Assembly: GCF_018417595.1 (NCBI RefSeq)
Contig: NZ_CP070982.1
Span: 4,515,001 to 4,579,000 of the forward strand
Length of the DNA: 64,000 nt
Source of the DNA: Pseudomonas entomophila
GTDB taxonomy: Bacteria; Pseudomonadota; Gammaproteobacteria; Pseudomonadales; Pseudomonadaceae
Direction of reading: 5' to 3'
Part shown: positions 1 to 64,000 of the stretch, piece by piece
Numbering within the stretch: the first letter of the stretch is position 1
Layout: the number at the start of each line of letters is the position of its first letter
The notes under the pieces: model-generated
What the model was told of the DNA's origin: nothing
Databases searched by the model: none
The model's input: the letters and a program-made list of their open reading frames with translations, nothing else
Translations under genes and position numbers: made by a program

Positions 1-86
1 GCGACCATGGCTTCAAGCCAGGCGACAAGATCCGTTGCCGCATCGTCGATGCCGATGAGTACGACATGTGGGCCGAGCCCATCTGA
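1..86 (+). CDS. rimO: Ribosomal protein S12 methylthiotransferase RimO, C-terminal end (partial)
   Basis: Only the last 27 codons are in the window, read in frame from base 3 to a TGA at 84-86. The peptide ends in a TRAM-type RNA-binding tail with 'GDKIRCRIVDADEYDMW'; the DEYD-aromatic ending is characteristic of RimO. RimO is a radical-SAM enzyme that methylthiolates Asp88 of ribosomal protein S12. The catalytic part lies upstream of the window, so the call rests on the C-terminal tail alone. A strong terminator follows within 20 bases. Confidence 0.8.
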   Translation, partial: DHGFKPGDKIRCRIVDADEYDMWAEPI

Positions 87-103
87 ACGATGCCCAGCTG
101 AAG

Positions 104-127
104 ATACCCCGCCTACTGGCGGGGTAT
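104..127 (+). terminator. Rho-independent terminator after rimO
   Basis: A perfect 10-bp stem (ATACCCCGCC / GGCGGGGTAT) with a TACT loop is followed by TTATTT. It ends the rimO transcript and shows that the acetyltransferase starting at 172 needs its own promoter or readthrough. Confidence 0.85.
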
Positions 128-171
128 TTATTTGCATCTATGTTTTCCTCAATGGCCCTGAGGATCATCGG

Positions 172-630
172 ATGTCGCCCACCGTCACGCTGCAGACGCC
201 CCGCCTGAGCGACTACCCCGAGCTGGTCCGGGTCTGGGAGGCCTCGGTCCGCGCCACCCACGACTTCCTGCCGGATGGCTACATCGTGTTGCTGCGCGAA
301 CACGTGCTCTGCAAATACCTCGATGCCGTGATGCTGGTCTGCTGCAAGGACAGCCATCGGCGCATCCTCGGTTTTGCCGGCGTGGCCAACGGCCGCGTCG
401 ACATGCTGTTCGTCGCGCCCGAGTACCGTGGCCAGGGTATCGGCCGGCGCCTGCTGCGGCATGCGGTAAACGAACTCAACGCCGAGCGGCTGGACGTCAA
501 CGAACAAAACCCACAAGCCTTGGGCTTCTACCTGCACGAAGGCTTCGAGGTGTATGGCCGCTCGGAAACAGACGGCCTTGGACAGCCTTACCCCCTACTG
601 CATATGAGGCTTGTTCGTACAACCCCCTAG
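172..630 (+). CDS. GNAT-family N-acetyltransferase, YjaB-like
   Basis: A 152-residue GCN5-related acetyltransferase that transfers acetyl from acetyl-CoA to an unknown amine. The acetyl-CoA pyrophosphate loop is visible as 'YRGQGIGRRLL' at about residues 87-97. The N-terminal ATHDFL, the 'LDVNEQNPQALGFY' stretch and the C-terminal GRSETDGLGQPYPLL match the E. coli YjaB pattern. I chose the ATG at 172 because the longer open frame back to position 7 runs through rimO and its terminator; a weak TGAGGA lies upstream of 172. The physiological substrate is not known for this family. It is cytosolic, with no signal peptide. Confidence 0.85.
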   Translation: MSPTVTLQTPRLSDYPELVRVWEASVRATHDFLPDGYIVLLREHVLCKYLDAVMLVCCKDSHRRILGFAGVANGRVDMLFVAPEYRGQGIGRRLLRHAVNELNAERLDVNEQNPQALGFYLHEGFEVYGRSETDGLGQPYPLLHMRLVRTTP

Positions 631-751
631 GACCTCCACCAACGAAACCGTCTCCCCTCTCCTAAAAGGCGGAAATGACATCGATTTGCAGCCGCGGAGC
701 TGCGCGGGCAGGTACAATGGAGGCTTTCCCTGCCTCGTGAAACCCTTGTCC

Positions 752-1462
752 ATGTCCGAACCCATTCGCCTTTCCAAACGCCTCATCGAACAGCTTGGCT
801 GCTCCCGCCGAGAGGCCGAACTGTACATAGAAGGCGGTTGGGTCACGGTCGATGGCGTGGTGGTCGAGCAACCGCAGTTCAAGGTCGCCGACCAGCGCGT
901 CGAACTGTTGCCCGGCGCCCGCGCCGAAACCCTGGAGCCTGTGACGCTACTGCTCAACCAGCAGGCGGGCCAGGACACGGCAGCCGCCCAGGCCAGCCTG
1001 AGCATGGCCAGCCTCAGTGATGCACACCGCGAAGGCGTGCGCCCGCTCCACGGGCATTTTGCCCGCCAGGCGTGCGTCGCCCCGCTGCTACCTGGTGCCA
1101 CCGGCCTGCAGCTGTTCACCCAGGACTGGCGGGTCACCCGCAAGCTCGACGCCGACCTGCGCCGCATGGAGCAGGAATACATCGTCCAGGTGAGCGGCGA
1201 AGCCAAGCCCGGCGCGCTGGAACGCCTTGCCCGCGGCGTCGAGCGCAAGGGCGTGGAACTGCCACGGGCCAAGGCCAGCTGGCAGAACGAACAGCACCTG
1301 CGCATGGTCCTGAAGAACCCGCAACCGGGGCTGATCGAGCAACTGTGCGAGACCGCCGGCCTGAAGGTCCTGGCCATGCGCCGCATCCGCCTGGGCGGCG
1401 TGTCGATGGGCAAGCTGCCATCGGGGCAGTGGCGCTATCTAGCCGCCACCGAACGTTTCTAG
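752..1462 (+). CDS. S4-domain RsuA/RluB-family pseudouridine synthase-like protein
   Basis: 236 residues. An N-terminal S4 RNA-binding domain (residues about 4-45, 'RLSKRLIEQLGCSRREAELY') is followed by an RsuA/RluB/RluF-type fold; the conserved tyrosine segment 'RMEQEYIVQV' and the C-terminal 'RIRLGGVSMGKLPSGQWR' are recognisable. Family members isomerise uridine in rRNA. The usual catalytic motif GRLDxxTxGL is degenerate: the aligned segment is 'PLLPGATGL' and Leu113 occupies the place of the catalytic Asp, so activity is doubtful. The ATG at 752 was chosen because the S4 domain begins there and upstream codons are non-coding in character. Confidence 0.75.
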   Translation: MSEPIRLSKRLIEQLGCSRREAELYIEGGWVTVDGVVVEQPQFKVADQRVELLPGARAETLEPVTLLLNQQAGQDTAAAQASLSMASLSDAHREGVRPLHGHFARQACVAPLLPGATGLQLFTQDWRVTRKLDADLRRMEQEYIVQVSGEAKPGALERLARGVERKGVELPRAKASWQNEQHLRMVLKNPQPGLIEQLCETAGLKVLAMRRIRLGGVSMGKLPSGQWRYLAATERF

Positions 1463-1512
1463 CCTCACCGCCGCGCAATGACTGGCGCGGCACCTGAACA
1501 GGATTCGCTGCA

Positions 1513-1974
1513 ATGAACCACAACGATGTACTGCGCAGCCTGCGCTACATGCTCAAGGCCAACGACCAGAAGATGGCCGAGATCATCAAGCTCTCCGGCC
1601 TGGAGGTCACCGCCGAGGCCATCGCCGGCTACGTGAAGAAGGAAGAAGAACCGGGCTTCGTGCGCTGCCCGGAAAAAGTCATGGCGCATTTTCTCGACGG
1701 CCTGGTGATCCACCGCCGCGGGCGTGACGACAGCCGTGCGCCGCAGCCCGTCGAAGTGCCGGTGACCAACAACACCGTACTGAAGAAACTGCGGGTGGCA
1801 TTTGAATTGAAGGAAGACGACCTGCACGCGGTGCTCAAGTCGGTGAACTTCCCAGTCTCGAAACCCGAGCTCAGCGCCCTGTTCCGCAAGGTCGGCCATG
1901 ACAACTACCGCCCCTGCGGCGACCAGTTGCTGCGCAACTTCCTCAAGGGCCTGACGCTTCGCGTGCGCGGCTGA
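1513..1974 (+). CDS. DUF1456 family protein (YehS-like)
   Basis: 153 residues containing two copies of the DUF1456 repeat: residues about 4-70 (MNHNDVLRSLRYMLKANDQKM...) and about 83-148 (NNTVLKKLRVAFELKEDDLHAVLKS...). This two-repeat architecture is that of E. coli YehS. No enzymatic motif, signal peptide or membrane segment is visible and the function is unknown. The ATG is preceded by AACAGGATTCGCTGCA. trmO starts only 6 bases after its stop, suggesting co-transcription. Confidence 0.85.
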   Translation: MNHNDVLRSLRYMLKANDQKMAEIIKLSGLEVTAEAIAGYVKKEEEPGFVRCPEKVMAHFLDGLVIHRRGRDDSRAPQPVEVPVTNNTVLKKLRVAFELKEDDLHAVLKSVNFPVSKPELSALFRKVGHDNYRPCGDQLLRNFLKGLTLRVRG

Positions 1975-1980
1975 CGGGCG

Positions 1981-2676
1981 ATGCAGCATACGGTCTCGCC
2001 GGTCGGCATCGTCCACTCCTGTTTCAAGGAGAAGTTCGCCATTCCGCGCCAACCACAACTGGCACCTGCTGCTCGTGGCGTGCTGGAACTGTTGCCGCCG
2101 TTCGACAATGGCGATGCGGTGGCGGGCCTGGAACAGGTCAGCCATGTCTGGCTGTTGTTTCTCTTCCATGAAGCGCTGGAGGAAAAGCCACGGCTGAAAG
2201 TGCGACCGCCCCGCCTGGGGGGCAACAAGAGCATGGGGGTGTTTGCCACCCGGGCCACCCACCGCCCCAACGGCATCGGGCAGTCGGTGGTCCGCCTGGA
2301 AGGCATCGAGCCTGGGCGTTTGCTGCTATCGGGTATCGACCTGCTGGATGGCACGCCGGTGCTGGATATCAAGCCGTATGTGCCCTACGCGGACAGCATT
2401 GCCGGCGCGAGCAACCTGATGGCCAGCGATGCACCAGAGGCGATCATCGTCGAATGGAGCGAAAGCGCCCTGCCCCAAGCCCATGAGCAGGCACAACGCC
2501 TGCAAGAACCACTGGTGGAACTGATCGAGCAGTGCCTGGCACAGGACCCTCGACCGGCCTATCAAGTGCCACCGGCGGAACGGGTATATGGGGTGAAGTT
2601 CTGGGATGTGCAGGTCAGGTGGCATTACCCACAACCGGATCGGATCCGGGTGTTGGAAGTGGTCCGGGAAGGCTGA
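1981..2676 (+). CDS. trmO: tRNA (N6-threonylcarbamoyladenosine(37)-N6)-methyltransferase TrmO
   Basis: 231 residues. TrmO (formerly YaeB/TsaA) methylates t6A at position 37 of tRNAs to m6t6A using S-adenosylmethionine. Visible features are the N-terminal 'PVGIVHSCFKEKFAIPRQP' strand region, the 'GVFATRATHRPNGIGQSVV' SAM/substrate segment at about residues 87-105, 'LLDGTPVLDIKPYVPYAD' at about 121-138, and the C-terminal TrmO extension 'RVYGVKFWDVQVRW'. The length fits the bacterial family. It lies 6 bp after the DUF1456 gene and ends before a shared bidirectional terminator. Confidence 0.93.
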   Translation: MQHTVSPVGIVHSCFKEKFAIPRQPQLAPAARGVLELLPPFDNGDAVAGLEQVSHVWLLFLFHEALEEKPRLKVRPPRLGGNKSMGVFATRATHRPNGIGQSVVRLEGIEPGRLLLSGIDLLDGTPVLDIKPYVPYADSIAGASNLMASDAPEAIIVEWSESALPQAHEQAQRLQEPLVELIEQCLAQDPRPAYQVPPAERVYGVKFWDVQVRWHYPQPDRIRVLEVVREG

Positions 2677-2688
2677 AGCCATCTGTTC

Positions 2689-2702
2689 GCCGGCAAGCCG
2701 GC
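2689..2702. repeat. REP-like palindrome
   Basis: GCCGGC-AA-GCCGGC is the core of a P. putida-type REP element, sitting in the gap between trmO and fpr. It is a single short unit. Confidence 0.5.
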
Positions 2703-2758
2703 ACTCCAAGGACTGCTGCGGCACCTGTATGGCAACCGCGATCTCGCAGGCATAAAAA

Positions 2759-2780
2759 AACGCAGGCCCAGGCCTGCGTT
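2759..2780. terminator. Bidirectional Rho-independent terminator between trmO and fpr
   Basis: AACGCAGGCC / GGCCTGCGTT, a 10-bp perfect stem with a 2-nt CA gap, has a run of A on the left and TT on the right, so it can end both the plus-strand trmO and minus-strand fpr transcripts. Confidence 0.85.
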
Positions 2781-2800
2781 TTGCGTTTACCGCGATCGCC

Positions 2801-3580
2801 TTACTTCTCGACGAACGCACGCTCGATCAGGTAGTCACCCGGCTCGCGCATGCGCGGGGAGATCTTCAGGCCGAAGCTGTCGAGCACTTCGCTGGTCTCG
2901 TCGAGCATGCTCGGGCTGCCGCAGATCATGGCGCGATCGTCCTGCGGGTTGATCGGTGGCAGGCCGATGTCGCTGAACAGCTTGCCGCTGCGCATCAGGT
3001 CGGTCAGGCGGCCCTGATTCTCGAAGGGTTCGCGGGTCACGGTCGGGTAGTAGATCAGCTTGTCGCGCACGGACTCGCCGAAGAACTCGTTCTGCGGCAG
3101 GTGCTCGGTGATGAACTCGCGGTAGGCGACTTCGTTCACGTAGCGCACACCGTGGACCAGGATCACTTTCTCGAAGCGTTCGTAGGTTTCCGGGTCCTGG
3201 ATGACGCTCATGAACGGCGCCAGGCCGGTGCCGGTGCTCAGCAGGTACAGGTGCTTGCCCGGGTTCAGGTCGTCGAGCACCAGGGTACCGGTGGGTTTCT
3301 TGCTGATGATGATCTCGTCGCCTTCCTTCAGGTGCTGCAGCTGGGAGGTCAGCGGGCCGTCCGGCACCTTGATGCTGAAGAACTCCAGGTGCTCTTCCCA
3401 GTTCGGCGAGGCGATCGAATAGGCGCGCATGAGCGGACGGCCGCTGTCCTGCTGCAGGCCGATCATCACGAACTGACCGTTCTCGAAGCGCAGGCCCGGG
3501 TCGCGGGTGCACTTGAAGCTGAACAGGGTGTCGTTCCAGTGGTGCACACTGAGGACACGTTCGTGGTTCATGTTGCTCAT
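2801..3580 (-). CDS. fpr: Ferredoxin--NADP+ reductase Fpr (FprA type)
   Basis: 259 residues, the expected length for bacterial subclass I FNRs. It moves electrons between NADPH and ferredoxin/flavodoxin in the cytosol, supporting Fe-S cluster repair and oxidative-stress responses. The FAD motif 'RAYSIASP' is at about residues 49-56, the NADP-binding glycine-rich loop 'STGTGLAPFMS' at about 115-125, and 'MICGSPSML' near the C-terminus binds NADP. It ends in 'ERAFVEK', typical of the FprA type. The divergent finR gene starts 120 bp upstream; FinR is the known superoxide- and iron-responsive LysR activator of fpr in P. putida. Confidence 0.95.
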   Translation of the reverse strand: MSNMNHERVLSVHHWNDTLFSFKCTRDPGLRFENGQFVMIGLQQDSGRPLMRAYSIASPNWEEHLEFFSIKVPDGPLTSQLQHLKEGDEIIISKKPTGTLVLDDLNPGKHLYLLSTGTGLAPFMSVIQDPETYERFEKVILVHGVRYVNEVAYREFITEHLPQNEFFGESVRDKLIYYPTVTREPFENQGRLTDLMRSGKLFSDIGLPPINPQDDRAMICGSPSMLDETSEVLDSFGLKISPRMREPGDYLIERAFVEK

Positions 3581-3700
3581 CTAAGGGGCTCCTGAAGAAA
3601 GACGCGGCGCGCGCAAGACGCGCAGTTGCGCGATAGTTTAGGGGCAGCGACAATATCTGTTAACTGAATTATCAAGATATGTGTTATCGGTTATATAGAT
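3581..3700. promoter_or_regulatory. Divergent fpr/finR promoter region
   Basis: 120-bp intergenic region with AT-rich inverted elements: ATATCT at 3652-3657 and AGATAT at about 3674-3679 flank a short spacer, with another AGATAT just before the finR ATG. A LysR T-N11-A type site is expected here because FinR regulates fpr. The exact operator is inferred, not proven. Confidence 0.5.
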
Positions 3701-4627
3701 ATGCGATTCACACTCCGTCAACTCCAGGTCTTCGTCGCCGTCGCCCAGCACCAGAGCGTGTCCCGGGCCGCCGGCGTGCTGGCCTTGTCGCAATCGGCCG
3801 CCAGCACCTCTATCACCGAGCTGGAGCGGCAATCCAGCTGCCAGCTGTTCGACCGCGCAGGCAAGCGCCTGAGCCTGAACGCCCTGGGCCACCAACTGCT
3901 GCCCCAGGCCGTCGCCCTGCTCGACCAGGCCAAGGAAATCGAGGACCTGCTCAACGGCAAGTCGGGGTTTGGCTCGTTGGCGGTCGGCGCCACCCTGACC
4001 ATCGGCAATTACCTGGCCACCTTGCTGATCGGCAGCTTCATGCAGGTGCACCCGGAAAGCCAGGTCAAGCTGCACGTGCAGAACACCGCACATATCGTGC
4101 ATCAGGTTGCCCACTACGAAATTGACCTGGGTCTAATCGAAGGCGACTGCAACCACCCCGACCTCGAAGTGCGGCCTTGGGTAGAGGATGAACTGGTGGT
4201 GTTCTGCGCCCCGCAGCATCCACTGGCCAAGGTAGGCCACGCCGATATGGAGCAATTGGCCAACGAGGCGTGGATCCTTCGTGAACAGGGCTCGGGCACC
4301 CGCTTGACCTTCGACCAAGCCATGCGCCATCACCGCGCCAACCTGAACATCCGCCTGGAGCTGGAGCACACCGAAGCGATCAAGCGCGCGGTCGAGTCTG
4401 GCCTGGGGATTGGTTGCATCTCGCGCCTGGCGCTGCGTGACGCCTTCCGACGCGGCAGCCTGGTGCCGGTGGAAACCCCGGCACTGGACCTGTTGCGGCA
4501 GTTCTACTTCATCTGGCACAAGCAGAAGTACCAGACCTCAGCCATGCGTGAGTTTCTTGAACTGTGTCGCAGCTTCACAGCAGGCGTACGGCGCAGTGAC
4601 GAAATCGTCCTGCCGCCGATCGCCTGA
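3701..4627 (+). CDS. finR: LysR-type transcriptional regulator FinR
   Basis: 308 residues. The N-terminal winged helix-turn-helix spans residues about 4-62 (LRQLQVFVAVAQHQSVSRAA), followed by a LysR effector domain (about 88-290). It is divergent from fpr with a 120-bp shared promoter, the arrangement of FinR in P. putida, where it activates fpr under superoxide and iron depletion. Function is inferred from this synteny and family membership. The start ATG lies directly in the AT-rich intergenic box; no strong Shine-Dalgarno is visible. Confidence 0.9.
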   Translation: MRFTLRQLQVFVAVAQHQSVSRAAGVLALSQSAASTSITELERQSSCQLFDRAGKRLSLNALGHQLLPQAVALLDQAKEIEDLLNGKSGFGSLAVGATLTIGNYLATLLIGSFMQVHPESQVKLHVQNTAHIVHQVAHYEIDLGLIEGDCNHPDLEVRPWVEDELVVFCAPQHPLAKVGHADMEQLANEAWILREQGSGTRLTFDQAMRHHRANLNIRLELEHTEAIKRAVESGLGIGCISRLALRDAFRRGSLVPVETPALDLLRQFYFIWHKQKYQTSAMREFLELCRSFTAGVRRSDEIVLPPIA

Positions 4628-4630
4628 GCG

Positions 4631-4996
4631 CTAGCCCAACAGGATCACGCCCCAGACCACGGCCACCATGCTCATGGCCACCAGTTGCGCAGCGCTGCCC
4701 ATATCCTTGGCGTTCTTCGACAAGGGGTGGCGCTCCAGGGAGATGCGGTCGATGGCCGCCTCGACGGCGGAGTTCAACAACTCCACGATCAGCCCCAGCA
4801 AGCACACGGCAATGAGGATGGCCCGCTCAACGCGGCTGACCGGCAGCCAGAAGGCCGTCGGGATCAGCAGTACATTGAGCAGTACCAGCTGGCGGAAGGC
4901 GGCCTCGCCCTTGAAGGCGGTGCGCAGGCCGTCCAGCGAGTAGCCGGCGGCGTTGAAAATGCGTTTGAGGCCGGTCTGGCCCTTGAATGGCGACAT
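4631..4996 (-). CDS. dgkA: Diacylglycerol kinase DgkA
   Basis: 121 residues, three transmembrane helices (about 33-50, 56-74, 98-118), the compact trimeric prokaryotic DAG kinase. It phosphorylates diacylglycerol with ATP at the inner membrane, recycling lipid from membrane-derived glucan or LPS modification. The family signature 'ELLNSAVEAAIDRIS' (catalytic Glu and Asn region) lies at about residues 72-86. It converges with finR, whose stop is 3 bases away, and lies downstream of erdR in the same direction, an arrangement also found in P. aeruginosa. Confidence 0.95.
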   Translation of the reverse strand: MSPFKGQTGLKRIFNAAGYSLDGLRTAFKGEAAFRQLVLLNVLLIPTAFWLPVSRVERAILIAVCLLGLIVELLNSAVEAAIDRISLERHPLSKNAKDMGSAAQLVAMSMVAVVWGVILLG

Positions 4997-5071
4997 GGGT
5001 GCGTCACTTCACCGTTGAAAGGCCTGAAGGCTAGTTCAGTTCGAGTCAAAAAAGCGTGAACGTTCGGGCAC

Positions 5072-5722
5072 TTAGCTGCCCGAAACCGATTCAAGTTGTT
5101 GCAGCAGCAACGCCGCCTGGGTTCGCGTGCGCACACCCAGCTTGCGGAAAATCGCCGTCACGTGAGCCTTGATGGTCGCCTCCGAGACATTCAGTTCGTA
5201 GGCGATCTGCTTGTTCAACAGGCCCTCACAGACCATGGTCAGTACACGGAACTGTTGGGGCGTGAGGCTTGCCAGGCCTTCGCTGGCGGCCTTGGCTTCG
5301 GCTGAAACGTCGACCTTTTCGAATGCCTGCGGCGGCCACCAGACATCACCGTCAAGCACATTGCGCACCGCTTCCTGGATCTTGCTCAGCTCGCTGGACT
5401 TGGGGATGAAACCACTGGCGCCGAACTCGCGGGACTTCACCACGACCGCCGCCTCTTCCTGGGCCGAGACCATCACCACAGGGATCTGCGGGTACTGCCC
5501 GCGCAACAGGACCAGGCCAGAGAAACCATAGGCGCCGGGCATGTTCAGGTCCAGCAGGACCAGGTCCCAGTCGGCTTTCTCGGTCAGACTGGTTTCCAGT
5601 TCGGCGATGCTCGCCACTTCGACCAGACGCACATCCGGGCCCAGACCGAGGGTAACGGCCTGGCGCAGTGCGCTACGGAACAGCGGGTGGTCATCGGCAA
5701 TCAGGATTTCGTATGTGGCCAT
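5072..5722 (-). CDS. erdR: LuxR/NarL-type response regulator ErdR
   Basis: 216 residues. The receiver domain (about 4-120) has the acidic pair 'ADDHPLF' near the start and the phosphoacceptor Asp in 'LVLLDLNMPG' at about residue 58. The C-terminal LuxR helix-turn-helix (about 150-210) has 'LTPQQFRVL' and 'NVSEATIKAHVTAIFRKLGV'. Position next to dgkA matches ErdR of P. aeruginosa, the regulator of ethanol oxidation genes that also activates acetate utilisation. No sensor kinase is adjacent. The 256-bp region upstream (5723-5978) holds no gene I can support and presumably carries its promoter. Confidence 0.85.
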   Translation of the reverse strand: MATYEILIADDHPLFRSALRQAVTLGLGPDVRLVEVASIAELETSLTEKADWDLVLLDLNMPGAYGFSGLVLLRGQYPQIPVVMVSAQEEAAVVVKSREFGASGFIPKSSELSKIQEAVRNVLDGDVWWPPQAFEKVDVSAEAKAASEGLASLTPQQFRVLTMVCEGLLNKQIAYELNVSEATIKAHVTAIFRKLGVRTRTQAALLLQQLESVSGS

Positions 5723-5978
5723 CGATCTAGGGATCCTGTTCTGTGCCAGGCGCGGGGGTACGGAATACGCCTGGCGGGCAACTCAAGGCACGAGCGGCAA
5801 GTCCGCCGGCCGGGATGGCACAGCGAAGTCCGGGGTAACGGCTGCTTCGTCATGCCTGAAGCGGCGCCAAGGATGCCGAGCACGCCCCGGGTGGTCAAGC
5901 CAATTGCCCGGTCGCCCCCGCCTACCCTGGCTGCCAGCCCGGACAGTATGTACCAATCCGTCGCGCCTGCCCCTTGGA

Positions 5979-6689
5979 CTATAGGAAGGTATGCAAACGC
6001 CGATGTACCTCATCCTGCTCGTCCAGCGGCAGGCGGCGCTTGCCGCTGAGGTAGTGCAGGCTGAACACATCCAGGTAGGCGTCCAGGGCCTGGGAGGCCT
6101 GATTGTCGCCGGCCAGGTCCAGGCACATGGCCGCCACTTCCGCAGTGCAGAAGTGGTCATCGCGCTTGGAGCGGCGCAGGCGATAGCGCGACATCTGCTC
6201 GGCCTCCAGGCTCAGCACCGGGAAACGGTCCAGGTAGGGGCTCTTGCGGAACATCTTGCGCGCTTCGGTCCAGGTGGCGTCGAGCAGGATAAACAACGGC
6301 CGTTTGCCCGGCTGGCGCACGACTTCGTTGACCACCCGCTCTTCGGCCACGAACTCGCCGGGAAAGACAATGTACGGCTGCCACTGGGGGTGCTCCAGCA
6401 ATGCCAGCAGCCCTTCGTCCACCGACGTGCGCAGCCAACCAAAGGCCGAGGTATCCTCGATCAGGTCGGCGATCAGCCAGCCGGTATTGGTCGGTTTCAA
6501 CGGCTCGGTGTCGTGCATCAGCAGGCACACGCCGGACTCGGCCTGCACCCGCGGTTTCCAGGCGCACAGGCAATGGCTGGCGATCACCCGGCAATCCGGG
6601 CAACGCTCGGCCCGGGAACCACGGGCGACAAAGGGTTTGATGCTGCGCGCCAGGCGCTCGGCGCGCAGCCGCGCTACCGCGTGGCTCAT
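5979..6689 (-). CDS. tapT: DTW-domain tRNA-uridine aminocarboxypropyltransferase TapT-like
   Basis: 236 residues. The DTW domain is named after the motif seen here as 'LLDATWTEARKM' at about residues 136-147; the N-terminal 'RCPDCRVIASHCLCAW' (residues about 28-43) supplies the clustered cysteines that bind zinc. E. coli TapT (YfiP) makes acp3U at position 47 of tRNAs from SAM, and this protein has the same architecture and length. It is cytosolic. No operon partner is evident. Confidence 0.85.
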   Translation of the reverse strand: MSHAVARLRAERLARSIKPFVARGSRAERCPDCRVIASHCLCAWKPRVQAESGVCLLMHDTEPLKPTNTGWLIADLIEDTSAFGWLRTSVDEGLLALLEHPQWQPYIVFPGEFVAEERVVNEVVRQPGKRPLFILLDATWTEARKMFRKSPYLDRFPVLSLEAEQMSRYRLRRSKRDDHFCTAEVAAMCLDLAGDNQASQALDAYLDVFSLHYLSGKRRLPLDEQDEVHRRLHTFL

Positions 6690-6903
6690 GGCTGCAGACC
6701 TGGGTATTGGAAGAGGACGAACACGGGTACGACTCGACGGGTAACAAGGCCCCAGTCTACCAGACGGTGTGTCATTTGCCGTGCAGGCGTGCCGAGGGGT
6801 CCTTTATAATCACACGCTTTGGCGGCCGGGAAACCCTGCGGTTCCATGGAACGCCGCCCGCCGGCGCAGGTCAAAGCGCCAGTCATCGAACCAGGAGAGA
6901 TCC

Positions 6904-7326
6904 ATGCTGCGTGTTATTGCCCCGACCCTGAGCCTGCTGCTCGCCCTGCCTCTGGCTGCCCAGGCGGCGTCCAAGCAGGAATACGAGCTGACCCAAATGC
7001 TGGAGAAGGTCGCCAAGGAAAGCAGCGTCGGTACCCCACGGGCCATCAACGAAGACATCCTCGACCAGGGTTACACTGTCGAGAAGGGCAAGGCCCTGGT
7101 CAATCACCTGAGCGTGCGCGAGAGCCATGCAGAACGCATGCGCGCCAACCCGCAGCAGGTTCGCAGCCAACTCGGCGACAGTGTCTGCCGCAACAATGGC
7201 TACCGCCAGCTGATGTCCAAGGGCGCGGTGCTGGTCTACCGCTTTACCGTCTACAAGACCAATCAACCGGTCATGGACCAGGCCTTCGATGCCGCCAGCT
7301 GTGCAGCAGGTAACAAGAAGAAGTGA
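6904..7326 (+). CDS. Secreted QSregVF-family protein (PA3611-like)
   Basis: 140 residues with a clear signal peptide (residues 1-21: MLRVIAPTLSLLLALPLAAQ, cleavage near AQA-A). The mature part contains two cysteines ('SVCRNNG' and 'ASCAAG') that could form a disulphide, fitting a periplasmic or secreted location. The sequence fits the Pseudomonas family typified by PA3611, annotated as a quorum-sensing-regulated virulence factor; the biochemical role is unknown. The ATG at 6904 is preceded by CCAGGAGAGATCC, a strong Shine-Dalgarno, so the longer frame from 6769 is not used. Confidence 0.8.
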   Translation: MLRVIAPTLSLLLALPLAAQAASKQEYELTQMLEKVAKESSVGTPRAINEDILDQGYTVEKGKALVNHLSVRESHAERMRANPQQVRSQLGDSVCRNNGYRQLMSKGAVLVYRFTVYKTNQPVMDQAFDAASCAAGNKKK

Positions 7327-7327
7327 T

Positions 7328-7534
7328 TCAGGCGGTCTGATCACTGTGGCTGGCGCGTAGCGGCTCCTCATCGGCACGCAGCTCCGCCAGCAACGCCTGC
7401 ACATAGCGCGAATGAGGCTCGGCCCCCTGCAGACGGCGCAGGCACTCACCCTCCAGGCTCAGATGATGAGCCCGGGCTTCCCGCGCCAGGCACTGCAACA
7501 GTTGCCCATCCACCTCGATCACCAGCCGATGCAT
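7328..7534 (-). CDS. Small hypothetical protein, possible ribbon-helix-helix fold
   Basis: 68 residues, 'MHRLVIEVDGQLLQCLAREA' at the N-terminus: a beta strand followed by two predicted helices (AREARAHHLSLEGECLRRLQ) resembling RHH antitoxin-type proteins such as FitA. Its stop lies one base beyond the stop of the preceding plus-strand gene, so the two are convergent. No toxin gene is beside it. I recognise no specific family. Codon use is typical of the region, which supports it being real. Confidence 0.5.
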   Translation of the reverse strand: MHRLVIEVDGQLLQCLAREARAHHLSLEGECLRRLQGAEPHSRYVQALLAELRADEEPLRASHSDQTA

Positions 7535-7840
7535 ACCGCACCTCCCCGCATCGCGTGCAACAGCCCCTCCAGTAAACCAAAGCCTCTACCGGGTGGACTG
7601 CAAGCCGACCGACGGCCTGTTCACGTCCGGGGCGGCACGAAGCCATGCCAGCGTCTAGATTGAAAGCGAGTACCCCACAACGACAACAAGATGGACTTGC
7701 CACTGCAACATGGCCTTGAAGGCCTACTGCAATGCCCGAGGCGCACACTCGGGCCACAGCAGCCAGCGACACACGCAGTGTCGCGGCCGGGACACGGTCA
7801 TCGACCCGGTCAGAGGTTTTGCTGCAGAAGGAGACGTTGA
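7535..7840. other. Intergenic region upstream of the LOG-family gene
   Basis: About 300 bp with no convincing gene. It holds the promoter region of the gene at 7841 and a strong Shine-Dalgarno, AGAAGGAGACGTTGA, just before its ATG. I see no terminator, REP or RNA gene here. Confidence 0.6.
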
Positions 7841-8959
7841 ATGCCCTACCAAACGAACGAACGCCTGTTCAACCATTTCAGGGACAACGGTATCGACCTG
7901 AGCCACATCGACACACAGTTGCAACTGGTCGCGCCGAACAGCCCCAACCTGCCGCTGTACCGTGACATGATGCTGACCATCCTGCGCATGGCCCACGATG
8001 ACAGTAACCGCTGGAATGCCAAGATCACCCTGCAGGCCCTGCGCGAACTCGATCATTCATTCCGCACGCTGGAACGCTACAAAGGGCGGCGCAAGGTTAC
8101 CGTGTTCGGCTCGGCACGCACCCCGCTCGAACACCCGATGTATGCCCTGGCCCGTGAACTGGGAGCAACCCTGGCGCGCTCGGACCTGATGGTCATCACC
8201 GGCGCCGGGGGCGGCATCATGGCCGCTGCCCATGAAGGCGCGGGCACCGAACACAGCCTGGGGTTCAACATCACCCTGCCCTTCGAACAACACGCCAACG
8301 CCACGGTCGACGGTACCGACAAGCTGCTGCCGTTCCATTTCTTCTTCATTCGCAAGCTGTTCTTCGTCAAGGAAGCCGACGCCCTGGTGCTGTGCCCAGG
8401 TGGGTTCGGCACCCTCGACGAAGCCCTTGAAGTGCTCACGCTCATCCAGACCGGCAAGAGCCCACTGGTGCCCGTGGTGCTGCTGGACTCGCCCGGTGGC
8501 AGCTTCTGGCGAGACTGTCTTGATTTCATCAGCAAACAGCTGGAAGAGAACCGCTACATCCTGCCCAGCGACCTGAAGCTGCTGCGCCTGGTGCACAGCG
8601 CCGATGAGGCGGTGGAGGAAATCAATCAGTTCTACAGCAACTACCACTCCAGCCGCTGGCTGAAGAACCAGTTCGTGATTCGCATGCTCCATCGCCTGAG
8701 CGAAGGGGCGCTACACGACATTGAGGAGGGGTTCGCCGACTTGCGCCTGAGCGGCAGGTTCCATCAGCAAGCGGACAGTGGCGCCGAGCATGAGGAAGGT
8801 AATTTCAGCCACCTGACGCGGCTGACTTTCGCCTTCAACGGACGCGACCAGGGGCGCCTGCGTGAGCTGGTGGACTTCATCAACCTGCCGGAGAACTGGG
8901 CCAAGCCCCAACCCATGCACACCACCCAGCGAGCACGGGAAGCCCTGAAAGTCAGCTGA
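7841..8959 (+). CDS. LOG-family (TIGR00730) Rossmann-fold protein
   Basis: 372 residues. The LOG core has 'VFGSARTP' (about residue 87), 'MVITGAGGGIMAAAHEGA' (about 116-133) and the signature 'PGGFGTLDEALEV' at about 187-199, the nucleotide-phosphoribohydrolase motif PGGxGTxxE. LOG proteins hydrolyse nucleoside 5'-monophosphates to base and ribose 5-phosphate (cytokinin activation in plants, nucleotide salvage in bacteria). An N-terminal helical extension of about 85 residues and a C-terminal tail make it longer than minimal LOG proteins (about 190 aa). The substrate cannot be read from sequence. It converges on recX through a 19-bp terminator. Confidence 0.85.
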   Translation: MPYQTNERLFNHFRDNGIDLSHIDTQLQLVAPNSPNLPLYRDMMLTILRMAHDDSNRWNAKITLQALRELDHSFRTLERYKGRRKVTVFGSARTPLEHPMYALARELGATLARSDLMVITGAGGGIMAAAHEGAGTEHSLGFNITLPFEQHANATVDGTDKLLPFHFFFIRKLFFVKEADALVLCPGGFGTLDEALEVLTLIQTGKSPLVPVVLLDSPGGSFWRDCLDFISKQLEENRYILPSDLKLLRLVHSADEAVEEINQFYSNYHSSRWLKNQFVIRMLHRLSEGALHDIEEGFADLRLSGRFHQQADSGAEHEEGNFSHLTRLTFAFNGRDQGRLRELVDFINLPENWAKPQPMHTTQRAREALKVS

Positions 8960-8966
8960 ACGCAAA

Positions 8967-9010
8967 AAGGCCCGCAGGGCTGCCCGGTCAAGGGCAGCCC
9001 TGCGGGCCTT
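8967..9010. terminator. Bidirectional terminator between the LOG gene and recX
   Basis: A perfect 19-bp stem (8967-8985 / 8992-9010) with a 6-nt loop GGTCAA. The left flank is AAAA and the right arm ends in TT; it can serve both convergent transcripts, and its right arm touches the recX stop codon. Confidence 0.85.
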
Positions 9011-9477
9011 CAGTCGTAGAGGTCGCGGCCGCTGAGCAGGCGCCCGATCATCTCCATGGAAAAACCACGGTAGGCGAGAAAGCGGGTCTGCTGTGCGCGG
9101 CCGCGCGGGTCTTGCGGGCGTTGCCCGGCGAACTTGCGCTGCCAGACGTCCTCCAGCCGGGCTGCCCAGTCCACCTCGCTTTCGCGCAGTGCCTGGTCGA
9201 TATCACCACGGTCTAGGCCACGCTGGCCGAGCTCCTCGCGAATACGCGCGGGGCCATAACCAGCACTGGAACGATAACGGATGAAACTTTCGAGATAGCG
9301 GGCTTCGCTGAGCAGCCCTTCTTCGGCAAGCTGATCGAGCGCTGGCTCAATCAGCTCATCCGGTGCGCCACGCTGACGCAACTTGCGGGTCAGCTCGACG
9401 CGACCATGCTCGCGTCTGGCGAGCAGGTCCATGGCGGTCCGCCGAACGGCGACGGGGGTGTCGAGTACGGTGGACAT
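9010..9477 (-). CDS. recX: Regulatory protein RecX
   Basis: 155 residues of three tandem three-helix RecX repeats; '[20 protein letters not shown]', '[20 protein letters not shown]' and '[17 protein letters not shown]' mark them. RecX binds the groove of RecA filaments and limits strand exchange. The ATG at 9477 (MSTVLDTPV) was preferred over the longer frame (9489), which would overlap the recA stop. Only 8 bases separate recA from recX, so they form an operon under the recA LexA box. Confidence 0.93.
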
Positions 9478-9485
9478 GGGGCAGA

Positions 9486-10553
9486 TCAATAACCGGCGTC
9501 GGCGTCAGCCATGTCGTCGGCATCGGCTTCGGCGGCAGCTGCCTTGGCGGCTGCGGCTACGGCGCCAGAGGTCAGCAGCTTCTCGCGGATCTGCTTCTCG
9601 ATCTCGCCGCCAATAGCCGGGTTCTCTTGCAGGTACTTGGCGGCGTTGGCTTTGCCCTGACCGATCTTGTTGCCCTGGTAGCTGTACCAGGCACCGGACT
9701 TTTCCACCAGGCCTTGAGCCACGCCCAGGTCGATGATCTCGCCGTTGCGGTAGATACCCTTGCCATAGAGGATCTGGAACTCGGCCTGGCGGAACGGTGG
9801 CGAGACCTTGTTCTTGACGATCTTGACGCGGGTTTCGCTGCCGACCACCTCGTCGCCTTCCTTGACCGCGCCGGTACGGCGGATGTCCAGGCGCACCGAG
9901 GCGTAGAACTTCAGGGCGTTACCGCCGGTGGTGGTTTCCGGGCTGCCGAACATCACGCCGATCTTCATGCGGATCTGGTTGATGAAGATGACCAGGCAGT
10001 TGGCGTTCTTGATATTGCCGGTGATCTTGCGCAGGGCCTGGGACATCAGGCGGGCCTGCAGGCCGACGTGCATGTCGCCCATCTCGCCTTCGATCTCGGC
10101 CTTCGGTACCAGTGCGGCTACGGAGTCGACGATGATCACGTCGACCGCGTTCGAGCGCACCAGCATGTCGGTGATTTCCAGGGCCTGTTCGCCGGTGTCC
10201 GGCTGGGAGACCAGCAGGTCGTCGACGTTGACGCCCAGCTTGCCGGCGTATTCAGGGTCGAGGGCGTGTTCGGCGTCGACGAAGGCGCAGGTGGCGCCGT
10301 TCTTCTGGGCTTCGGCGATGACCGACAGCGTCAGCGTGGTTTTACCGGAGGATTCCGGGCCGTAGATCTCGACGATACGGCCCTTGGGCAGGCCGCCGAT
10401 GCCGAGGGCGATGTCCAGGCCCAGGGAACCGGTGGAGATGGCGGGGATGGCCTGGCGCTCGTGATCGCCCATGCGCATGACGGCGCCCTTGCCGAATTGG
10501 CGTTCGATTTGACCCAGGGCCGCAGCCAAGGCGCGCTTCTTGTTGTCGTCCAT
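9486..10553 (-). CDS. recA: Recombinase RecA
   Basis: 355 residues, the usual Pseudomonas RecA length. Walker A 'GPESSGKT' is at residues 65-72; the DNA-binding loops include '[18 protein letters not shown]'. RecA filaments on single-stranded DNA carry out homologous recombination and act as co-protease for LexA and phage-type repressors. That is relevant here because an S24-type repressor controls the neighbouring tailocin locus. The ATG at 10553 starts MDDNKKRAL; a longer open frame upstream runs through the promoter and into cinA antisense. SOS-induced through the operator at 10597. Confidence 0.98.
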
Positions 10554-10596
10554 TGAAATCCTCACGTGATCGACTTGGCCCTGACGGCCGGAACAA

Positions 10597-10612
10597 CTGT
10601 ATAAGTAGCCAG
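10597..10612 (-). promoter_or_regulatory. LexA (SOS) box of recA
   Basis: CTG-TATAAGTAGC-CAG matches the CTG-N10-CAG core of the gamma-proteobacterial LexA operator, 44 bp upstream of the recA ATG and overlapping the expected promoter. The flanks (AA...TA) extend the match. Confidence 0.85.
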
Positions 10613-10657
10613 TATTATTCCACAGGGATTCGTTTCCGCAAACCCCCACCGGGCGAT

Positions 10658-11140
10658 TTACTCCGCGCCAAGCTGTAACAAGCCGTCTAGCGCGGCGATC
10701 ACCGTCTGTCGGCGCACCGCTTCGCGGTCGCCGTCGAAGTGGCGGCGCTTGCTGATCACGCGCCCGCCGTCGGCCCAGGCCAGCCATACGGTGCCCACCG
10801 GCTTGGCCGGCGAGCCGCCGTCGGGCCCGGCCACGCCGCTGACCGCCACGGCGAAGCGCGCGCCACTGGCCGCCTGGGCACCACGCACCATCGCTTCGAC
10901 CACTTCCTGGCTGACTGCGCCCACCTGGGCGAACAACGGTTCGGGCACCCCCAGTTGACGGGTCTTCTGGGTGTTGGAGTAGGTGACATAGCCGGCTTCG
11001 AACCAAGCCGAGCTGCCAGGGATACGAGTGATGGCCTCGGCGATGCCGCCGCCGGTGCAGGATTCGGCGGTGCTCACCTGGGCGTTCAAGCGACGCAGGT
11101 GTTCGCCCAGGCGGGTGGAAAGCGCAGTGATCGGGTCCAT
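10658..11140 (-). CDS. cinA: CinA-family nicotinamide-nucleotide amidohydrolase (PncC)
   Basis: 160 residues, corresponding to the C-terminal PncC/CinA-C domain only; this stand-alone form is normal in Pseudomonas. It deamidates NMN to nicotinate mononucleotide in pyridine nucleotide recycling. The catalytic serine lies in '[16 protein letters not shown]' (about residues 23-38), with '[11 protein letters not shown]' at about 99-109. It sits just upstream of recA in the same direction and marks one edge of the tailocin insertion, a well-known cinA/mutS hot spot in Pseudomonas. Confidence 0.93.
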
Positions 11141-11181
11141 ATTCTAGCTCCTGGCAAGACTGCGCCCTACCCTACCACCCT

Positions 11182-11682
11182 TCACGGCGCCAGTGCGCGG
11201 ACATAGGCCTGGCAGGCGCGCAGGGCGATCAGTCCGCGGTCGCCGTCGTCGGTGATGGCGATAATTCGTCGAGCATGCGCCGGCTCAAGTCGGGCGCGTA
11301 CGGCACCATGATCCACGCCGCCGGGGGCGGTGGTGGCAGGCACTGCGGCGCAGCCGGTGTCGCGCTCGACCAGGACCGACAACCGAAGATCGGCAGTAGC
11401 AAGGCGATCACGCAGGCGAGCCTGAGTTTGTTGGGCATCGGAAAGCTCCTGGTAATGACGGGTTTCATCGTTGTGCAGGCGTTGCTCGAGCGCCTGGCGC
11501 CGGTCGCGCTCGGCAAGCAATTGCTCATTGAGCGCCTCGACCTGCTCGACCTTCTGCTGTGCCTGCAGCGCCTCGGACTCGGCCAGCATGCGCTCGTAGC
11601 GCCAGCCCTGGACCTGCCAGGCCAGCGCCGCACTGGACAGCACCAGCACGGCATACACGCCCAGTTGCAGGCGGCTCAACAC
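11182..11682 (-). CDS. Rz-like inner-membrane spanin subunit
   Basis: 166 residues. One N-terminal transmembrane segment (about 7-23, VYAVLVLSSAALAW) is followed by a long periplasmic coiled coil (about 30-100, rich in Glu/Gln/Leu), the layout of i-spanins. Together with the nested Rz1 lipoprotein it should fuse inner and outer membranes in the last step of lysis. It overlaps the endolysin stop by 7 bases. Length is close to lambda Rz (153 aa). The embedded Rz1 frame is strong confirmation. Confidence 0.85.
   Translation of the reverse strand: MLSRLQLGVYAVLVLSSAALAWQVQGWRYERMLAESEALQAQQKVEQVEALNEQLLAERDRRQALEQRLHNDETRHYQELSDAQQTQARLRDRLATADLRLSVLVERDTGCAAVPATTAPGGVDHGAVRARLEPAHARRIIAITDDGDRGLIALRACQAYVRALAP
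11229..11438 (-). CDS. Rz1-like outer-membrane spanin lipoprotein, nested in Rz
   Basis: 69 residues in an alternative frame entirely inside the Rz gene. The signal sequence ends in a lipobox 'LLLPIFGC' with the lipidated Cys at residue 20; a proline-rich stretch (CLPPPPPAAW) follows, as in lambda Rz1. Its ATG at 11438 has a good Shine-Dalgarno, AGGAG, seen as CCAGGAGCTTTCCG upstream. Nested Rz/Rz1 organisation is typical of lambda-like lysis cassettes. Confidence 0.88.
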   Translation of the reverse strand: MPNKLRLACVIALLLPIFGCRSWSSATPAAPQCLPPPPPAAWIMVPYAPDLSRRMLDELSPSPTTATAD

Positions 11683-12227
11683 AGCACCTCGCGCGCCCGG
11701 TCCCAGAGCTCGACACGGTCGGCCAAGCCGTTCAGGCCACCATTGATATGGCGCGTGATGCGGTTGAACTCGCCGCGGTCGGCCAAGGCATTGAGCCCCC
11801 GCGAATGCCAGAACCAGGCTGCCGATTCGCAGGCCCAGCGCGGCTGCTCGAGCATCTGCGGTTGGGCCAGCAGACGCTCGTCACCGAACAGTGCCCGGCT
11901 ACAGGCCTGGTAGTTGTTGCGCCCGGTCACCTGGATCAGGCCGCGCCCGCAGTAGAGCTGGCCATCGCCGTCGGCCTCCGGTGTGTTGCCCAGGCGCAAG
12001 GCCAGGCTGCCGGTGTCATAGCGTGCCAGGTAGCGGTCGCCACCAAGCTCTTTGACATAGCGCAGTTGGCCGGACTCGTGCCCGACCTGGGCGAGAAACG
12101 CGGCAACACGCTTGGGGTGGTCGATTTCCCAATGCTCCATGGCCTCGTTCAGCGCTGGCAGGAAAGTCGTGGCGCACTGGCCGGCCAGCGGATAGATCTG
12201 TTTGAGCTGCTGTTCAGTGAGCGGCAT
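11676..12227 (-). CDS. Endolysin, glycoside hydrolase family 19 (chitinase-like)
   Basis: 183 residues. The GH19 fold is recognised by 'AAFLAQVGHESGQLRYVKE' (catalytic Glu in HESG, about residue 50) and 'GQLYCGRGLIQVTGRNNY' at about 89-106. Such enzymes cleave the peptidoglycan glycan strand for release of tailocins. There is no signal peptide, so it needs the holin at 36994. The ATG at 12227 (MPLTEQQLK) was chosen because GGAGA lies at the right distance; the ATG five codons earlier has none. It overlaps the Com-like gene by 14 bp. Confidence 0.9.
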   Translation of the reverse strand: MPLTEQQLKQIYPLAGQCATTFLPALNEAMEHWEIDHPKRVAAFLAQVGHESGQLRYVKELGGDRYLARYDTGSLALRLGNTPEADGDGQLYCGRGLIQVTGRNNYQACSRALFGDERLLAQPQMLEQPRWACESAAWFWHSRGLNALADRGEFNRITRHINGGLNGLADRVELWDRAREVLC

Positions 12228-12423
12228 CGGTATGTTCTCCATTGCAGTCTGATCGAACGGCGGCCAGTGCCGCCAACGGCTCGCTCACAGGCGATGGCTC
12301 GAAGCGCGTGGCTTTCACATGATTCAAGGTGCGGCAACGGCCGCACTTGATCTGGAGCTCGGAAGCGGGGGTGATGCGGGCCAGTAGCTTTCGACACTGG
12401 CCGCAGCGCAAGTCGATGAACAT
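12214..12423 (-). CDS. Com-like zinc-finger protein
   Basis: 69 residues. Two CxxC pairs ('LRCGQCRKLL' at about residues 6-15 and 'IKCGRCRTLN' at about 25-34) form a zinc finger of the type found in phage Mu Com, which binds the mom mRNA and activates its translation. No Mom DNA-modification gene is present in the window. An AGGA lies 8-10 bases before the ATG. It overlaps the endolysin start by 14 bp, so translation may be coupled. A regulatory role in lysis-gene translation is a guess. Confidence 0.75.
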   Translation of the reverse strand: MFIDLRCGQCRKLLARITPASELQIKCGRCRTLNHVKATRFEPSPVSEPLAALAAVRSDCNGEHTDAAH

Positions 12424-12572
12424 AGAGAAGATCCTGACAAGCTGATTTCACATTCAAAGGGTGGGAAAGGGCGACTTTCCGAAGTAACGCCTTCATTGCG
12501 GCCGACTATATGAAAGCGCCCACGCCAACCGGCACCGGGAAACCTTCTCCATGCACCCGGTGGCACCCGCGC

Positions 12573-13607
12573 TCAGGCCTTCAATGCTCCGGCGCGCCTG
12601 GGCGCTGCCCCCTCGGCCTTGGCCTTGCCCTGGCGCCCGCCGTTGCACTGCACCGTGGTGCGCCAGCCGCTGCTGGTGAACACCTGTTCCACCGACTCGA
12701 CCAGATACGCTCCGTCTAGCCCGGCGAGAAAGCCGGTGATCTCCACGCTGCGCTCGGCGAACAGGTCGGTGCGCCCGGGCATGTCCAGGCGCACAGAGGC
12801 CGTGTCGCGATTGAAGCTGGCCAGGCGCGCCTTGGCGGCCTGTTCGGCGGCCGCACGGTTGGGGTACAGGTGGCGGTCGGTATGCACCGGTTGCAGGCCC
12901 TGCGGTGCGTCACCATTGTCCAGTTCGACGACGTTAAGCTTGCCGGTCGCCGGGTCCTGGTGGCGGGTGCGCACCGCCTTGTGGGTACTTTTGTCGGCCA
13001 GGCGGAACTGCCACTGGCTGACGTCCTTGCGGGCGATGGTCACCACACCCAACGCCTTGCCGCTGGCGCTCTGCCCGCCTTGGCGCGGCAACACCAGCAA
13101 CTGGCCATCGGCAAGCTTGGCGGTGCAGTCGTTCTGCCGGGCCAGGCGGGTGATGAAGTTGAAATCCGACTCACTGTACTGGTCGACCCGCGGCAGCTTG
13201 ACCGTCACCGGGCAGACCGCCTGCCAACCATTGCGCGCACCGATCTCGGCGACGATGCGTTGCAGCGTCGCCCCTTCCCAGCTACCGCTGCGGATGGTCT
13301 TGCCGGTACCGCGCAGGTCACTGGCCTTGCCGCGAATGACCAGGGTGTCGGGTGGCCCCGACAATTCGACCTCATCGACGGTGTAGCGCCCCAGCCGCGT
13401 CAGCGGCTGGCCGGCGTACCCCAGATGAACCTGCAGCACGGCGCCGCGGGCGGGCAGCGCCAGGGCGCCGTCGCGGGCATCGATGCGCAGCTCGAAGTCG
13501 TCCGACTCCATGCCGGGCTTGTCGGTGGTGCGCAGCAGCAACAGGCGGTCGTTGATCAGCGCGGTGATGTCCTTGCCGTCGGCCTCGATGCGGAAGATCG
13601 GTTGCAT
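12573..13607 (-). CDS. R-tailocin tail hub, phage late control protein D (P2 gpD)
   Basis: 344 residues. P2 gpD-type hub at the baseplate centre, connecting tube and spike. Recognised from the N-terminal 'PIFRIEADGKDITALINDRL', the 'SESDFNFITRLARQNDC' motif of the gp27-like fold (about residues 146-162), and its position as the last structural gene after X, as in P2. Length fits the family. A 150-bp gap without a supported gene follows before the Com-like gene. Confidence 0.93.
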   Translation of the reverse strand: MQPIFRIEADGKDITALINDRLLLLRTTDKPGMESDDFELRIDARDGALALPARGAVLQVHLGYAGQPLTRLGRYTVDEVELSGPPDTLVIRGKASDLRGTGKTIRSGSWEGATLQRIVAEIGARNGWQAVCPVTVKLPRVDQYSESDFNFITRLARQNDCTAKLADGQLLVLPRQGGQSASGKALGVVTIARKDVSQWQFRLADKSTHKAVRTRHQDPATGKLNVVELDNGDAPQGLQPVHTDRHLYPNRAAAEQAAKARLASFNRDTASVRLDMPGRTDLFAERSVEITGFLAGLDGAYLVESVEQVFTSSGWRTTVQCNGGRQGKAKAEGAAPRRAGALKA

Positions 13608-13626
13608 GGTTCAGGCTCCTCGCCGG

Positions 13627-13833
13627 TCAGTCCCACAGTTGCACGGTATTCGCGGCCACCACGGCCAGCGCCGGCAACACGATGCGCACCCCGGCGCGAA
13701 ACGGCTGGGCCTCGTCCGCCAGGCCCTGGTTGGCCTCGAGCACCGCTTCGACCGAGCCATCGAGGTGGCCGTAGTAGTGCTGGCAGAGCGTGTCGAGCAC
13801 ATCGCCCTCAGACGTTGTACAAATCCTGGCCAT
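13627..13833 (-). CDS. R-tailocin tail protein X (P2 gpX-like)
   Basis: 68 residues. Matches the P2 gpX family: a LysM-like small protein with 'DVLDTLCQHYYGHLDGSVEAVLEANQGLAD' in the centre (residues about 11-40). It is an accessory tail/baseplate assembly protein. The first 26 bases overlap the end of the U gene, and D follows 19 bases downstream, so the three are translated from one message. Confidence 0.9.
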   Translation of the reverse strand: MARICTTSEGDVLDTLCQHYYGHLDGSVEAVLEANQGLADEAQPFRAGVRIVLPALAVVAANTVQLWD

Positions 13834-14653
13834 AGCTCACGAACTCCAGTGAAAACCCTTGTTTGCGCGGGATGCCGCCGGCCAGCAGGGCGCCCTGCTC
13901 TTCCTCGATGCTGGTCAGGCACCAGGTGCCGAGTACCTCGCCGTAGCCGGTGGTCAGCGACAGCGGCGACAGCTGGCGGCCGATGCTGCGCAGTGTCTGC
14001 AACTGGCCGAGGCCGCCCTTGAAGCCGGGGAAGATCGCCCCGCGAATGCTGATGGTCTCCTCGCCCAAGCTCACCGCCTGTTGCGCAGTGTCGCGGCTCA
14101 GCCGCTCCTGGCCGGCCCAGCGGAAGCGGGTCTGCCGGCGCAGCTGGTCGAAGGCGGCGGTGTCGAGGTTGAAGTAGTACGGTGCGGCGCCCGCCTTGAG
14201 TGGTTGCAGCACCAGCAGGTGCGGGAACGGCTTGACCGCTTCGGCGGCAGGGGTCGCTTCGGGCGCGAAGCCCAGTGTCGACAACACGCCGTTGACGGTC
14301 GAGCGCACCGCCCCGACCACGCGACCGATCGCTGCGCCAGCCTTGGCGGCGTGGGCGGCGAAGCCGTCGATGCGATCACGCACCTGACGCACCACGGCCA
14401 CCGCCTGGTCGTACTTGGCCACCACCTTGGCGACCCGGGCCTGGGCGTTGGTGATTGCGCGCATGGTGCGCTGCAGCTTGGCACCGATGATCGGCCCGAC
14501 CACCGGCAACCCTTCCAGTTCGCCCACCGCCCCTTGTATATGGCCGATCGCGTCGTTCATGGGATCGAGCATGGCGTCGGCACGCCGACGCCCCGCTTCT
14601 CCCGCCTTGACCAGGGCGTGCAGCGTGGCTTGCAGCTGCTCCAGGTAGGTCAT
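13808..14653 (-). CDS. R-tailocin tail terminator gpU with N-terminal extension
   Basis: 281 residues. The C-terminal half (about 145-280: 'FPHLLVLQPL...', 'RGAIFPGFKGGLGQLQTLR', 'RKQGFSLEFVSYG') is a P2 gpU-type tail completion protein, normally about 160 aa. The N-terminal 120 or so residues are an extra helical, Ala/Val-rich region (LQATLHALVKAGEAGRRRAD, KVVAKYDQAVAVVRQVRDRI) predicted to form a coiled coil. It lies between the tape measure and X, as U does in P2. The extension may interact with the tape measure, but its role is unknown. Confidence 0.82.
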   Translation of the reverse strand: MTYLEQLQATLHALVKAGEAGRRRADAMLDPMNDAIGHIQGAVGELEGLPVVGPIIGAKLQRTMRAITNAQARVAKVVAKYDQAVAVVRQVRDRIDGFAAHAAKAGAAIGRVVGAVRSTVNGVLSTLGFAPEATPAAEAVKPFPHLLVLQPLKAGAAPYYFNLDTAAFDQLRRQTRFRWAGQERLSRDTAQQAVSLGEETISIRGAIFPGFKGGLGQLQTLRSIGRQLSPLSLTTGYGEVLGTWCLTSIEEEQGALLAGGIPRKQGFSLEFVSYGQDLYNV

Positions 14654-14662
14654 GGGTCCTCC

Positions 14663-16741
14663 TTAAAGTGCGATATGTGGGGTGTCGGCCAGTTGTACCG
14701 AGCGGGCCTGGCGCATCAGCTCTTCCAACTGGCGACGGGCGATGGCCTCCAGTTGCTGGAGCACGGACGGGTCGTCCAGGCTGTTGCTGAAGGTGACCGG
14801 CATGTTGGCGGTGAAGGTGAATTGCTGGTTGATCGGGGCTGGTGAAGCCGGGACCGGTGTTGGTTGCAAGGCGGCGGGCTGCGCGATGGGAACAGGTGAT
14901 GCAGCCGAAGCGCTGGTATTGTCGACTGGAGCAGTCCGTGCCATGGACTTCTCCCCGCGTTGTGTTCCCTCATCCTTGCCGGGGCCCGATACCAACGTTT
15001 TACCCAACCAGCCACCAACGCTTTCCCCACCCATGCTACCGAGCACACCGCCGATGAGCCCGCCAATGGCGGTACCGATGACCGGCACTACCGAGCCAAT
15101 CGCGGCACCGGCCGCAGCGCCGGCCAGGGTACCGCCCAGTCCACCGACGGCACTGCCATAACCTTCCGCCTTGGCTTGCGGCGTGGCATCACTGGCGTAG
15201 GTCTCGGCTATCTGCAAGGCGGAGTCCAGCGCCGCACCTCCAGGCACGCGCTTGAGCAGCCCCCTGGCCAACGGAAGACGTGAACTGACTGCCTTGAGAG
15301 GAGCGATCGATGACAGCGCCGATACGGCACTGCTTGCGCTTTCCACGGCAGTCGAACCGTTCGATACGGGCCCGGATGTGAGTGAAAAGCCATTGCCGTT
15401 CACCGAAGGAAGTGCCCGTATCGCCTGCCCCAACGCCGAAGAGGCCGTTGGCATTACGCCGCTGGCACTTCCTGCCGTTTGGTCTCCGGAATTAGGAGCC
15501 GCGGTAGTCGTCCCTGCCCGTCCGCCCAACGCCGAGGCAGTCGCGTCCGGCCCTTGATTGGGGGCTGGCGCCTCTTCGACCTCCTCGACTTCTTCTTCCT
15601 CTTCTTCCTCTTCTTCCTCTTCTTCCTCTTCTTCCTCTTCGATGTCTTCATCTACCGCATTGGATTGAAGCGGCTTCTGGGTGGCCCCGATACCAACGTG
15701 CGTCCCTGCACTCAGCTCAGAACGACTTGCAGAGGTGGCGGAAGCTCTGGTACCTGAAGCGCCAGCATCCTCTTGCGTGGGCTTACCGCTGAACAGCTTC
15801 AAGGTCTCGGTGCCGACGGCACCTCCGACCGCCTCGCCGAGCATGCCTCCGAACAGGCTGCCCATCTCCTTGCCCCATTTGTTGCCTTTACGACCGAACA
15901 GAGCACCAAGAGCTGCACCGGCAAGTGAGCCGCCCATCTCGCCAAAGGCAGCACCGATGCCCTGGGCTTTTTCCTCCGCCGTTCCACTGCCGGCAAGAAT
16001 GCGGCCGGATTTGACGGCAGCAGTCACCGCACCTACACCCGTTTTCTCTTTGACCGTCTCCCAAGCCTCTTGCCTTGCCTCAGGTGACTTTTTCGCCCGA
16101 CGGACGATCACCGTGCCAGCACCTCCCACCGCACCGATGGCGGCGCCAGCCACTGCAAGACCTTTCAGCGCAGATTCAGTAGTGCTCTCAAACGGCACCT
16201 TGCCAGAGAACATTTCAGGGTCGCCTGGCGGCTCTCCCTCTGGCCTGGCTGGCCTGCGCACCGATGCCCGTACCGCAGCCTCCCATTGATCGGGTGGCAG
16301 GAACGCCTGTGAGTCGATTACCTGACCGCCGTTAGGCCGGCCAGGCACGGAAATCTGCTGTGGCACTCGCCAGTCTTGTTGCAAGGCACCGAGGCCCGTG
16401 GTCCTCGATGCAGCCCCCAGCTCGACCTTGCCCAACGCCCCATAAAGCCGCAGCAAGCGCTCGAGTTCATCACCCTCTCGGCGCAACTGTTCGACCTGCC
16501 CATCTCGTGAGCGTGCGTCACTCGAGGGGGCCGCCGAATCCAGGACAGCGTTGGAGTTCGCCGTGCCCTCTGGTGCAATGACCTGCGATCCTTGCCTTCC
16601 AGGCTCGTCACCAGCACCTTCTATTGGCATCGGCCAGCCTAATGTTTGATCCGGCGCAAATTGCAGGGGATACGATTCGAACGCAGCCCCTACCACCGGA
16701 ACGACAGTGACGCCGAGGGTGAACACTTGTGTGTTCGCCAT
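14663..16741 (-). CDS. R-tailocin tape-measure protein
   Basis: 692 residues, in the P2 T position between E/E' and U. It has two glycine-zipper membrane-like regions (about 265-320 and 535-590), long Ala/Ser/Thr-rich low-complexity linkers and an unbroken run of 17 glutamates at residues 368-384. Tape measures set tail length: with roughly 0.15 nm per residue, 692 residues would correspond to a tail of about 100 nm, similar to R-pyocins. I infer the function from position, size and glycine zippers; there is no conserved tape-measure motif I can name. Confidence 0.75.
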   Translation of the reverse strand: MANTQVFTLGVTVVPVVGAAFESYPLQFAPDQTLGWPMPIEGAGDEPGRQGSQVIAPEGTANSNAVLDSAAPSSDARSRDGQVEQLRREGDELERLLRLYGALGKVELGAASRTTGLGALQQDWRVPQQISVPGRPNGGQVIDSQAFLPPDQWEAAVRASVRRPARPEGEPPGDPEMFSGKVPFESTTESALKGLAVAGAAIGAVGGAGTVIVRRAKKSPEARQEAWETVKEKTGVGAVTAAVKSGRILAGSGTAEEKAQGIGAAFGEMGGSLAGAALGALFGRKGNKWGKEMGSLFGGMLGEAVGGAVGTETLKLFSGKPTQEDAGASGTRASATSASRSELSAGTHVGIGATQKPLQSNAVDEDIEEEEEEEEEEEEEEEEEVEEVEEAPAPNQGPDATASALGGRAGTTTAAPNSGDQTAGSASGVMPTASSALGQAIRALPSVNGNGFSLTSGPVSNGSTAVESASSAVSALSSIAPLKAVSSRLPLARGLLKRVPGGAALDSALQIAETYASDATPQAKAEGYGSAVGGLGGTLAGAAAGAAIGSVVPVIGTAIGGLIGGVLGSMGGESVGGWLGKTLVSGPGKDEGTQRGEKSMARTAPVDNTSASAASPVPIAQPAALQPTPVPASPAPINQQFTFTANMPVTFSNSLDDPSVLQQLEAIARRQLEELMRQARSVQLADTPHIAL
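15592..15636. repeat. Five perfect 9-bp tandem repeats in the tape-measure gene
   Basis: CTTCTTCCT occurs five times head to tail, then degenerates on both sides. On the coding strand it encodes Glu-Glu-Glu per unit, giving the 17-Glu run. Unit loss or gain would keep frame but change tape length. Confidence 0.95.
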
Positions 16742-16754
16742 AGGTTCCTCCTTG

Positions 16755-16868
16755 TCACTCCGCCAGCCACCAGACCATGTCGCTGTACGACATGGTCATG
16801 ATTTCGCTCGCGGAAAAGTTCAGCTCCTTGGCCAGCCGCCTGGCGGCGGCCTTCTGCCGGGCGGGGTC
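16755..16868 (-). CDS. R-tailocin GpE' segment, expressed by frameshift from E
   Basis: 37 codons open from just past the E stop to a TGA at 16755-16757, in a frame +1 relative to E: it begins DPARQKAAARRLAKELNF and ends 'MSYSDMVWWLAE'. The ending fits the P2 E'/GpE family, whose signature is a Met-Ser/Thr-rich helix followed by WW. There is no start codon with a ribosome site at its beginning, so it must be made as an E-E' fusion of about 137 residues. Such long chaperone forms bind the tape measure during tail assembly. Confidence 0.75.
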   Translation of the reverse strand, partial: DPARQKAAARRLAKELNFSASEIMTMSYSDMVWWLAE

Positions 16869-16872
16869 AAAG
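16866..16872 (-). promoter_or_regulatory. Candidate programmed +1 frameshift site CUUUGAC
   Basis: On the minus strand the E gene ends GAG-CTT-TGA-C. CUU-UGA-C is the same shift site used in prfB (release factor 2), where peptidyl-tRNA-Leu slips from CUU to UUU. A +1 shift here enters the E' frame exactly. An AGGA lies 7 nt upstream of CUU, farther than the 3-nt spacing of prfB. Confidence 0.65.
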
Positions 16873-17169
16873 CTCGTCGTCCTGCACCAGGCGAAAATAG
16901 CCCGTCTGCAGGCGGCTGTAGTCCTTCAGGGCCAGGCCCTCGAGGTCCTTGACGCCGACTTCGGCGAGCGAGGCGAACAGGTTCAGTTCGCGCTGCTCGT
17001 CGTCGCTCGTACCACCGGCCTGGGCATTGCGGATGTCACGCACGGTGGGGGCGCGCAGCGACAGGCTGTCGACCTGCACGCCGTTGGCCTCGCTGGGGCG
17101 CGATAGGCGCACGGTCACGCGCTCGGCGGTGACGGTCAGCCATTGCGGAAGCTTTTTCGCTTGAGCCAT
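16867..17169 (-). CDS. R-tailocin tail assembly chaperone E (P2 gpE)
   Basis: 100 residues (MAQAKKLPQWLTVT...VQDDEL). It corresponds to the short form of the P2 E/E+E' pair by position between the tube and the tape measure and by the central 'VDSLSLRAPTVRDIRNAQ' motif of this chaperone family. The short form is more abundant and coats the tape measure. The gene ends in CTT-TGA, the shift site that gives the E+E' form. A good AGGAGA precedes the ATG. Confidence 0.85.
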   Translation of the reverse strand: MAQAKKLPQWLTVTAERVTVRLSRPSEANGVQVDSLSLRAPTVRDIRNAQAGGTSDDEQRELNLFASLAEVGVKDLEGLALKDYSRLQTGYFRLVQDDEL

Positions 17170-17181
17170 CGAGTGTTCTCC

Positions 17182-17691
17182 TTAAAGACCCAGGGCAGCG
17201 CGCTGGGCGGCCAGTTGGTCGACGCCGTCGATCACCCGCTTCATGCCCAGGGCATCGATTTCGTAGACCAGGCGGCCGTCGACTTCGAGCTTGTAGTAGG
17301 TGACGGCGACGCTGTGCTTGATCTCGGCCTTGTCGCCGGATTTCCAGTCGCCCATGTCGATCTCTTTCAGCGCGCCACGCAGGGTGACGATCACCGGGTT
17401 GATCTTGCCTTTCAGGCCCTTGAAGGCGCCGCGGAAGGTGCCGTTGAAGGCGGTGCCGTCGGCCAGGCCGAAGAACTTCAGCGACTCGCGGCGCACGCCG
17501 GTGGTGGTGAAGGCGGCTTCCTGTTTTTCCATGCCCTGGTCCATCTCGACCGGCATGTCCATGCCACCGGGGCGGTGCTCTTCCATCTTCAGGGTGAGCT
17601 TGGGCAGGGTCAGGCTGGGGACATCGCCCTGGAAGCTGACGCCATCGACGAACAGGTTCAGGTTGGCCAGGGTTTCGGGAATCATTGCCAT
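17182..17691 (-). CDS. R-tailocin tail tube protein (P2 FII)
   Basis: 169 residues, the size of P2 FII. Recognised by 'IPETLANLNLFVDGVSF' at the N-terminus and the beta-rich body with 'GPRRESLKFFGL'-like segment 'GVRRESLKFFGLADGTAF'. It polymerises into the inner tube that is driven through the target envelope on contraction. It lies 13 bp downstream of the sheath gene and precedes E, as in P2. Confidence 0.93.
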   Translation of the reverse strand: MAMIPETLANLNLFVDGVSFQGDVPSLTLPKLTLKMEEHRPGGMDMPVEMDQGMEKQEAAFTTTGVRRESLKFFGLADGTAFNGTFRGAFKGLKGKINPVIVTLRGALKEIDMGDWKSGDKAEIKHSVAVTYYKLEVDGRLVYEIDALGMKRVIDGVDQLAAQRAALGL

Positions 17692-17704
17692 GTAAATGTG
17701 CTCC

Positions 17705-18871
17705 TTAAGCAGCGGTATCGAGGACTTCGGTCAGCCACTGGTTGGTGACTTCGACGCGGAAATTGGGGTTTTCGGCAGGCGGCACATCGGTGAAGCGGAT
17801 GTTCCAGTACACCTTGCCCTGCTCCAGCTGGCTGGCGGTGTTCAGCTCCGGGTCGGCGAAGACTTCGAAGTTGATGATCGCGCCCTGGTTCTTCAGGTCG
17901 CGCATGAAGGCCTGCAGGCCCTCGGTGACGTCCTTGACGTAGGTGGCGGTGATGGAGCGGTCCACGGCCCATTTGTGGCCGTAGAGGATCGCGTCCATGA
18001 CGATGTCCATGGTGCGCACGCGGGTGACGAAGGCCCATTTCGGGTCGCTCGACAGGGTGCGGTTGCCCCACAGGCGGAAGCCGTCATCGCGGATGATGGT
18101 GGCGATGTTGGCGTTGTTCAGCAGGTTGGCGCGGCAGGTGTCGTCGCCATCGAGGAACTCCACCGCGCGGGTGGTACCGGTGATGCCGACGAACTCCTTG
18201 TTCGAAGGCGACGCCCAGAAGCCGTACTCGCGGTCGGTGTAGGCGAACAGGCCGGCGACCCAGGCCGAGCCTGGCGCGTCGACGGTGGCCTCGGCGGCGT
18301 TGTCCCAGTAGCGCACGCCCGGGTCGACCAGGAAGGCGCGCTTGGCACCGAAGTGCTTGGCGTAGGCGATGGCCGCTTCATCGGTGCTGTTCGGGCCGTC
18401 GATGATGGCGATGGCGCGCAGCTTGTCGGCCAGGGCCACCAGCGCGGTGCCCACGGCTTGGGTGGCGCTGTGCTTGGGCGCCACCAGCAGGCGTGGTTGG
18501 GCGTTGAAACGGCTCTTGCCGTCGAGCAGCGCCTGCAGGCCGGTGCGCTTGCCGTCGGCCAGCACGTTGCCGATGATCGCCGCGGTCTGCTCGGCGCCGT
18601 CTTCGAGCTTGGCCACGCCGCAGGCGACGATGACCGCCTTGGCGCGGCTGTAGATGGCACGGCAGGCCTTGGTGATCGCCGCGTCCTGGCCGAACGCCGC
18701 GACCGCTTCGCGCTCGCTGGTGATCAGGATCAGGTCGTTGGCCTTGGCGGTGACGCCCGGGCCTTCGGTGAAGGTGTCGACCAGGCCGATGATCGAGGAC
18801 GACGGCAGTGCGATGCTGCGCGCGCCGGTGTCGACGTTGGTCACGGTGACGCCGTGGAAAAAGCCACTCAT
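17705..18871 (-). CDS. R-tailocin contractile sheath protein (P2 FI)
   Basis: 388 residues, the usual length of P2-type sheaths. N-terminal 'FHGVTVTNVDTGARSIALP' and the C-terminal 'FRVEVTNQWLTEVLDTAA' are the linker arms that mesh sheath subunits; 'RLLVAPKHSATQAVG' and 'RYWDNAAEA' are family motifs. Its presence shows that this module is contractile. A terminator-type hairpin directly upstream suggests that sheath, tube, E, T, U, X and D form a separate expression unit, as in P2 where FI starts its own operon. Confidence 0.96.
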   Translation of the reverse strand: MSGFFHGVTVTNVDTGARSIALPSSSIIGLVDTFTEGPGVTAKANDLILITSEREAVAAFGQDAAITKACRAIYSRAKAVIVACGVAKLEDGAEQTAAIIGNVLADGKRTGLQALLDGKSRFNAQPRLLVAPKHSATQAVGTALVALADKLRAIAIIDGPNSTDEAAIAYAKHFGAKRAFLVDPGVRYWDNAAEATVDAPGSAWVAGLFAYTDREYGFWASPSNKEFVGITGTTRAVEFLDGDDTCRANLLNNANIATIIRDDGFRLWGNRTLSSDPKWAFVTRVRTMDIVMDAILYGHKWAVDRSITATYVKDVTEGLQAFMRDLKNQGAIINFEVFADPELNTASQLEQGKVYWNIRFTDVPPAENPNFRVEVTNQWLTEVLDTAA

Positions 18872-18892
18872 AAAGTCTCCTAATATAAAAAT

Positions 18893-18909
18893 GCCCCGTA
18901 AGACGGGGC
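18893..18909 (-). terminator. Hairpin terminator upstream of the sheath gene
   Basis: GCCCCGT-CTT-ACGGGGC followed by ATTTTTATA on the minus strand, about 20 bases before the sheath ATG. It may limit readthrough from the fibre genes into the sheath operon, or process the mRNA. Confidence 0.7.
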
Positions 18910-18936
18910 TAAGATTGGGTCCAGCTTTAAACGAAA

Positions 18937-18955
18937 CGCCCTAAGGGATAGGGCG
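18937..18955 (-). terminator. Hairpin terminator directly after the tail fibre assembly gene
   Basis: CGCCCTA-TCCCT-TAGGGCG followed by TTTCGTTT on the minus strand, starting next to the stop codon of the chaperone gene. With the hairpin at 18893 it forms a double terminator between the fibre and sheath units. Confidence 0.7.
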
Positions 18956-19384
18956 CTATGGAAGGTATCGGGACAGCCAGGTCGGGACGGGAGGACGATG
19001 CTCGATCAATGGAAAGTCGCCGGACTCAGGCCAGTTGCGTAGAGCTCGGCGATAAGCCTGCAACTCTGTATAGTGAGCGGCGATGAGCGAAGTTTCAGTG
19101 CTAGCCTCCACCTCATCGCGATGGCGTGCGACCAAGCCATCAGTCACCGCAAGTTGCCAATCACGCCACTCTCGCTCGGCCGATGCTAATGCCCCTGCAA
19201 TTGCTGTAGGTTTCGAAATTATCGGAATACCATTGCGGTCAGGTATCAGTACCTTACCTTCATTCGACGCCGAAACCAGAGCTGAATACTCTTGCGCGCT
19301 CAGTTCTACCGCATCAGCCGGAATAGCTTTACCATTTATTTCGGACACATAGAGTCCGCCAGTTTTTGCCGAATAGAAATACAT
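18956..19384 (-). CDS. R-tailocin tail fibre assembly chaperone
   Basis: 142 residues, of the phage tail fibre assembly (Tfa) type: N-terminal 'YFYSAKTGGLYVSEINGKAIP' region and C-terminal helical 'EWRDWQLAVTDGLVARHRDE' ending in 'WPESGDFPLIEHRPPVPTW'. Tfa proteins fold and trimerise the fibre tip. AGGAGAGAGG precedes the ATG at 19384; the frame starting ten codons earlier lacks this. The gene is visibly more AT-rich than its neighbours, as is the 3' part of the fibre gene just upstream, suggesting they were exchanged together. Confidence 0.82.
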   Translation of the reverse strand: MYFYSAKTGGLYVSEINGKAIPADAVELSAQEYSALVSASNEGKVLIPDRNGIPIISKPTAIAGALASAEREWRDWQLAVTDGLVARHRDEVEASTETSLIAAHYTELQAYRRALRNWPESGDFPLIEHRPPVPTWLSRYLP

Positions 19385-19392
19385 CCTCTCTC

Positions 19393-21093
19393 CTACTTGC
19401 CAATGGCAAACCAATGGATGGTCTGTTGACTTCCACTAATTGCAGGCACCGCGCTTTCGATCCGTATTGTGGAGGTGTTCAAATACCCAGCCCCACAGCG
19501 ACCAGCTACGCCACCAAGGCCATAGATATAAGAACAAACAACCGCAAGCCCTTGGTTGGGGAAGGTAACTGGAAGAGTGACATCAAGTGTCCCATTTGCG
19601 GAAACCACGGCAACACCCCACTGTTGAATTAACCCATTTGGACTTTTAGCCCAACCATTCATCGTAAGTTGTGTACTGAAGTCCGCGGTATTTGAAAGTC
19701 CACCGGCAATTACCGCGTAGGTATGATCAGCATTGCAAATCAGCATCAAGGGCGGTTCATTTGAGCGGATTGTGAGCGCGTCGTATGAACGGGAACCGAT
19801 GGCGATATAACCATTGGGCAATGCTGGTTTATGTACAGTAATTGTGCCGTTTCCCGACCCCACAGAGATGCAGAACACAGACCCTATTGGAATCCCTGAC
19901 GATGGGAGCACCACGCTGCCACTCCAAGTCTGGGCGCCACCGCCGTCCATGTAGAGCATTCGCCCAACCTGGGCCAGGGTCAGGGTTGAGCCCGAAGGGC
20001 AGGTTGTGGAATTGGAAGGGAACGTCAGCCCCAATTCCTTGACGAACTGCGTAGTCGCCAAACGAGTCGAGATATCCTCTCTCTCAGGTGTCGGAGCAGC
20101 CGGGCGACCAGTCAGCAGAGGACTATCCTGCGGTGCTTTCAACGCCAATATCGAGTCCAACTGAGTCTTGGTGTAGACATCGGTCAACCCATACCCAGCG
20201 ACGGTAGTAGGGTTCGTGGCCGCGATGACCCGCCCATACTTGTCGACCGTTACGCTGCGATACAGTCCGGGCACAACACCGCTGCGGCCAAACGCCATTT
20301 CGTAGTCCTGGGCACTGACCCCCAGGGTGATCGGCCCATCACTGACCAACTGCCAGGCACCGTCGCCGTTGACCGTACCCTTCTCGACCAGCACTAGCAG
20401 ACCTGGCGTAACCTTGGCATCGGTGTCGCCATCGCTGCTGCGCGTCCATGCACCTGCGGCTACTTGGTACAAGCCATTGTCCTTGGCCGCCAACTGGTTC
20501 TTCACCAGCACGCGAGCGCCTGCCAAGAGCGCGACACCGTCGATGGTCTGCAACCCACTCAGGGTAATGGGCCCGGTGGTAGCCACCTGTACCGAATGCT
20601 TGAAATCCTGCTTGGCCAGTTCCTCGGTAACCCACTCGCGAGTCGCCAGTACCACGGCTGGGTCGATCTTCAGCTGGACGTTGCTGGCGCTACTGACCAC
20701 CAGGTTCATACGCACCACTTGTGTGCGCCCAGAACCCTGGCTGAGCAACGGTTTGTAAGTGGGTGCGCAGTTGGCCACGGCGATCATGTCACCATCGGCG
20801 TCATACAACGCGATCTCGCGGATCCACTTGCCGCCCACGTCCGCCGGGATGACCTGCTCGGCCACGATGATCGCGCTGTTCTTGTCGTCCACCTTCAGCT
20901 GGTTCAACGGCGCCCGGCGCCATTCGTTGATCAGGCTGGTCTGGGTGGCATTGGGGGTCGGATCGGCGCCATTGGCGTCGCCCACGCCCATCTGGGTGAT
21001 TTTCCACGGGATGCCCAAGGCATCCGCGTTGGCCTGCTTCGCCGCGCCCACGTTGGTGAGGATGGCGTAGAACTGTGAATTCTGGTCAACCAT
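19393..21093 (-). CDS. R-tailocin tail fibre (P2 gpH-like)
   Basis: 566 residues. The N-terminal 150 residues (MVDQNSQFYAILTNVGAAKQ...) are the phage tail-collar fibre domain that docks on the baseplate; a repeat region follows ('GLTDVYTKTQLDSILALKAP', 'RLATTQFVKELGL'), and the C-terminal 100 residues ('WGVAVVSANGTLDVTLPVTF', ending 'QQTIHWFAIGK') resemble gp53-type receptor-binding tips. It decides which strains are killed, probably through LPS. The ATG at 21093 overlaps the gpI stop by 8 bases; the upstream frame extension is antisense-like. The 3' third is AT-richer than the 5' part, a sign of tip exchange. Confidence 0.88.
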   Translation of the reverse strand: MVDQNSQFYAILTNVGAAKQANADALGIPWKITQMGVGDANGADPTPNATQTSLINEWRRAPLNQLKVDDKNSAIIVAEQVIPADVGGKWIREIALYDADGDMIAVANCAPTYKPLLSQGSGRTQVVRMNLVVSSASNVQLKIDPAVVLATREWVTEELAKQDFKHSVQVATTGPITLSGLQTIDGVALLAGARVLVKNQLAAKDNGLYQVAAGAWTRSSDGDTDAKVTPGLLVLVEKGTVNGDGAWQLVSDGPITLGVSAQDYEMAFGRSGVVPGLYRSVTVDKYGRVIAATNPTTVAGYGLTDVYTKTQLDSILALKAPQDSPLLTGRPAAPTPEREDISTRLATTQFVKELGLTFPSNSTTCPSGSTLTLAQVGRMLYMDGGGAQTWSGSVVLPSSGIPIGSVFCISVGSGNGTITVHKPALPNGYIAIGSRSYDALTIRSNEPPLMLICNADHTYAVIAGGLSNTADFSTQLTMNGWAKSPNGLIQQWGVAVVSANGTLDVTLPVTFPNQGLAVVCSYIYGLGGVAGRCGAGYLNTSTIRIESAVPAISGSQQTIHWFAIGK

Positions 21094-21694
21094 GTGCAAT
21101 GTCCAAGGTATCGATTGTGTGTTCCCGGCCGCCGCGGCCGATGGCACCACTGACGATCAGGTCAGGAGGTGCCGGCGGGTAGACGTCGAGTTCGTCGCCG
21201 TCCTGCAGCGCGCAGCCGAAATAGAGACCGCCACGGCTTTCGAGGCTGATCACCAGCCCCGTCATGTGGCGGCTGACCGGCCGGGCGTCGTCGATCAACG
21301 ACGACAGTTCGTTGTAGGTTTCCTCGCTGATGCCGGTGTCGGTCACCCCAACCTTCAGGGCAAACGTCCCCGGCACTCCGGCAGGCTTGGCCTGCCACCA
21401 TTCCTGCACCTCGATCAGGTAGCCGAACGGCTCGACCACCCGCCTGAGGGCGCCGAGGGTGCCCTTGTGGGCATGGACGAAGAACGCCGAGCGGATCACC
21501 GAGCGCTTGATCGCCTCGCTCCAGCTGTCGTCCCAGCGGTCCACCGACCAGGCCCAGGCCAGCTGGTAGAGCAGGTGCGCCGGGCAGGTGTCGGGGTTGT
21601 AGAGGGTGCGCAGGCCGGCCTTGAGGTCTTCGTCGGCGGCCACTTCCAGGGCGCGCTCCAACGGCGTGCGGTTGAGCGGCAGAAGGCTGTGCAT
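21086..21694 (-). CDS. R-tailocin baseplate protein I (P2 gpI)
   Basis: 202 residues. P2 gpI-type wedge protein, with 'LLPLNRTPLERALEVAA' at the start and the characteristic 'PAHLLYQLAWAWSVDRWDDSW' segment at about residues 40-60; 'FVHAHKGTLGALRRVVEPFGY' follows. It connects the baseplate wedge to the fibre. The stop of gpJ is one base upstream of its ATG and its 3' end overlaps the fibre start, as in P2. Confidence 0.93.
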   Translation of the reverse strand: MHSLLPLNRTPLERALEVAADEDLKAGLRTLYNPDTCPAHLLYQLAWAWSVDRWDDSWSEAIKRSVIRSAFFVHAHKGTLGALRRVVEPFGYLIEVQEWWQAKPAGVPGTFALKVGVTDTGISEETYNELSSLIDDARPVSRHMTGLVISLESRGGLYFGCALQDGDELDVYPPAPPDLIVSGAIGRGGREHTIDTLDIAHG

Positions 21695-21695
21695 G

Positions 21696-22577
21696 TCAGC
21701 CTCCGCGCTTGAGGTCGATGCCGGTGCACCAGGCCGCCTGGGCCTTGCTCGGGCGGATGTCATTCCAGCCGATCAGCTCGACCCGGCTGACGCCGTCGAT
21801 GTGCAACTGGGCGTCGATGCCGGAGCGAGCGACTTCAAGGCCGAGCCTGCGCCGTGGGTTGATCCAGGCTTGCAGGCGGCGCCGGCACTCGCCGAGGACC
21901 GTCTCGTACTCCGGGCCGTTGTCGGCCATGTGCAACACGGCCTCGACGCGGTAGGGCAGCACCTCGGCGCTGCGCACGTTGACCCGGTCGGCGACCGGGC
22001 GGATGTCGTCGTCGTTGAGGTAGGTTTGCACCTGCGCCAGCAGCTCGGGGCTGGCAACGCCATTGCCGTCCAGGCTCAGCACGGTGATGTCCACCACGGC
22101 AGGCGACGGGCTCTCGGCGGTCGCGTCAGCGACCCGGCCCGAGGCGTTGCGGGCGTGGAGGATGTAGCTGTTGCGCGGGCCGGCGGTGGTCAGGCCTTCG
22201 TAGACCAGTTGCACCCGCTCGCGCAGGGCATCGTCGGACTCGAGGATGGCCTCGGTCGGCGGGATCGTGCTCGGGTCGGCGGCCTGGATCACCAGGCGTT
22301 GCAGGTTGACGTTGGCGGCCAGTTGGTCAAGGTCACGGCCTTCGGCATAAGCCAGCAGCAGCGCCTTGGCGGCATCGTTGATGCGCGCCCGGTTGAGCAG
22401 CTTGCGGTAGGCACCGACTTCCAGCAGCTTGGTGACCGGGTCGCTTTCCAGGTTGGCGTTCCAGCCATCGCCCAGCTGGGCGCGGAAGCTGGCCAGATCC
22501 TCCTGGTACAGCGCCTCGAAATCGAGGTCTTCGAGCAGTTGCGGAGCCGGCAGTTTCGACAGGTCGACCTGGCTCAT
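21696..22577 (-). CDS. R-tailocin baseplate wedge protein J (P2 gpJ)
   Basis: 293 residues, the P2 gpJ/T4 gp6 family. N-terminal 'LSKLPAPQLLEDLDFEALYQ' and 'SDPVTKLLEVGAYRKLLNRARIND' are conserved. It forms the wedge ring that triggers contraction. It starts within the last codons of W (4-bp overlap, ATGA type) and ends one base before gpI. Confidence 0.95.
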   Translation of the reverse strand: MSQVDLSKLPAPQLLEDLDFEALYQEDLASFRAQLGDGWNANLESDPVTKLLEVGAYRKLLNRARINDAAKALLLAYAEGRDLDQLAANVNLQRLVIQAADPSTIPPTEAILESDDALRERVQLVYEGLTTAGPRNSYILHARNASGRVADATAESPSPAVVDITVLSLDGNGVASPELLAQVQTYLNDDDIRPVADRVNVRSAEVLPYRVEAVLHMADNGPEYETVLGECRRRLQAWINPRRRLGLEVARSGIDAQLHIDGVSRVELIGWNDIRPSKAQAAWCTGIDLKRGG

Positions 22578-22900
22578 ACGGTCACCTCCACCAGGGCGTC
22601 GTCGCCCAGGTAGCGGCCACTCAAGGCCAGGCTGACCTGGCCGTCGAGCACGGCCACGACCTTGACCCGGTCGAGCTTCAGGCGCGGTTCCCAGCGCCCG
22701 AGGGCGCGGGCCACTTCGGCCTGCACCGCGCTCTTCCAGCCTTCGTTGACGGGCAGGTCGACGTAGCGGCGCAACTGGCTGCCGTACTCGGGGCGCATGC
22801 GCCGGCTGCCCAGCGGGGTGGTGAGGATGTCCTCGATGGATTGGCGCAGGTGGGCGATGCCCGTCAGGGGCTGGCCGGTGCGGCGGTCCAGGCCGATCAT
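22574..22900 (-). CDS. R-tailocin baseplate protein W (P2 gpW / T4 gp25-like)
   Basis: 108 residues. The gp25-like lysozyme-related fold is shown by 'MIGLDRRTGQPLTGIAHLRQ', 'ILTTPLGSRRMRPEYGS' (the conserved core with the EYGS motif at about residues 38-46) and 'GRWEPRLKLDRVKV'. GGCAGGAGGTGCCCC before the ATG at 22900 fixes the start; the longer frame has no ribosome site. The protein initiates sheath polymerisation. Confidence 0.94.
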   Translation of the reverse strand: MIGLDRRTGQPLTGIAHLRQSIEDILTTPLGSRRMRPEYGSQLRRYVDLPVNEGWKSAVQAEVARALGRWEPRLKLDRVKVVAVLDGQVSLALSGRYLGDDALVEVTV

Positions 22901-22982
22901 GGGGCACCTCCTGCCGCAGGCGCACCCCGTGCTTGGGTATGCATGGCGTTCTCCTGATATGAAAGAGCCCGCAGGCGCGGGC

Positions 22983-23540
22983 TCAGTGCTTGTGATTGGC
23001 GGTGTTGCCGGCGGTATCGATGATCCGCCCGCCGCCATTGATGTCGCCGCTGACCAGCAGCGGGCCATTGACCGTGACCTTGCCGGTCAGGGTGATGGTC
23101 GTGGCATCGAGGGTGATGGCGCCGTCGTTGACCACCAGGGTGCTGGCACCAACCTTGATGGTCGCGTTGCCGCTGGGCAGCTGGATGTCGTAGCGCTTGG
23201 CCTGCCAGTCGTAAGCCAACGAGCCACCGTCGTCGAAGCGCCAGACCTCCACGTGATCGCGGTTGTCCGGCGCGGCGCCAGCATTGCCATAGAGGCCCGG
23301 CACGAAGGTGCCCTGGGCCGGCTCGCCACTGGGGCTGACCAGCACGCCCTGCTCGCCCAGGCTCGGTGCCCGCCAGTGGCGCGCCTTGCCGGCGGCCTGG
23401 CTGTGCCAGCGCACCCAGGCGCTGGTCCAATCGCCGTCGGAGACCCGGACGCGGGCGGCGGCGAGGTCTACCGCCACTACCGAGCAAGGGATCACCAGGC
23501 TGGCCAGCATGCGGTCGTGCATCGCCGTGGCGTAGCTCAT
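22983..23540 (-). CDS. R-tailocin spike protein V (P2 gpV)
   Basis: 185 residues. An OB-fold region (about 15-85, 'LVIPCSVVAVDLAAARVRVS') is followed by a triple beta-helix spike region with short glycine-rich repeats ('ITLDATTITLTGKVTVNGPL', 'SGDINGGGRIIDTAGNTANH'). The chain ends in His-Lys-His, the HxH motif that binds iron at the apex of P2-type spikes. It pierces the outer membrane on contraction. It overlaps the upstream gene by 4 bp. A GC-rich hairpin lies in the 82-bp gap to W. Confidence 0.92.
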   Translation of the reverse strand: MSYATAMHDRMLASLVIPCSVVAVDLAAARVRVSDGDWTSAWVRWHSQAAGKARHWRAPSLGEQGVLVSPSGEPAQGTFVPGLYGNAGAAPDNRDHVEVWRFDDGGSLAYDWQAKRYDIQLPSGNATIKVGASTLVVNDGAITLDATTITLTGKVTVNGPLLVSGDINGGGRIIDTAGNTANHKH

Positions 23541-24034
23541 ATCAAGTCCTCCGGGGCCAGATAATTGTCCTGGTTGCCAGGCCCGGTATCGGGGTCGAAG
23601 CCCAGTACCAGGCTGCCCGGCGGCTGGTCGGGCCATTGCCAGTGGGGCTCGCCCAACAGCACGGGCTGCTCCCAGGTCACCTTCCAGAGCGCGCCTTGGT
23701 ACTGGGCCTGGACGTTGCGAACTGCCTCGACGAAGTCCAGGCCCCACAACTGCTGGCGCAACAGGTCCATCAATTGCGCGGCCAGCTCAATGCCTTGCAG
23801 CCGAGCATCGGTGTTGCTCGTATCCGGTGTGATGATCGCCTCGAAGGTGACCACCAGCACCGAGCGCCCATCGCGGGGCGCGGCGTCGGCGACCATGCTG
23901 ACGATGCCGTGGCGCAGGGACGGCAGCGCCGGGTTGCCTGCCACGCCCCGGTCGGCATCGACCGTGGCCAGGTCAGGCATCGCCTTGCGGATGGACGCCG
24001 TCAAGGTCGCCTGCAAGGTAGAAAGTTCACTCAT
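23537..24034 (-). CDS. R-tailocin conserved protein upstream of the spike, function uncertain
   Basis: 165 residues at the start of the P2-like module ('MSELSTLQATLTASIRKAMP'). It contains 'VLVVTFEAIITPDTSNTDARLQG' and 'AVRNVQAQYQGALWKVTWEQ', resembling small phage tail-completion or neck-type proteins (Gp37-like). R-pyocin loci have a gene of unknown function in the same place, before V. I cannot assign it firmly. It begins inside the end of a small upstream ORF and overlaps the spike gene by 4 bp. Confidence 0.6.
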   Translation of the reverse strand: MSELSTLQATLTASIRKAMPDLATVDADRGVAGNPALPSLRHGIVSMVADAAPRDGRSVLVVTFEAIITPDTSNTDARLQGIELAAQLMDLLRQQLWGLDFVEAVRNVQAQYQGALWKVTWEQPVLLGEPHWQWPDQPPGSLVLGFDPDTGPGNQDNYLAPEDLI

Positions 24035-24092
24035 GCCGCCCCCTTGCAACCCGCTTCGGGCTGTCGAATACAGCGGCTGAACATCGAGCCAT
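24027..24092 (-). CDS. Possible 21-residue leader peptide before the R module
   Basis: ATG at 24092 with GGAGGAAGCCA directly upstream opens a 21-codon frame (MARCSAAVFDSPKRVARGRHE) whose TGA overlaps the start region of the next gene, so translation could be coupled. It begins just after the terminator-like hairpin at 24116. It may only be a ribosome-loading site that happens to have an ATG. Confidence 0.3.
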   Translation of the reverse strand: MARCSAAVFDSPKRVARGRHE

Positions 24093-24115
24093 TGGCTTCC
24101 TCCGGGCAAAAAAAT

Positions 24116-24131
24116 ACCGCCTGGCGGCGGT
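24116..24131 (-). terminator. Rho-independent terminator between F- and R-type modules
   Basis: ACCGCC-GCCA-GGCGGT followed by ATTTTTTT on the minus strand. It sits between the last F-module gene (stop at 24154) and the first R-module gene, so it should reduce transcription of the R module from upstream. Confidence 0.8.
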
Positions 24132-24153
24132 CGTTCACTTAGGTGGATGGGCA

Positions 24154-24498
24154 CTATGCCGGGCGCCGTGGGCGGTGCTGCTGGTCGGGGAAGCCCTCGG
24201 CGCCGTCCTTCCATGCCCGCAGGGCAATCCGGTAGGCGCGCCAGTCGGCGGTGGTCATGCCAGGGATGGCGGTCGGGTCGTTGTCATCGAGCATCAGCAG
24301 CTGATCGGCGACCAATTGCATTTGATCGGCGACCCACAGCCCCTCCTCGCCCTTGCGCACTGCCAATGCCTGAGCCTCGACGAAAGCCTGGTACTCGTCA
24401 TCGGAAAGCCTGACGAACCCCTCCTGAAGATGCAGGCCCAGAGTGTCTTCGTTGTAGGCGTAAATGTTTTCGGTGGTGGGGTCCTTGTAAAAAAACAT
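24154..24498 (-). CDS. F-tailocin tail fibre assembly-like protein
   Basis: 114 residues. N-terminal 'MFFYKDPTTENIYAYNEDTL', then 'LSDDEYQAFVEAQALA', and a C-terminal chaperone tail 'MTTADWRAYRIALRAWKDGA' followed by 'FPDQQHRPRRPA', the form of Tfa-like proteins. It lies 6 bases after the second fibre gene and is likely its chaperone. It is distinct from the R-module chaperone at 18956. Confidence 0.75.
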   Translation of the reverse strand: MFFYKDPTTENIYAYNEDTLGLHLQEGFVRLSDDEYQAFVEAQALAVRKGEEGLWVADQMQLVADQLLMLDDNDPTAIPGMTTADWRAYRIALRAWKDGAEGFPDQQHRPRRPA

Positions 24499-24504
24499 AT
24501 GGAT

Positions 24505-25494
24505 TCACCTTAGCTCGTTGAAAAAGACCAGGTTGGCAGTGCCGTTGGCCGCGGCAACCGAATAGGCCGCCCCCGGGGGAACCACGCAGGTGGCCGTATT
24601 GATGTACGCACCGGCAACACCCGCGTACTGGCCATGGATCGGGACGCCATTGACGTACAGGATGGCGGTGGTATTGATGCTGCTGGCCGGGCCGAACAGC
24701 GCCGAAACCTGGATGGGCCTGCCGGTGTCATTCGTGTAGTTGACACCTGCGGCACGGGCTGCAGTCATGTTCTGCCATGTCTGCCCCAGCCACGACGGCG
24801 TGGTGTTGGCCCAGGCGCGCCAGGTACTCCCGACGAGGAAGCGAACCGCTGCTTCATAGCCGGTGACGGAGTACGCGACCTGAATGGCCTCGACGCTGCC
24901 CGCTCGGCCCAGGTGCAACACCGCACCGTAGGCGATGCCTGGTGGACGATTGAGGGTGTCGTTGTTGAACCTGTAGGCGCCGCCCTTCCCTACCAGTCCA
25001 TTGAGGTCGGGGACTGTCTGTGTGTCGGCCCCGATACCGTGGTCACCCACCTTGAGCGCGCGACCCAGTGTTGTATCGAAAGTGCTGGTCGTCAGATTGG
25101 CCGCCGCCGCCGTACCAAGGTTGCTTGCGTTGGCGTGGACGGTCCACGCGGTCCAACTCGAACTGTTGACGTTGTACGCCCGTGTCGCGGACTTGCCGCT
25201 TACGACCTCGATGGCGAGTTGGGTTACGAATCCGCCCACGTTCGCCGAGGTGTGGATGAACGGGTAGGTGATGCCTGGAGGCAGATGCGCCGCTGCGCCG
25301 CTGAGCGCCGACCACCAACCGGGACCGGTAGCGTCATTGCAATCCAGGACATTACGCGTTGCCGCCAACGGGCCGGTCAGGCCGGTGTTGTCCAACACGG
25401 CGAAGTTGGCATTGATACGGGAAAAAGCCGTGCGAGCGTCGTCACCGTCAATACCGCTCGGTGGCGTGCCCAGTTTTACGGGATCGAGAGCCAT
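24505..25494 (-). CDS. F-tailocin knob-domain tail fibre, downstream copy
   Basis: 329 residues. The N-terminal segment 'KLGTPPSGIDGDDARTAFSR' (residues about 7-26) is shared with the fibre at 30668 and probably docks on the tail. Two pyocin-knob-type domains follow (about 40-115 around 'PPGITYPFIHT', and 150-240 around 'NRPPGIAYGAVLHLG'), then a C-terminal tip. Knob domains of S-type and R/F-type pyocins bind LPS or other glycans. Good ribosome site (GGAGGCTGC). It belongs with the chaperone at 24154. Confidence 0.8.
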   Translation of the reverse strand: MALDPVKLGTPPSGIDGDDARTAFSRINANFAVLDNTGLTGPLAATRNVLDCNDATGPGWWSALSGAAAHLPPGITYPFIHTSANVGGFVTQLAIEVVSGKSATRAYNVNSSSWTAWTVHANASNLGTAAAANLTTSTFDTTLGRALKVGDHGIGADTQTVPDLNGLVGKGGAYRFNNDTLNRPPGIAYGAVLHLGRAGSVEAIQVAYSVTGYEAAVRFLVGSTWRAWANTTPSWLGQTWQNMTAARAAGVNYTNDTGRPIQVSALFGPASSINTTAILYVNGVPIHGQYAGVAGAYINTATCVVPPGAAYSVAAANGTANLVFFNELR

Positions 25495-25542
25495 GCAGCC
25501 TCCTTGTTGCCAGTCAGGTTGGCCTGGGCCAACAAAATAGGT

Positions 25543-25731
25543 CTATTCCTCATCGCGGCTCTCCGGCTTCGGATACTTTTCCTTCACTCGCTTGATGCTC
25601 GAGTAAAAGGCGTCGACAACCGGAAGTTGCCCGCTGTCCATTGCATGCCACAACGCGTCGAGCTGGTCCGCCATCGAGGGATAGTCGGCGGCGCGCAGCA
25701 CCCGGTGGTCTGACCTATGCGATATCTTCAT
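25543..25731 (-). CDS. Small phage-tail-associated protein (62 aa)
   Basis: 62 residues: 'LRAADYPSMADQLDALWHAM' in the middle and 'KYPKPES' at the end. Proteins with this YPS..DQLDALW pattern accompany phage tail-tip and fibre genes; function unknown. It overlaps the end of the preceding 127-residue gene by 17 bp. The ATG at 25731 was chosen from the conserved part. Confidence 0.6.
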   Translation of the reverse strand: MKISHRSDHRVLRAADYPSMADQLDALWHAMDSGQLPVVDAFYSSIKRVKEKYPKPESRDEE

Positions 25732-26098
25732 GTATGAACCTCGCGTCCATGTAAGGCCATTGGCTGACGACGATCTCGTACCGTGCCGGGTAGTCGAACT
25801 CGACCTCGATGACCGGTGAGTCATCGGCGGTGTACTCGACCCCATCGATGGCAATCCTGGCCCCCTCAGGAACACCCTGCAGGGAATGTCCGTCGAAGGT
25901 GACCGTCATCTCAGGACGATCGACCACCTCGCGATCCTTGACATAACGGCGCACGTCATCGGTGTCGGTGTGTTCGGGTAGGTAAAGGCAGCCAGGGTAG
26001 TGCCTGGCCGCAGCCATCGGGTCCGGCCAGGCGATCACCCGCAGGATCTGGCCGGTCGTCTTGTCGTAATCGACGATCTTGATCGTTGAAAGCAGCAT
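25715..26098 (-). CDS. Conserved F-tailocin protein after gpJ (127 aa)
   Basis: 127 residues, no signal or membrane segment. Contains 'IKIVDYDKTTGQILRVIAWP' and a small beta domain 'IAIDGVEYTADDSPVIEVEF', reminiscent of a PEGA/carbohydrate-binding-like sandwich, but I do not recognise the family. The ATG at 26098 overlaps the gpJ stop as TGATG, so translation is coupled to gpJ; it may be a chaperone or tip cap of J. Confidence 0.6.
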   Translation of the reverse strand: MLLSTIKIVDYDKTTGQILRVIAWPDPMAAARHYPGCLYLPEHTDTDDVRRYVKDREVVDRPEMTVTFDGHSLQGVPEGARIAIDGVEYTADDSPVIEVEFDYPARYEIVVSQWPYMDARFIHEDIA

Positions 26099-29000
26099 CA
26101 GCGCTGTACCTCGAGAACGGTGATGGAGCGGTTGTCGCAACTCATGGACAACCCTGTCATCGCGCTGCCATTGGGGGCGGAGAACTGCAGCCGCAGCTCG
26201 TTGTAGCCGCCATACCCGGTCAGCAGGGCCGTGGTATTGAAGCTGGAGTTGGGGCTCATGGCCGGATCGCGGCCCGCTGAGCTGCAACGCCCCTGCAGCC
26301 AGACCGCGCCATTGAGCAACACCCGCCAGAAGCACCAGCCTGTCGACATCATCCCTACCTGGGCTGAAAACGTGCAGAGCTTCTCCCAGCCATTGCTGGT
26401 AAAACCAAGCGCCTGCACCTCGACCCAATTGGGCGAGCCGTGGTTGGGCGGGCTGTTGATCTGGGCGGCGGTGTAAGCCGAGTAAGGCAAGGTGACCGAG
26501 CGCCCGGCAATCTTGAGCGTGCTCACCGACAGGTCGGTGATCTTGCCGGTGTTGACCGACAGGTCCGCGATCTTGCCGGTGGTGACAGACAAGTCCGCGA
26601 TCTTCGCCTGGGTGATCGCTGCATCGGTGATCTGAGCGTTACCGATGCTGGCGGTACCGATGATCGCGTTGTTCATGAAGACCTGGCCGTTGTTGACCGC
26701 GAACACCGACTTCGGCGCGCCCCCCGGCTGATGCATCACCGCGAACCGATCAGCCAGGAACAGCACCTGGGACTGCATCCCATCAGGCGTATTCTCGACA
26801 CCGATCCCCATGCCGGCGCTGTAGTAGCGCCCGTTCGCATCCACGCCAACCTTGATGCTGCGGGTCGCCCGTACATCACCGCCCAATTTGACCAGGGCTT
26901 CGGACGTGTCCTCTACAACGGCCTTGGTTTCGCCCACCCGAGCGGTCAAGGTCTGGTTGTCACGCGCCAGTGCCGATACATCGTCGGTCAGTGCGTCCAC
27001 CGTACGGTTGACATGGGCGAGGTTACCATCGACCTGGGCCTTGACTTCGGTTACCTGCCTTGCGATCGCCCTGTCGCCCTCGCTGAGCGCGGCATACACC
27101 GACCAGGCCCCGGCATGGGCGCCGGTTTCTCCGGCGCGCCAGCCACCCGTGGTGCCGGCCATCGATGGGCTTACTGCGCTTTCAACACCCAGTACACGGC
27201 TGGCCATGGACGTGAGTTCGCCGTTGATCTCCTCGACACTGGTCTGCACGCCATCGACGCGCACGGCCAGCGCCTTCACCTGGTCGCCCAGGGAGACATA
27301 GGCTCCCATGTTTTCCCAGTAAGTGGCGTTGGCGACGGGCGTCCCTGCCGGCACATCGCCCTTGGCCCGATACAGCTTGCCTTCATGCTTGACCAGCGAC
27401 CCGGCCAGATAGACCGTATCGGCTTTCCAGTCCGGTGCGCCAGCCAGGTCGGAGAGTTGCGTGGACAACGCGTTGAGCTGGCCTTGCAAGGCGGCATCTG
27501 CAGCCTTGAACCGCTCGCTCACCGAACCTGGGCCATCGCCACTGACCTTGCCGATCTCGCTCAGTAGCTGCTTGCCCAGGTGGCTCTCGCTGATCTTGCC
27601 GTCCAGGTACTCGAGCACCGCCGAAGCATCCGCGCTCGACTGGCCGTAGACCCATTCGGACCATGGGCCGATGTTGCCGGTACGGTCCACCAGCCGCGCA
27701 CGGAAGTAACGCACCACCGCCGCGGCCATGCCCGAGTGCAGGTAGGTTGAAGTCGGGTAGGCGAACCGGCCAAGCGCGATCGGATTCTGCCCGGTGCTTT
27801 CGGACGCCATCTCGATCTGTGTGTACGCCGTATCCTCGGCGCCCTCGGGGAAGCCCCACGCCAATCGAATGGCGAAGATTTCCGATACTGGCCGCAGGAA
27901 CGCCACCGCAGGCGGGGCGCCTTCCTTGCCCTTGAGCGCGGTCAACATGGACAAGCGCCAGATCGAGGTGATCTCGCTCACGCTGATCGAGCGCACCCGG
28001 GCCAGATAGGCGCCAGCATAGATACCGACGACATCGACACTGGTGGCCCCGGTGCGCGGCAGGCTGATCCAGTTGCCGTCATCCTTGCGCCATTCCACCT
28101 CGTAAGCCACCGCGCCGGAAACCGCCGGCCAGGTGATGGTCAGGGTACTGACCGCCAGGCCCTGGCTGATGGCATGGCTGCTGGAGAGGCTGACGCTGGC
28201 CGGAGGCGGCACGAGGTTGATCGGCGTGACGCTGATCGGCCGCTCCTGCAGGCGCGCACCGGTGTCGATGTGGTCGAACTTGCTCGGGTCATACTGCACC
28301 GCGTTGATTTCGTAGATACCTGGTTCAGGGCGCGAAACACTGGTGACGCGGTACAGTGGGATGGCCAGCTCCGGCGCATCCAGGGCCCAAACCAGCTCGG
28401 CACGCGGCTTGCGGGAGTACGCGGTGGTGAGGGTTATCCGCCGCCCGACGACCGCCTCGATGGTGCGCCCTTCGCAGGTGCCATCCGGCAGGTTGAGAAT
28501 CAACCGGTCCCCAGGCTTGGCCTGGGTGTCGCGATCCAGGGTGACCTGCCGGGCAAAGCCTGTGACGAGGCGTCCGCCGACCGGGCGACCGGCCAGCAGT
28601 TCGTCGGCCACCGGGATGACGTAGCCGGGCAAGGGAATACGCCCGTCCATACCGACCCGGAAGCTGATGCCGCGGTCGCGCGAGTTGGTCAGCAGCGCCC
28701 ATTTTCCGCGGCGCTGCGCTTCGGACTCGCGGGTACAGCCAATGGCACTGAGTTCCAGCGGGTTGTCGCCGTAGCGGCGCAACAGCTTGTCGTCGGCGAC
28801 CACGGTGACATCGGTGTCGTAGTTGTTCAGTGGGTTGTCGTAGCTGACCAGCACACGGCTGTAGCGGCTGCGCTCGGAACCACTGGAATAGATGAACTTG
28901 CCGTCGACCACGTTGGCGCGGGTGTAGGCAAAGTCGAAATCGGTTGCCCGAGGCATGTCGGCCAGGCTGTACAGCTGGCCCTGGGCCCAGTAGGTCATGC

Positions 29001-30075
29001 CGCGGTAGATGCCGGCGATGTCGCGCAGCAGTGACCAGGCCTCGGCCTTGCCCTGCAGGTTGAGGTTGCAGGTGAAGCGCGGCTCCTGGCCACCCCGGCC
29101 ATCGGGCACCAGCTGGTCGCAGTACTGGGCGATCCGGTACAGCTCCCACTTGTCGACCATCCACGGCTTGATCCGCCGGCCCAAACCAAAGCGATCGTTG
29201 GTGGTGATGCCGTAGGTGACCCAGGCCGGGTTGTCGGTCCAGGCCTGCTTGAAGGTACCGTCCCAGACGCCCACGTAGCGGCGGGTCTCAGGATCGTAGT
29301 TGCTCGGCACCGGCCATTTGCGCCCCTTGCACTCGACCGTCACCGCCGGGATGTTGCGGAACTGCTCGGCGGAGAACTCCACGTACAGCAATGCGGTGTT
29401 GGGGTAGCGCAGTTTGGCGTCGATGACCTCGGTGATGCCGGCGATCTGCATGGTGTCGGCGATCTTGCCGGTGCTCTGGTTGGGCGTCAGGCGGCGTACG
29501 CGCAGGCTCCAACCGTGCTCGGCCTTGGGCAGGTCGATACGCCGGGTGCGCTCGTAGGTGCTGGTGCTCTTGCCATGCACGGCATCCTTGAGCACCTCCA
29601 CGTAGGCACCACCATCGGTGGCCACATCCACGGCGTATTCGATGCGGTAGCCGTTGACGTTGCCGGCGCTGTCCATGGCCTGCAACGCGGGCCAGGCGAA
29701 GCGCAGGCGTACCGCCGACAGGCGGGTGTCGTCGAGCGCGCGCACCCAGGGCTTGTCATGGCGCAACTCCACGCCCTGGGTGATTTCGTTGTCCACCGAC
29801 GGGATACCGGGAATGTGCGGCTGCTCAAGCGAACCTGGGCGCCACTCCCACTTGACCCCCGGGAAGTTGTAGCTGCCATTGGCATCCATCAGCGGCGTGC
29901 CGTCCAGATAGATGTCCTGGGCGCTCGGTGTACCGGCGAATTCTCCCTCACCGACGGCGATGAGCATCTTGGCGATGGCGACGGAGCGCAGGCTGTCGGG
30001 GGCCTCGACCGGTGCCTTTGGCTGTTTCTGACCACCTTTGCGACCGGTGATCACGGGTCTGTTGGTTTCGCCCAT
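26098..30075 (-). CDS. F-tailocin central tail tip / host specificity protein J (lambda gpJ)
   Basis: 1325 residues, similar in size to lambda J (1132). N-terminal 'KMLIAVGEGEFAGTPSAQDI' and 'IDAKLRYPNTALLYVEFSAE' are typical of the J hub domains; 'LLRDIAGIYRGMTYWAQGQL' (about 410-430) and fibronectin-III-like segments (about 690-880) follow, then a long helical stalk (about 950-1150) and a beta tip with near-identical repeats (IADLSVTTGK, IADLSVNTGK, ITDLSVSTLK). It seals the tail tip and determines receptor binding. CCTGGAGGAACCC fixes the ATG at 30075. A hairpin lies just upstream. Confidence 0.92.
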   Translation of the reverse strand: MGETNRPVITGRKGGQKQPKAPVEAPDSLRSVAIAKMLIAVGEGEFAGTPSAQDIYLDGTPLMDANGSYNFPGVKWEWRPGSLEQPHIPGIPSVDNEITQGVELRHDKPWVRALDDTRLSAVRLRFAWPALQAMDSAGNVNGYRIEYAVDVATDGGAYVEVLKDAVHGKSTSTYERTRRIDLPKAEHGWSLRVRRLTPNQSTGKIADTMQIAGITEVIDAKLRYPNTALLYVEFSAEQFRNIPAVTVECKGRKWPVPSNYDPETRRYVGVWDGTFKQAWTDNPAWVTYGITTNDRFGLGRRIKPWMVDKWELYRIAQYCDQLVPDGRGGQEPRFTCNLNLQGKAEAWSLLRDIAGIYRGMTYWAQGQLYSLADMPRATDFDFAYTRANVVDGKFIYSSGSERSRYSRVLVSYDNPLNNYDTDVTVVADDKLLRRYGDNPLELSAIGCTRESEAQRRGKWALLTNSRDRGISFRVGMDGRIPLPGYVIPVADELLAGRPVGGRLVTGFARQVTLDRDTQAKPGDRLILNLPDGTCEGRTIEAVVGRRITLTTAYSRKPRAELVWALDAPELAIPLYRVTSVSRPEPGIYEINAVQYDPSKFDHIDTGARLQERPISVTPINLVPPPASVSLSSSHAISQGLAVSTLTITWPAVSGAVAYEVEWRKDDGNWISLPRTGATSVDVVGIYAGAYLARVRSISVSEITSIWRLSMLTALKGKEGAPPAVAFLRPVSEIFAIRLAWGFPEGAEDTAYTQIEMASESTGQNPIALGRFAYPTSTYLHSGMAAAVVRYFRARLVDRTGNIGPWSEWVYGQSSADASAVLEYLDGKISESHLGKQLLSEIGKVSGDGPGSVSERFKAADAALQGQLNALSTQLSDLAGAPDWKADTVYLAGSLVKHEGKLYRAKGDVPAGTPVANATYWENMGAYVSLGDQVKALAVRVDGVQTSVEEINGELTSMASRVLGVESAVSPSMAGTTGGWRAGETGAHAGAWSVYAALSEGDRAIARQVTEVKAQVDGNLAHVNRTVDALTDDVSALARDNQTLTARVGETKAVVEDTSEALVKLGGDVRATRSIKVGVDANGRYYSAGMGIGVENTPDGMQSQVLFLADRFAVMHQPGGAPKSVFAVNNGQVFMNNAIIGTASIGNAQITDAAITQAKIADLSVTTGKIADLSVNTGKITDLSVSTLKIAGRSVTLPYSAYTAAQINSPPNHGSPNWVEVQALGFTSNGWEKLCTFSAQVGMMSTGWCFWRVLLNGAVWLQGRCSSAGRDPAMSPNSSFNTTALLTGYGGYNELRLQFSAPNGSAMTGLSMSCDNRSITVLEVQR

Positions 30076-30095
30076 GGGTTCCTCCAGGCGTAAAA

Positions 30096-30116
30096 AAACC
30101 GCCTTCATGGCGGTTT
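30096..30116 (-). terminator. Terminator-like hairpin between the first fibre cassette and gpJ
   Basis: AAACCGCC-ATGAA-GGCGGTTT followed by TTTT on the minus strand, immediately before the gpJ ribosome site. It is inside the operon and may reduce J relative to the tube. Confidence 0.65.
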
Positions 30117-30133
30117 GCTGTGCACCGGCGGCA

Positions 30134-30346
30134 TCACGCCAAGGTGTCGATTCGCTCACGGGCCTCGGCACGTTGGCGGGTGATTTCCTCGGGGATGACC
30201 TTGCCGGTTTCAAGCAGGCGCACCACGTACCAGTCCGTATCCTGCAACAGGCGAACATCTTCGGCCCGGCGGCTGTTGCGCATGGCCTCGTCCTGCCGCG
30301 CCTGTTGCGCCTCGGCCGTCAAGGCCTGGCTGAAATCAATGTTCAT
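30134..30346 (-). CDS. Small tail assembly chaperone-like protein (70 aa)
   Basis: 70 residues, helical, ending 'DTDWYVVRLLETGKVIPEEI' and 'TRQRAEARERIDTLA'. The 'DTDWYV..L' segment followed by an Arg/Glu helix is the C-terminal pattern of phage tail assembly chaperones. It overlaps the upstream 110-residue gene by 11 bp and is the third member of the fibre cassette between gpI and gpJ. Confidence 0.65.
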   Translation of the reverse strand: MNIDFSQALTAEAQQARQDEAMRNSRRAEDVRLLQDTDWYVVRLLETGKVIPEEITRQRAEARERIDTLA

Positions 30347-30668
30347 CGCGGCAGCGCTCCTCACTCATCGGTGTCTCGTAGGGTGGCAACGCGACGGGGC
30401 CGTCCTCGGTCACCTCCAGGGCTTCGGGAAAGCGCGTGGCCCGTGGCGCATGCATCCCATGGGGCAGCATCAGGGTCAGGTGCAGGCGCCCCTCGATGCG
30501 ACGCACATCGCCCATGAACCACGGCGCGGCGATGGCTTCGCTGGGCAGCAAGGCGCCTTCGCCCAGGGCGCGAAAATCAAACGCCTCGCCATTGAGCGTG
30601 AGCACGTCCCCCTCGACCGAAAGCGCCAGTGGCTGGTCGTGACGGACCGGAACCAGATTGATGATCAT
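30336..30668 (-). CDS. Hypothetical protein of the first fibre cassette (110 aa)
   Basis: 110 residues ('MIINLVPVRHDQPLALSVEG'), mostly beta with 'GEGALLPSEAIAAPWFMGDV' in the middle; no membrane segment. Its ATG overlaps the fibre stop as TGATG, so it is translationally coupled to the fibre and may bind it. I do not recognise the family. Confidence 0.6.
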   Translation of the reverse strand: MIINLVPVRHDQPLALSVEGDVLTLNGEAFDFRALGEGALLPSEAIAAPWFMGDVRRIEGRLHLTLMLPHGMHAPRATRFPEALEVTEDGPVALPPYETPMSEERCRDEH

Positions 30669-31678
30669 CAGCGCCACCTCCCCGTGGCCATGTAGTGGAA
30701 GACCACGCCCGCAGCCACCGCGTAGCGGTAGGTCCAGGAGCGAAACACCATGCCGCTGGTGGTGATCGTCATATAGGTGCCATTCATGTTGACCAGACCA
30801 ACGTCAGCCTGAGAGCCCGTCCCCGCAGCCGAAGCCATCGCAGAGGCGACCACCTTTGGCGCCTGGGCAAAAGTCGCGGCGAACACCACGTTCACAGCGG
30901 CTTCGGCATTCAGGGCAGCTGCCGGCAACACGCAACTCCCCGTACACAGCAGGGTGCCATCGGCGAATTTGGTGTAATTTCCATTGGCGTTGCTGCCGGA
31001 CTCGATGATCCCGCCCGACGCGACACCGGACACCGCGCCGAGGATGTTCTGGCTGGTGTACACGCGGGCAAAGGCTGGCGGAACGGTAGAATTCTTGCTG
31101 ATCGAGCGGTAGAACAGTTCGTTGGTCGACACCCCCATCGCCAGCTGGGTGCTCCACTGCGGGTCGGCGTGCCACAAGGTCTCGAGCACGCTCAGCGCGC
31201 CACCTGGTTCACCCGGCCCCTGGTAGTAACCATAAAAGCCGGAGTGCAGCTTTTGGGTGTCGATACCAGGGCCACCGATGTTGCCACCGCCAGGCAGGGT
31301 CTTGCCGCCTTGGCTGGAGGTACTGATCCAGTGCCCCCAGGCGTTGTTGTTGGGGTTGAAGGTACGCACGGCCCGATCGCCGTAGACGATGTCGACCGCC
31401 TCCTGAAGGATCGCGCCGTATTCAGTGGTGCTGACCCGCAACACCACGTAGGTCAGGCCCGGGGGGCGGTTGCTGGCGATACCGGAGGTCGCCAGCCACA
31501 GACCCGGCGCCAGCGCCAGGTTGCAGTCCTGGATAGCGCGATTGCCGGCGACAGGCCCACTGACCCCCATGGCATCCAGGGCCTTGAAATTGTCATTGAT
31601 CCGGGTAAACGCCGTGCGTGCGCTGTCGCCATCCACGGCACTGGGCGGTGTGCCCAGGTTCACTTGCTGCATGGGCAT
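30668..31678 (-). CDS. F-tailocin knob-domain tail fibre, upstream copy
   Basis: 336 residues. N-terminal 'VNLGTPPSAVDGDSARTAFT' matches the start of the fibre at 24505 at most positions; 'NDNFKALDAMGVSGPVAGNR' and a knob-type segment around 'NRPPGLTYVVLRVSTTEYG' follow. The C-terminal half is unrelated to that fibre and ends 'YAVAAGVVFHYMATGRWR', similar to fibre tips with a tail-fold. GTTATCCAGGAGGCGAC fixes the ATG at 31678. Its location between gpI and gpJ is unusual for lambda-like tails. Confidence 0.78.
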   Translation of the reverse strand: MPMQQVNLGTPPSAVDGDSARTAFTRINDNFKALDAMGVSGPVAGNRAIQDCNLALAPGLWLATSGIASNRPPGLTYVVLRVSTTEYGAILQEAVDIVYGDRAVRTFNPNNNAWGHWISTSSQGGKTLPGGGNIGGPGIDTQKLHSGFYGYYQGPGEPGGALSVLETLWHADPQWSTQLAMGVSTNELFYRSISKNSTVPPAFARVYTSQNILGAVSGVASGGIIESGSNANGNYTKFADGTLLCTGSCVLPAAALNAEAAVNVVFAATFAQAPKVVASAMASAAGTGSQADVGLVNMNGTYMTITTSGMVFRSWTYRYAVAAGVVFHYMATGRWR

Positions 31679-31700
31679 GTCGCCTCCTGGATAACTGGAC

Positions 31701-32312
31701 TCACAACCGATCCTCGGCATAGATCGCCGCGCTGATGATCGCCCCGCCCCACCGCCGTTTGCCCACGCACAAGGCCACCGGGTTGCCGGAAGCCGTCGTG
31801 TTGCGGGCACTGCCGAAGGCGTAGCCGGGAGTGTTTTCCGGCCCGGCGCTCATGTTCAGGCCCTTGGGCTGCGGGCTGAGCAGTTGCATCACGCCGCCCA
31901 TGGCCATGGAGAACCCCACGGTGGCCATGGTGCCCCAGCCTCCGGCGGTGAACGGCAGCGATGAACCATTGGTAGCGATCGCCGCCACGGCGATCAGGAC
32001 GACACCGATGATGGTCTGCAGGCCCCCAGCGCGCTTGCTGCCGGCAACCACTGGCACGATGCGGATCTCGTCACGGGCCTGGAAATCCAGTTCGGCCTCG
32101 CCGACATTGCGCTTGTCGCTATAGACGGCGAACTCCAGACCGCGAGAACTGGCGTTCGCCAGAAAGCGCTCGAACCCCGGCAGCTGTACACACAACGCCT
32201 TGATCGCTTCACGTGGGGTACGCACCGCCAGTTCGAACGCCTTGCCGAACTGGCGCAATTGGCCGCTGAGCCTGATTGTGGTCAGCGGTGGATGAATGAT
32301 GGCAGCTGACAT
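31701..32312 (-). CDS. F-tailocin tail tip assembly protein I (lambda gpI)
   Basis: 203 residues. N-terminal half (about 10-90) is the gpI-type ubiquitin-like domain 'FGKAFELAVRTPREAIKALC'; a hydrophobic glycine-rich segment (about 100-150, IIGVVLIAVAAIATNGSSLP) and 'SPQPKGLNMSAGPENTPGYA' follow. In lambda, gpI acts in tail-tip assembly with K, L and J. It lies after K, in lambda order. Confidence 0.88.
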   Translation of the reverse strand: MSAAIIHPPLTTIRLSGQLRQFGKAFELAVRTPREAIKALCVQLPGFERFLANASSRGLEFAVYSDKRNVGEAELDFQARDEIRIVPVVAGSKRAGGLQTIIGVVLIAVAAIATNGSSLPFTAGGWGTMATVGFSMAMGGVMQLLSPQPKGLNMSAGPENTPGYAFGSARNTTASGNPVALCVGKRRWGGAIISAAIYAEDRL

Positions 32313-32378
32313 TGCAACTCCTTCTGCTGGGAGCGACCGCCTCGAGGTCGCGGAAACAAGAAAGCCGGCCGCCTGTGC

Positions 32379-33143
32379 TCAGTCCGCCGCAGCGGCATCG
32401 CGATGGCGCAGGATCAGGCGTGTGCGATCCAACCAGGGACCACCGAAGACGATGACCTCCGACGGTCGGCCATAAAGGTGATGCAGCAGGAACGGCCCAG
32501 CCCCACAGGGGGACCACGGCTCGCCCGGCAGGCGTGAGTCATGGCCGAGAAAGATCCCCGCATGGTTGGGGTGGGCCGTGCGCCCGATGGCCATGACGAC
32601 CAGATCGCCGTGGCGAGGCGCATCTACCCTGACGAACCCGGCATCGGCATAGGCCTGTTCATACAGGCTTGGCCCTTGCGGGTCCTCCCACCAGCCATCC
32701 TCGCGGGCATAGGCGGGAAACGTCAGGCCCCACTCGCGGCGGTACCAGTCGGCGCAGACCTGCCAGCAGTCCCACAGCCCATGCACGAACGGCCGGCCGA
32801 GCAAAGGCGTGTCCCCCTTGGGCAGCACAGTGCGCAGGTCACCCTCGGGCCAGGACAGGATGTGCCAGGGCAAGCCGGTGGCCTCGCACATCGCCAGGTC
32901 GCGGCTGGACGGCCGGCTGCTGGCGTCGGGGTGCGAGTGCACCACCGCCACGATCTCGCCCAGGTCTTCCGCCGCCGCATAGTCGCGCGGGTCGATGCGG
33001 AACTCTTCGCCAGGGTCGGAGGCGGTGTTGCGACAGCGTTGGTAATCGAGCCCTCCCGCCCGGTCGATGACCAGGCCGCAGGCTTCGCGTGGGTAGTCGG
33101 CGGCCGCATGGCAGCGGATCGCCTCGAGCAGGTGCGGCTGCAT
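32379..33143 (-). CDS. F-tailocin tip protein K: JAB/MPN metallopeptidase plus NlpC/P60
   Basis: 254 residues with two hydrolase domains. The JAMM metal site is complete: Glu20 (PREACGL), His69 and His71 (HSHP) and Asp82, with the spacing H-x-H...D. The C-terminal NlpC/P60 domain has its catalytic Cys in 'GLWDCWQVCADWYR' (Cys126) and His in 'PRHGDLVVM'. In lambda K the same pair is thought to cut peptidoglycan or process the tip. It lies 3 bases after gpL. Confidence 0.92.
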   Translation of the reverse strand: MQPHLLEAIRCHAAADYPREACGLVIDRAGGLDYQRCRNTASDPGEEFRIDPRDYAAAEDLGEIVAVVHSHPDASSRPSSRDLAMCEATGLPWHILSWPEGDLRTVLPKGDTPLLGRPFVHGLWDCWQVCADWYRREWGLTFPAYAREDGWWEDPQGPSLYEQAYADAGFVRVDAPRHGDLVVMAIGRTAHPNHAGIFLGHDSRLPGEPWSPCGAGPFLLHHLYGRPSEVIVFGGPWLDRTRLILRHRDAAAAD

Positions 33144-33146
33144 GAT

Positions 33147-33896
33147 TCAGTTCCGGGCAATCAGCGAAACGGCCGGGAAGCCGCCATGGGGCAGTTCCGC
33201 CGCTTCGCCGAATCGCAGCTTGCAGGACGTCAGCCCACCCTTGCAGCGATCCTTCGCCGGGTCGTCCACCGGGCGGTCCTCGTCGTCGAACAGCCGGTTG
33301 CCGGTGTAGCCGCAGTTGGGGCCACGGTAGCCATTGGTCATCGCCCAATGGCAGTAGGTGGTCATCTGCCGCCCTGGCAAGCCATGGCTGTCGATCTCGC
33401 CAGGGGACGACAGTTCCCACTGCACCTGTTCATCGTCTTCCTGGGTCTTTTGGTCGAGGAACCAGATTTCCAGCGCTTCCTGGGTCGGATCCGCCTGGGC
33501 GTTGCCTGCGGCGAAATTACGCGCATCCAGGTACTGGCCCAGCGTCTGGCGCACGGTCAGCTTGAACTTGAGCAGGTCCTCGAAGGCCAGGCACAAGGCG
33601 GTGACACGACCGTCGACGTTGCCGGCACTGAACTTCGGACGGGTAGCCCGACCGTTGCTGTTGGCGCCGATGCCCTCGATCTGCACCGGCCAGGCCGCAT
33701 ACTCCTGGCCCTGCCACCAGATCGAGCGGGCGGGTAAGGTTGCCGCCTCACCCGCCGCAGCCACCTCGCCAGGCTCATGGGCGATGGCGTGGCCGTGGAA
33801 CCGCAAGGTGTCGGCCCCGAACTCGCTGCCGTCGATCTCGAACAGGGTGATTTCCGCGCCCGGCTCGAGGGTCTGGATGTCAGTGATCAATGCCAT
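33147..33896 (-). CDS. F-tailocin minor tail protein L (lambda gpL), probable Fe-S protein
   Basis: 249 residues. The C-terminal domain has four cysteines ('TTYCHWAM', 'GPNCGYTG', 'DRCKGGLTSCKLRF'), the pattern shown to bind an iron-sulphur cluster in lambda gpL. N-terminal 'LEPGAEITLFEIDGSEFGAD' is the family's starting motif. It forms part of the tail tip ring. It sits between M and K in lambda order. Confidence 0.93.
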   Translation of the reverse strand: MALITDIQTLEPGAEITLFEIDGSEFGADTLRFHGHAIAHEPGEVAAAGEAATLPARSIWWQGQEYAAWPVQIEGIGANSNGRATRPKFSAGNVDGRVTALCLAFEDLLKFKLTVRQTLGQYLDARNFAAGNAQADPTQEALEIWFLDQKTQEDDEQVQWELSSPGEIDSHGLPGRQMTTYCHWAMTNGYRGPNCGYTGNRLFDDEDRPVDDPAKDRCKGGLTSCKLRFGEAAELPHGGFPAVSLIARN

Positions 33897-33914
33897 GCTT
33901 GAAGGCCTCCGGGG

Positions 33915-34247
33915 TCATGGGTGGAACGCCTGCTCGAAGGTGGCGCTGAGGCTGTACAGGCCACCGCCCTTGGCGGTCGGCTGGTAGCCCTTGCAACGGA
34001 ACAGCCCCGGCTCGCCCAACGGCGCGGTCCAGCGGAACGCCCGGCTGCCCGCGTGGCGGTCGAGGAAGGTGGCGATGGCGCGAATCTTCGCCTCGTCGCC
34101 GAGGAACACCAGCGGCCAGGATTGGCTGCGGTTGTTGAGGCCATCGCCTACCGCCTGCTGATAACCATCGCCGAACTGCACCGTGCGCACGCGGTACTCG
34201 ACGGTGCCGGTGGGCTCGGTCCTGGGGGTCCAGGTAAAGGTTTCCAT
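33915..34247 (-). CDS. F-tailocin minor tail protein M (lambda gpM)
   Basis: 110 residues, the size of lambda gpM. Recognised by 'VRTVQFGDGYQQAVGDGLNN' (residues about 20-39) and 'FLDRHAGSRAFRWTAPLGEP'. It caps the tape measure end at the tip. GGAGAACATTC precedes the ATG. Confidence 0.92.
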   Translation of the reverse strand: METFTWTPRTEPTGTVEYRVRTVQFGDGYQQAVGDGLNNRSQSWPLVFLGDEAKIRAIATFLDRHAGSRAFRWTAPLGEPGLFRCKGYQPTAKGGGLYSLSATFEQAFHP

Positions 34248-34262
34248 GAATGTTCTCCTTGT

Positions 34263-35504
34263 TCAGCGGCCGTGGATCGCGGCCCAGATCTGCCCACCAG
34301 GCATCAGCTCGCGGGAAATCTGCTCGCTGGCGCCCTGGCGGGCGGCACCGGCGTAGGCGTTGGCCAGGCGCTGAGTATTGGCCTCGCCAGGTGCGGCATT
34401 GCCGCCTGGGGCCGCCACGTTGATGGTCTGCTGGATCACCACTTCGCTGCTATGGCTGGTACCCGAGCTGCCGCCCAGGGCACGCACGCCCAAGGAGCCG
34501 TCGACGCCGCGAGTCAGTGGCATGATCGCTTCGGGGCCTGCTTCGCCGAACAGGGCCATTGGCGCCAGGGTCGGACCGGTGGCGACGCTGTTGGTGAAGG
34601 CGCCACCCTTGGCGAATTTCAGATTGCTGACATCAAGCTGGGGGGTGAAGGTGGCACTGCTGCCGCCGACGGACATCGTGGTCGGCGTTGGTGTCGAGCC
34701 ACTGCCGAGCCACGACCCGACCAGGTTCATGCCGAACCCGAACAGGCTGCTCAAGGCCTTCGAAGCCGCAGTCTTGGCCGCCAACGCAGCCATGTCGGCG
34801 AGTACCGACTTGGCGAAGTCCGAAAACGAGAACTTGCCGGTGGTGGCGAAAGTCTGCACCGCGTTGCCCATACGGTCGAAGACGCTGGTAAACACCGCCT
34901 GCGACTGCGCCGCGACGTTGCTGGACTTGTCCAGGTACTCGTCCCAGGCCGCAGACGCGCCGACCATCCAGTCGCCACGCGCCTGGTTCATCATCTCGTA
35001 GTCGTTGAGTACCTGGTTGGTCATGTCGGTATGACCAGCGCGCATGGCCTCCAGCTGTTGTTGGTAGCTTTCACTATCGGCGCCCGATGGATTGGCCTGT
35101 TCGAACTGGGTCCGGGCGGTGTAGTAAGCCTCGTCGACCTGGTTGAGCTTGTCTGCCAGCGCGCCCTGGCGCGCGCCCATGCCCATCTTCGCCACCGCGA
35201 GCTCGGTGGCATTGTGCTGGGCACGCAATGCATCGCTGTAGGGCCTGACGGGATCCGCCTGCTGGGCTTGCGCCCAATCCGGTGGCTGGTAGGCCGCCTG
35301 GAAACGATCAAGCGCCTTTTTCGAAATGTTCAAGCTCGAATCGGCAACGGCGCCCGTGCTCTTGAGATACTGCTTGTTGAAAGCCTCGACGTTCTTCTGC
35401 ATCTCGCGCAGGGTGCGGTCACTCAGGGCCGAGGCCCTGGACAGTGCCCGTTCGAGGCTGGAGAGATCGATCGACGGGCTGAAACTGGCAATGCTGGTTG
35501 CCAT
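34263..35504 (-). CDS. F-tailocin tape-measure protein (lambda gpH-type), short
   Basis: 413 residues, against 853 for lambda H. Helical N-terminal part ('LERALSRASALSDRTLREMQ'), then the lambda-family C-terminal domain 'SFSDFAKSVLADMAALAAKT' (about 230-250), a hydrophobic 'ASKALSSLFGFGMNLVGSWL', and the conserved 'LFGEAGPEAIMPL' at about 325-340. It sets tail length; at about 0.15 nm per residue a tail near 60 nm would follow if no part is removed. The C-terminal 'MPGGQIWAAIHGR' ends the protein. Confidence 0.88.
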   Translation of the reverse strand: MATSIASFSPSIDLSSLERALSRASALSDRTLREMQKNVEAFNKQYLKSTGAVADSSLNISKKALDRFQAAYQPPDWAQAQQADPVRPYSDALRAQHNATELAVAKMGMGARQGALADKLNQVDEAYYTARTQFEQANPSGADSESYQQQLEAMRAGHTDMTNQVLNDYEMMNQARGDWMVGASAAWDEYLDKSSNVAAQSQAVFTSVFDRMGNAVQTFATTGKFSFSDFAKSVLADMAALAAKTAASKALSSLFGFGMNLVGSWLGSGSTPTPTTMSVGGSSATFTPQLDVSNLKFAKGGAFTNSVATGPTLAPMALFGEAGPEAIMPLTRGVDGSLGVRALGGSSGTSHSSEVVIQQTINVAAPGGNAAPGEANTQRLANAYAGAARQGASEQISRELMPGGQIWAAIHGR

Positions 35505-35570
35505 GGGCCTACTCCCTGATCATTGAGAAACCCGCCGGAGCGGGCTTCGTGAAGAAGGTGGTGCCGATCA

Positions 35571-35861
35571 TCAGCACCACTGCTGCATGGCACTCTCGAG
35601 CGACACCCCCTGGCGCCGCGCGTGAGGCATGAAATCGATCAACTCGGCGCTACCACCGACCTGGTGGTTGGCCTGCAGCGCCAGCATGGCGATGCTGGCC
35701 TCCAGCCGGCGACCGCCGTGCAATGAGCCGTGGCGCTGGATGTACTGCGCCCAGGCCCGGGCTTCTGCGTAGCTCAGCCGTTCCTTGGCTTCGCTGATCG
35801 TGCGGCCGCCGATGCCGTTGAGCACCAGTTCGTGCCAGAACTCATCGGCGGCCGTCAGTTC
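35571..35861 (-). CDS. F-tailocin T segment (lambda gpT-like), expressed as GT fusion
   Basis: The T frame is open from the G slip site: ELTAADEFWHELVLNGIGG, then 'RTISEAKERLSYAEARAWAQ' and a C-terminus 'RQGVSLESAMQQWC'. It is the DUF4035/tail assembly protein T pattern. An internal ATG (MLNGIGG?) at 35825 has no ribosome site, so GT is expected to be made by -1 frameshifting at 35861-35867. GT binds the tape measure through T during assembly. Confidence 0.85.
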   Translation of the reverse strand, partial: ELTAADEFWHELVLNGIGGRTISEAKERLSYAEARAWAQYIQRHGSLHGGRRLEASIAMLALQANHQVGGSAELIDFMPHARRQGVSLESAMQQWC

Positions 35862-36205
35862 TTTGCCGGGGCGTTACCGGTGCCGTTGACTTCGTTGATG
35901 GCATTGAGCAACAGGAAACCCAGCGACGGTTCGAGGTTGAAGGCGTCCTCGACACCCAGTGCCTCCTCGCCCTCCTCGCCAAGGCTGATCGACGCGGCGA
36001 GGTAGTGGGCATTGCGGCTGTGAGACGATTCCTGTTCGGCGAACAGGCGCTCGATCACGCCGAACGAATGACGGCGCACATGCACCACCAGGGTCTGCGC
36101 GACCATCTCGCCGCCCTGCGGATCAGGCCGGTTCCAGACGATTTCCTTGCGCACTTTCTGGCTGTCGACGATGCCGCCCAGAGCCTTGAGTTGATGGATA
36201 TTCAT
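35855..36205 (-). CDS. F-tailocin tail assembly chaperone G (lambda gpG)
   Basis: 116 residues, 'MNIHQLKALGGIVDSQKVRK' at the start and 'PSLGFLLLNAINEVNGTG' near the end. It matches the TAC (tail assembly chaperone) family by position after V and before H, and by the frameshift with T at its 3' end. The TGA at 35855 ends the short form. Confidence 0.88.
   Translation of the reverse strand: MNIHQLKALGGIVDSQKVRKEIVWNRPDPQGGEMVAQTLVVHVRRHSFGVIERLFAEQESSHSRNAHYLAASISLGEEGEEALGVEDAFNLEPSLGFLLLNAINEVNGTGNAPAKN
35861..35867 (-). promoter_or_regulatory. -1 frameshift slippery site GGCAAAG in G/T
   Basis: G-GCA-AAG lies two codons before the G stop (AAG-AAC-TGA). It differs from the lambda site GGGAAAG at one base. 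Slipping -1 on A-AAG enters the T frame directly, giving the GT fusion. Confidence 0.75.
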
Positions 36206-36219
36206 TCAGGTTCCCCGGC

Positions 36220-36711
36220 TCAGGCCTTTTTCACCCAGGTGGAGCCGCCGGTGCGCTGGATGCTCACCGAGGTGGTGACCACCGCGTTGAGCGCGAAGTT
36301 GAACGGGAAGTCGGCCACATAACCTTCGAAGGCGAACCAGGTACGGGTGGCCGGCAACTCGAAGTCGTCGCCCTTGCTGTTGACGGTCGGTGCCACGTCC
36401 TTGCCGTCGGACCAGCCCACCACCCACTTGACGGTGGTGCTGCCCTTGGCTTCGGAGAGCTGGTGCAGGCGGATGTGGCTGGCGTTGGTCGGATCGGCGT
36501 TGAGACCGAGGGTTGCTGTGCCCGGGGTGCGCAGGCCTTTCTTGTAGGTGCGTTCGGCGGCATCGAGGGTGGTGTCCTCGATCTGCTCGGCGGGCGCGCC
36601 GCCCGGTTCGAACGAGGTCACGTGCTCGACTTCCAGCACGCTGAACGGGCCGGTGCCGGAGACCGGTGGGACCAGTGCGTAGATCTGGGTGCCTTGGGTA
36701 AGAATCGACAT
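36220..36711 (-). CDS. F-tailocin major tail tube protein (lambda gpV)
   Basis: 163 residues. Matches the lambda gpV N-terminal domain: '[20 protein letters not shown]', '[20 protein letters not shown]' and '[20 protein letters not shown]'; the lambda C-terminal Ig domain is absent. It forms the flexible tube. It is the first tail gene of the F module; no Z, U or head genes precede it, as in F-pyocins. Confidence 0.93.
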
Positions 36712-36796
36712 GGGGTGTTCTCCTTGAACATGATGAAAGCCGCCGCGGGGAATCCCGGACGGTCGGGTGCTTCGGGTGTTGCGTTGCAGGGGACGA

Positions 36797-36979
36797 TCAG
36801 GCTGGCCTGGAGCCGTCCAGGTAAGGAGGCGCGTCCGGGTCCGGCTCGCGGCTCTTCAGGTAGGCCACCAGTTGCTCGTTGCTCAGGGCCAACCGTTCGA
36901 TCGACTGGCCCAGGGCAGTCTGTACGGAGGCCTGGTTGCGCAAGGCAGCCAGCAGTTCGTCAAGTTGTGCTTCGTTCAT
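36797..36979 (-). CDS. Small coiled-coil hypothetical protein (60 aa)
   Basis: 60 residues, '[20 protein letters not shown]' followed by '[20 protein letters not shown]', a heptad-rich helix with an acidic and proline-rich tail. The ATG at 36979 follows GAGGAGCGAAGC. It sits between the holin and the tube gene; its role is unknown. Confidence 0.6.
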
Positions 36980-36993
36980 GCTTCGCTCCTCGC

Positions 36994-37347
36994 TCAATGC
37001 CCACGGTCATCGGCGTCCGCGCCGCTGACCGGTTGCTCGATGCCCAGGCGGCGCAGTGCCCAGCGCTCATAAAGGCCGATGGCGACATCGGCACCAGCCA
37101 TGGCCGTCAGGCAGCCAAAGGCACTGGCACTCCAGATCGACATGCCGCTGGCATACAACAGCATGACCGTCGAGACACCGCAGACCATGCAGGCCCCGGA
37201 GCGCAGCGCCAGGCGCCTCAACAGCCCCCAGCCCCTGGCCCCGGCCTTGTCGGCCCGCCACATCTCGCCGGAAAGACCGCCCAGCAATGCCAGGACGATC
37301 ACCAGCCAGAGCGGCATCTCCAGCAACGTCTGTTGCTCGTTCGTCAC
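36994..37347 (-). CDS. Holin, LydA/phage_holin_3 type, GTG start
   Basis: 117 residues with three hydrophobic segments (about 11-25 'MPLWLVIVLALLGGL', 50-70 'ACMVCGVSTVMLLYASGM' and 75-95 'AFGCLTAMAGADVAIGLYE'). The central 'GEMWRADKAGARGWGLLRRL' is a loop rich in basic residues. It should open the inner membrane so the endolysin at 11676 reaches the wall. GTG at 37347 is preceded by AGGAGACAGGACA; no ATG with a ribosome site exists before residue 11. It is the first gene of the tailocin transcript. Confidence 0.82.
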   Translation of the reverse strand: MTNEQQTLLEMPLWLVIVLALLGGLSGEMWRADKAGARGWGLLRRLALRSGACMVCGVSTVMLLYASGMSIWSASAFGCLTAMAGADVAIGLYERWALRRLGIEQPVSGADADDRGH

Positions 37348-37646
37348 TGTCCTGTCTCCTGTGTGATGCCCGCCAGCGGCATGCCGGCGAGCGTTGTTTG
37401 TCGTATGACTCGGCATTCCAAAAAGCCCGCGTCGCAGGCTCTTCAGTAATGCGTTGTCGAACCGCCGGCCACGACTGGTGACACCGTGCGGTTCCGCTTC
37501 AAATTAGTGACTCCGACCGCGGCCGCCTGCCCGCCGGATAACTGATCGTGGTGCTTTACGCTGCACACCCGGGCCAGTTGCCAACCCTCTGAACAGTCGA
37601 GGCCTGTTCATCGCTGCCTGTGTAACAACCGGTTGCTGACCGGCTT
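37348..37646 (-). other. Untranslated leader of the tailocin transcript
   Basis: About 300 bases between the predicted transcription start (near 37647) and the holin GTG contain no gene I can support. The leader includes the terminator-like hairpin at 37424-37440 and inverted elements around 37580-37645 (for example GGTTGCTGACCGG). A regulatory role for the leader is likely but unproven. Confidence 0.55.
37424..37440 (-). terminator. Terminator-like hairpin in the leader before the holin
   Basis: AGCCTGC-GAC-GCGGGCT followed by TTTT on the minus strand, about 80 bases before the holin start and 210 downstream of the predicted start site. One G-U pair is in the stem and the T run is short. 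Confidence 0.55.
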
Positions 37647-37653
37647 GAGACAC

Positions 37654-37682
37654 AGGTTATGCATCCGTGCATATGCAGTCAA
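37654..37682 (-). promoter_or_regulatory. Sigma-70 promoter of the tailocin operon
   Basis: TTGACT (37677-37682) and TAACCT (37654-37659) on the minus strand are separated by exactly 17 bp. The spacer contains the palindrome TGCATATGCA at 37668-37677. The predicted start is near 37647, driving the holin and the F module. This is the best promoter in the 400-bp gap. Confidence 0.7.
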
Positions 37683-37727
37683 TGCATTTTGCAAAATATT
37701 TATGCATTGGATTTTGCTGAAATGCAT
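37659..37727. promoter_or_regulatory. Phased ATGCAT operator array
   Basis: ATGCAT occurs at 37659, 37682, 37702 and 37722, spaced 23, 20 and 20 bp (about two helical turns), with TGCATATGCA at 37668 and the perfect palindrome ATTTTGCAAAAT at 37686-37697. They overlap the promoter at 37654-37682 and extend upstream. TGCAT elements also occur at the repressor promoter, so the S24 repressor is the likely ligand. Confidence 0.6.
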
Positions 37728-37774
37728 GCGGGCTTTATCCTGCCTGGCGTGTAGGGCTTTTCTGCAGGCGAAAA

Positions 37775-37796
37775 AAAACCCGCCGAGGCGGGTTTT
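37775..37796 (-). terminator. Rho-independent terminator of the repressor gene
   Basis: AAAACCCGCC-TC-GGCGGGTTTT followed by TTTT on the minus strand, 19 bases after the repressor stop. It insulates the repressor transcript from the tailocin promoter downstream. Confidence 0.85.
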
Positions 37797-37814
37797 CGTT
37801 GGCTGGGGATGGGA

Positions 37815-38552
37815 TCAGCGGGCGTACATGCCCCACCAGAAGACATGACCCAGCAGGCTGATCTGCTCTTCCTGCATTTGCTGGAAGCTGTAGTCCTCGT
37901 CGGGATGCTCATCACGGTTGAAGCTGCGCAGACGAATGCCGGTGGGTAGGCGATAGACCTGCTTCACCCGCAGCTGGCCATTGTGATTGATGGCGTAGAG
38001 GTCACCATCGATGATGTCGCCAATGGTGCACTTGCCGGTGTTGACCCCGACCGTGGCGCCATCGCGCAGCACCGGCAACATACTGTTGCCTCGCACCGTC
38101 ACGCATTTGGCATGGTCGAACTGAACGCCGTTGTGCCGCAAGCTGCGCTTGCCGAAGCGCAAGCGGGCGTTCTCGCTCTCCTCGATGACGAATCTTCCTG
38201 ATCCTGCTGCCAATTCGACCTCACGAAGAAAAGGAACGGACACCTCGTCGTCCTCGACGGGTGTTTCATCGTCCCACAGGCTGATATCGCTCAGCGCCGC
38301 ATGTGCCGGCGTAAGCAGTGCCGCTTCACGCGACTCGCCCAGCTCCGCGCGGCCGCGCAGTTGGTCGGTGCTCACGCCGAAATACTCGGCGATTTTCGAC
38401 ACGTGCTTGTCCGACGGGTCGACGATCTTCTCGCTGAGAATCCGCGACAGGGTGGATTGAGGGACGCCCGTGCGCCGATGCAGCTCTGTCGGGGACAGGC
38501 CATGGCGATCGAGCAGGGCTCTGAGTACGGAGGCTACGTTGCGTTTTTGCAT
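37815..38552 (-). CDS. XRE/S24-family autocleavable repressor (PrtR/CI-like)
   Basis: 245 residues. N-terminal XRE helix-turn-helix (about 6-65, 'LSPTELHRRTGVPQSTLSRI') and C-terminal LexA-like S24 peptidase (about 105-240). The self-cleavage Ala116-Gly117 pair in 'VELAAGSG', catalytic Ser157 in 'VRGNSMLP' and Lys197 in 'LRVKQVY' are all present. It should repress the tailocin promoter and be inactivated by RecA filaments after DNA damage, like PrtR of P. aeruginosa. ATG at 38552 has no Shine-Dalgarno; a promoter places the start site at the ATG, so the mRNA may be leaderless. An ATG three codons earlier is possible. Confidence 0.88.
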   Translation of the reverse strand: MQKRNVASVLRALLDRHGLSPTELHRRTGVPQSTLSRILSEKIVDPSDKHVSKIAEYFGVSTDQLRGRAELGESREAALLTPAHAALSDISLWDDETPVEDDEVSVPFLREVELAAGSGRFVIEESENARLRFGKRSLRHNGVQFDHAKCVTVRGNSMLPVLRDGATVGVNTGKCTIGDIIDGDLYAINHNGQLRVKQVYRLPTGIRLRSFNRDEHPDEDYSFQQMQEEQISLLGHVFWWGMYAR

Positions 38553-38559
38553 AGCGTGC

Positions 38560-38588
38560 ATAATGCAGCCGTGACGCCTGAAATGCAA
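38560..38588 (-). promoter_or_regulatory. Repressor promoter with leaderless start
   Basis: TTGCAT (38583-38588), 17-bp spacer, CATTAT (38560-38565) on the minus strand; 7 nt then lead straight to ATG at 38552. TGCAT motifs overlap both boxes, so autorepression is likely. Confidence 0.6.
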
Positions 38589-38738
38589 TGGCGTCATGCA
38601 GCGGTGAACCCGTATCGACCGCTCACCTGCCAGACTGCGCAGATTTGCCCCACCCATCCGCCCTGCGCCGGGTGCAAAAAGCCTGTACTATTAGCGGTTT
38701 CGAAGTTTGCCACCAGACCACCCGCTGTAAGGCCCTGA

Positions 38739-41312
38739 ATGTCTGATCTCTCCGCACACACCCCGATGATGCAGCAGTACTGGAAGCTGAAGCACCAGCA
38801 CCCGGACCAGCTGATGTTCTACCGCATGGGCGACTTCTACGAGATCTTCTACGAAGATGCGAAGAAGGCCGCGAAACTGCTGGATATCACCCTGACCGCC
38901 CGCGGCCAGTCGGCGGGCCAGTCGATCCCCATGTGCGGGATTCCGTTCCACTCGCTGGAAGGCTACCTGGCCAAGCTGGTCAAGCTCGGCGAGTCGGTGG
39001 TGATCTGCGAGCAGATCGGCGACCCGGCCACCAGCAAGGGCCCGGTGGAGCGCCAGGTGGTGCGTATCATCACCCCGGGTACGATCAGCGACGAGGCGCT
39101 GCTCGACGAGCGCCGCGACAACCTGATCGCCGCCCTGCTCGGTGACGAGCGCCTGTTCGGCCTGGCGGTGCTGGACATCACCAGCGGCAACTTCACCGTG
39201 CAGGAGATCAAGGGCTGGGAAAACCTGCTCGCCGAGCTCGAACGCATCAACCCGGTGGAGCTGCTGATCCCCGACGACTGGCCGCAAGGGCTGCCTGCGG
39301 AGAAGCGCCCCGGCGCCCGTCGCCGCGCGCCCTGGGACTTCGACCGCGACACGGCGCGCAAGAGCCTGTGCCAGCAGTTCGCCACGCAAGATCTCAAGGG
39401 CTTCGGCTGCGACAAGCTCACGCTGGCCATCGGCGCTGCGGGCTGCCTGCTGGGCTACGCCAAAGAAACCCAACGCACCGCCCTGCCCCACCTGCGCAGC
39501 CTGCGCCACGAGCGCATGGACGACACGGTCATCCTCGACGCCGCCAGCCGCCGCAACCTGGAGCTGGACATCAACCTGGCCGGTGGTCGCGACAACACCC
39601 TGCAATCGGTCATCGACCGTTGCCAGACCGCCATGGCCAGCCGCCTGCTGACCCGCTGGCTGAACCGCCCGCTGCGCGACCTGAAAGTGCTCAAGGCACG
39701 CCAGGATTCGATCCGCTGCCTGCTCGACGGCTACCGCTTCGAAAAGCTGCAACCGCAGCTCAAGGAGATCGGCGACATCGAGCGCATCCTCGCGCGTATC
39801 GGCCTGCGCAACGCCCGCCCACGCGACCTGGCGCGCCTGCGCGACGCACTCGGCGCGCTGCCCGAACTGCAGAACGCCATGGCCGAGCTGGAGGCGCCGC
39901 ACCTGGCGCGCCTGGCCGCCATCACCGGCACCTATCCCGAACTGGCCGGGCTGCTGGAACGGGCGATCATCGATAACCCGCCGGCGGTGATCCGCGACGG
40001 CGGCGTACTCAAGAGCGGCTACGACAGCGAGCTCGACGAGCTGCTGGCCATGAGCGAGAACGCCGGCCAGTTCCTCATCGACCTGGAAGCACGCGAGAAA
40101 GCCCGCACCGGCCTGGCCAACCTCAAGGTTGGCTACAACCGCGTGCATGGCTACTACATCGAGCTGCCGACCAAGCAAGCTGAGCAGGCACCCGGCGACT
40201 ACATCCGCCGCCAGACGCTCAAGGGCGCCGAACGCTTCATCACCCCGGAGCTCAAGGCTTTCGAGGACAAGGCACTGTCGGCCAAGAGCCGCGCGCTGGC
40301 CCGCGAGAAGATGCTCTACGACGCACTGCTCGAGACCCTGATCGGCCACCTGGCACCGCTGCAGGACAGCGCCGCGGCCCTGGCCGAGCTGGACGTGCTG
40401 AGCAACCTGGCCGAGCGTGCGCTCAACCTCGACCTGAACTGCCCAAGCTTCGTCGACGAGCCTTGCCTGCGTATCGAGCAGGGTCGCCACCCGGTGGTCG
40501 AGCAAGTGCTGACCACACCATTCGTGGCCAACGACCTGGGCCTGGACAACAGCACGCGCATGCTGATCATCACCGGCCCGAACATGGGCGGTAAATCGAC
40601 CTACATGCGCCAGACCGCACTGATCGTGCTGATGGCCCACATCGGCAGCTTCGTGCCCGCCGCCCGCTGCGAGCTGTCGCTGGTCGACCGCATCTTCACC
40701 CGTATCGGCTCCAGCGACGACCTGGCCGGCGGGCGCTCGACCTTCATGGTCGAGATGAGCGAGACCGCCAACATCCTGCACAACGCCACCGACCGCAGCC
40801 TGGTGCTGATGGACGAGGTCGGCCGCGGCACCAGTACCTTCGACGGCCTGTCGCTGGCCTGGGCCGCCGCCGAGCGCCTGGCCCAGCTGCGCGCCTACAC
40901 GCTGTTCGCCACCCACTATTTCGAGCTGACCGTGCTGCCGGAGAGTGAACCGCTGGTGGCCAACGTGCACCTGAACGCCACCGAACACAATGAGCGCATC
41001 GTCTTCCTGCACCACGTACTGCCGGGCCCCGCCAGCCAGAGCTACGGCCTGGCCGTCGCGCAACTGGCCGGTGTGCCGGCGGTGGTGATCCAGCGTGCCC
41101 GCGAACACCTCGGCCGGCTGGAAACCACCAGTCTGCCCCATGAAACGCCGATTGCCAGCAAGAGCAAAGGCGAGCCTGACGTGCCGCACCAGAGCGACCT
41201 GTTCGCCAGCCTGCCACACCCGGCCATCGAGAAGCTGGGCAAGCTGGACCTGGACGACATGACGCCGCGCCAAGCTATCGAAACGCTATATCAACTAAAA
41301 AACCTGTTATAA
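38739..41312 (+). CDS. mutS: DNA mismatch repair protein MutS
   Basis: 857 residues, full length. The mismatch-recognition motif is '[14 protein letters not shown]' (Phe-x-Glu region near residue 30-40); Walker A '[14 protein letters not shown]' is at about 611-624 and Walker B '[16 protein letters not shown]' at about 687-702. MutS binds mispairs and recruits MutL. The ATG has TAAGGCCCTGA upstream. It marks the other edge of the tailocin insertion. A long open antisense frame across it is a shadow of GC-rich codons. Confidence 0.98.
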
Positions 41313-41341
41313 CGGCCAACCGCGCAAGCTGGTAGAATCCG

Positions 41342-41402
41342 GCGCGGTTCGCGAGCGCTGCAGGTTATTAGCCTGGCCTGCAGCCACAACCGTGAACCGC
41401 GC
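41342..41402 (+). repeat. Nested inverted repeats in the fdxA leader
   Basis: GCGCGGTTC (41342-41350) pairs with GAACCGCGC (41394-41402), enclosing CTGCAGG (41358-41364) and CCTGCAG (41377-41383). The double stem ends about 50 bases before fdxA and could be a structured 5' untranslated region or a protein-binding site. No T run follows, so it is not a simple terminator. Confidence 0.6.
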
Positions 41403-41451
41403 TGCCCTGGAAGGAAGGGCAAGCTGCCGTCGCCTGAGGAGAGAACTAGAA

Positions 41452-41775
41452 ATGACCTTCGTCGTCACCGACAACTGCATCAAATGCAAGTACACCGACT
41501 GCGTGGAAGTCTGTCCGGTGGACTGCTTCTACGAAGGCCCGAACTTCCTGGTCATTCACCCGGATGAGTGCATCGACTGCGCGCTGTGCGAGCCTGAGTG
41601 CCCGGCCCAGGCCATTTTCTCGGAAGACGAAGTGCCTGCCGGCATGGAGAACTTCATCGAGCTGAACGCCGAGCTGGCGGAGATCTGGCCGAACATCACC
41701 GAGAAGAAAGACGCCCTGCCGGACGCCGAAGAGTGGGATGGCAAGGCTGGCAAGATTGCTGATCTGGAACGCTGA
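41452..41775 (+). CDS. fdxA: Ferredoxin FdxA (7Fe-type)
   Basis: 107 residues. Cys motifs '[14 protein letters not shown]' and '[12 protein letters not shown]' provide ligands for a [3Fe-4S] and a [4Fe-4S] cluster, as in Azotobacter ferredoxin I; the acidic C-terminal half is the usual extension. It is a cytosolic electron carrier. The ATG at 41452 is preceded by GAGGAGAGAAC. It may be an electron partner of Fpr, encoded in the same window. A strong terminator follows. Confidence 0.96.
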
Positions 41776-41790
41776 TAGCGTCCCGATGCG

Positions 41791-41815
41791 AAAAAGGCCC
41801 GCAACGGGCCTTTTT
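41791..41815 (+). terminator. Rho-independent terminator after fdxA
   Basis: AAAAAGGCCCG-CAA-CGGGCC followed by TTTTTT, 16 bases after the stop codon. Confidence 0.92.
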
Positions 41816-41830
41816 TCATTTCCAACGGGC

Positions 41831-41963
41831 AAAAAAAGGGGCGGTTTGACCCGCCCACATTTTTTCCGTAGTCCCTGTTTGTCCCAATCATCATCCTGAT
41901 GAATCGCATCCGGCGATGTCCTTGGCCTCCATCCTTGAAAGCCTGTGTCAGTCCGTAGACACA
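41831..41963 (-). ncRNA. rsmZ: Regulatory small RNA RsmZ
   Basis: Between fdxA and rpoS, the place of rsmZ in Pseudomonas. On the minus strand a transcript of about 133 nt starts near TGTCTACGGACTGACA, contains nine GGA motifs, several in hairpin loops (TGTC-TACGGACT-GACA, ATCGC-CGGAT-GCGAT, TCATC-AGGAT-GATGA), and ends in a GC-rich hairpin with seven T (41831-41856). RsmZ sequesters the RsmA/CsrA-family repressors of translation. The -10 box TAGTAT is at 41970-41975; the GacA site lies about 180 bp upstream. Confidence 0.9.
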
Positions 41964-41969
41964 GTTCGA

Positions 41970-41975
41970 ATACTA
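41970..41975 (-). promoter_or_regulatory. rsmZ -10 box
   Basis: TAGTAT on the minus strand, 7 nt before the predicted rsmZ start. No good -35 box is visible, as expected for an activator-dependent promoter. Confidence 0.65.
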
Positions 41976-42122
41976 GCGATTCCAGCGCGCCGGACAAGCA
42001 GCAAATCTCTCAATAAGTTTCCCTCGACACATCTTTCAATGAAAATAAAGTTCTTATATTTCAATAAGATAGAAAAAGTACGGCACTGAAAACGACTTTG
42101 ATTTACTGCCCCTTGCAGCGAT

Positions 42123-42153
42123 CGCTTACAACACCTGTAAGCGAATGCTTACA
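42123..42153 (-). promoter_or_regulatory. GacA upstream activating sequence of rsmZ
   Basis: TGTAAGCGAATGCTTACA at 42136-42153 has the TGTAAG-N6-CTTACA form of the GacA site, about 182 bp upstream of the rsmZ start, the typical distance. A second half-site pair, CGCTTACA-ACACC-TGTAAGCG, at 42123-42143 overlaps it. Confidence 0.85.
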
Positions 42154-42202
42154 CGCAAAGTAACAGAGGTAGCCAGGGAAACATTTCAATCGCATCAACG
42201 AA

Positions 42203-42226
42203 AACGCCCCGAGTCATCGGGGCGTT
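42203..42226 (-). terminator. Rho-independent terminator of rpoS
   Basis: AACGCCCCGA-TGAC-TCGGGGCGTT followed by TTCGTT on the minus strand, 20 bases after the rpoS stop. Confidence 0.85.
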
Positions 42227-42245
42227 CTGCTTGCCGCGTCAACCG

Positions 42246-43253
42246 CTACTGGAACAGCGACTCGCTCGACAGGCCGTTCTTCTCGAGGATCTCGCGCAGG
42301 CGCTTGAGCCCCTCGACCTGGATCTGCCGCACCCGCTCACGGGTCAGGCCGATTTCCAGCCCCACATCTTCCAACGTGCTGCTTTCATGACCACGCAACC
42401 CGAAGCGGCGCACCACGACTTCACGCTGCTTGTCGGTCAACTCACCCAGCCACTGATCGATGCTTTGTGACAGATCGTCGTCCTGCAGCAGTTCGCAAGG
42501 GTCGGTGGGGCGGTCATCGGTGAGCGTGTCCAGCAGCGTCTTGTCGGAGTCTGGCCCAAGCGAGACATCCACCGAAGACACCCGCTCGTTGAGCCCGAGC
42601 ATGCGCTTGACCTCGGCAACCGGCTTCTCCAGCAGGCTGGCGATTTCTTCAGGGGACGGCTCGTGATCGAGCTTCTGCGTAAGCTCGCGGGCAGCGCGTA
42701 GATAGACGTTGAGCTCCTTGACCACATGGATGGGCAGGCGGATCGTGCGGGTCTGGTTCATGATCGCCCGCTCGATGGTCTGGCGGATCCACCAGGTGGC
42801 ATAGGTCGAGAAGCGGAAACCGCGCTCGGGGTCGAACTTCTCCACTGCTCGGATCAGGCCCAGGTTGCCCTCCTCGATCAGGTCGAGCAGCGACAGGCCA
42901 CGATTGACGTACCGCCGAGCGATCTTGACCACCAGACGCAGGTTGCTCTCGATCATGCGCTTGCGACCCGCAGGATCGCCTTTTTGCGACAGGCGCGCGA
43001 AATGCACCTCTTCCTCCGGCGACAGCAGAGGCGAGAAGCCGATTTCATTCAGATACAGTTGAGTCGCATCGAGCGCCCGGCTGTAATCGATGTACTTGTG
43101 CTGCTTGAGCGATGCGCCTTGTTTCGACTTGGTCCGAACCGACGGTACAGCAGGTTCGTCTGACACCACATCCGTTTCCAAAACGATGCCTGTCTCCATC
43201 AGAAGCAGATCATCGTCGATGTCAAACTCCGGCACTTCTTTACTGAGAGCCAT
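42246..43253 (-). CDS. rpoS: RNA polymerase stationary-phase sigma factor RpoS
   Basis: 335 residues. Region 2 includes '[20 protein letters not shown]' and '[17 protein letters not shown]' (about 130-165); region 4 helix-turn-helix is '[20 protein letters not shown]' near 295-315. It directs general-stress and stationary-phase transcription. It lies downstream of nlpD, in which its main promoter usually lies. Full length and intact, so no stress-sigma loss. Confidence 0.98.
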
Positions 43254-43358
43254 TGTTATAGTCCTTTGCTGAGTTCGAACTCAGACTCGAGCGTCACCTT
43301 TCCCTGGTAGCGCTGGAGCCTGTCCCCTCTACATCCAAGGAACAGGCCGGGACAATGA

Positions 43359-44228
43359 TCAACGGCGTGGCAGGAACTGGAGAGGATCGACGGGTTTGCC
43401 CTGGCGGCGAATCTCGAAATGCAGCTTCACCCGATCAGTGCCCGTGGACCCCATTTCTGCGATCGTCTGCCCTGCCTTGACCTGCTGCCCCTCCCGAACC
43501 AAAAGCCTGCGGTTGTGACCGTAGGCACTGACGTAGGTATCGCTGTGCTTGATGATGACCAGTTCGCCGTAGCCCCTCAAGCCACTACCGGCGTAAACCA
43601 CCGCACCATCAGACGCAGCAAAAACAGGCTGTCCCAAATCACCGGCGATATCAATGCCTTTATTCAAACTACCGTTTGAAGCGAATTTTCCAATCAGCAC
43701 ACCGTTGGCCGGCCACGCCCAACCGCCCACGGCGCGCTCTGCGGCGGGCACCTGGGCAACCGTTTGCGAGGTGGAGGATGGCGGCGTGGTCGTGGTTTTT
43801 CCGTTTTCGGCAGGCGGCACGGTGGTAGTGACCGGGCGGCGGATGACGGTGGTCTTGCTCGACGACGATGGACTGGTCACCACCGTGGTGGTGCCACCCG
43901 AGGCGCTACTGAAGCGGATCGGCTGACCGGGGCGGATGGTGTAGGGGGCGGGAATATTGTTGCGCGCCGCGAGCTCCTTGTAGTCCCAGCCATAACGGAA
44001 GGCGATGGAGAACAGGGTGTCACCCGGCTTGACGATGTATTGCCCCGAGGTCACGGCCGCGCGCTTGGGTGGCGCGTTGTTGCGGTCGACCACACGCGCG
44101 CCGCTCGATCCGGTGCTGGAGCAGCCGGCCAACAGGGTCCCCATGGCCAACGCAATCACCAGAAGCTTCAAACCCGATCGATCCTTGCGCTGCCGAATGA
44201 CTGTGTGACCCACCCGCGCTCCCCTCAT
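43359..44228 (-). CDS. nlpD: Lipoprotein NlpD, LysM and M23 domains
   Basis: 289 residues. A signal sequence ends in the lipobox 'GTLLAGC' (Cys at about 29); a LysM domain follows (about 57-100, 'YIVKPGDTLFSIAFRYGWDY'), a Ser/Thr/Pro linker, and a degenerate M23 endopeptidase domain (about 185-285) with 'NKGIDIAGDLGQPVFAASDG' and 'KLHFEIRRQGKPVDP'. It activates amidase AmiC at division. The first zinc ligand position is N-K-G-I-D rather than H-x-G-x-D, as usual for NlpD. The start at 44228 follows AAAAGGCACC. Confidence 0.93.
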   Translation of the reverse strand: MRGARVGHTVIRQRKDRSGLKLLVIALAMGTLLAGCSSTGSSGARVVDRNNAPPKRAAVTSGQYIVKPGDTLFSIAFRYGWDYKELAARNNIPAPYTIRPGQPIRFSSASGGTTTVVTSPSSSSKTTVIRRPVTTTVPPAENGKTTTTPPSSTSQTVAQVPAAERAVGGWAWPANGVLIGKFASNGSLNKGIDIAGDLGQPVFAASDGAVVYAGSGLRGYGELVIIKHSDTYVSAYGHNRRLLVREGQQVKAGQTIAEMGSTGTDRVKLHFEIRRQGKPVDPLQFLPRR

Positions 44229-44393
44229 GGTGCCTTTTAACGAAAAAATGAAATGCAATATTGTTGCAATTATAACCGAGCCTCCACGCTAGAGGTGACC
44301 CGGTTTGAACACGGCACCCAACGGGCGCCACGCCAGATAGACCGAAGCCAGGCACAGGAATTCGCTGGCGGCGTAAATATTCCCGTGGCCGCC

Positions 44394-45807
<1,414 letters not shown>

Positions 45808-45820
<13 letters not shown>

Positions 45821-46866
45821 GGGCTGTCCGTCTGCCCTGCCGGCACCAGATCGACGAGTTCGCGCACCACCACGGTGGCGAAGCATCCGGCCGGAAGGAC
45901 GAATTCCAGTTGCAGGATATCAGTCTCGGGATAATGCCACGTCAGCCGCCCAATAGGGAGCCGCAGGATGCGCCGTTCGTGATCCATGCCCGCTCGCGCC
46001 AGCCATTGGCACAGCTGCGGATGCCGGTCGCCGACTTCGGACTCGAGCGCTTGCGGTGTGCCGCCACCAGGCGCCGCCCCTTCGCCCCACAGCGGGCCGG
46101 TGGGGTGCAAGTCCAATATTGCCAGGCGCGGATCGCTGCACTCGGCCTCCCCCGCCGCGAAGAAGCTGCGGCTATCGGTGAAGGCCAGCAGGTCGCCGAC
46201 CTGGGCATGCTGCCAGGTGCCATCGGCGACACGCGCCGCCAGCACCTGGTTGAACAGGTAGCTGCGCGCGGCGGAGAGCAGCCGTGAGCGGACATTGCGT
46301 TGCTCCGGCAGGGCCTGGCGCGCCGCCCAGTCCTGGGCGTCGTGGACATTGCCGCCGCCGTGGCCGAAGCGCTGGGCACCGAAGTAGTTGGGCACACCGT
46401 GCTGCTTGAGCTGCTCAAGACGTGCGTCGAGCGCCGGGTGCTCGGCTTTCAGCCCGGTCAGGCGCAGCGTGAAACCATTGGCCGAGTGCGCGCCGCGTTG
46501 CAGCTTGCGCTGGTGGCGCACCTGCTTGAGCACGCGCAAGGTTTCGTCTTCGGCGCGGGACAGGTCCGGGTCGGCCTTGCCAGGCAGATGCAGGCTGAAC
46601 CACTGCCGGGTCAGGGCCTGGCGATCCTTCAGGCCGGCATAGCTGATCGAGCGCACCGGCACACCGGCGGCACGGGCCAGGCGGCGGGCGGCTTCCTCGG
46701 TGTTGAGGTCGCGCTTCTCGACCCACAGCCACAGGTGCTCGCCCTGGCCGGACAGCGGAATGTCGAGGACTTCATCGACCTGGAAATCTTCGGCGACCGC
46801 CTTGAGCACGGCGGTACCCAACACCTCGCCCGAGGCGCGCGGCCCCAGCAGTTCCAATTCGGTCAT
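45808..46866 (-). CDS. truD: tRNA pseudouridine(13) synthase TruD
   Basis: 352 residues. The catalytic Asp is in '[14 protein letters not shown]' (about residue 80), and '[20 protein letters not shown]' near 157-176 is the family insert. It makes Psi13 in tRNA-Glu. The ATG at 46866 overlaps the ispF stop by 4 bp, so the longer frame is rejected. Confidence 0.96.
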
Positions 46867-47336
46867 GCTGGCAGCAACAGGGCCACCGCATGCACGGCGA
46901 TGCCCTCCTCGCGACCGGTGAAGCCCAGTTTCTCTTCGGTGGTGGCCTTGACGTTGACCTGGTCGAGCTCGACCTGCAGGTCGGCGGCAATCTGCTGGCG
47001 CATGGTTTCGATATGCGGGGCCATTTTCGGCGCCTGGGCGACGATGGTGGCGTCGATGTTGCCGACTTTCCAACCCTTGTCGCGGACGATACCGACCACA
47101 TGACGCAGCAACGCGCGGCTGTCGGCGCCCTTGAACTGTGGGTCGGTGTCGGGGAAATGCTTGCCGATGTCGCCCAGCGCCGCGGCACCGAGCAGGGCGT
47201 CGCTCAGGGCGTGCAGCAGCACGTCGCCGTCGGAATGGGCCAGCAGGCCGTATTTGTGGGGGATACGCACCCCGCCCAGGGTAATGAAATCACCGTCGCA
47301 GAAGCGGTGGACATCGTAGCCGTGGCCAATACGCAT
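46863..47336 (-). CDS. ispF: 2-C-methyl-D-erythritol 2,4-cyclodiphosphate synthase IspF
   Basis: 157 residues. Zinc ligands are in '[11 protein letters not shown]' (Asp8/His10) and '[20 protein letters not shown]' (His42 region). It makes cyclic MECPP in the MEP isoprenoid pathway, after IspD, which is at 50483. The ATG starts three bases beyond the fghA terminator's last T, so it depends on a promoter near that region. Confidence 0.97.
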
Positions 47337-47342
47337 AGAAAA

Positions 47343-47365
47343 ACGCCCTGATTGAGTCAGGGCGT
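47343..47365 (-). terminator. Rho-independent terminator of adhC-fghA
   Basis: ACGCCCTGA-CTCAA-TCAGGGCGT followed by TTTTT on the minus strand, between the fghA stop and the ispF start. Confidence 0.9.
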
Positions 47366-47399
47366 GATTCTACCTTCATTTGGAGCTGCAAGCTGCAAT

Positions 47400-48248
47400 C
47401 TAAACCCGCCCCAACGCCACCGCATGATGGCGCAGATGCTCATCGATGAAGCTGGCGATGAAGTAGTAGCTGTGGTCGTAGCCCGGCTGCAGGCGCAGGG
47501 TCAGCCGATGCCCGCCCTTGCGCGCTGCCTGTTCCAGCGCCTGTGGCTTGAGCTGCTTGTCCAGGAAGTCGTCACGATCACCCTGGTCCACCAGCAGCGG
47601 CGGACACTCACCTGCCTCGGCCAGCAGCACACTGGCATCCCACTCGCGCCAGCGCGAGCGGTCTTCACCCAGGTAACGGGAAAACGCCTTCTCGCCCCAC
47701 GGGCAATCCATCGGGTTGCTGATCGGCGAGAAGGCCGACACCGAACGATAACGCCCAGGGTTGCGCAAGGCGCAAACCAGCGCGCCATGCCCGCCCATGG
47801 AGTGACCGCTGATACTACGCTGGTCGGAGGCCGGGAAGTGCGCCTCGATCAGCGCCGGCAGCTCCTGCACCACATAGTCGTGCATGCGGTAGTGCTGCGC
47901 CCAGGGCTGCTGGGTGGCGTTGAGATAGAACCCGGCACCCAGGCCGAAATCCCATGCGCCGTCCGGATCACCCGGCACCTGCTCGCCCCGCGGGCTGGTG
48001 TCCGGCGCGACGATGATCAGCCCAAGCTCGGCGGCCAGGCGCTGGGCGCCGGCCTTCTGCATGAAATTCTCGTCGGTGCAGGTCAGGCCGCTGAGCCAGT
48101 ACAGCACCGGCAGCCTCTCCCCCTGCTCGGCCTGGGGCGGCAGGTAGACGGCGAACACCATGTCGCAGCCCAGCACCTTCGAGTTGTGCCGGTAACGCTT
48201 GTGCCAGCCGCCGAAGCTTTTCTGGCAAGAGATGTTTTCCAGCGTCAT
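47400..48248 (-). CDS. fghA: S-formylglutathione hydrolase
   Basis: 282 residues. An esterase-D type alpha/beta hydrolase: nucleophile elbow '[11 protein letters not shown]' (Ser about 147), Asp in '[11 protein letters not shown]', His in '[13 protein letters not shown]'. It hydrolyses S-formylglutathione to formate and glutathione, the second step of formaldehyde detoxification. It is 10 bp downstream of adhC and shares its transcript. Confidence 0.95.
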
Positions 48249-48258
48249 GGCAAGGGCC

Positions 48259-49416
<1,158 letters not shown>

Positions 49417-49479
49417 TCACCTTGATTTGATGAATAATCTGGCCACTTACAAAACATTATTGCCACACAGGGATAATCA

Positions 49480-50394
49480 ATGAGCAGCCGCTGGGAAGGC
49501 ATCGACGAATTCGTGGCCGTGGCCGAGTCGGGCCAGTTCACCGCCGCCGCCGAGCGCCTTGGGGTTTCCTCATCACATATCAGCCGGCAGATCGCGCGCC
49601 TGGAAGAGCGTCTGCAGACCCGACTGCTGTATCGCAGTACACGGCGGGTGACCCTGAGCGAGGCTGGCCAGACCTTCCTGCAGCATTGCCAGCGCCTGCA
49701 GGATGGCCGTGAGGAAGCGCTGCGCGCCATGGGCGACCTGGCCAGTGAACCCAAGGGGCTGCTGCGCATGACGTGCGCCGTGGCCTATGGCGAGCGCTTC
49801 ATCGTGCCTCTGGTGACGCGCTTCATGGCGTTGTACCCGCAATTGCGGATCGAGGTGGAGCTGAGCAACCGTACGCTGGACCTGTTGCATGAGGGCATGG
49901 ACCTGGCCATTCGCCTGGGCCGCCTGCAGGATTCGCGGCTGGTAGCGACACGCCTGGCGCCACGGCGCATGTACCTGTGCGCCTCGCCAGCCTATCTGGA
50001 ACGCTACGGGCGGCCCCACAGCCTGTCGGAGCTGGCGCGGCACAATTGCCTGGTCGGCAGTTCCGACCTGTGGGCGCTGCAGCAGGATGGTCGCGAGATC
50101 AGCCAACGGGTGCAGGGCAATTGGCGCTGCAACAGTGGGCAGGCGGTGCTGGATGCGGCGTTGCAGGGGATGGGGTTGTGCCAGTTGCCCGACTATTACG
50201 TGCTGGAGCATCTGAACACGGGGGCATTGGTGTCGTTGCTGGAGGGGCACCAGCCACCGAACACGGCGGTGTGGGCACTGTATCCGCAGCAGCGGCACCT
50301 GTCGCCGAAGGTGCGCAGGCTGGTGGATTACCTGAAGGAGGGGTTGGCGCAATTGCCCGAATATCGCACCACGCCTTTGTACAAGCGGCTTTAG
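49480..50394 (+). CDS. gfnR: LysR-type regulator of formaldehyde detoxification, GfnR-like
   Basis: 304 residues. The winged helix-turn-helix (about 5-62, 'FVAVAESGQFTAAAERLGVS') is followed by an effector domain. It is divergent from adhC-fghA, the position of GfnR in P. aeruginosa, which senses formaldehyde adducts and activates that operon. The 108-bp shared region (49372-49479) has AT-rich direct and inverted elements such as TTGATTTGATGAATAA. Function is inferred from the neighbourhood. Confidence 0.8.
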   Translation: MSSRWEGIDEFVAVAESGQFTAAAERLGVSSSHISRQIARLEERLQTRLLYRSTRRVTLSEAGQTFLQHCQRLQDGREEALRAMGDLASEPKGLLRMTCAVAYGERFIVPLVTRFMALYPQLRIEVELSNRTLDLLHEGMDLAIRLGRLQDSRLVATRLAPRRMYLCASPAYLERYGRPHSLSELARHNCLVGSSDLWALQQDGREISQRVQGNWRCNSGQAVLDAALQGMGLCQLPDYYVLEHLNTGALVSLLEGHQPPNTAVWALYPQQRHLSPKVRRLVDYLKEGLAQLPEYRTTPLYKRL

Positions 50395-50440
50395 CCGCGA
50401 TGCCGGCAACGCGATTCTGGCACCCGCTTCGCGGGTGATC

Positions 50441-50463
50441 GCGGCTGAAGCCGCTCCTACAGG
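50441..50463. repeat. REP element between gfnR and ispD
   Basis: GCGGCTGAAGCCGC followed by TCCTACAGG, the P. putida REP consensus form, with a smaller CCCGCTTCGCGGG hairpin immediately before. It lies between two convergent genes and may also terminate transcription. Confidence 0.75.
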
Positions 50464-50482
50464 GGCGGAGCCAGATCGGTGC

Positions 50483-51190
50483 TCAGCGGCGGCCGGACCA
50501 ACGCTGGCGCAACCACTCCAGGTCTTCCGGCCGGGTCACCTTGATGTTGTCACTGCGCCCTTCGACCAGGCGCGGCGCATGGCCGGCCCATTCGATGGCG
50601 GAGGATTCGTCAGTGACGGCCACGTCTGACACCAGGCACTCGGCCAGGGCCCGGTGCAGCATGCCGAGCCGGAACATCTGCGGCGTATAGGCCTGCCAGA
50701 TGGTGCTGCGATCGACAGTGGCGGCCACACGGCCATCGGCGCCGGCACGCTTGAGCGTGTCCCGCGCTGGCACCGCCAGCAATCCACCTACAGGATCATC
50801 AGCAAGCTCGGACAGCAACTTGTCCAGATCGCTACGTGCCAGGTTGGGGCGCGCCGCATCGTGCACCAGCACCCAGTCATCATCCGACGCCCCTTGGGCG
50901 TGCAGCAGCAACAAGGCATTGAGCACCGAGTCGGCCCGCTCGCGGCCACCCGCCGCGCGTTGAATGCGCGGATCGCTGGCACAACGCAGGCCAGGCCAGT
51001 ACGGATCGTCTTTGGTAATGCTGACCACCACGCCCTTGAGCGCGGGGTGGTCGAGGAAACAGTCGAGGCTATGCTCGAGGATGGTCTGCCCGCCCAGTTG
51101 CAGATACTGCTTGGGGCGGTCGGCAGCCATGCGGGCACCCACACCCGCGGCGGGAATCACGGCCCAGAAGGCCGGCAGTACGTTTGTCAT
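50483..51190 (-). CDS. ispD: 2-C-methyl-D-erythritol 4-phosphate cytidylyltransferase IspD
   Basis: 235 residues. The nucleotide-binding 'VIPAAGVGARMAADRPKQY' is at residues about 11-29, and 'VLVHDAARPNLA' at about 107-118 is the metal site. It makes CDP-methylerythritol in the MEP pathway. It overlaps ftsB by 4 bp. Confidence 0.97.
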   Translation of the reverse strand: MTNVLPAFWAVIPAAGVGARMAADRPKQYLQLGGQTILEHSLDCFLDHPALKGVVVSITKDDPYWPGLRCASDPRIQRAAGGRERADSVLNALLLLHAQGASDDDWVLVHDAARPNLARSDLDKLLSELADDPVGGLLAVPARDTLKRAGADGRVAATVDRSTIWQAYTPQMFRLGMLHRALAECLVSDVAVTDESSAIEWAGHAPRLVEGRSDNIKVTRPEDLEWLRQRWSGRR

Positions 51191-51468
51191 TTCTGCGGCA
51201 ACTGGTAGAGGGTTTCCCCCTCCTTGACCATCCCCAGTTCATGACGAGCCCGTTCTTCCACGGTCTCCATACCTTTCTTCAACTCCAGGACTTCAGCGTC
51301 AAGCACGCGATTACGCTCCAGCAGCCGTTCGTTCTCCGCATGCTGGTCGGCGATCTGCTGCTTGAGTTCGGTCACTTGCGCCAGGCTGCCATTACCCACC
51401 CAGAGGCGGTATTGCAGGCCGCCGAGCAGCAGGAGCAGGACGAGGAACAACCAATAGGGACTGCGCAT
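51187..51468 (-). CDS. ftsB: Cell division protein FtsB
   Basis: 93 residues. One N-terminal membrane segment (about 4-22, YWLFLVLLLLLGGLQYRLWV) followed by a periplasmic coiled coil ('ADQHAENERLLERNRVLDAE') and a short C-terminal domain 'RHELGMVKEGETLYQLP'. FtsB joins FtsL and FtsQ in the divisome. Between eno and ispD, the standard location. Confidence 0.96.
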   Translation of the reverse strand: MRSPYWLFLVLLLLLGGLQYRLWVGNGSLAQVTELKQQIADQHAENERLLERNRVLDAEVLELKKGMETVEERARHELGMVKEGETLYQLPQK

Positions 51469-51516
51469 GAAGATATCCAGGGTAGAAAAGGCCGCCGCAG
51501 CGAGCTTCCGATAGCA

Positions 51517-51542
51517 CGAAGCCTGGCCGAGGCCAGGCTTCG
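51517..51542. repeat. Palindromic hairpin between eno and ftsB
   Basis: CGAAGCCTGGCC-GA-GGCCAGGCTTCG, a perfect 12-bp stem, without a T run. Likely an mRNA-stabilising or partial termination hairpin. Confidence 0.6.
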
Positions 51543-51626
51543 TCGACAGAAACCGGTTGGAGACAACCGAACGATCAGAGCGAACGTTCAGCCGGCCCCG
51601 GCTGCTGCCTTTTTACCATCTCTTGC

Positions 51627-52973
<1,347 letters not shown>

Positions 52974-53013
52974 TCACCAGGCGACATGGCACGGGCAGGC
53001 CTGGGGAAGGGAG

Positions 53014-53037
53014 CCCCCTGACCGATAGGTCAGGGGG
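53014..53037. repeat. Hairpin between kdsA and eno
   Basis: CCCCCTGACC-GATA-GGTCAGGGGG, 10-bp perfect stem, no T run on either side. Probably mRNA processing or partial termination between kdsA and eno. Confidence 0.65.
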
Positions 53038-53071
53038 TGGAACGGGCGGTACTTTACCCGAGAAATGAGCT

Positions 53072-55570
<2,499 letters not shown>

Positions 55571-55819
55571 TTAAGGCGGCATGGGCCGCCGGAGAAAGCG
55601 AAGGAAGGCCGAAGCCCCCGATCACCTGCGTCAATCACAGTGCATCTCGAAAAACTGCCGCGTCTGTACAGACCAGGGGTATCCCCGGCATGGAGCTCGC
55701 TCGTCATTTTAAGAAATCAGCCCAGCAAAAAACTGCTTGGTAATCGGCAACTCCTGTGTTTTTGCGCAACCCACAGAAGCTGTATCAAGAAGGGAGGGTA
55801 GTCTACCCGAATGTACCCT

Positions 55820-57115
55820 TCAGCTCAAACCTTGCACGTTCGTCGGTGGTTGCCAGTGCAGCTGGCAATCTGCCAATGCCAGCTCGGGCAGGTTGGCCAC
55901 CGCCAGCAACTGCTCGCCGCGATACAGCAACGGCAGGCGCGAGCGCACGAAGCATGGGACCTGCAGTTCATTGAGCAGGCGCTTGAGATCGCGTCGACCG
56001 CGGCCGGGCACCTGCAGGAACTCGCCGCCCTGGCGGTAGCGGATACGCAGGCCATCAGCCGGTAGGCACGAGCGCAGTTGGACACTGCCATTGCCTGGCA
56101 GGCGCAACGCTTGCGCGTCATCGAGCCAGGGGTGTTCGCCCGATACCGTGCCCAGCCAATCGCCACTCAGCCACCAGATGCGCCCATGACTGCGGTGCAG
56201 TTCGCCGTCGGTCAGGCGCCAGACCGGACGGGCATCGACCGCCGCGTCGCGCAGATCGCTCCAGCCGGCCCAATGGCGAGTGTCAGGCAGGCGGGTGCGC
56301 TGGCTGAGCCAGTACTGCAGGGCGTTGCGCTGACGCGCCGGGGTCAACGCGCAGAGCGCATCGAGGCTTAGAGAATCCAACCCTAGCCAGGGCAGCGGCG
56401 CATTGTCGCAGGCACTCACCAGGTCGCAGCTGGCCAGCTCGTCCAGCAGACCCAGGGCTTCGCCCAGGTGTTCGGCACTACGCGCCAGGTGGGCTTCGGC
56501 CTGCGGCCAGCGACCGCGCAGCAGCGGCAGGACCTCGCCACGGAGGAAGTTGCGGGCAAAGGCCGTGTCGCCATTGGAAGGGTCATCGACCCATACCAGC
56601 CCGTGAGCGTCGGCGTAGGCCTGCAACTGCTGGCGCGACAGCCCCAGCATCGGCCGCACCAGGCTGCCCTGCCCCAGCGCCCGATGTTCCGGCATGGCAG
56701 ACAATCCGCGCAGGCCGGCGCCGCGCAGCAGGCGAAAAAGCAAGGTCTCGGCCTGGTCGTCGCGGTGCTGACCGGTGAACAACACCTCGCCTGCGCCCAG
56801 TCGTTTTTCGAAGGCGTCATAGCGGGCATTGCGCGCCGCCTGTTCGAGACTGGCGCCGGAGGCGACCTGGACAGGGACCACATCGAATTCGACCCCCAGA
56901 GCAGCACACACCGCTCGGCAGTGATCGGGCCAGGCGTCGGCGGCGGCTTGCAGGCCGTGATGAACATGGAGGGCGCGCAGAGGGGGCGCGGGATGGTGGC
57001 GAATGTAGCTGGCGAGCAGGTGCAGGAGGACTGTGGAGTCCAGGCCGCCGGAGAAGGCGACGTACCAGGCGGGGGCTGAAAGCCAGGGGGTGAGTTGAGA
57101 GGTCAGGTTGATCAT
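55820..57115 (-). CDS. tilS: tRNA(Ile)-lysidine synthase TilS
   Basis: 431 residues. PP-loop 'VAFSGGLDSTVLLHLLA' at about 19-35; TilS N- and C-terminal substrate-binding domains follow ('LARSAEHLGEALGLLDELAS' region, 'GGEFLQVPGRGRRDLKRLLN' near the end). It makes lysidine in tRNA-Ile (CAU). ATG at 57115 follows GAGGTCCTG, so the upstream extension is rejected. Confidence 0.95.
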   Translation of the reverse strand: MINLTSQLTPWLSAPAWYVAFSGGLDSTVLLHLLASYIRHHPAPPLRALHVHHGLQAAADAWPDHCRAVCAALGVEFDVVPVQVASGASLEQAARNARYDAFEKRLGAGEVLFTGQHRDDQAETLLFRLLRGAGLRGLSAMPEHRALGQGSLVRPMLGLSRQQLQAYADAHGLVWVDDPSNGDTAFARNFLRGEVLPLLRGRWPQAEAHLARSAEHLGEALGLLDELASCDLVSACDNAPLPWLGLDSLSLDALCALTPARQRNALQYWLSQRTRLPDTRHWAGWSDLRDAAVDARPVWRLTDGELHRSHGRIWWLSGDWLGTVSGEHPWLDDAQALRLPGNGSVQLRSCLPADGLRIRYRQGGEFLQVPGRGRRDLKRLLNELQVPCFVRSRLPLLYRGEQLLAVANLPELALADCQLHWQPPTNVQGLS

Positions 57116-57159
57116 CAGGACCTCACAGGATTCCTGAATGCCGGGAGGCGCTGTGCGCC

Positions 57160-57247
57160 CCATTCGCGGGCAAGCCCGCCCCCACAGGGACCGCGCAGCC
57201 CTCAAGAGCGACGCTATACCTGTGGGGGCGGGCTTGCCCGCGAATGG
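57160..57247. repeat. REP pair (inverted) between tilS and accA
   Basis: Two 29-bp perfectly inverted arms (57160-57188 and 57219-57247) of the form CCATTCGCGGGCAAGCCCGC...CCACAGG are separated by 30 bp. This is the P. putida REP (BIME-like) doublet. Confidence 0.9.
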
Positions 57248-57271
57248 GCTGCAAAGCAGCCCCGAAGTGCC

Positions 57272-58219
57272 TCAGAGGCCGTAGCTCATCAGGCGATCGT
57301 AACGGCGCTTGAGCAGCGTGTCGTTGTCGAGCTTGCCAAGCATGTCCAACTGCTCGATCAGGTCGGCGCGCACGTTCGCCGCCATCTTCACCGGGTCACG
57401 GTGGGCGCCACCCAGCGGTTCCTGGATGACCTTGTCGACGATGTTCAGGCTCTTCAGGCGCTCGGCGGTGATGCCCATGGCTTCAGCCGCGTCGGCGGCC
57501 TTGTCCGCGGTCTTCCACAGGATCGAGGCGCAGCCTTCCGGCGAGATCACCGAGTAGGTGGAATACTGCAGCATGTTCAGCTGGTCGCACACACCAATGG
57601 CCAGCGCGCCGCCGGAACCACCCTCACCGATCACGGTGGCGATGATTGGCGTTTTCAGGCGCGCCATCACACGCAGGTTCCAGGCGATGGCCTCGCTCTG
57701 GTTGCGCTCTTCGGCGTCGATGCCCGGGTAGGCGCCCGGCGTATCGATGAAGGTCAGGATCGGCATCTTGAAGCGCTCGGCCATCTCCATCAGGCGGCAG
57801 GCCTTGCGATAACCCTCAGGGCGCGGCATGCCGAAGTTGCGGCGTACCTTCTCGCGCACTTCACGGCCCTTCTGGTGACCGATGACCATGACCGGCTTGT
57901 CGTTCAGGCGCGCGGTGCCACCGACGATCGCGGCATCGTCGGAGAAGTGACGGTCGCCGTGCAGCTCTTCGAACTCGGTGAAGATGTGCTCGATGTAGTC
58001 GAGAGTGTACGGGCGGCGCGGGTGACGGGCCAGGCGGGCAATCTGCCAACTGGTCAGGTTGCCGAAGATGCTCTCGGTCAGGGTGCTGCTCTTGTCCTGC
58101 AGACGGGCAATTTCATCGCTGATGTTCAGCGAGTTGTCGTTACCCACCAGGCGCAGCTCTTCGATCTTGGCTTGCAGGTCGGCAATCGGCTGTTCGAAAT
58201 CGAGGAAATTCGGGTTCAT
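57272..58219 (-). CDS. accA: Acetyl-CoA carboxylase carboxyltransferase subunit alpha
   Basis: 315 residues. '[20 protein letters not shown]' (about 153-172) and '[19 protein letters not shown]' (about 198-216) form the oxyanion holes. With AccD it transfers carboxyl from biotin to acetyl-CoA, the first step of fatty acid synthesis. Full length. Confidence 0.98.
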
Positions 58220-58270
58220 AGGCTTCCGTCTTGGGTCTACGGCCAGGCGGCCGGCCGGTTGATCCGTGTG

Positions 58271-58297
58271 GCGCCCTACCTTAAGGGATAGGGCGCA
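58271..58297. repeat. Hairpin between dnaE and accA
   Basis: GCGCCCTACC... pairs with ...GATAGGGCGC around CTTAAGG. No clear T run; it may be an mRNA processing or partial termination hairpin in the dnaE-accA transcript. Confidence 0.55.
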
Positions 58298-58324
58298 TAA
58301 AGGTCGAGATTAAAATGCGTCGTT

Positions 58325-61849
<3,525 letters not shown>

Positions 61850-61919
61850 GGAGGATCCTGTAGCAGAGCTGAACGACAAGGGCGGGATTGTAGCTTAATT
61901 GCGCAATGCATTTCGGGGA

Positions 61920-61989
61920 CCCTTCGCGGGTAAACCCGCTCCCACAGGCTCAGCGATATCCCCGTGGGAGCGGGTTTACCCGCGAAGGG
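61920..61989. repeat. REP pair (inverted) between rnhB and dnaE
   Basis: Two 26-bp perfectly inverted arms (61920-61945 and 61964-61989), CCCTTCGCGGGTAAACCCGC and its complement, with an 18-bp spacer. Three CCGCAAAGCGG-like units follow directly, ending near 62018. This is a P. putida REP doublet of another sequence class from the one at 57160. Confidence 0.88.
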
Positions 61990-62021
61990 CCGCAAAGCGG
62001 CCGCAAAGCGGCCGCAATGCA

Positions 62022-62645
62022 TCAGATCAAAGAGCTGGAAAGCCCTTCACGGGCTTCCCACGCGGCTCGAACAGGTGCGAACGAACGCCGATGGATGGGC
62101 GTCGGCCCCAACCGGGCCAGTGCCTCGAGGTGCACAGGCGTCGGATACCCCTTGTGCCCGCCGATCCCGTACCCCGGGTAGATCAGCTCGAACTCGCTCA
62201 TCTCCCGGTCACGGGTAACCTTGGCCAGGATCGAAGCCGCCGCGATCGCCGGTACCTGGGAGTCACCTTTGACCACCGGTGCCGCCGGCACCGCGAGCTT
62301 CGGGCAGCGGTTGCCGTCGATCAACGCCAGTTTCGGTGTGACATGCAGCCCTTCGACCGCACGCTGCATGGCCAGCATGGTGGCCTGGAGAATGTTCAGG
62401 CGGTCGATCTCCTCGACCTCGGCCCGGGCGATGCAGAAGCTCAGCGCCTTCTCACGGATCTCGTCGAACAATGCGTCGCGCTTGGCCTCGGTGAGTTTCT
62501 TCGAATCGTTCAAGCCAAGGATCGGCCGGCGAGGATCGAGAATCACCGCCGCGGTGACCACCGCGCCGCACAGTGGGCCACGGCCCACTTCGTCGACGCC
62601 GGCCACCAGCTCTTCGACCAGGTTGAAATCCAGCCCCATCTGCAT
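62022..62645 (-). CDS. rnhB: Ribonuclease HII
   Basis: 207 residues. Catalytic '[20 protein letters not shown]' (Asp/Glu at about residues 17-18) and '[16 protein letters not shown]'; '[17 protein letters not shown]' carries the third acid. It removes RNA from RNA-DNA hybrids. One base separates it from the lpxB stop. Confidence 0.96.
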
Positions 62646-62646
62646 G

Positions 62647-63774
62647 TCAACGGTCCTTCAACAGGGCAAGCACTGCGTCAGCCGCCTGGTTGGAGGCGTC
62701 GCGGCGCAGCGTGCGGTGAATCTGGTCAAAACTGTCGGTCTGTTGCGAGCCGTCCCCGACCAGTGGCGCCAAAGTCTGCGCCAGGGCTTCACTGGTGGCG
62801 GCATCCTGCAGCAACTCCGGCACCAGCATGCGCTGGGCCAGCAGGTTGGGCAGCGACACGTACGGGCTTTTGACCATGCGTTTGAGAATCCAGTAGGTCA
62901 GTGGCGCCAAGCGATAGGCCACGACCATGGGGCGCTTGTACAGCATCGCCTCGAGCGTCGCCGTGCCAGAGGCGATCAGCACCGCGTCGCAAGCGGCCAA
63001 GGCCTGGTGCGAGCGGCCATCGAGCAGCGTCAGCGGCAGGTCGCGGCCTTCGAGCATCTGTTCGACCTGGGCACGCCGTGCGGCATTGGCGCAGGGCAAG
63101 ACGAAACGCACGCCCGGCACCATCTCGCGCAAACGCTGCGCGGCGTCCAGGAACAGCGCCCCCAGACGCCCCACTTCGCCACCCCGGCTACCCGGCATGA
63201 GGGCGATGACCGGGCCTTCGGCCAGGCCGAGCTCAACACGGGCGGCAGCGCGATCAGCCTCGAGGGGAATGGTGTCGGCCAGGGGGTGACCGACAAAGCG
63301 CACCGGAACGCCCTGCTCTTCATAGAAGCGCGCCTCGAAAGGCAACAGGGTGAGCATCAGGTCGCAACCTTCGCGAATCTTCAGCACACGCTTCTGCCGC
63401 CAGGCCCAGACCGACGGGCTGACGTAGTGCACGGTCTTGATACCGGCCTGGCGCAGCTTGAGTTCGATGTTGAGGGTGAAGTCGGGGGCGTCGATGCCGA
63501 TGAACACGTCGGGCTTTTCGTCGATCAGCGTCCGGATCAGTTCCTTGCGCCGCTTGAGCAGCTCGCGCAGGCGCCCGAGCACCTCGACCAGCCCCATGAC
63601 CGCCAGGCGCTCCATGGGGAAATAGGAGCTCATGCCCTCGGCCTCCATCAATGGGCCACCGACACCGATGAACCGCACGTCAGGGTGGCGCGCCTTGATG
63701 GCGCGCATCAGACCGGAACCGAGGATGTCGCCGCTGGCCTCGCCAGCGACCAGCGCAACACAGAGCCGAGCCAT
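62647..63774 (-). CDS. lpxB: Lipid-A-disaccharide synthase LpxB
   Basis: 375 residues. GT19 motif '[18 protein letters not shown]' at the N-terminus and '[19 protein letters not shown]' at about 190-208. It joins two acyl-glucosamine units to lipid A disaccharide. ATG at 63774 is immediately next to the lpxA stop, so the longer frame is rejected. Confidence 0.97.
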
Positions 63775-63775
63775 G

Positions 63776-64000
63776 TCAGCGGGTAATGCCGCGGGCGGAA
63801 TTGGCGATCGACTGGCGGAACAATTCAACCTCGGGGAACTGAGCGACCAGTTCGTCCAGCGCCTTCATCGCCTCTTCGACGGTGAGGCCCTGACGGTAGA
63901 CGATCTTGTAGGCACGGCGCAGAGCGTGCAGCACTTCATCGCTGAAACCACGGCGACGCAGGCCTTCGAAGTTCATGCTGCGCGCTTCGGCGGGGCTGCC
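63776..64000 (-). CDS. lpxA: UDP-N-acetylglucosamine acyltransferase LpxA, C-terminal part (partial)
   Basis: The final 74 codons of lpxA; the gene continues beyond the window. '[20 protein letters not shown]' and '[18 protein letters not shown]' belong to the C-terminal helical domain that follows the left-handed beta helix. LpxA starts lipid A synthesis. The gene is in operon with lpxB and rnhB. Confidence 0.93.

Follow-up and report, generated by a model that had tools for sequence, protein, structure and literature searches.

Several described tail assembly chaperone loci encode a short protein and a longer, frameshifted form of it between the tail tube and tape measure genes. Frameshifting at these loci is thought to hold the ratio of the two proteins, and phages are described as using -1, -2 or +1 shifts (PMC5009743). 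The locus analyzed here would use +1, whereas lambda gpG/gpGT is a -1 system and Mu gpG/gpGT a -2 system (PMC5009743, PMC3498833). Among the closest known systems is the P2 E/E+E' pair, which has the gene order FI, FII, E, E', T and slips -1 on T_TTT_TTG.

Two other kinds of +1 site are relevant. Work on influenza A PA-X, which shifts at UCC_UUU_CGU, mapped the shift to UUU_C, noted that the E-site codon affects it, and predicted that such UUU_C sites form a class whose A- and E-site codons are restricted (PMC3498833); plant amalgavirus +1 sites have UUU_CGN in common with it (PMC3498833, PMC5052127). In prfB, which encodes release factor 2 (RF2), the SD-like AGGGGG is reported as hyper-conserved and the stop codon as RF2-readable in 100% of genomes surveyed (PMC12421855). 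A proposed UUU_UGG shift site in yopN, which was not upheld by mutation, counsels caution (PMC3789692). Our searches of the open-licence literature turned up no paper that reports +1 shifting for the chaperone of a pyocin or of a Pseudomonas tailocin.

The E/E' locus and its relatives

We analyzed a stretch of 64,000 nucleotides of Pseudomonas entomophila DNA, here called the window. Its minus strand carries recA (9486-11006), gpD, gpU, the tape measure gene, E', E, the tail tube and sheath genes, the tail fibre gene, Tail_P2_I and the baseplate J and V genes. The gene set fits an R-type tailocin cluster, from which we infer the name tailocin. E lies between the tail tube gene and a tape measure gene recognized by its position, as in a P2-type E/E+E' pair. 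Consistent with the preliminary description, which had proposed an E/E' chaperone pair at this place, the PF10109 match of E adjoins the tail tube and sheath genes (Table 1).

Two neighboring genes have features of their own. The tape measure gene has the SD sequence AAGGAGG before its ATG and returned no specific tape-measure match in Pfam; it encodes a run of 17 Glu, and its GC3 of 0.63 is low relative to its neighbors. Further along, beyond the baseplate J and V genes, a gene for a lambda gpJ-like tail tip protein (26098-30258) neighbors the P2-type module. Its CBM_5_12 match falls narrowly short of the cut-off, and it is perhaps part of an F-type tail cluster adjoining the R-type one.

Table 1. 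Features of the E/E' junction and the adjoining tail genes (window positions)
Feature	Position	Strand	Remarks
Tape measure protein gene	14663..16741	-	Directly downstream of E'; assigned by position
E' stop codon TGA	16755..16757	-	
E' (+1 frame), counted from the proposed site	16758..16892	-	AWCRTTSFDPARQKAAARRLAKELNFSASEIMTMSYSDMVWWLAE, 45 aa; E+E' would be 137 aa
CTTTGAC (last codon of E, stop and next base)	16866..16872	-	+1 frame reads (x)-Phe-Asp
E, tail assembly chaperone, 100 aa	16867..17169	-	PF10109, E-value 8.8e-22; 0-frame product ends ...GYF-RLVQDDEL-stop
E stop codon TGA	16869-16867	-	
AGGA, 7 nt before CTT	16880..16883	-	Not conserved in relatives
Base C skipped in the proposed +1 shift	16893..16893	-	Opens the 0-frame codon CGC
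Proposed shift codon TTT (Phe92)	16894..16896	-	Eight codons upstream of CTT-TGA
TAT, E-site codon at the proposed shift	16897..16899	-	
Tail tube FII	17182..17691	-	PF04985
Tail sheath FI	17705..18871	-	PF04984

The E gene ends GGC TAT TTT CGC CTG GTG CAG GAC GAC GAG CTT TGA CCC, with the letters and frames that the preliminary description gave for GAG-CTT-TGA-C. The +1 frame translates as DPARQKAAARRLAKELNFSASEIMTMSYSDMVWWLAE up to its stop codon, and the -1 frame as LTPPGRRPPPGGWPRS, which contains no E'-like peptide. A shift into +1, or the equivalent -2, is thus needed to reach E', unlike in P2. The E' of the window has no match to PF06528 (P2 E'), and Pfam and PHROG scans of E' alone returned nothing above chance.

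Genome contigs supplied 67 related loci, and viral contigs another 80, out of 217 viral relatives. A survey of 398 genomes of the genus, 116 with a match, contributed the matches listed and 98 further places. To these we added 80 of the 185 relatives of an R-pyocin-like record, the relatives of L363 (family f20) and wider samples. The earlier of these sets gave 262 unique junctions; the whole set gave 349 unique E genes, 348 of which were aligned. In some Pseudomonas loci (L224, L228, L232, L233, L236, L238-L246, L248, L250, L251, L253, L254, L264 and L280), a single open frame of at least about 200 codons holds two tandem E domains, and E' follows the second of them; the product may be a covalent E-E chaperone. 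Wolbachia phage WO records contain an E about 40% identical to the f20-type E.

We found a WW-containing E' in the +1 frame at 255 of the 262 unique junctions, which argues that the +1 peptide is not a chance reading. The seven others are four -1 phages (L179, L181, L182 and L183), two loci that run off their contigs (L074 and L125) and L334, which has no E'. Of the 349 unique E genes in the whole set, 314 have in +1 the conserved E'-type peptide that the preliminary description had picked out by its WWLAE ending; 10 have it in -1 and 25 lack the WW motif in either frame. Of the situations that, according to the preliminary description, would refute a +1 shift, we encountered none within the +1 clade: no 0-frame WW was present in the 104 loci examined. 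Two of the 314 also have a WW in the -1 frame. The E' frame is -1 in phages Mica, Mano, ep3, FoX1 and Persinger, and P2 is annotated as -1. In hhalign comparisons, whose sets omit three minus rows (L334, L377 and L380), the window-type E' scored 97.5% local and 96% global against the WW-type -1 E', a strong match, and 58% local and 5% global against the P2-like E', a weak one. Judged by these comparisons, E' is a conserved coding stretch in the +1 frame, and the tailocin chaperone gene very likely does undergo +1 frameshifting.

TTT_C at one aligned codon across the +1 clade

We observed that the protein-alignment column of Phe92 holds TTT_C in 307 of 314 unique +1-type genes, while the 7 others have TTT_C one codon along. 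Counted by cluster, the motif is present in 137/137 +1-type clusters (one codon along in 4), so that in these alignments TTT_C is fixed at a single aligned codon throughout the +1 clade; elsewhere in these genes, 61 of 200 Phe codons are TTT. The codon that follows is CGN in 307/314 genes (CGC 216, CGA 47, CGT 39, CGG 5), with CTG in the remaining 7. Arg is encoded here most often by CGC, which is also common in E, so no hungry codon is evident. A Tyr codon before TTT is TAT in 71 of 89 cases, as against 20 of 116 elsewhere in the same genes. This preference, together with the TCC that precedes TTT in the f20 group, fits the UUU_C class predicted from PA-X. In the window, TAT_TTT_CGC at 16899-16891 (TATTTTCGCC) occurs once against 0.02 expected, for a pattern picked after it had been noticed.

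The +1 frame is open from this in-frame TTT_C to E' at 255/255 unique junctions, a count that demanded only 12 open codons before WW. The stop codon of E is found anywhere from 6 to 30 codons downstream of TTT. Overlap and codon tallies used rows chosen for TTT_C and an open +1 frame (256/262 junctions; 94/99 representatives, the other five being the four -1 phages and L334), so the values of 94/94 for TTT, 0/94 for stops and 38-41 codons for the TTT-to-WW distance are partly built in by the choice of rows. If E codons were drawn freely, 6.4 closed +1 frames would be expected in the 94 representatives; upstream control windows gave observed/expected stop counts of 1/2.4, 42/46.6, 18/25.5 and 56/53.2.

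Substitution patterns offer a separate view of where +1 coding begins. In the f20 group (42 distinct sequences, without CTT-TGA), nearest-neighbor changes upstream of TTT fall 9/5/94 at 0-frame positions 1/2/3, and those in the eight codons after CGA fall 17/6/4. The excess at 0-frame first positions points to +1 coding, since these are the third positions of the +1 frame. The phase thus switches at TTT_CGA (Fisher P about 4e-11, for pairs that are related and not independent); TTT and CGA are unchanged in 42/42 sequences, and TCC precedes TTT in 36/42.

The two other groups show the switch less sharply. Window-like genes (211 sequences) lie between f20 and the R-pyocin-like group, with changes of 45/11/58 in the overlap against 288/120/728 upstream: still mainly 0-frame, with third-position changes per codon dropping from about 24 to 8, which is what reading of both frames would produce. 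The 21 sequences of the R-pyocin-like group show changes of 6/8/19 in the eight codons that follow the site, resembling the upstream region (16/9/56), and the +1 pattern appears only further on (27/17/17). The first eight E' residues of this group may be a weakly constrained linker, or the ribosome may shift at a later point; in Pseudomonas, these eight codons could thus fall outside E+E'. As a separate observation, the E' frame of the R-pyocin-like loci L178 and L283-L302 often has an ATG just after the shift region (RMRQLARRL, RMRELARRL or LMRQLARRL).

Taken together, we put the probability at roughly 0.8 that the main slip site is TAT_TTT_CGC (TTT at 16896-16894), where a P-site +1 slip would yield the 137-aa E+E', and that E and E+E' serve as the pair of assembly chaperones for a contractile tail of P2 type, here an R-type tailocin. 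Re-pairing of tRNA-Phe from UUU to UUC is favorable. We infer the following course for the window, including the choice of Phe92, the P-site slippage, its direction (+1, not -2), its rate and the function of the product. Most ribosomes would read E through to its TGA. A minority would slip at TAT_TTT_CGC, where peptidyl-tRNA-Phe (anticodon GAA) would leave UUU and re-pair on UUC; reading would resume at GCC, joining E' (AWCRTTSF-DPAR...WWLAE) after Phe92. By analogy with lambda gpG/gpGT, E+E' would link the tape measure protein to tail tube subunits.

We also considered additional signals and other products around the site. In the window and in some relatives, though not generally, TAT_TTT_C sits in the loop of a strong hairpin (CCTGCA...TGCAGG, 11 pairs, 16881-16912); this hairpin was rejected as a shift signal on the loss of its pairs in many relatives. 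Mean z over 54 representatives was -0.3 for upstream and -0.5 for spanning structure (window, -1.2 and -2.8), and downstream structure was rejected at mean z values of +0.4 and -0.15; no conserved RNA structure around the site was found over these 54. Transcriptional slippage was set aside on the T run in TATTTTCG, which has only 4 T, a length judged too short for such slippage. A -1 product at TAT_TTT was likewise rejected, as the -1 frame holds no E'-like product.

Other routes to E'

The alternative that fares best keeps the TTT_C site and adds the end of E as a second one: UUU_C would be the ancestral main site in the window's clade, and CTT_TGA_C would have been added later to capture ribosomes that had not shifted. 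The window and most window-like genes have both motifs. A slip at CTT-TGA-C would enter the same frame and give a product of the same length (137 aa), so it may supplement the shift in the window's clade or even take its place, and CTT outnumbers GTT before the stop (134 against 64 in the class of 224 junctions whose E' starts at the E stop). The choice of CTT or GTT is, however, also explained by the Leu or Val of E, there is no conserved SD-like element, and a helper role would look the same as coding constraint. We regard joint activity of the two sites as rather unlikely. From these alignments, TAT_TTT_CGC is most likely the better site of the two, with a helper role for CTT_TGA possible in the window's clade.

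The preliminary description had proposed CTTTGAC itself as the slip site, with a chaperone ratio that could depend on the RF2 level; in such a model, peptidyl-tRNA-Leu would move from CUU to UUU while RF2 is slow, and the E+E' ratio would sense RF2. The letters are there, although CTTTGAC alone is unremarkable in the window (5 occurrences against 5.55 expected). In the class of 224 junctions, NTT precedes the stop in 204 and C or T follows it in 221. The NTT count is beyond chance, as within these genes 4.7% of Leu codons are CTT and 8.3% of Val codons are GTT. In window-like and R-pyocin-like genes, moreover, codons between TTT and the DDE-L of E still change mainly at 0-frame third positions, as this model would have it.

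Alignment of the junction in relatives nevertheless divided the earlier proposal: E' stays in the +1 frame, whereas the NTT-stop is not universal and TTT_C is. An NTT-stop is present in 204 of 255 unique +1-type junctions and missing from 51. Relatives with the same E' have GAC-TAA, GAA-TAA, GAG-TAA, AGC-TGA, CTG-TAA or GTG-TAA at the stop, or no stop there, which counts against slippage at the stop because P-site re-pairing at such codons is poor or impossible. In f20, 21 codons separate TTT from the stop of E, which falls within the E' domain, and a slip at that stop would lose much of E'. The model also leaves the fixed TTT_C without explanation.

A link between the chaperone ratio and RF2 fares no better. 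RF2 does not read TAG, and the stop is TAG in 3 and TAA in 55 of the 224 junctions. The AGGA noted earlier does stand 7 nt before CTT, not 3 nt as in prfB, and this stretch (CAG GAC) alternates with CAA GAC, CGC GAC and others in relatives; no SD-like AGGGGG 3 nt before CTTT is conserved among them. The host genome's own prfB reads GGGG-TAT-CTTTGA, and the stricter pattern AGGGGGNNNCTTTGAC had no match. The junction thus shares with prfB the letters CTT_TGA_C at the end of E and differs in its spacing, its stop codons and the source of those letters, which E'-frame codons explain. Read in the E' frame, NTT_TGA_C gives Phe-Asp (TTT GAC), TAA gives Asn and CTG-T gives Cys. In 77 of 94 representatives the E'-frame codon shares its third base with the stop of E (69 Phe, 8 Cys); in the 17 in which it is free of the stop, it encodes Phe in 6 (TTC in 6/6), Cys in 2 and other residues in 9. 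Conservation of NTT_TGA_C therefore indicates an E' residue that is often kept, and need not mark a slip site. We judge an RF2-type slip as the source of E+E' to be very improbable.

A -2 shift would reach the same frame as +1, and Mu gpGT is described as a -2 product (PMC3498833). It would place tRNA-Phe on ATT, ACT or CCT depending on the relative, however, whereas UUU to UUC fits +1 and the conserved base is the C after TTT, so that a -2 shift has very little to recommend it. Production of E' from an internal start, rather than as a fusion, is scarcely credible: R-pyocin-like genes do have an ATG in the E' frame, but the first Met of the window's E' is residue 32 of 45, +1 constraint in f20 begins at TTT_C, and the product is annotated as a fusion in the records of P2, Mica and Mano.

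Direction of the shift within the family

A +1 slip at TTT_C places this locus beside known systems in different respects. It shares with P2 the gene pair, its order and an aligned Phe TTT slip codon, but the slip would be +1 on TTT_CGC instead of -1 on a U-rich heptamer. It shares UUU_CGN with the influenza and amalgavirus sites, and f20 even has UCC_UUU_CGA; it differs from them in its bacterial ribosome, in the tail chaperone it serves, in an E-site codon that is mostly UAU in Pseudomonas and in the 7/314 genes with UUU_CUG.

P2 and most -1 types have their slippery TTT, usually NNT_TTT_T, in the Phe92 column as well; the codon proposed for the +1 slip is the one that serves the backward slip of related phages. 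A 74-row tree unites the 45 +1 rows and L334 in one group with support of 100/99, although it draws on few columns and leaves 32 of 71 inner branches open. L334 (viral contig IMGVR_UViG_2648501913_000006) has an R-pyocin-like E with TTC_ATG in place of TTT_CGC and no detectable E'; its site and extension seem to have been lost together. The same genus contains P2-like genes with U-runs and a -1 reading (L389 and L391), which indicates that the host does not dictate the direction of the shift.

From these comparisons, one clade seems to have turned its shift from -1 to +1 at a Phe codon, on the UUU_CGN motif known from influenza PA-X. Probably, a single ancestral tail module, now found in Pseudomonas tailocins, R-pyocin-like clusters and f20 phage-like elements, reversed its shift as NNU_UUU_UUG became UAU/UCC_UUU_CGN, which would make it a bacterial member of the UUU_C class predicted from PA-X. 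On this reading, an E+E' protein should also be made from one R-pyocin-like cluster for which the 0-frame gene alone is annotated. If the direction did flip within one family at a homologous codon, the steps between -1 and +1 sites would be directly comparable.
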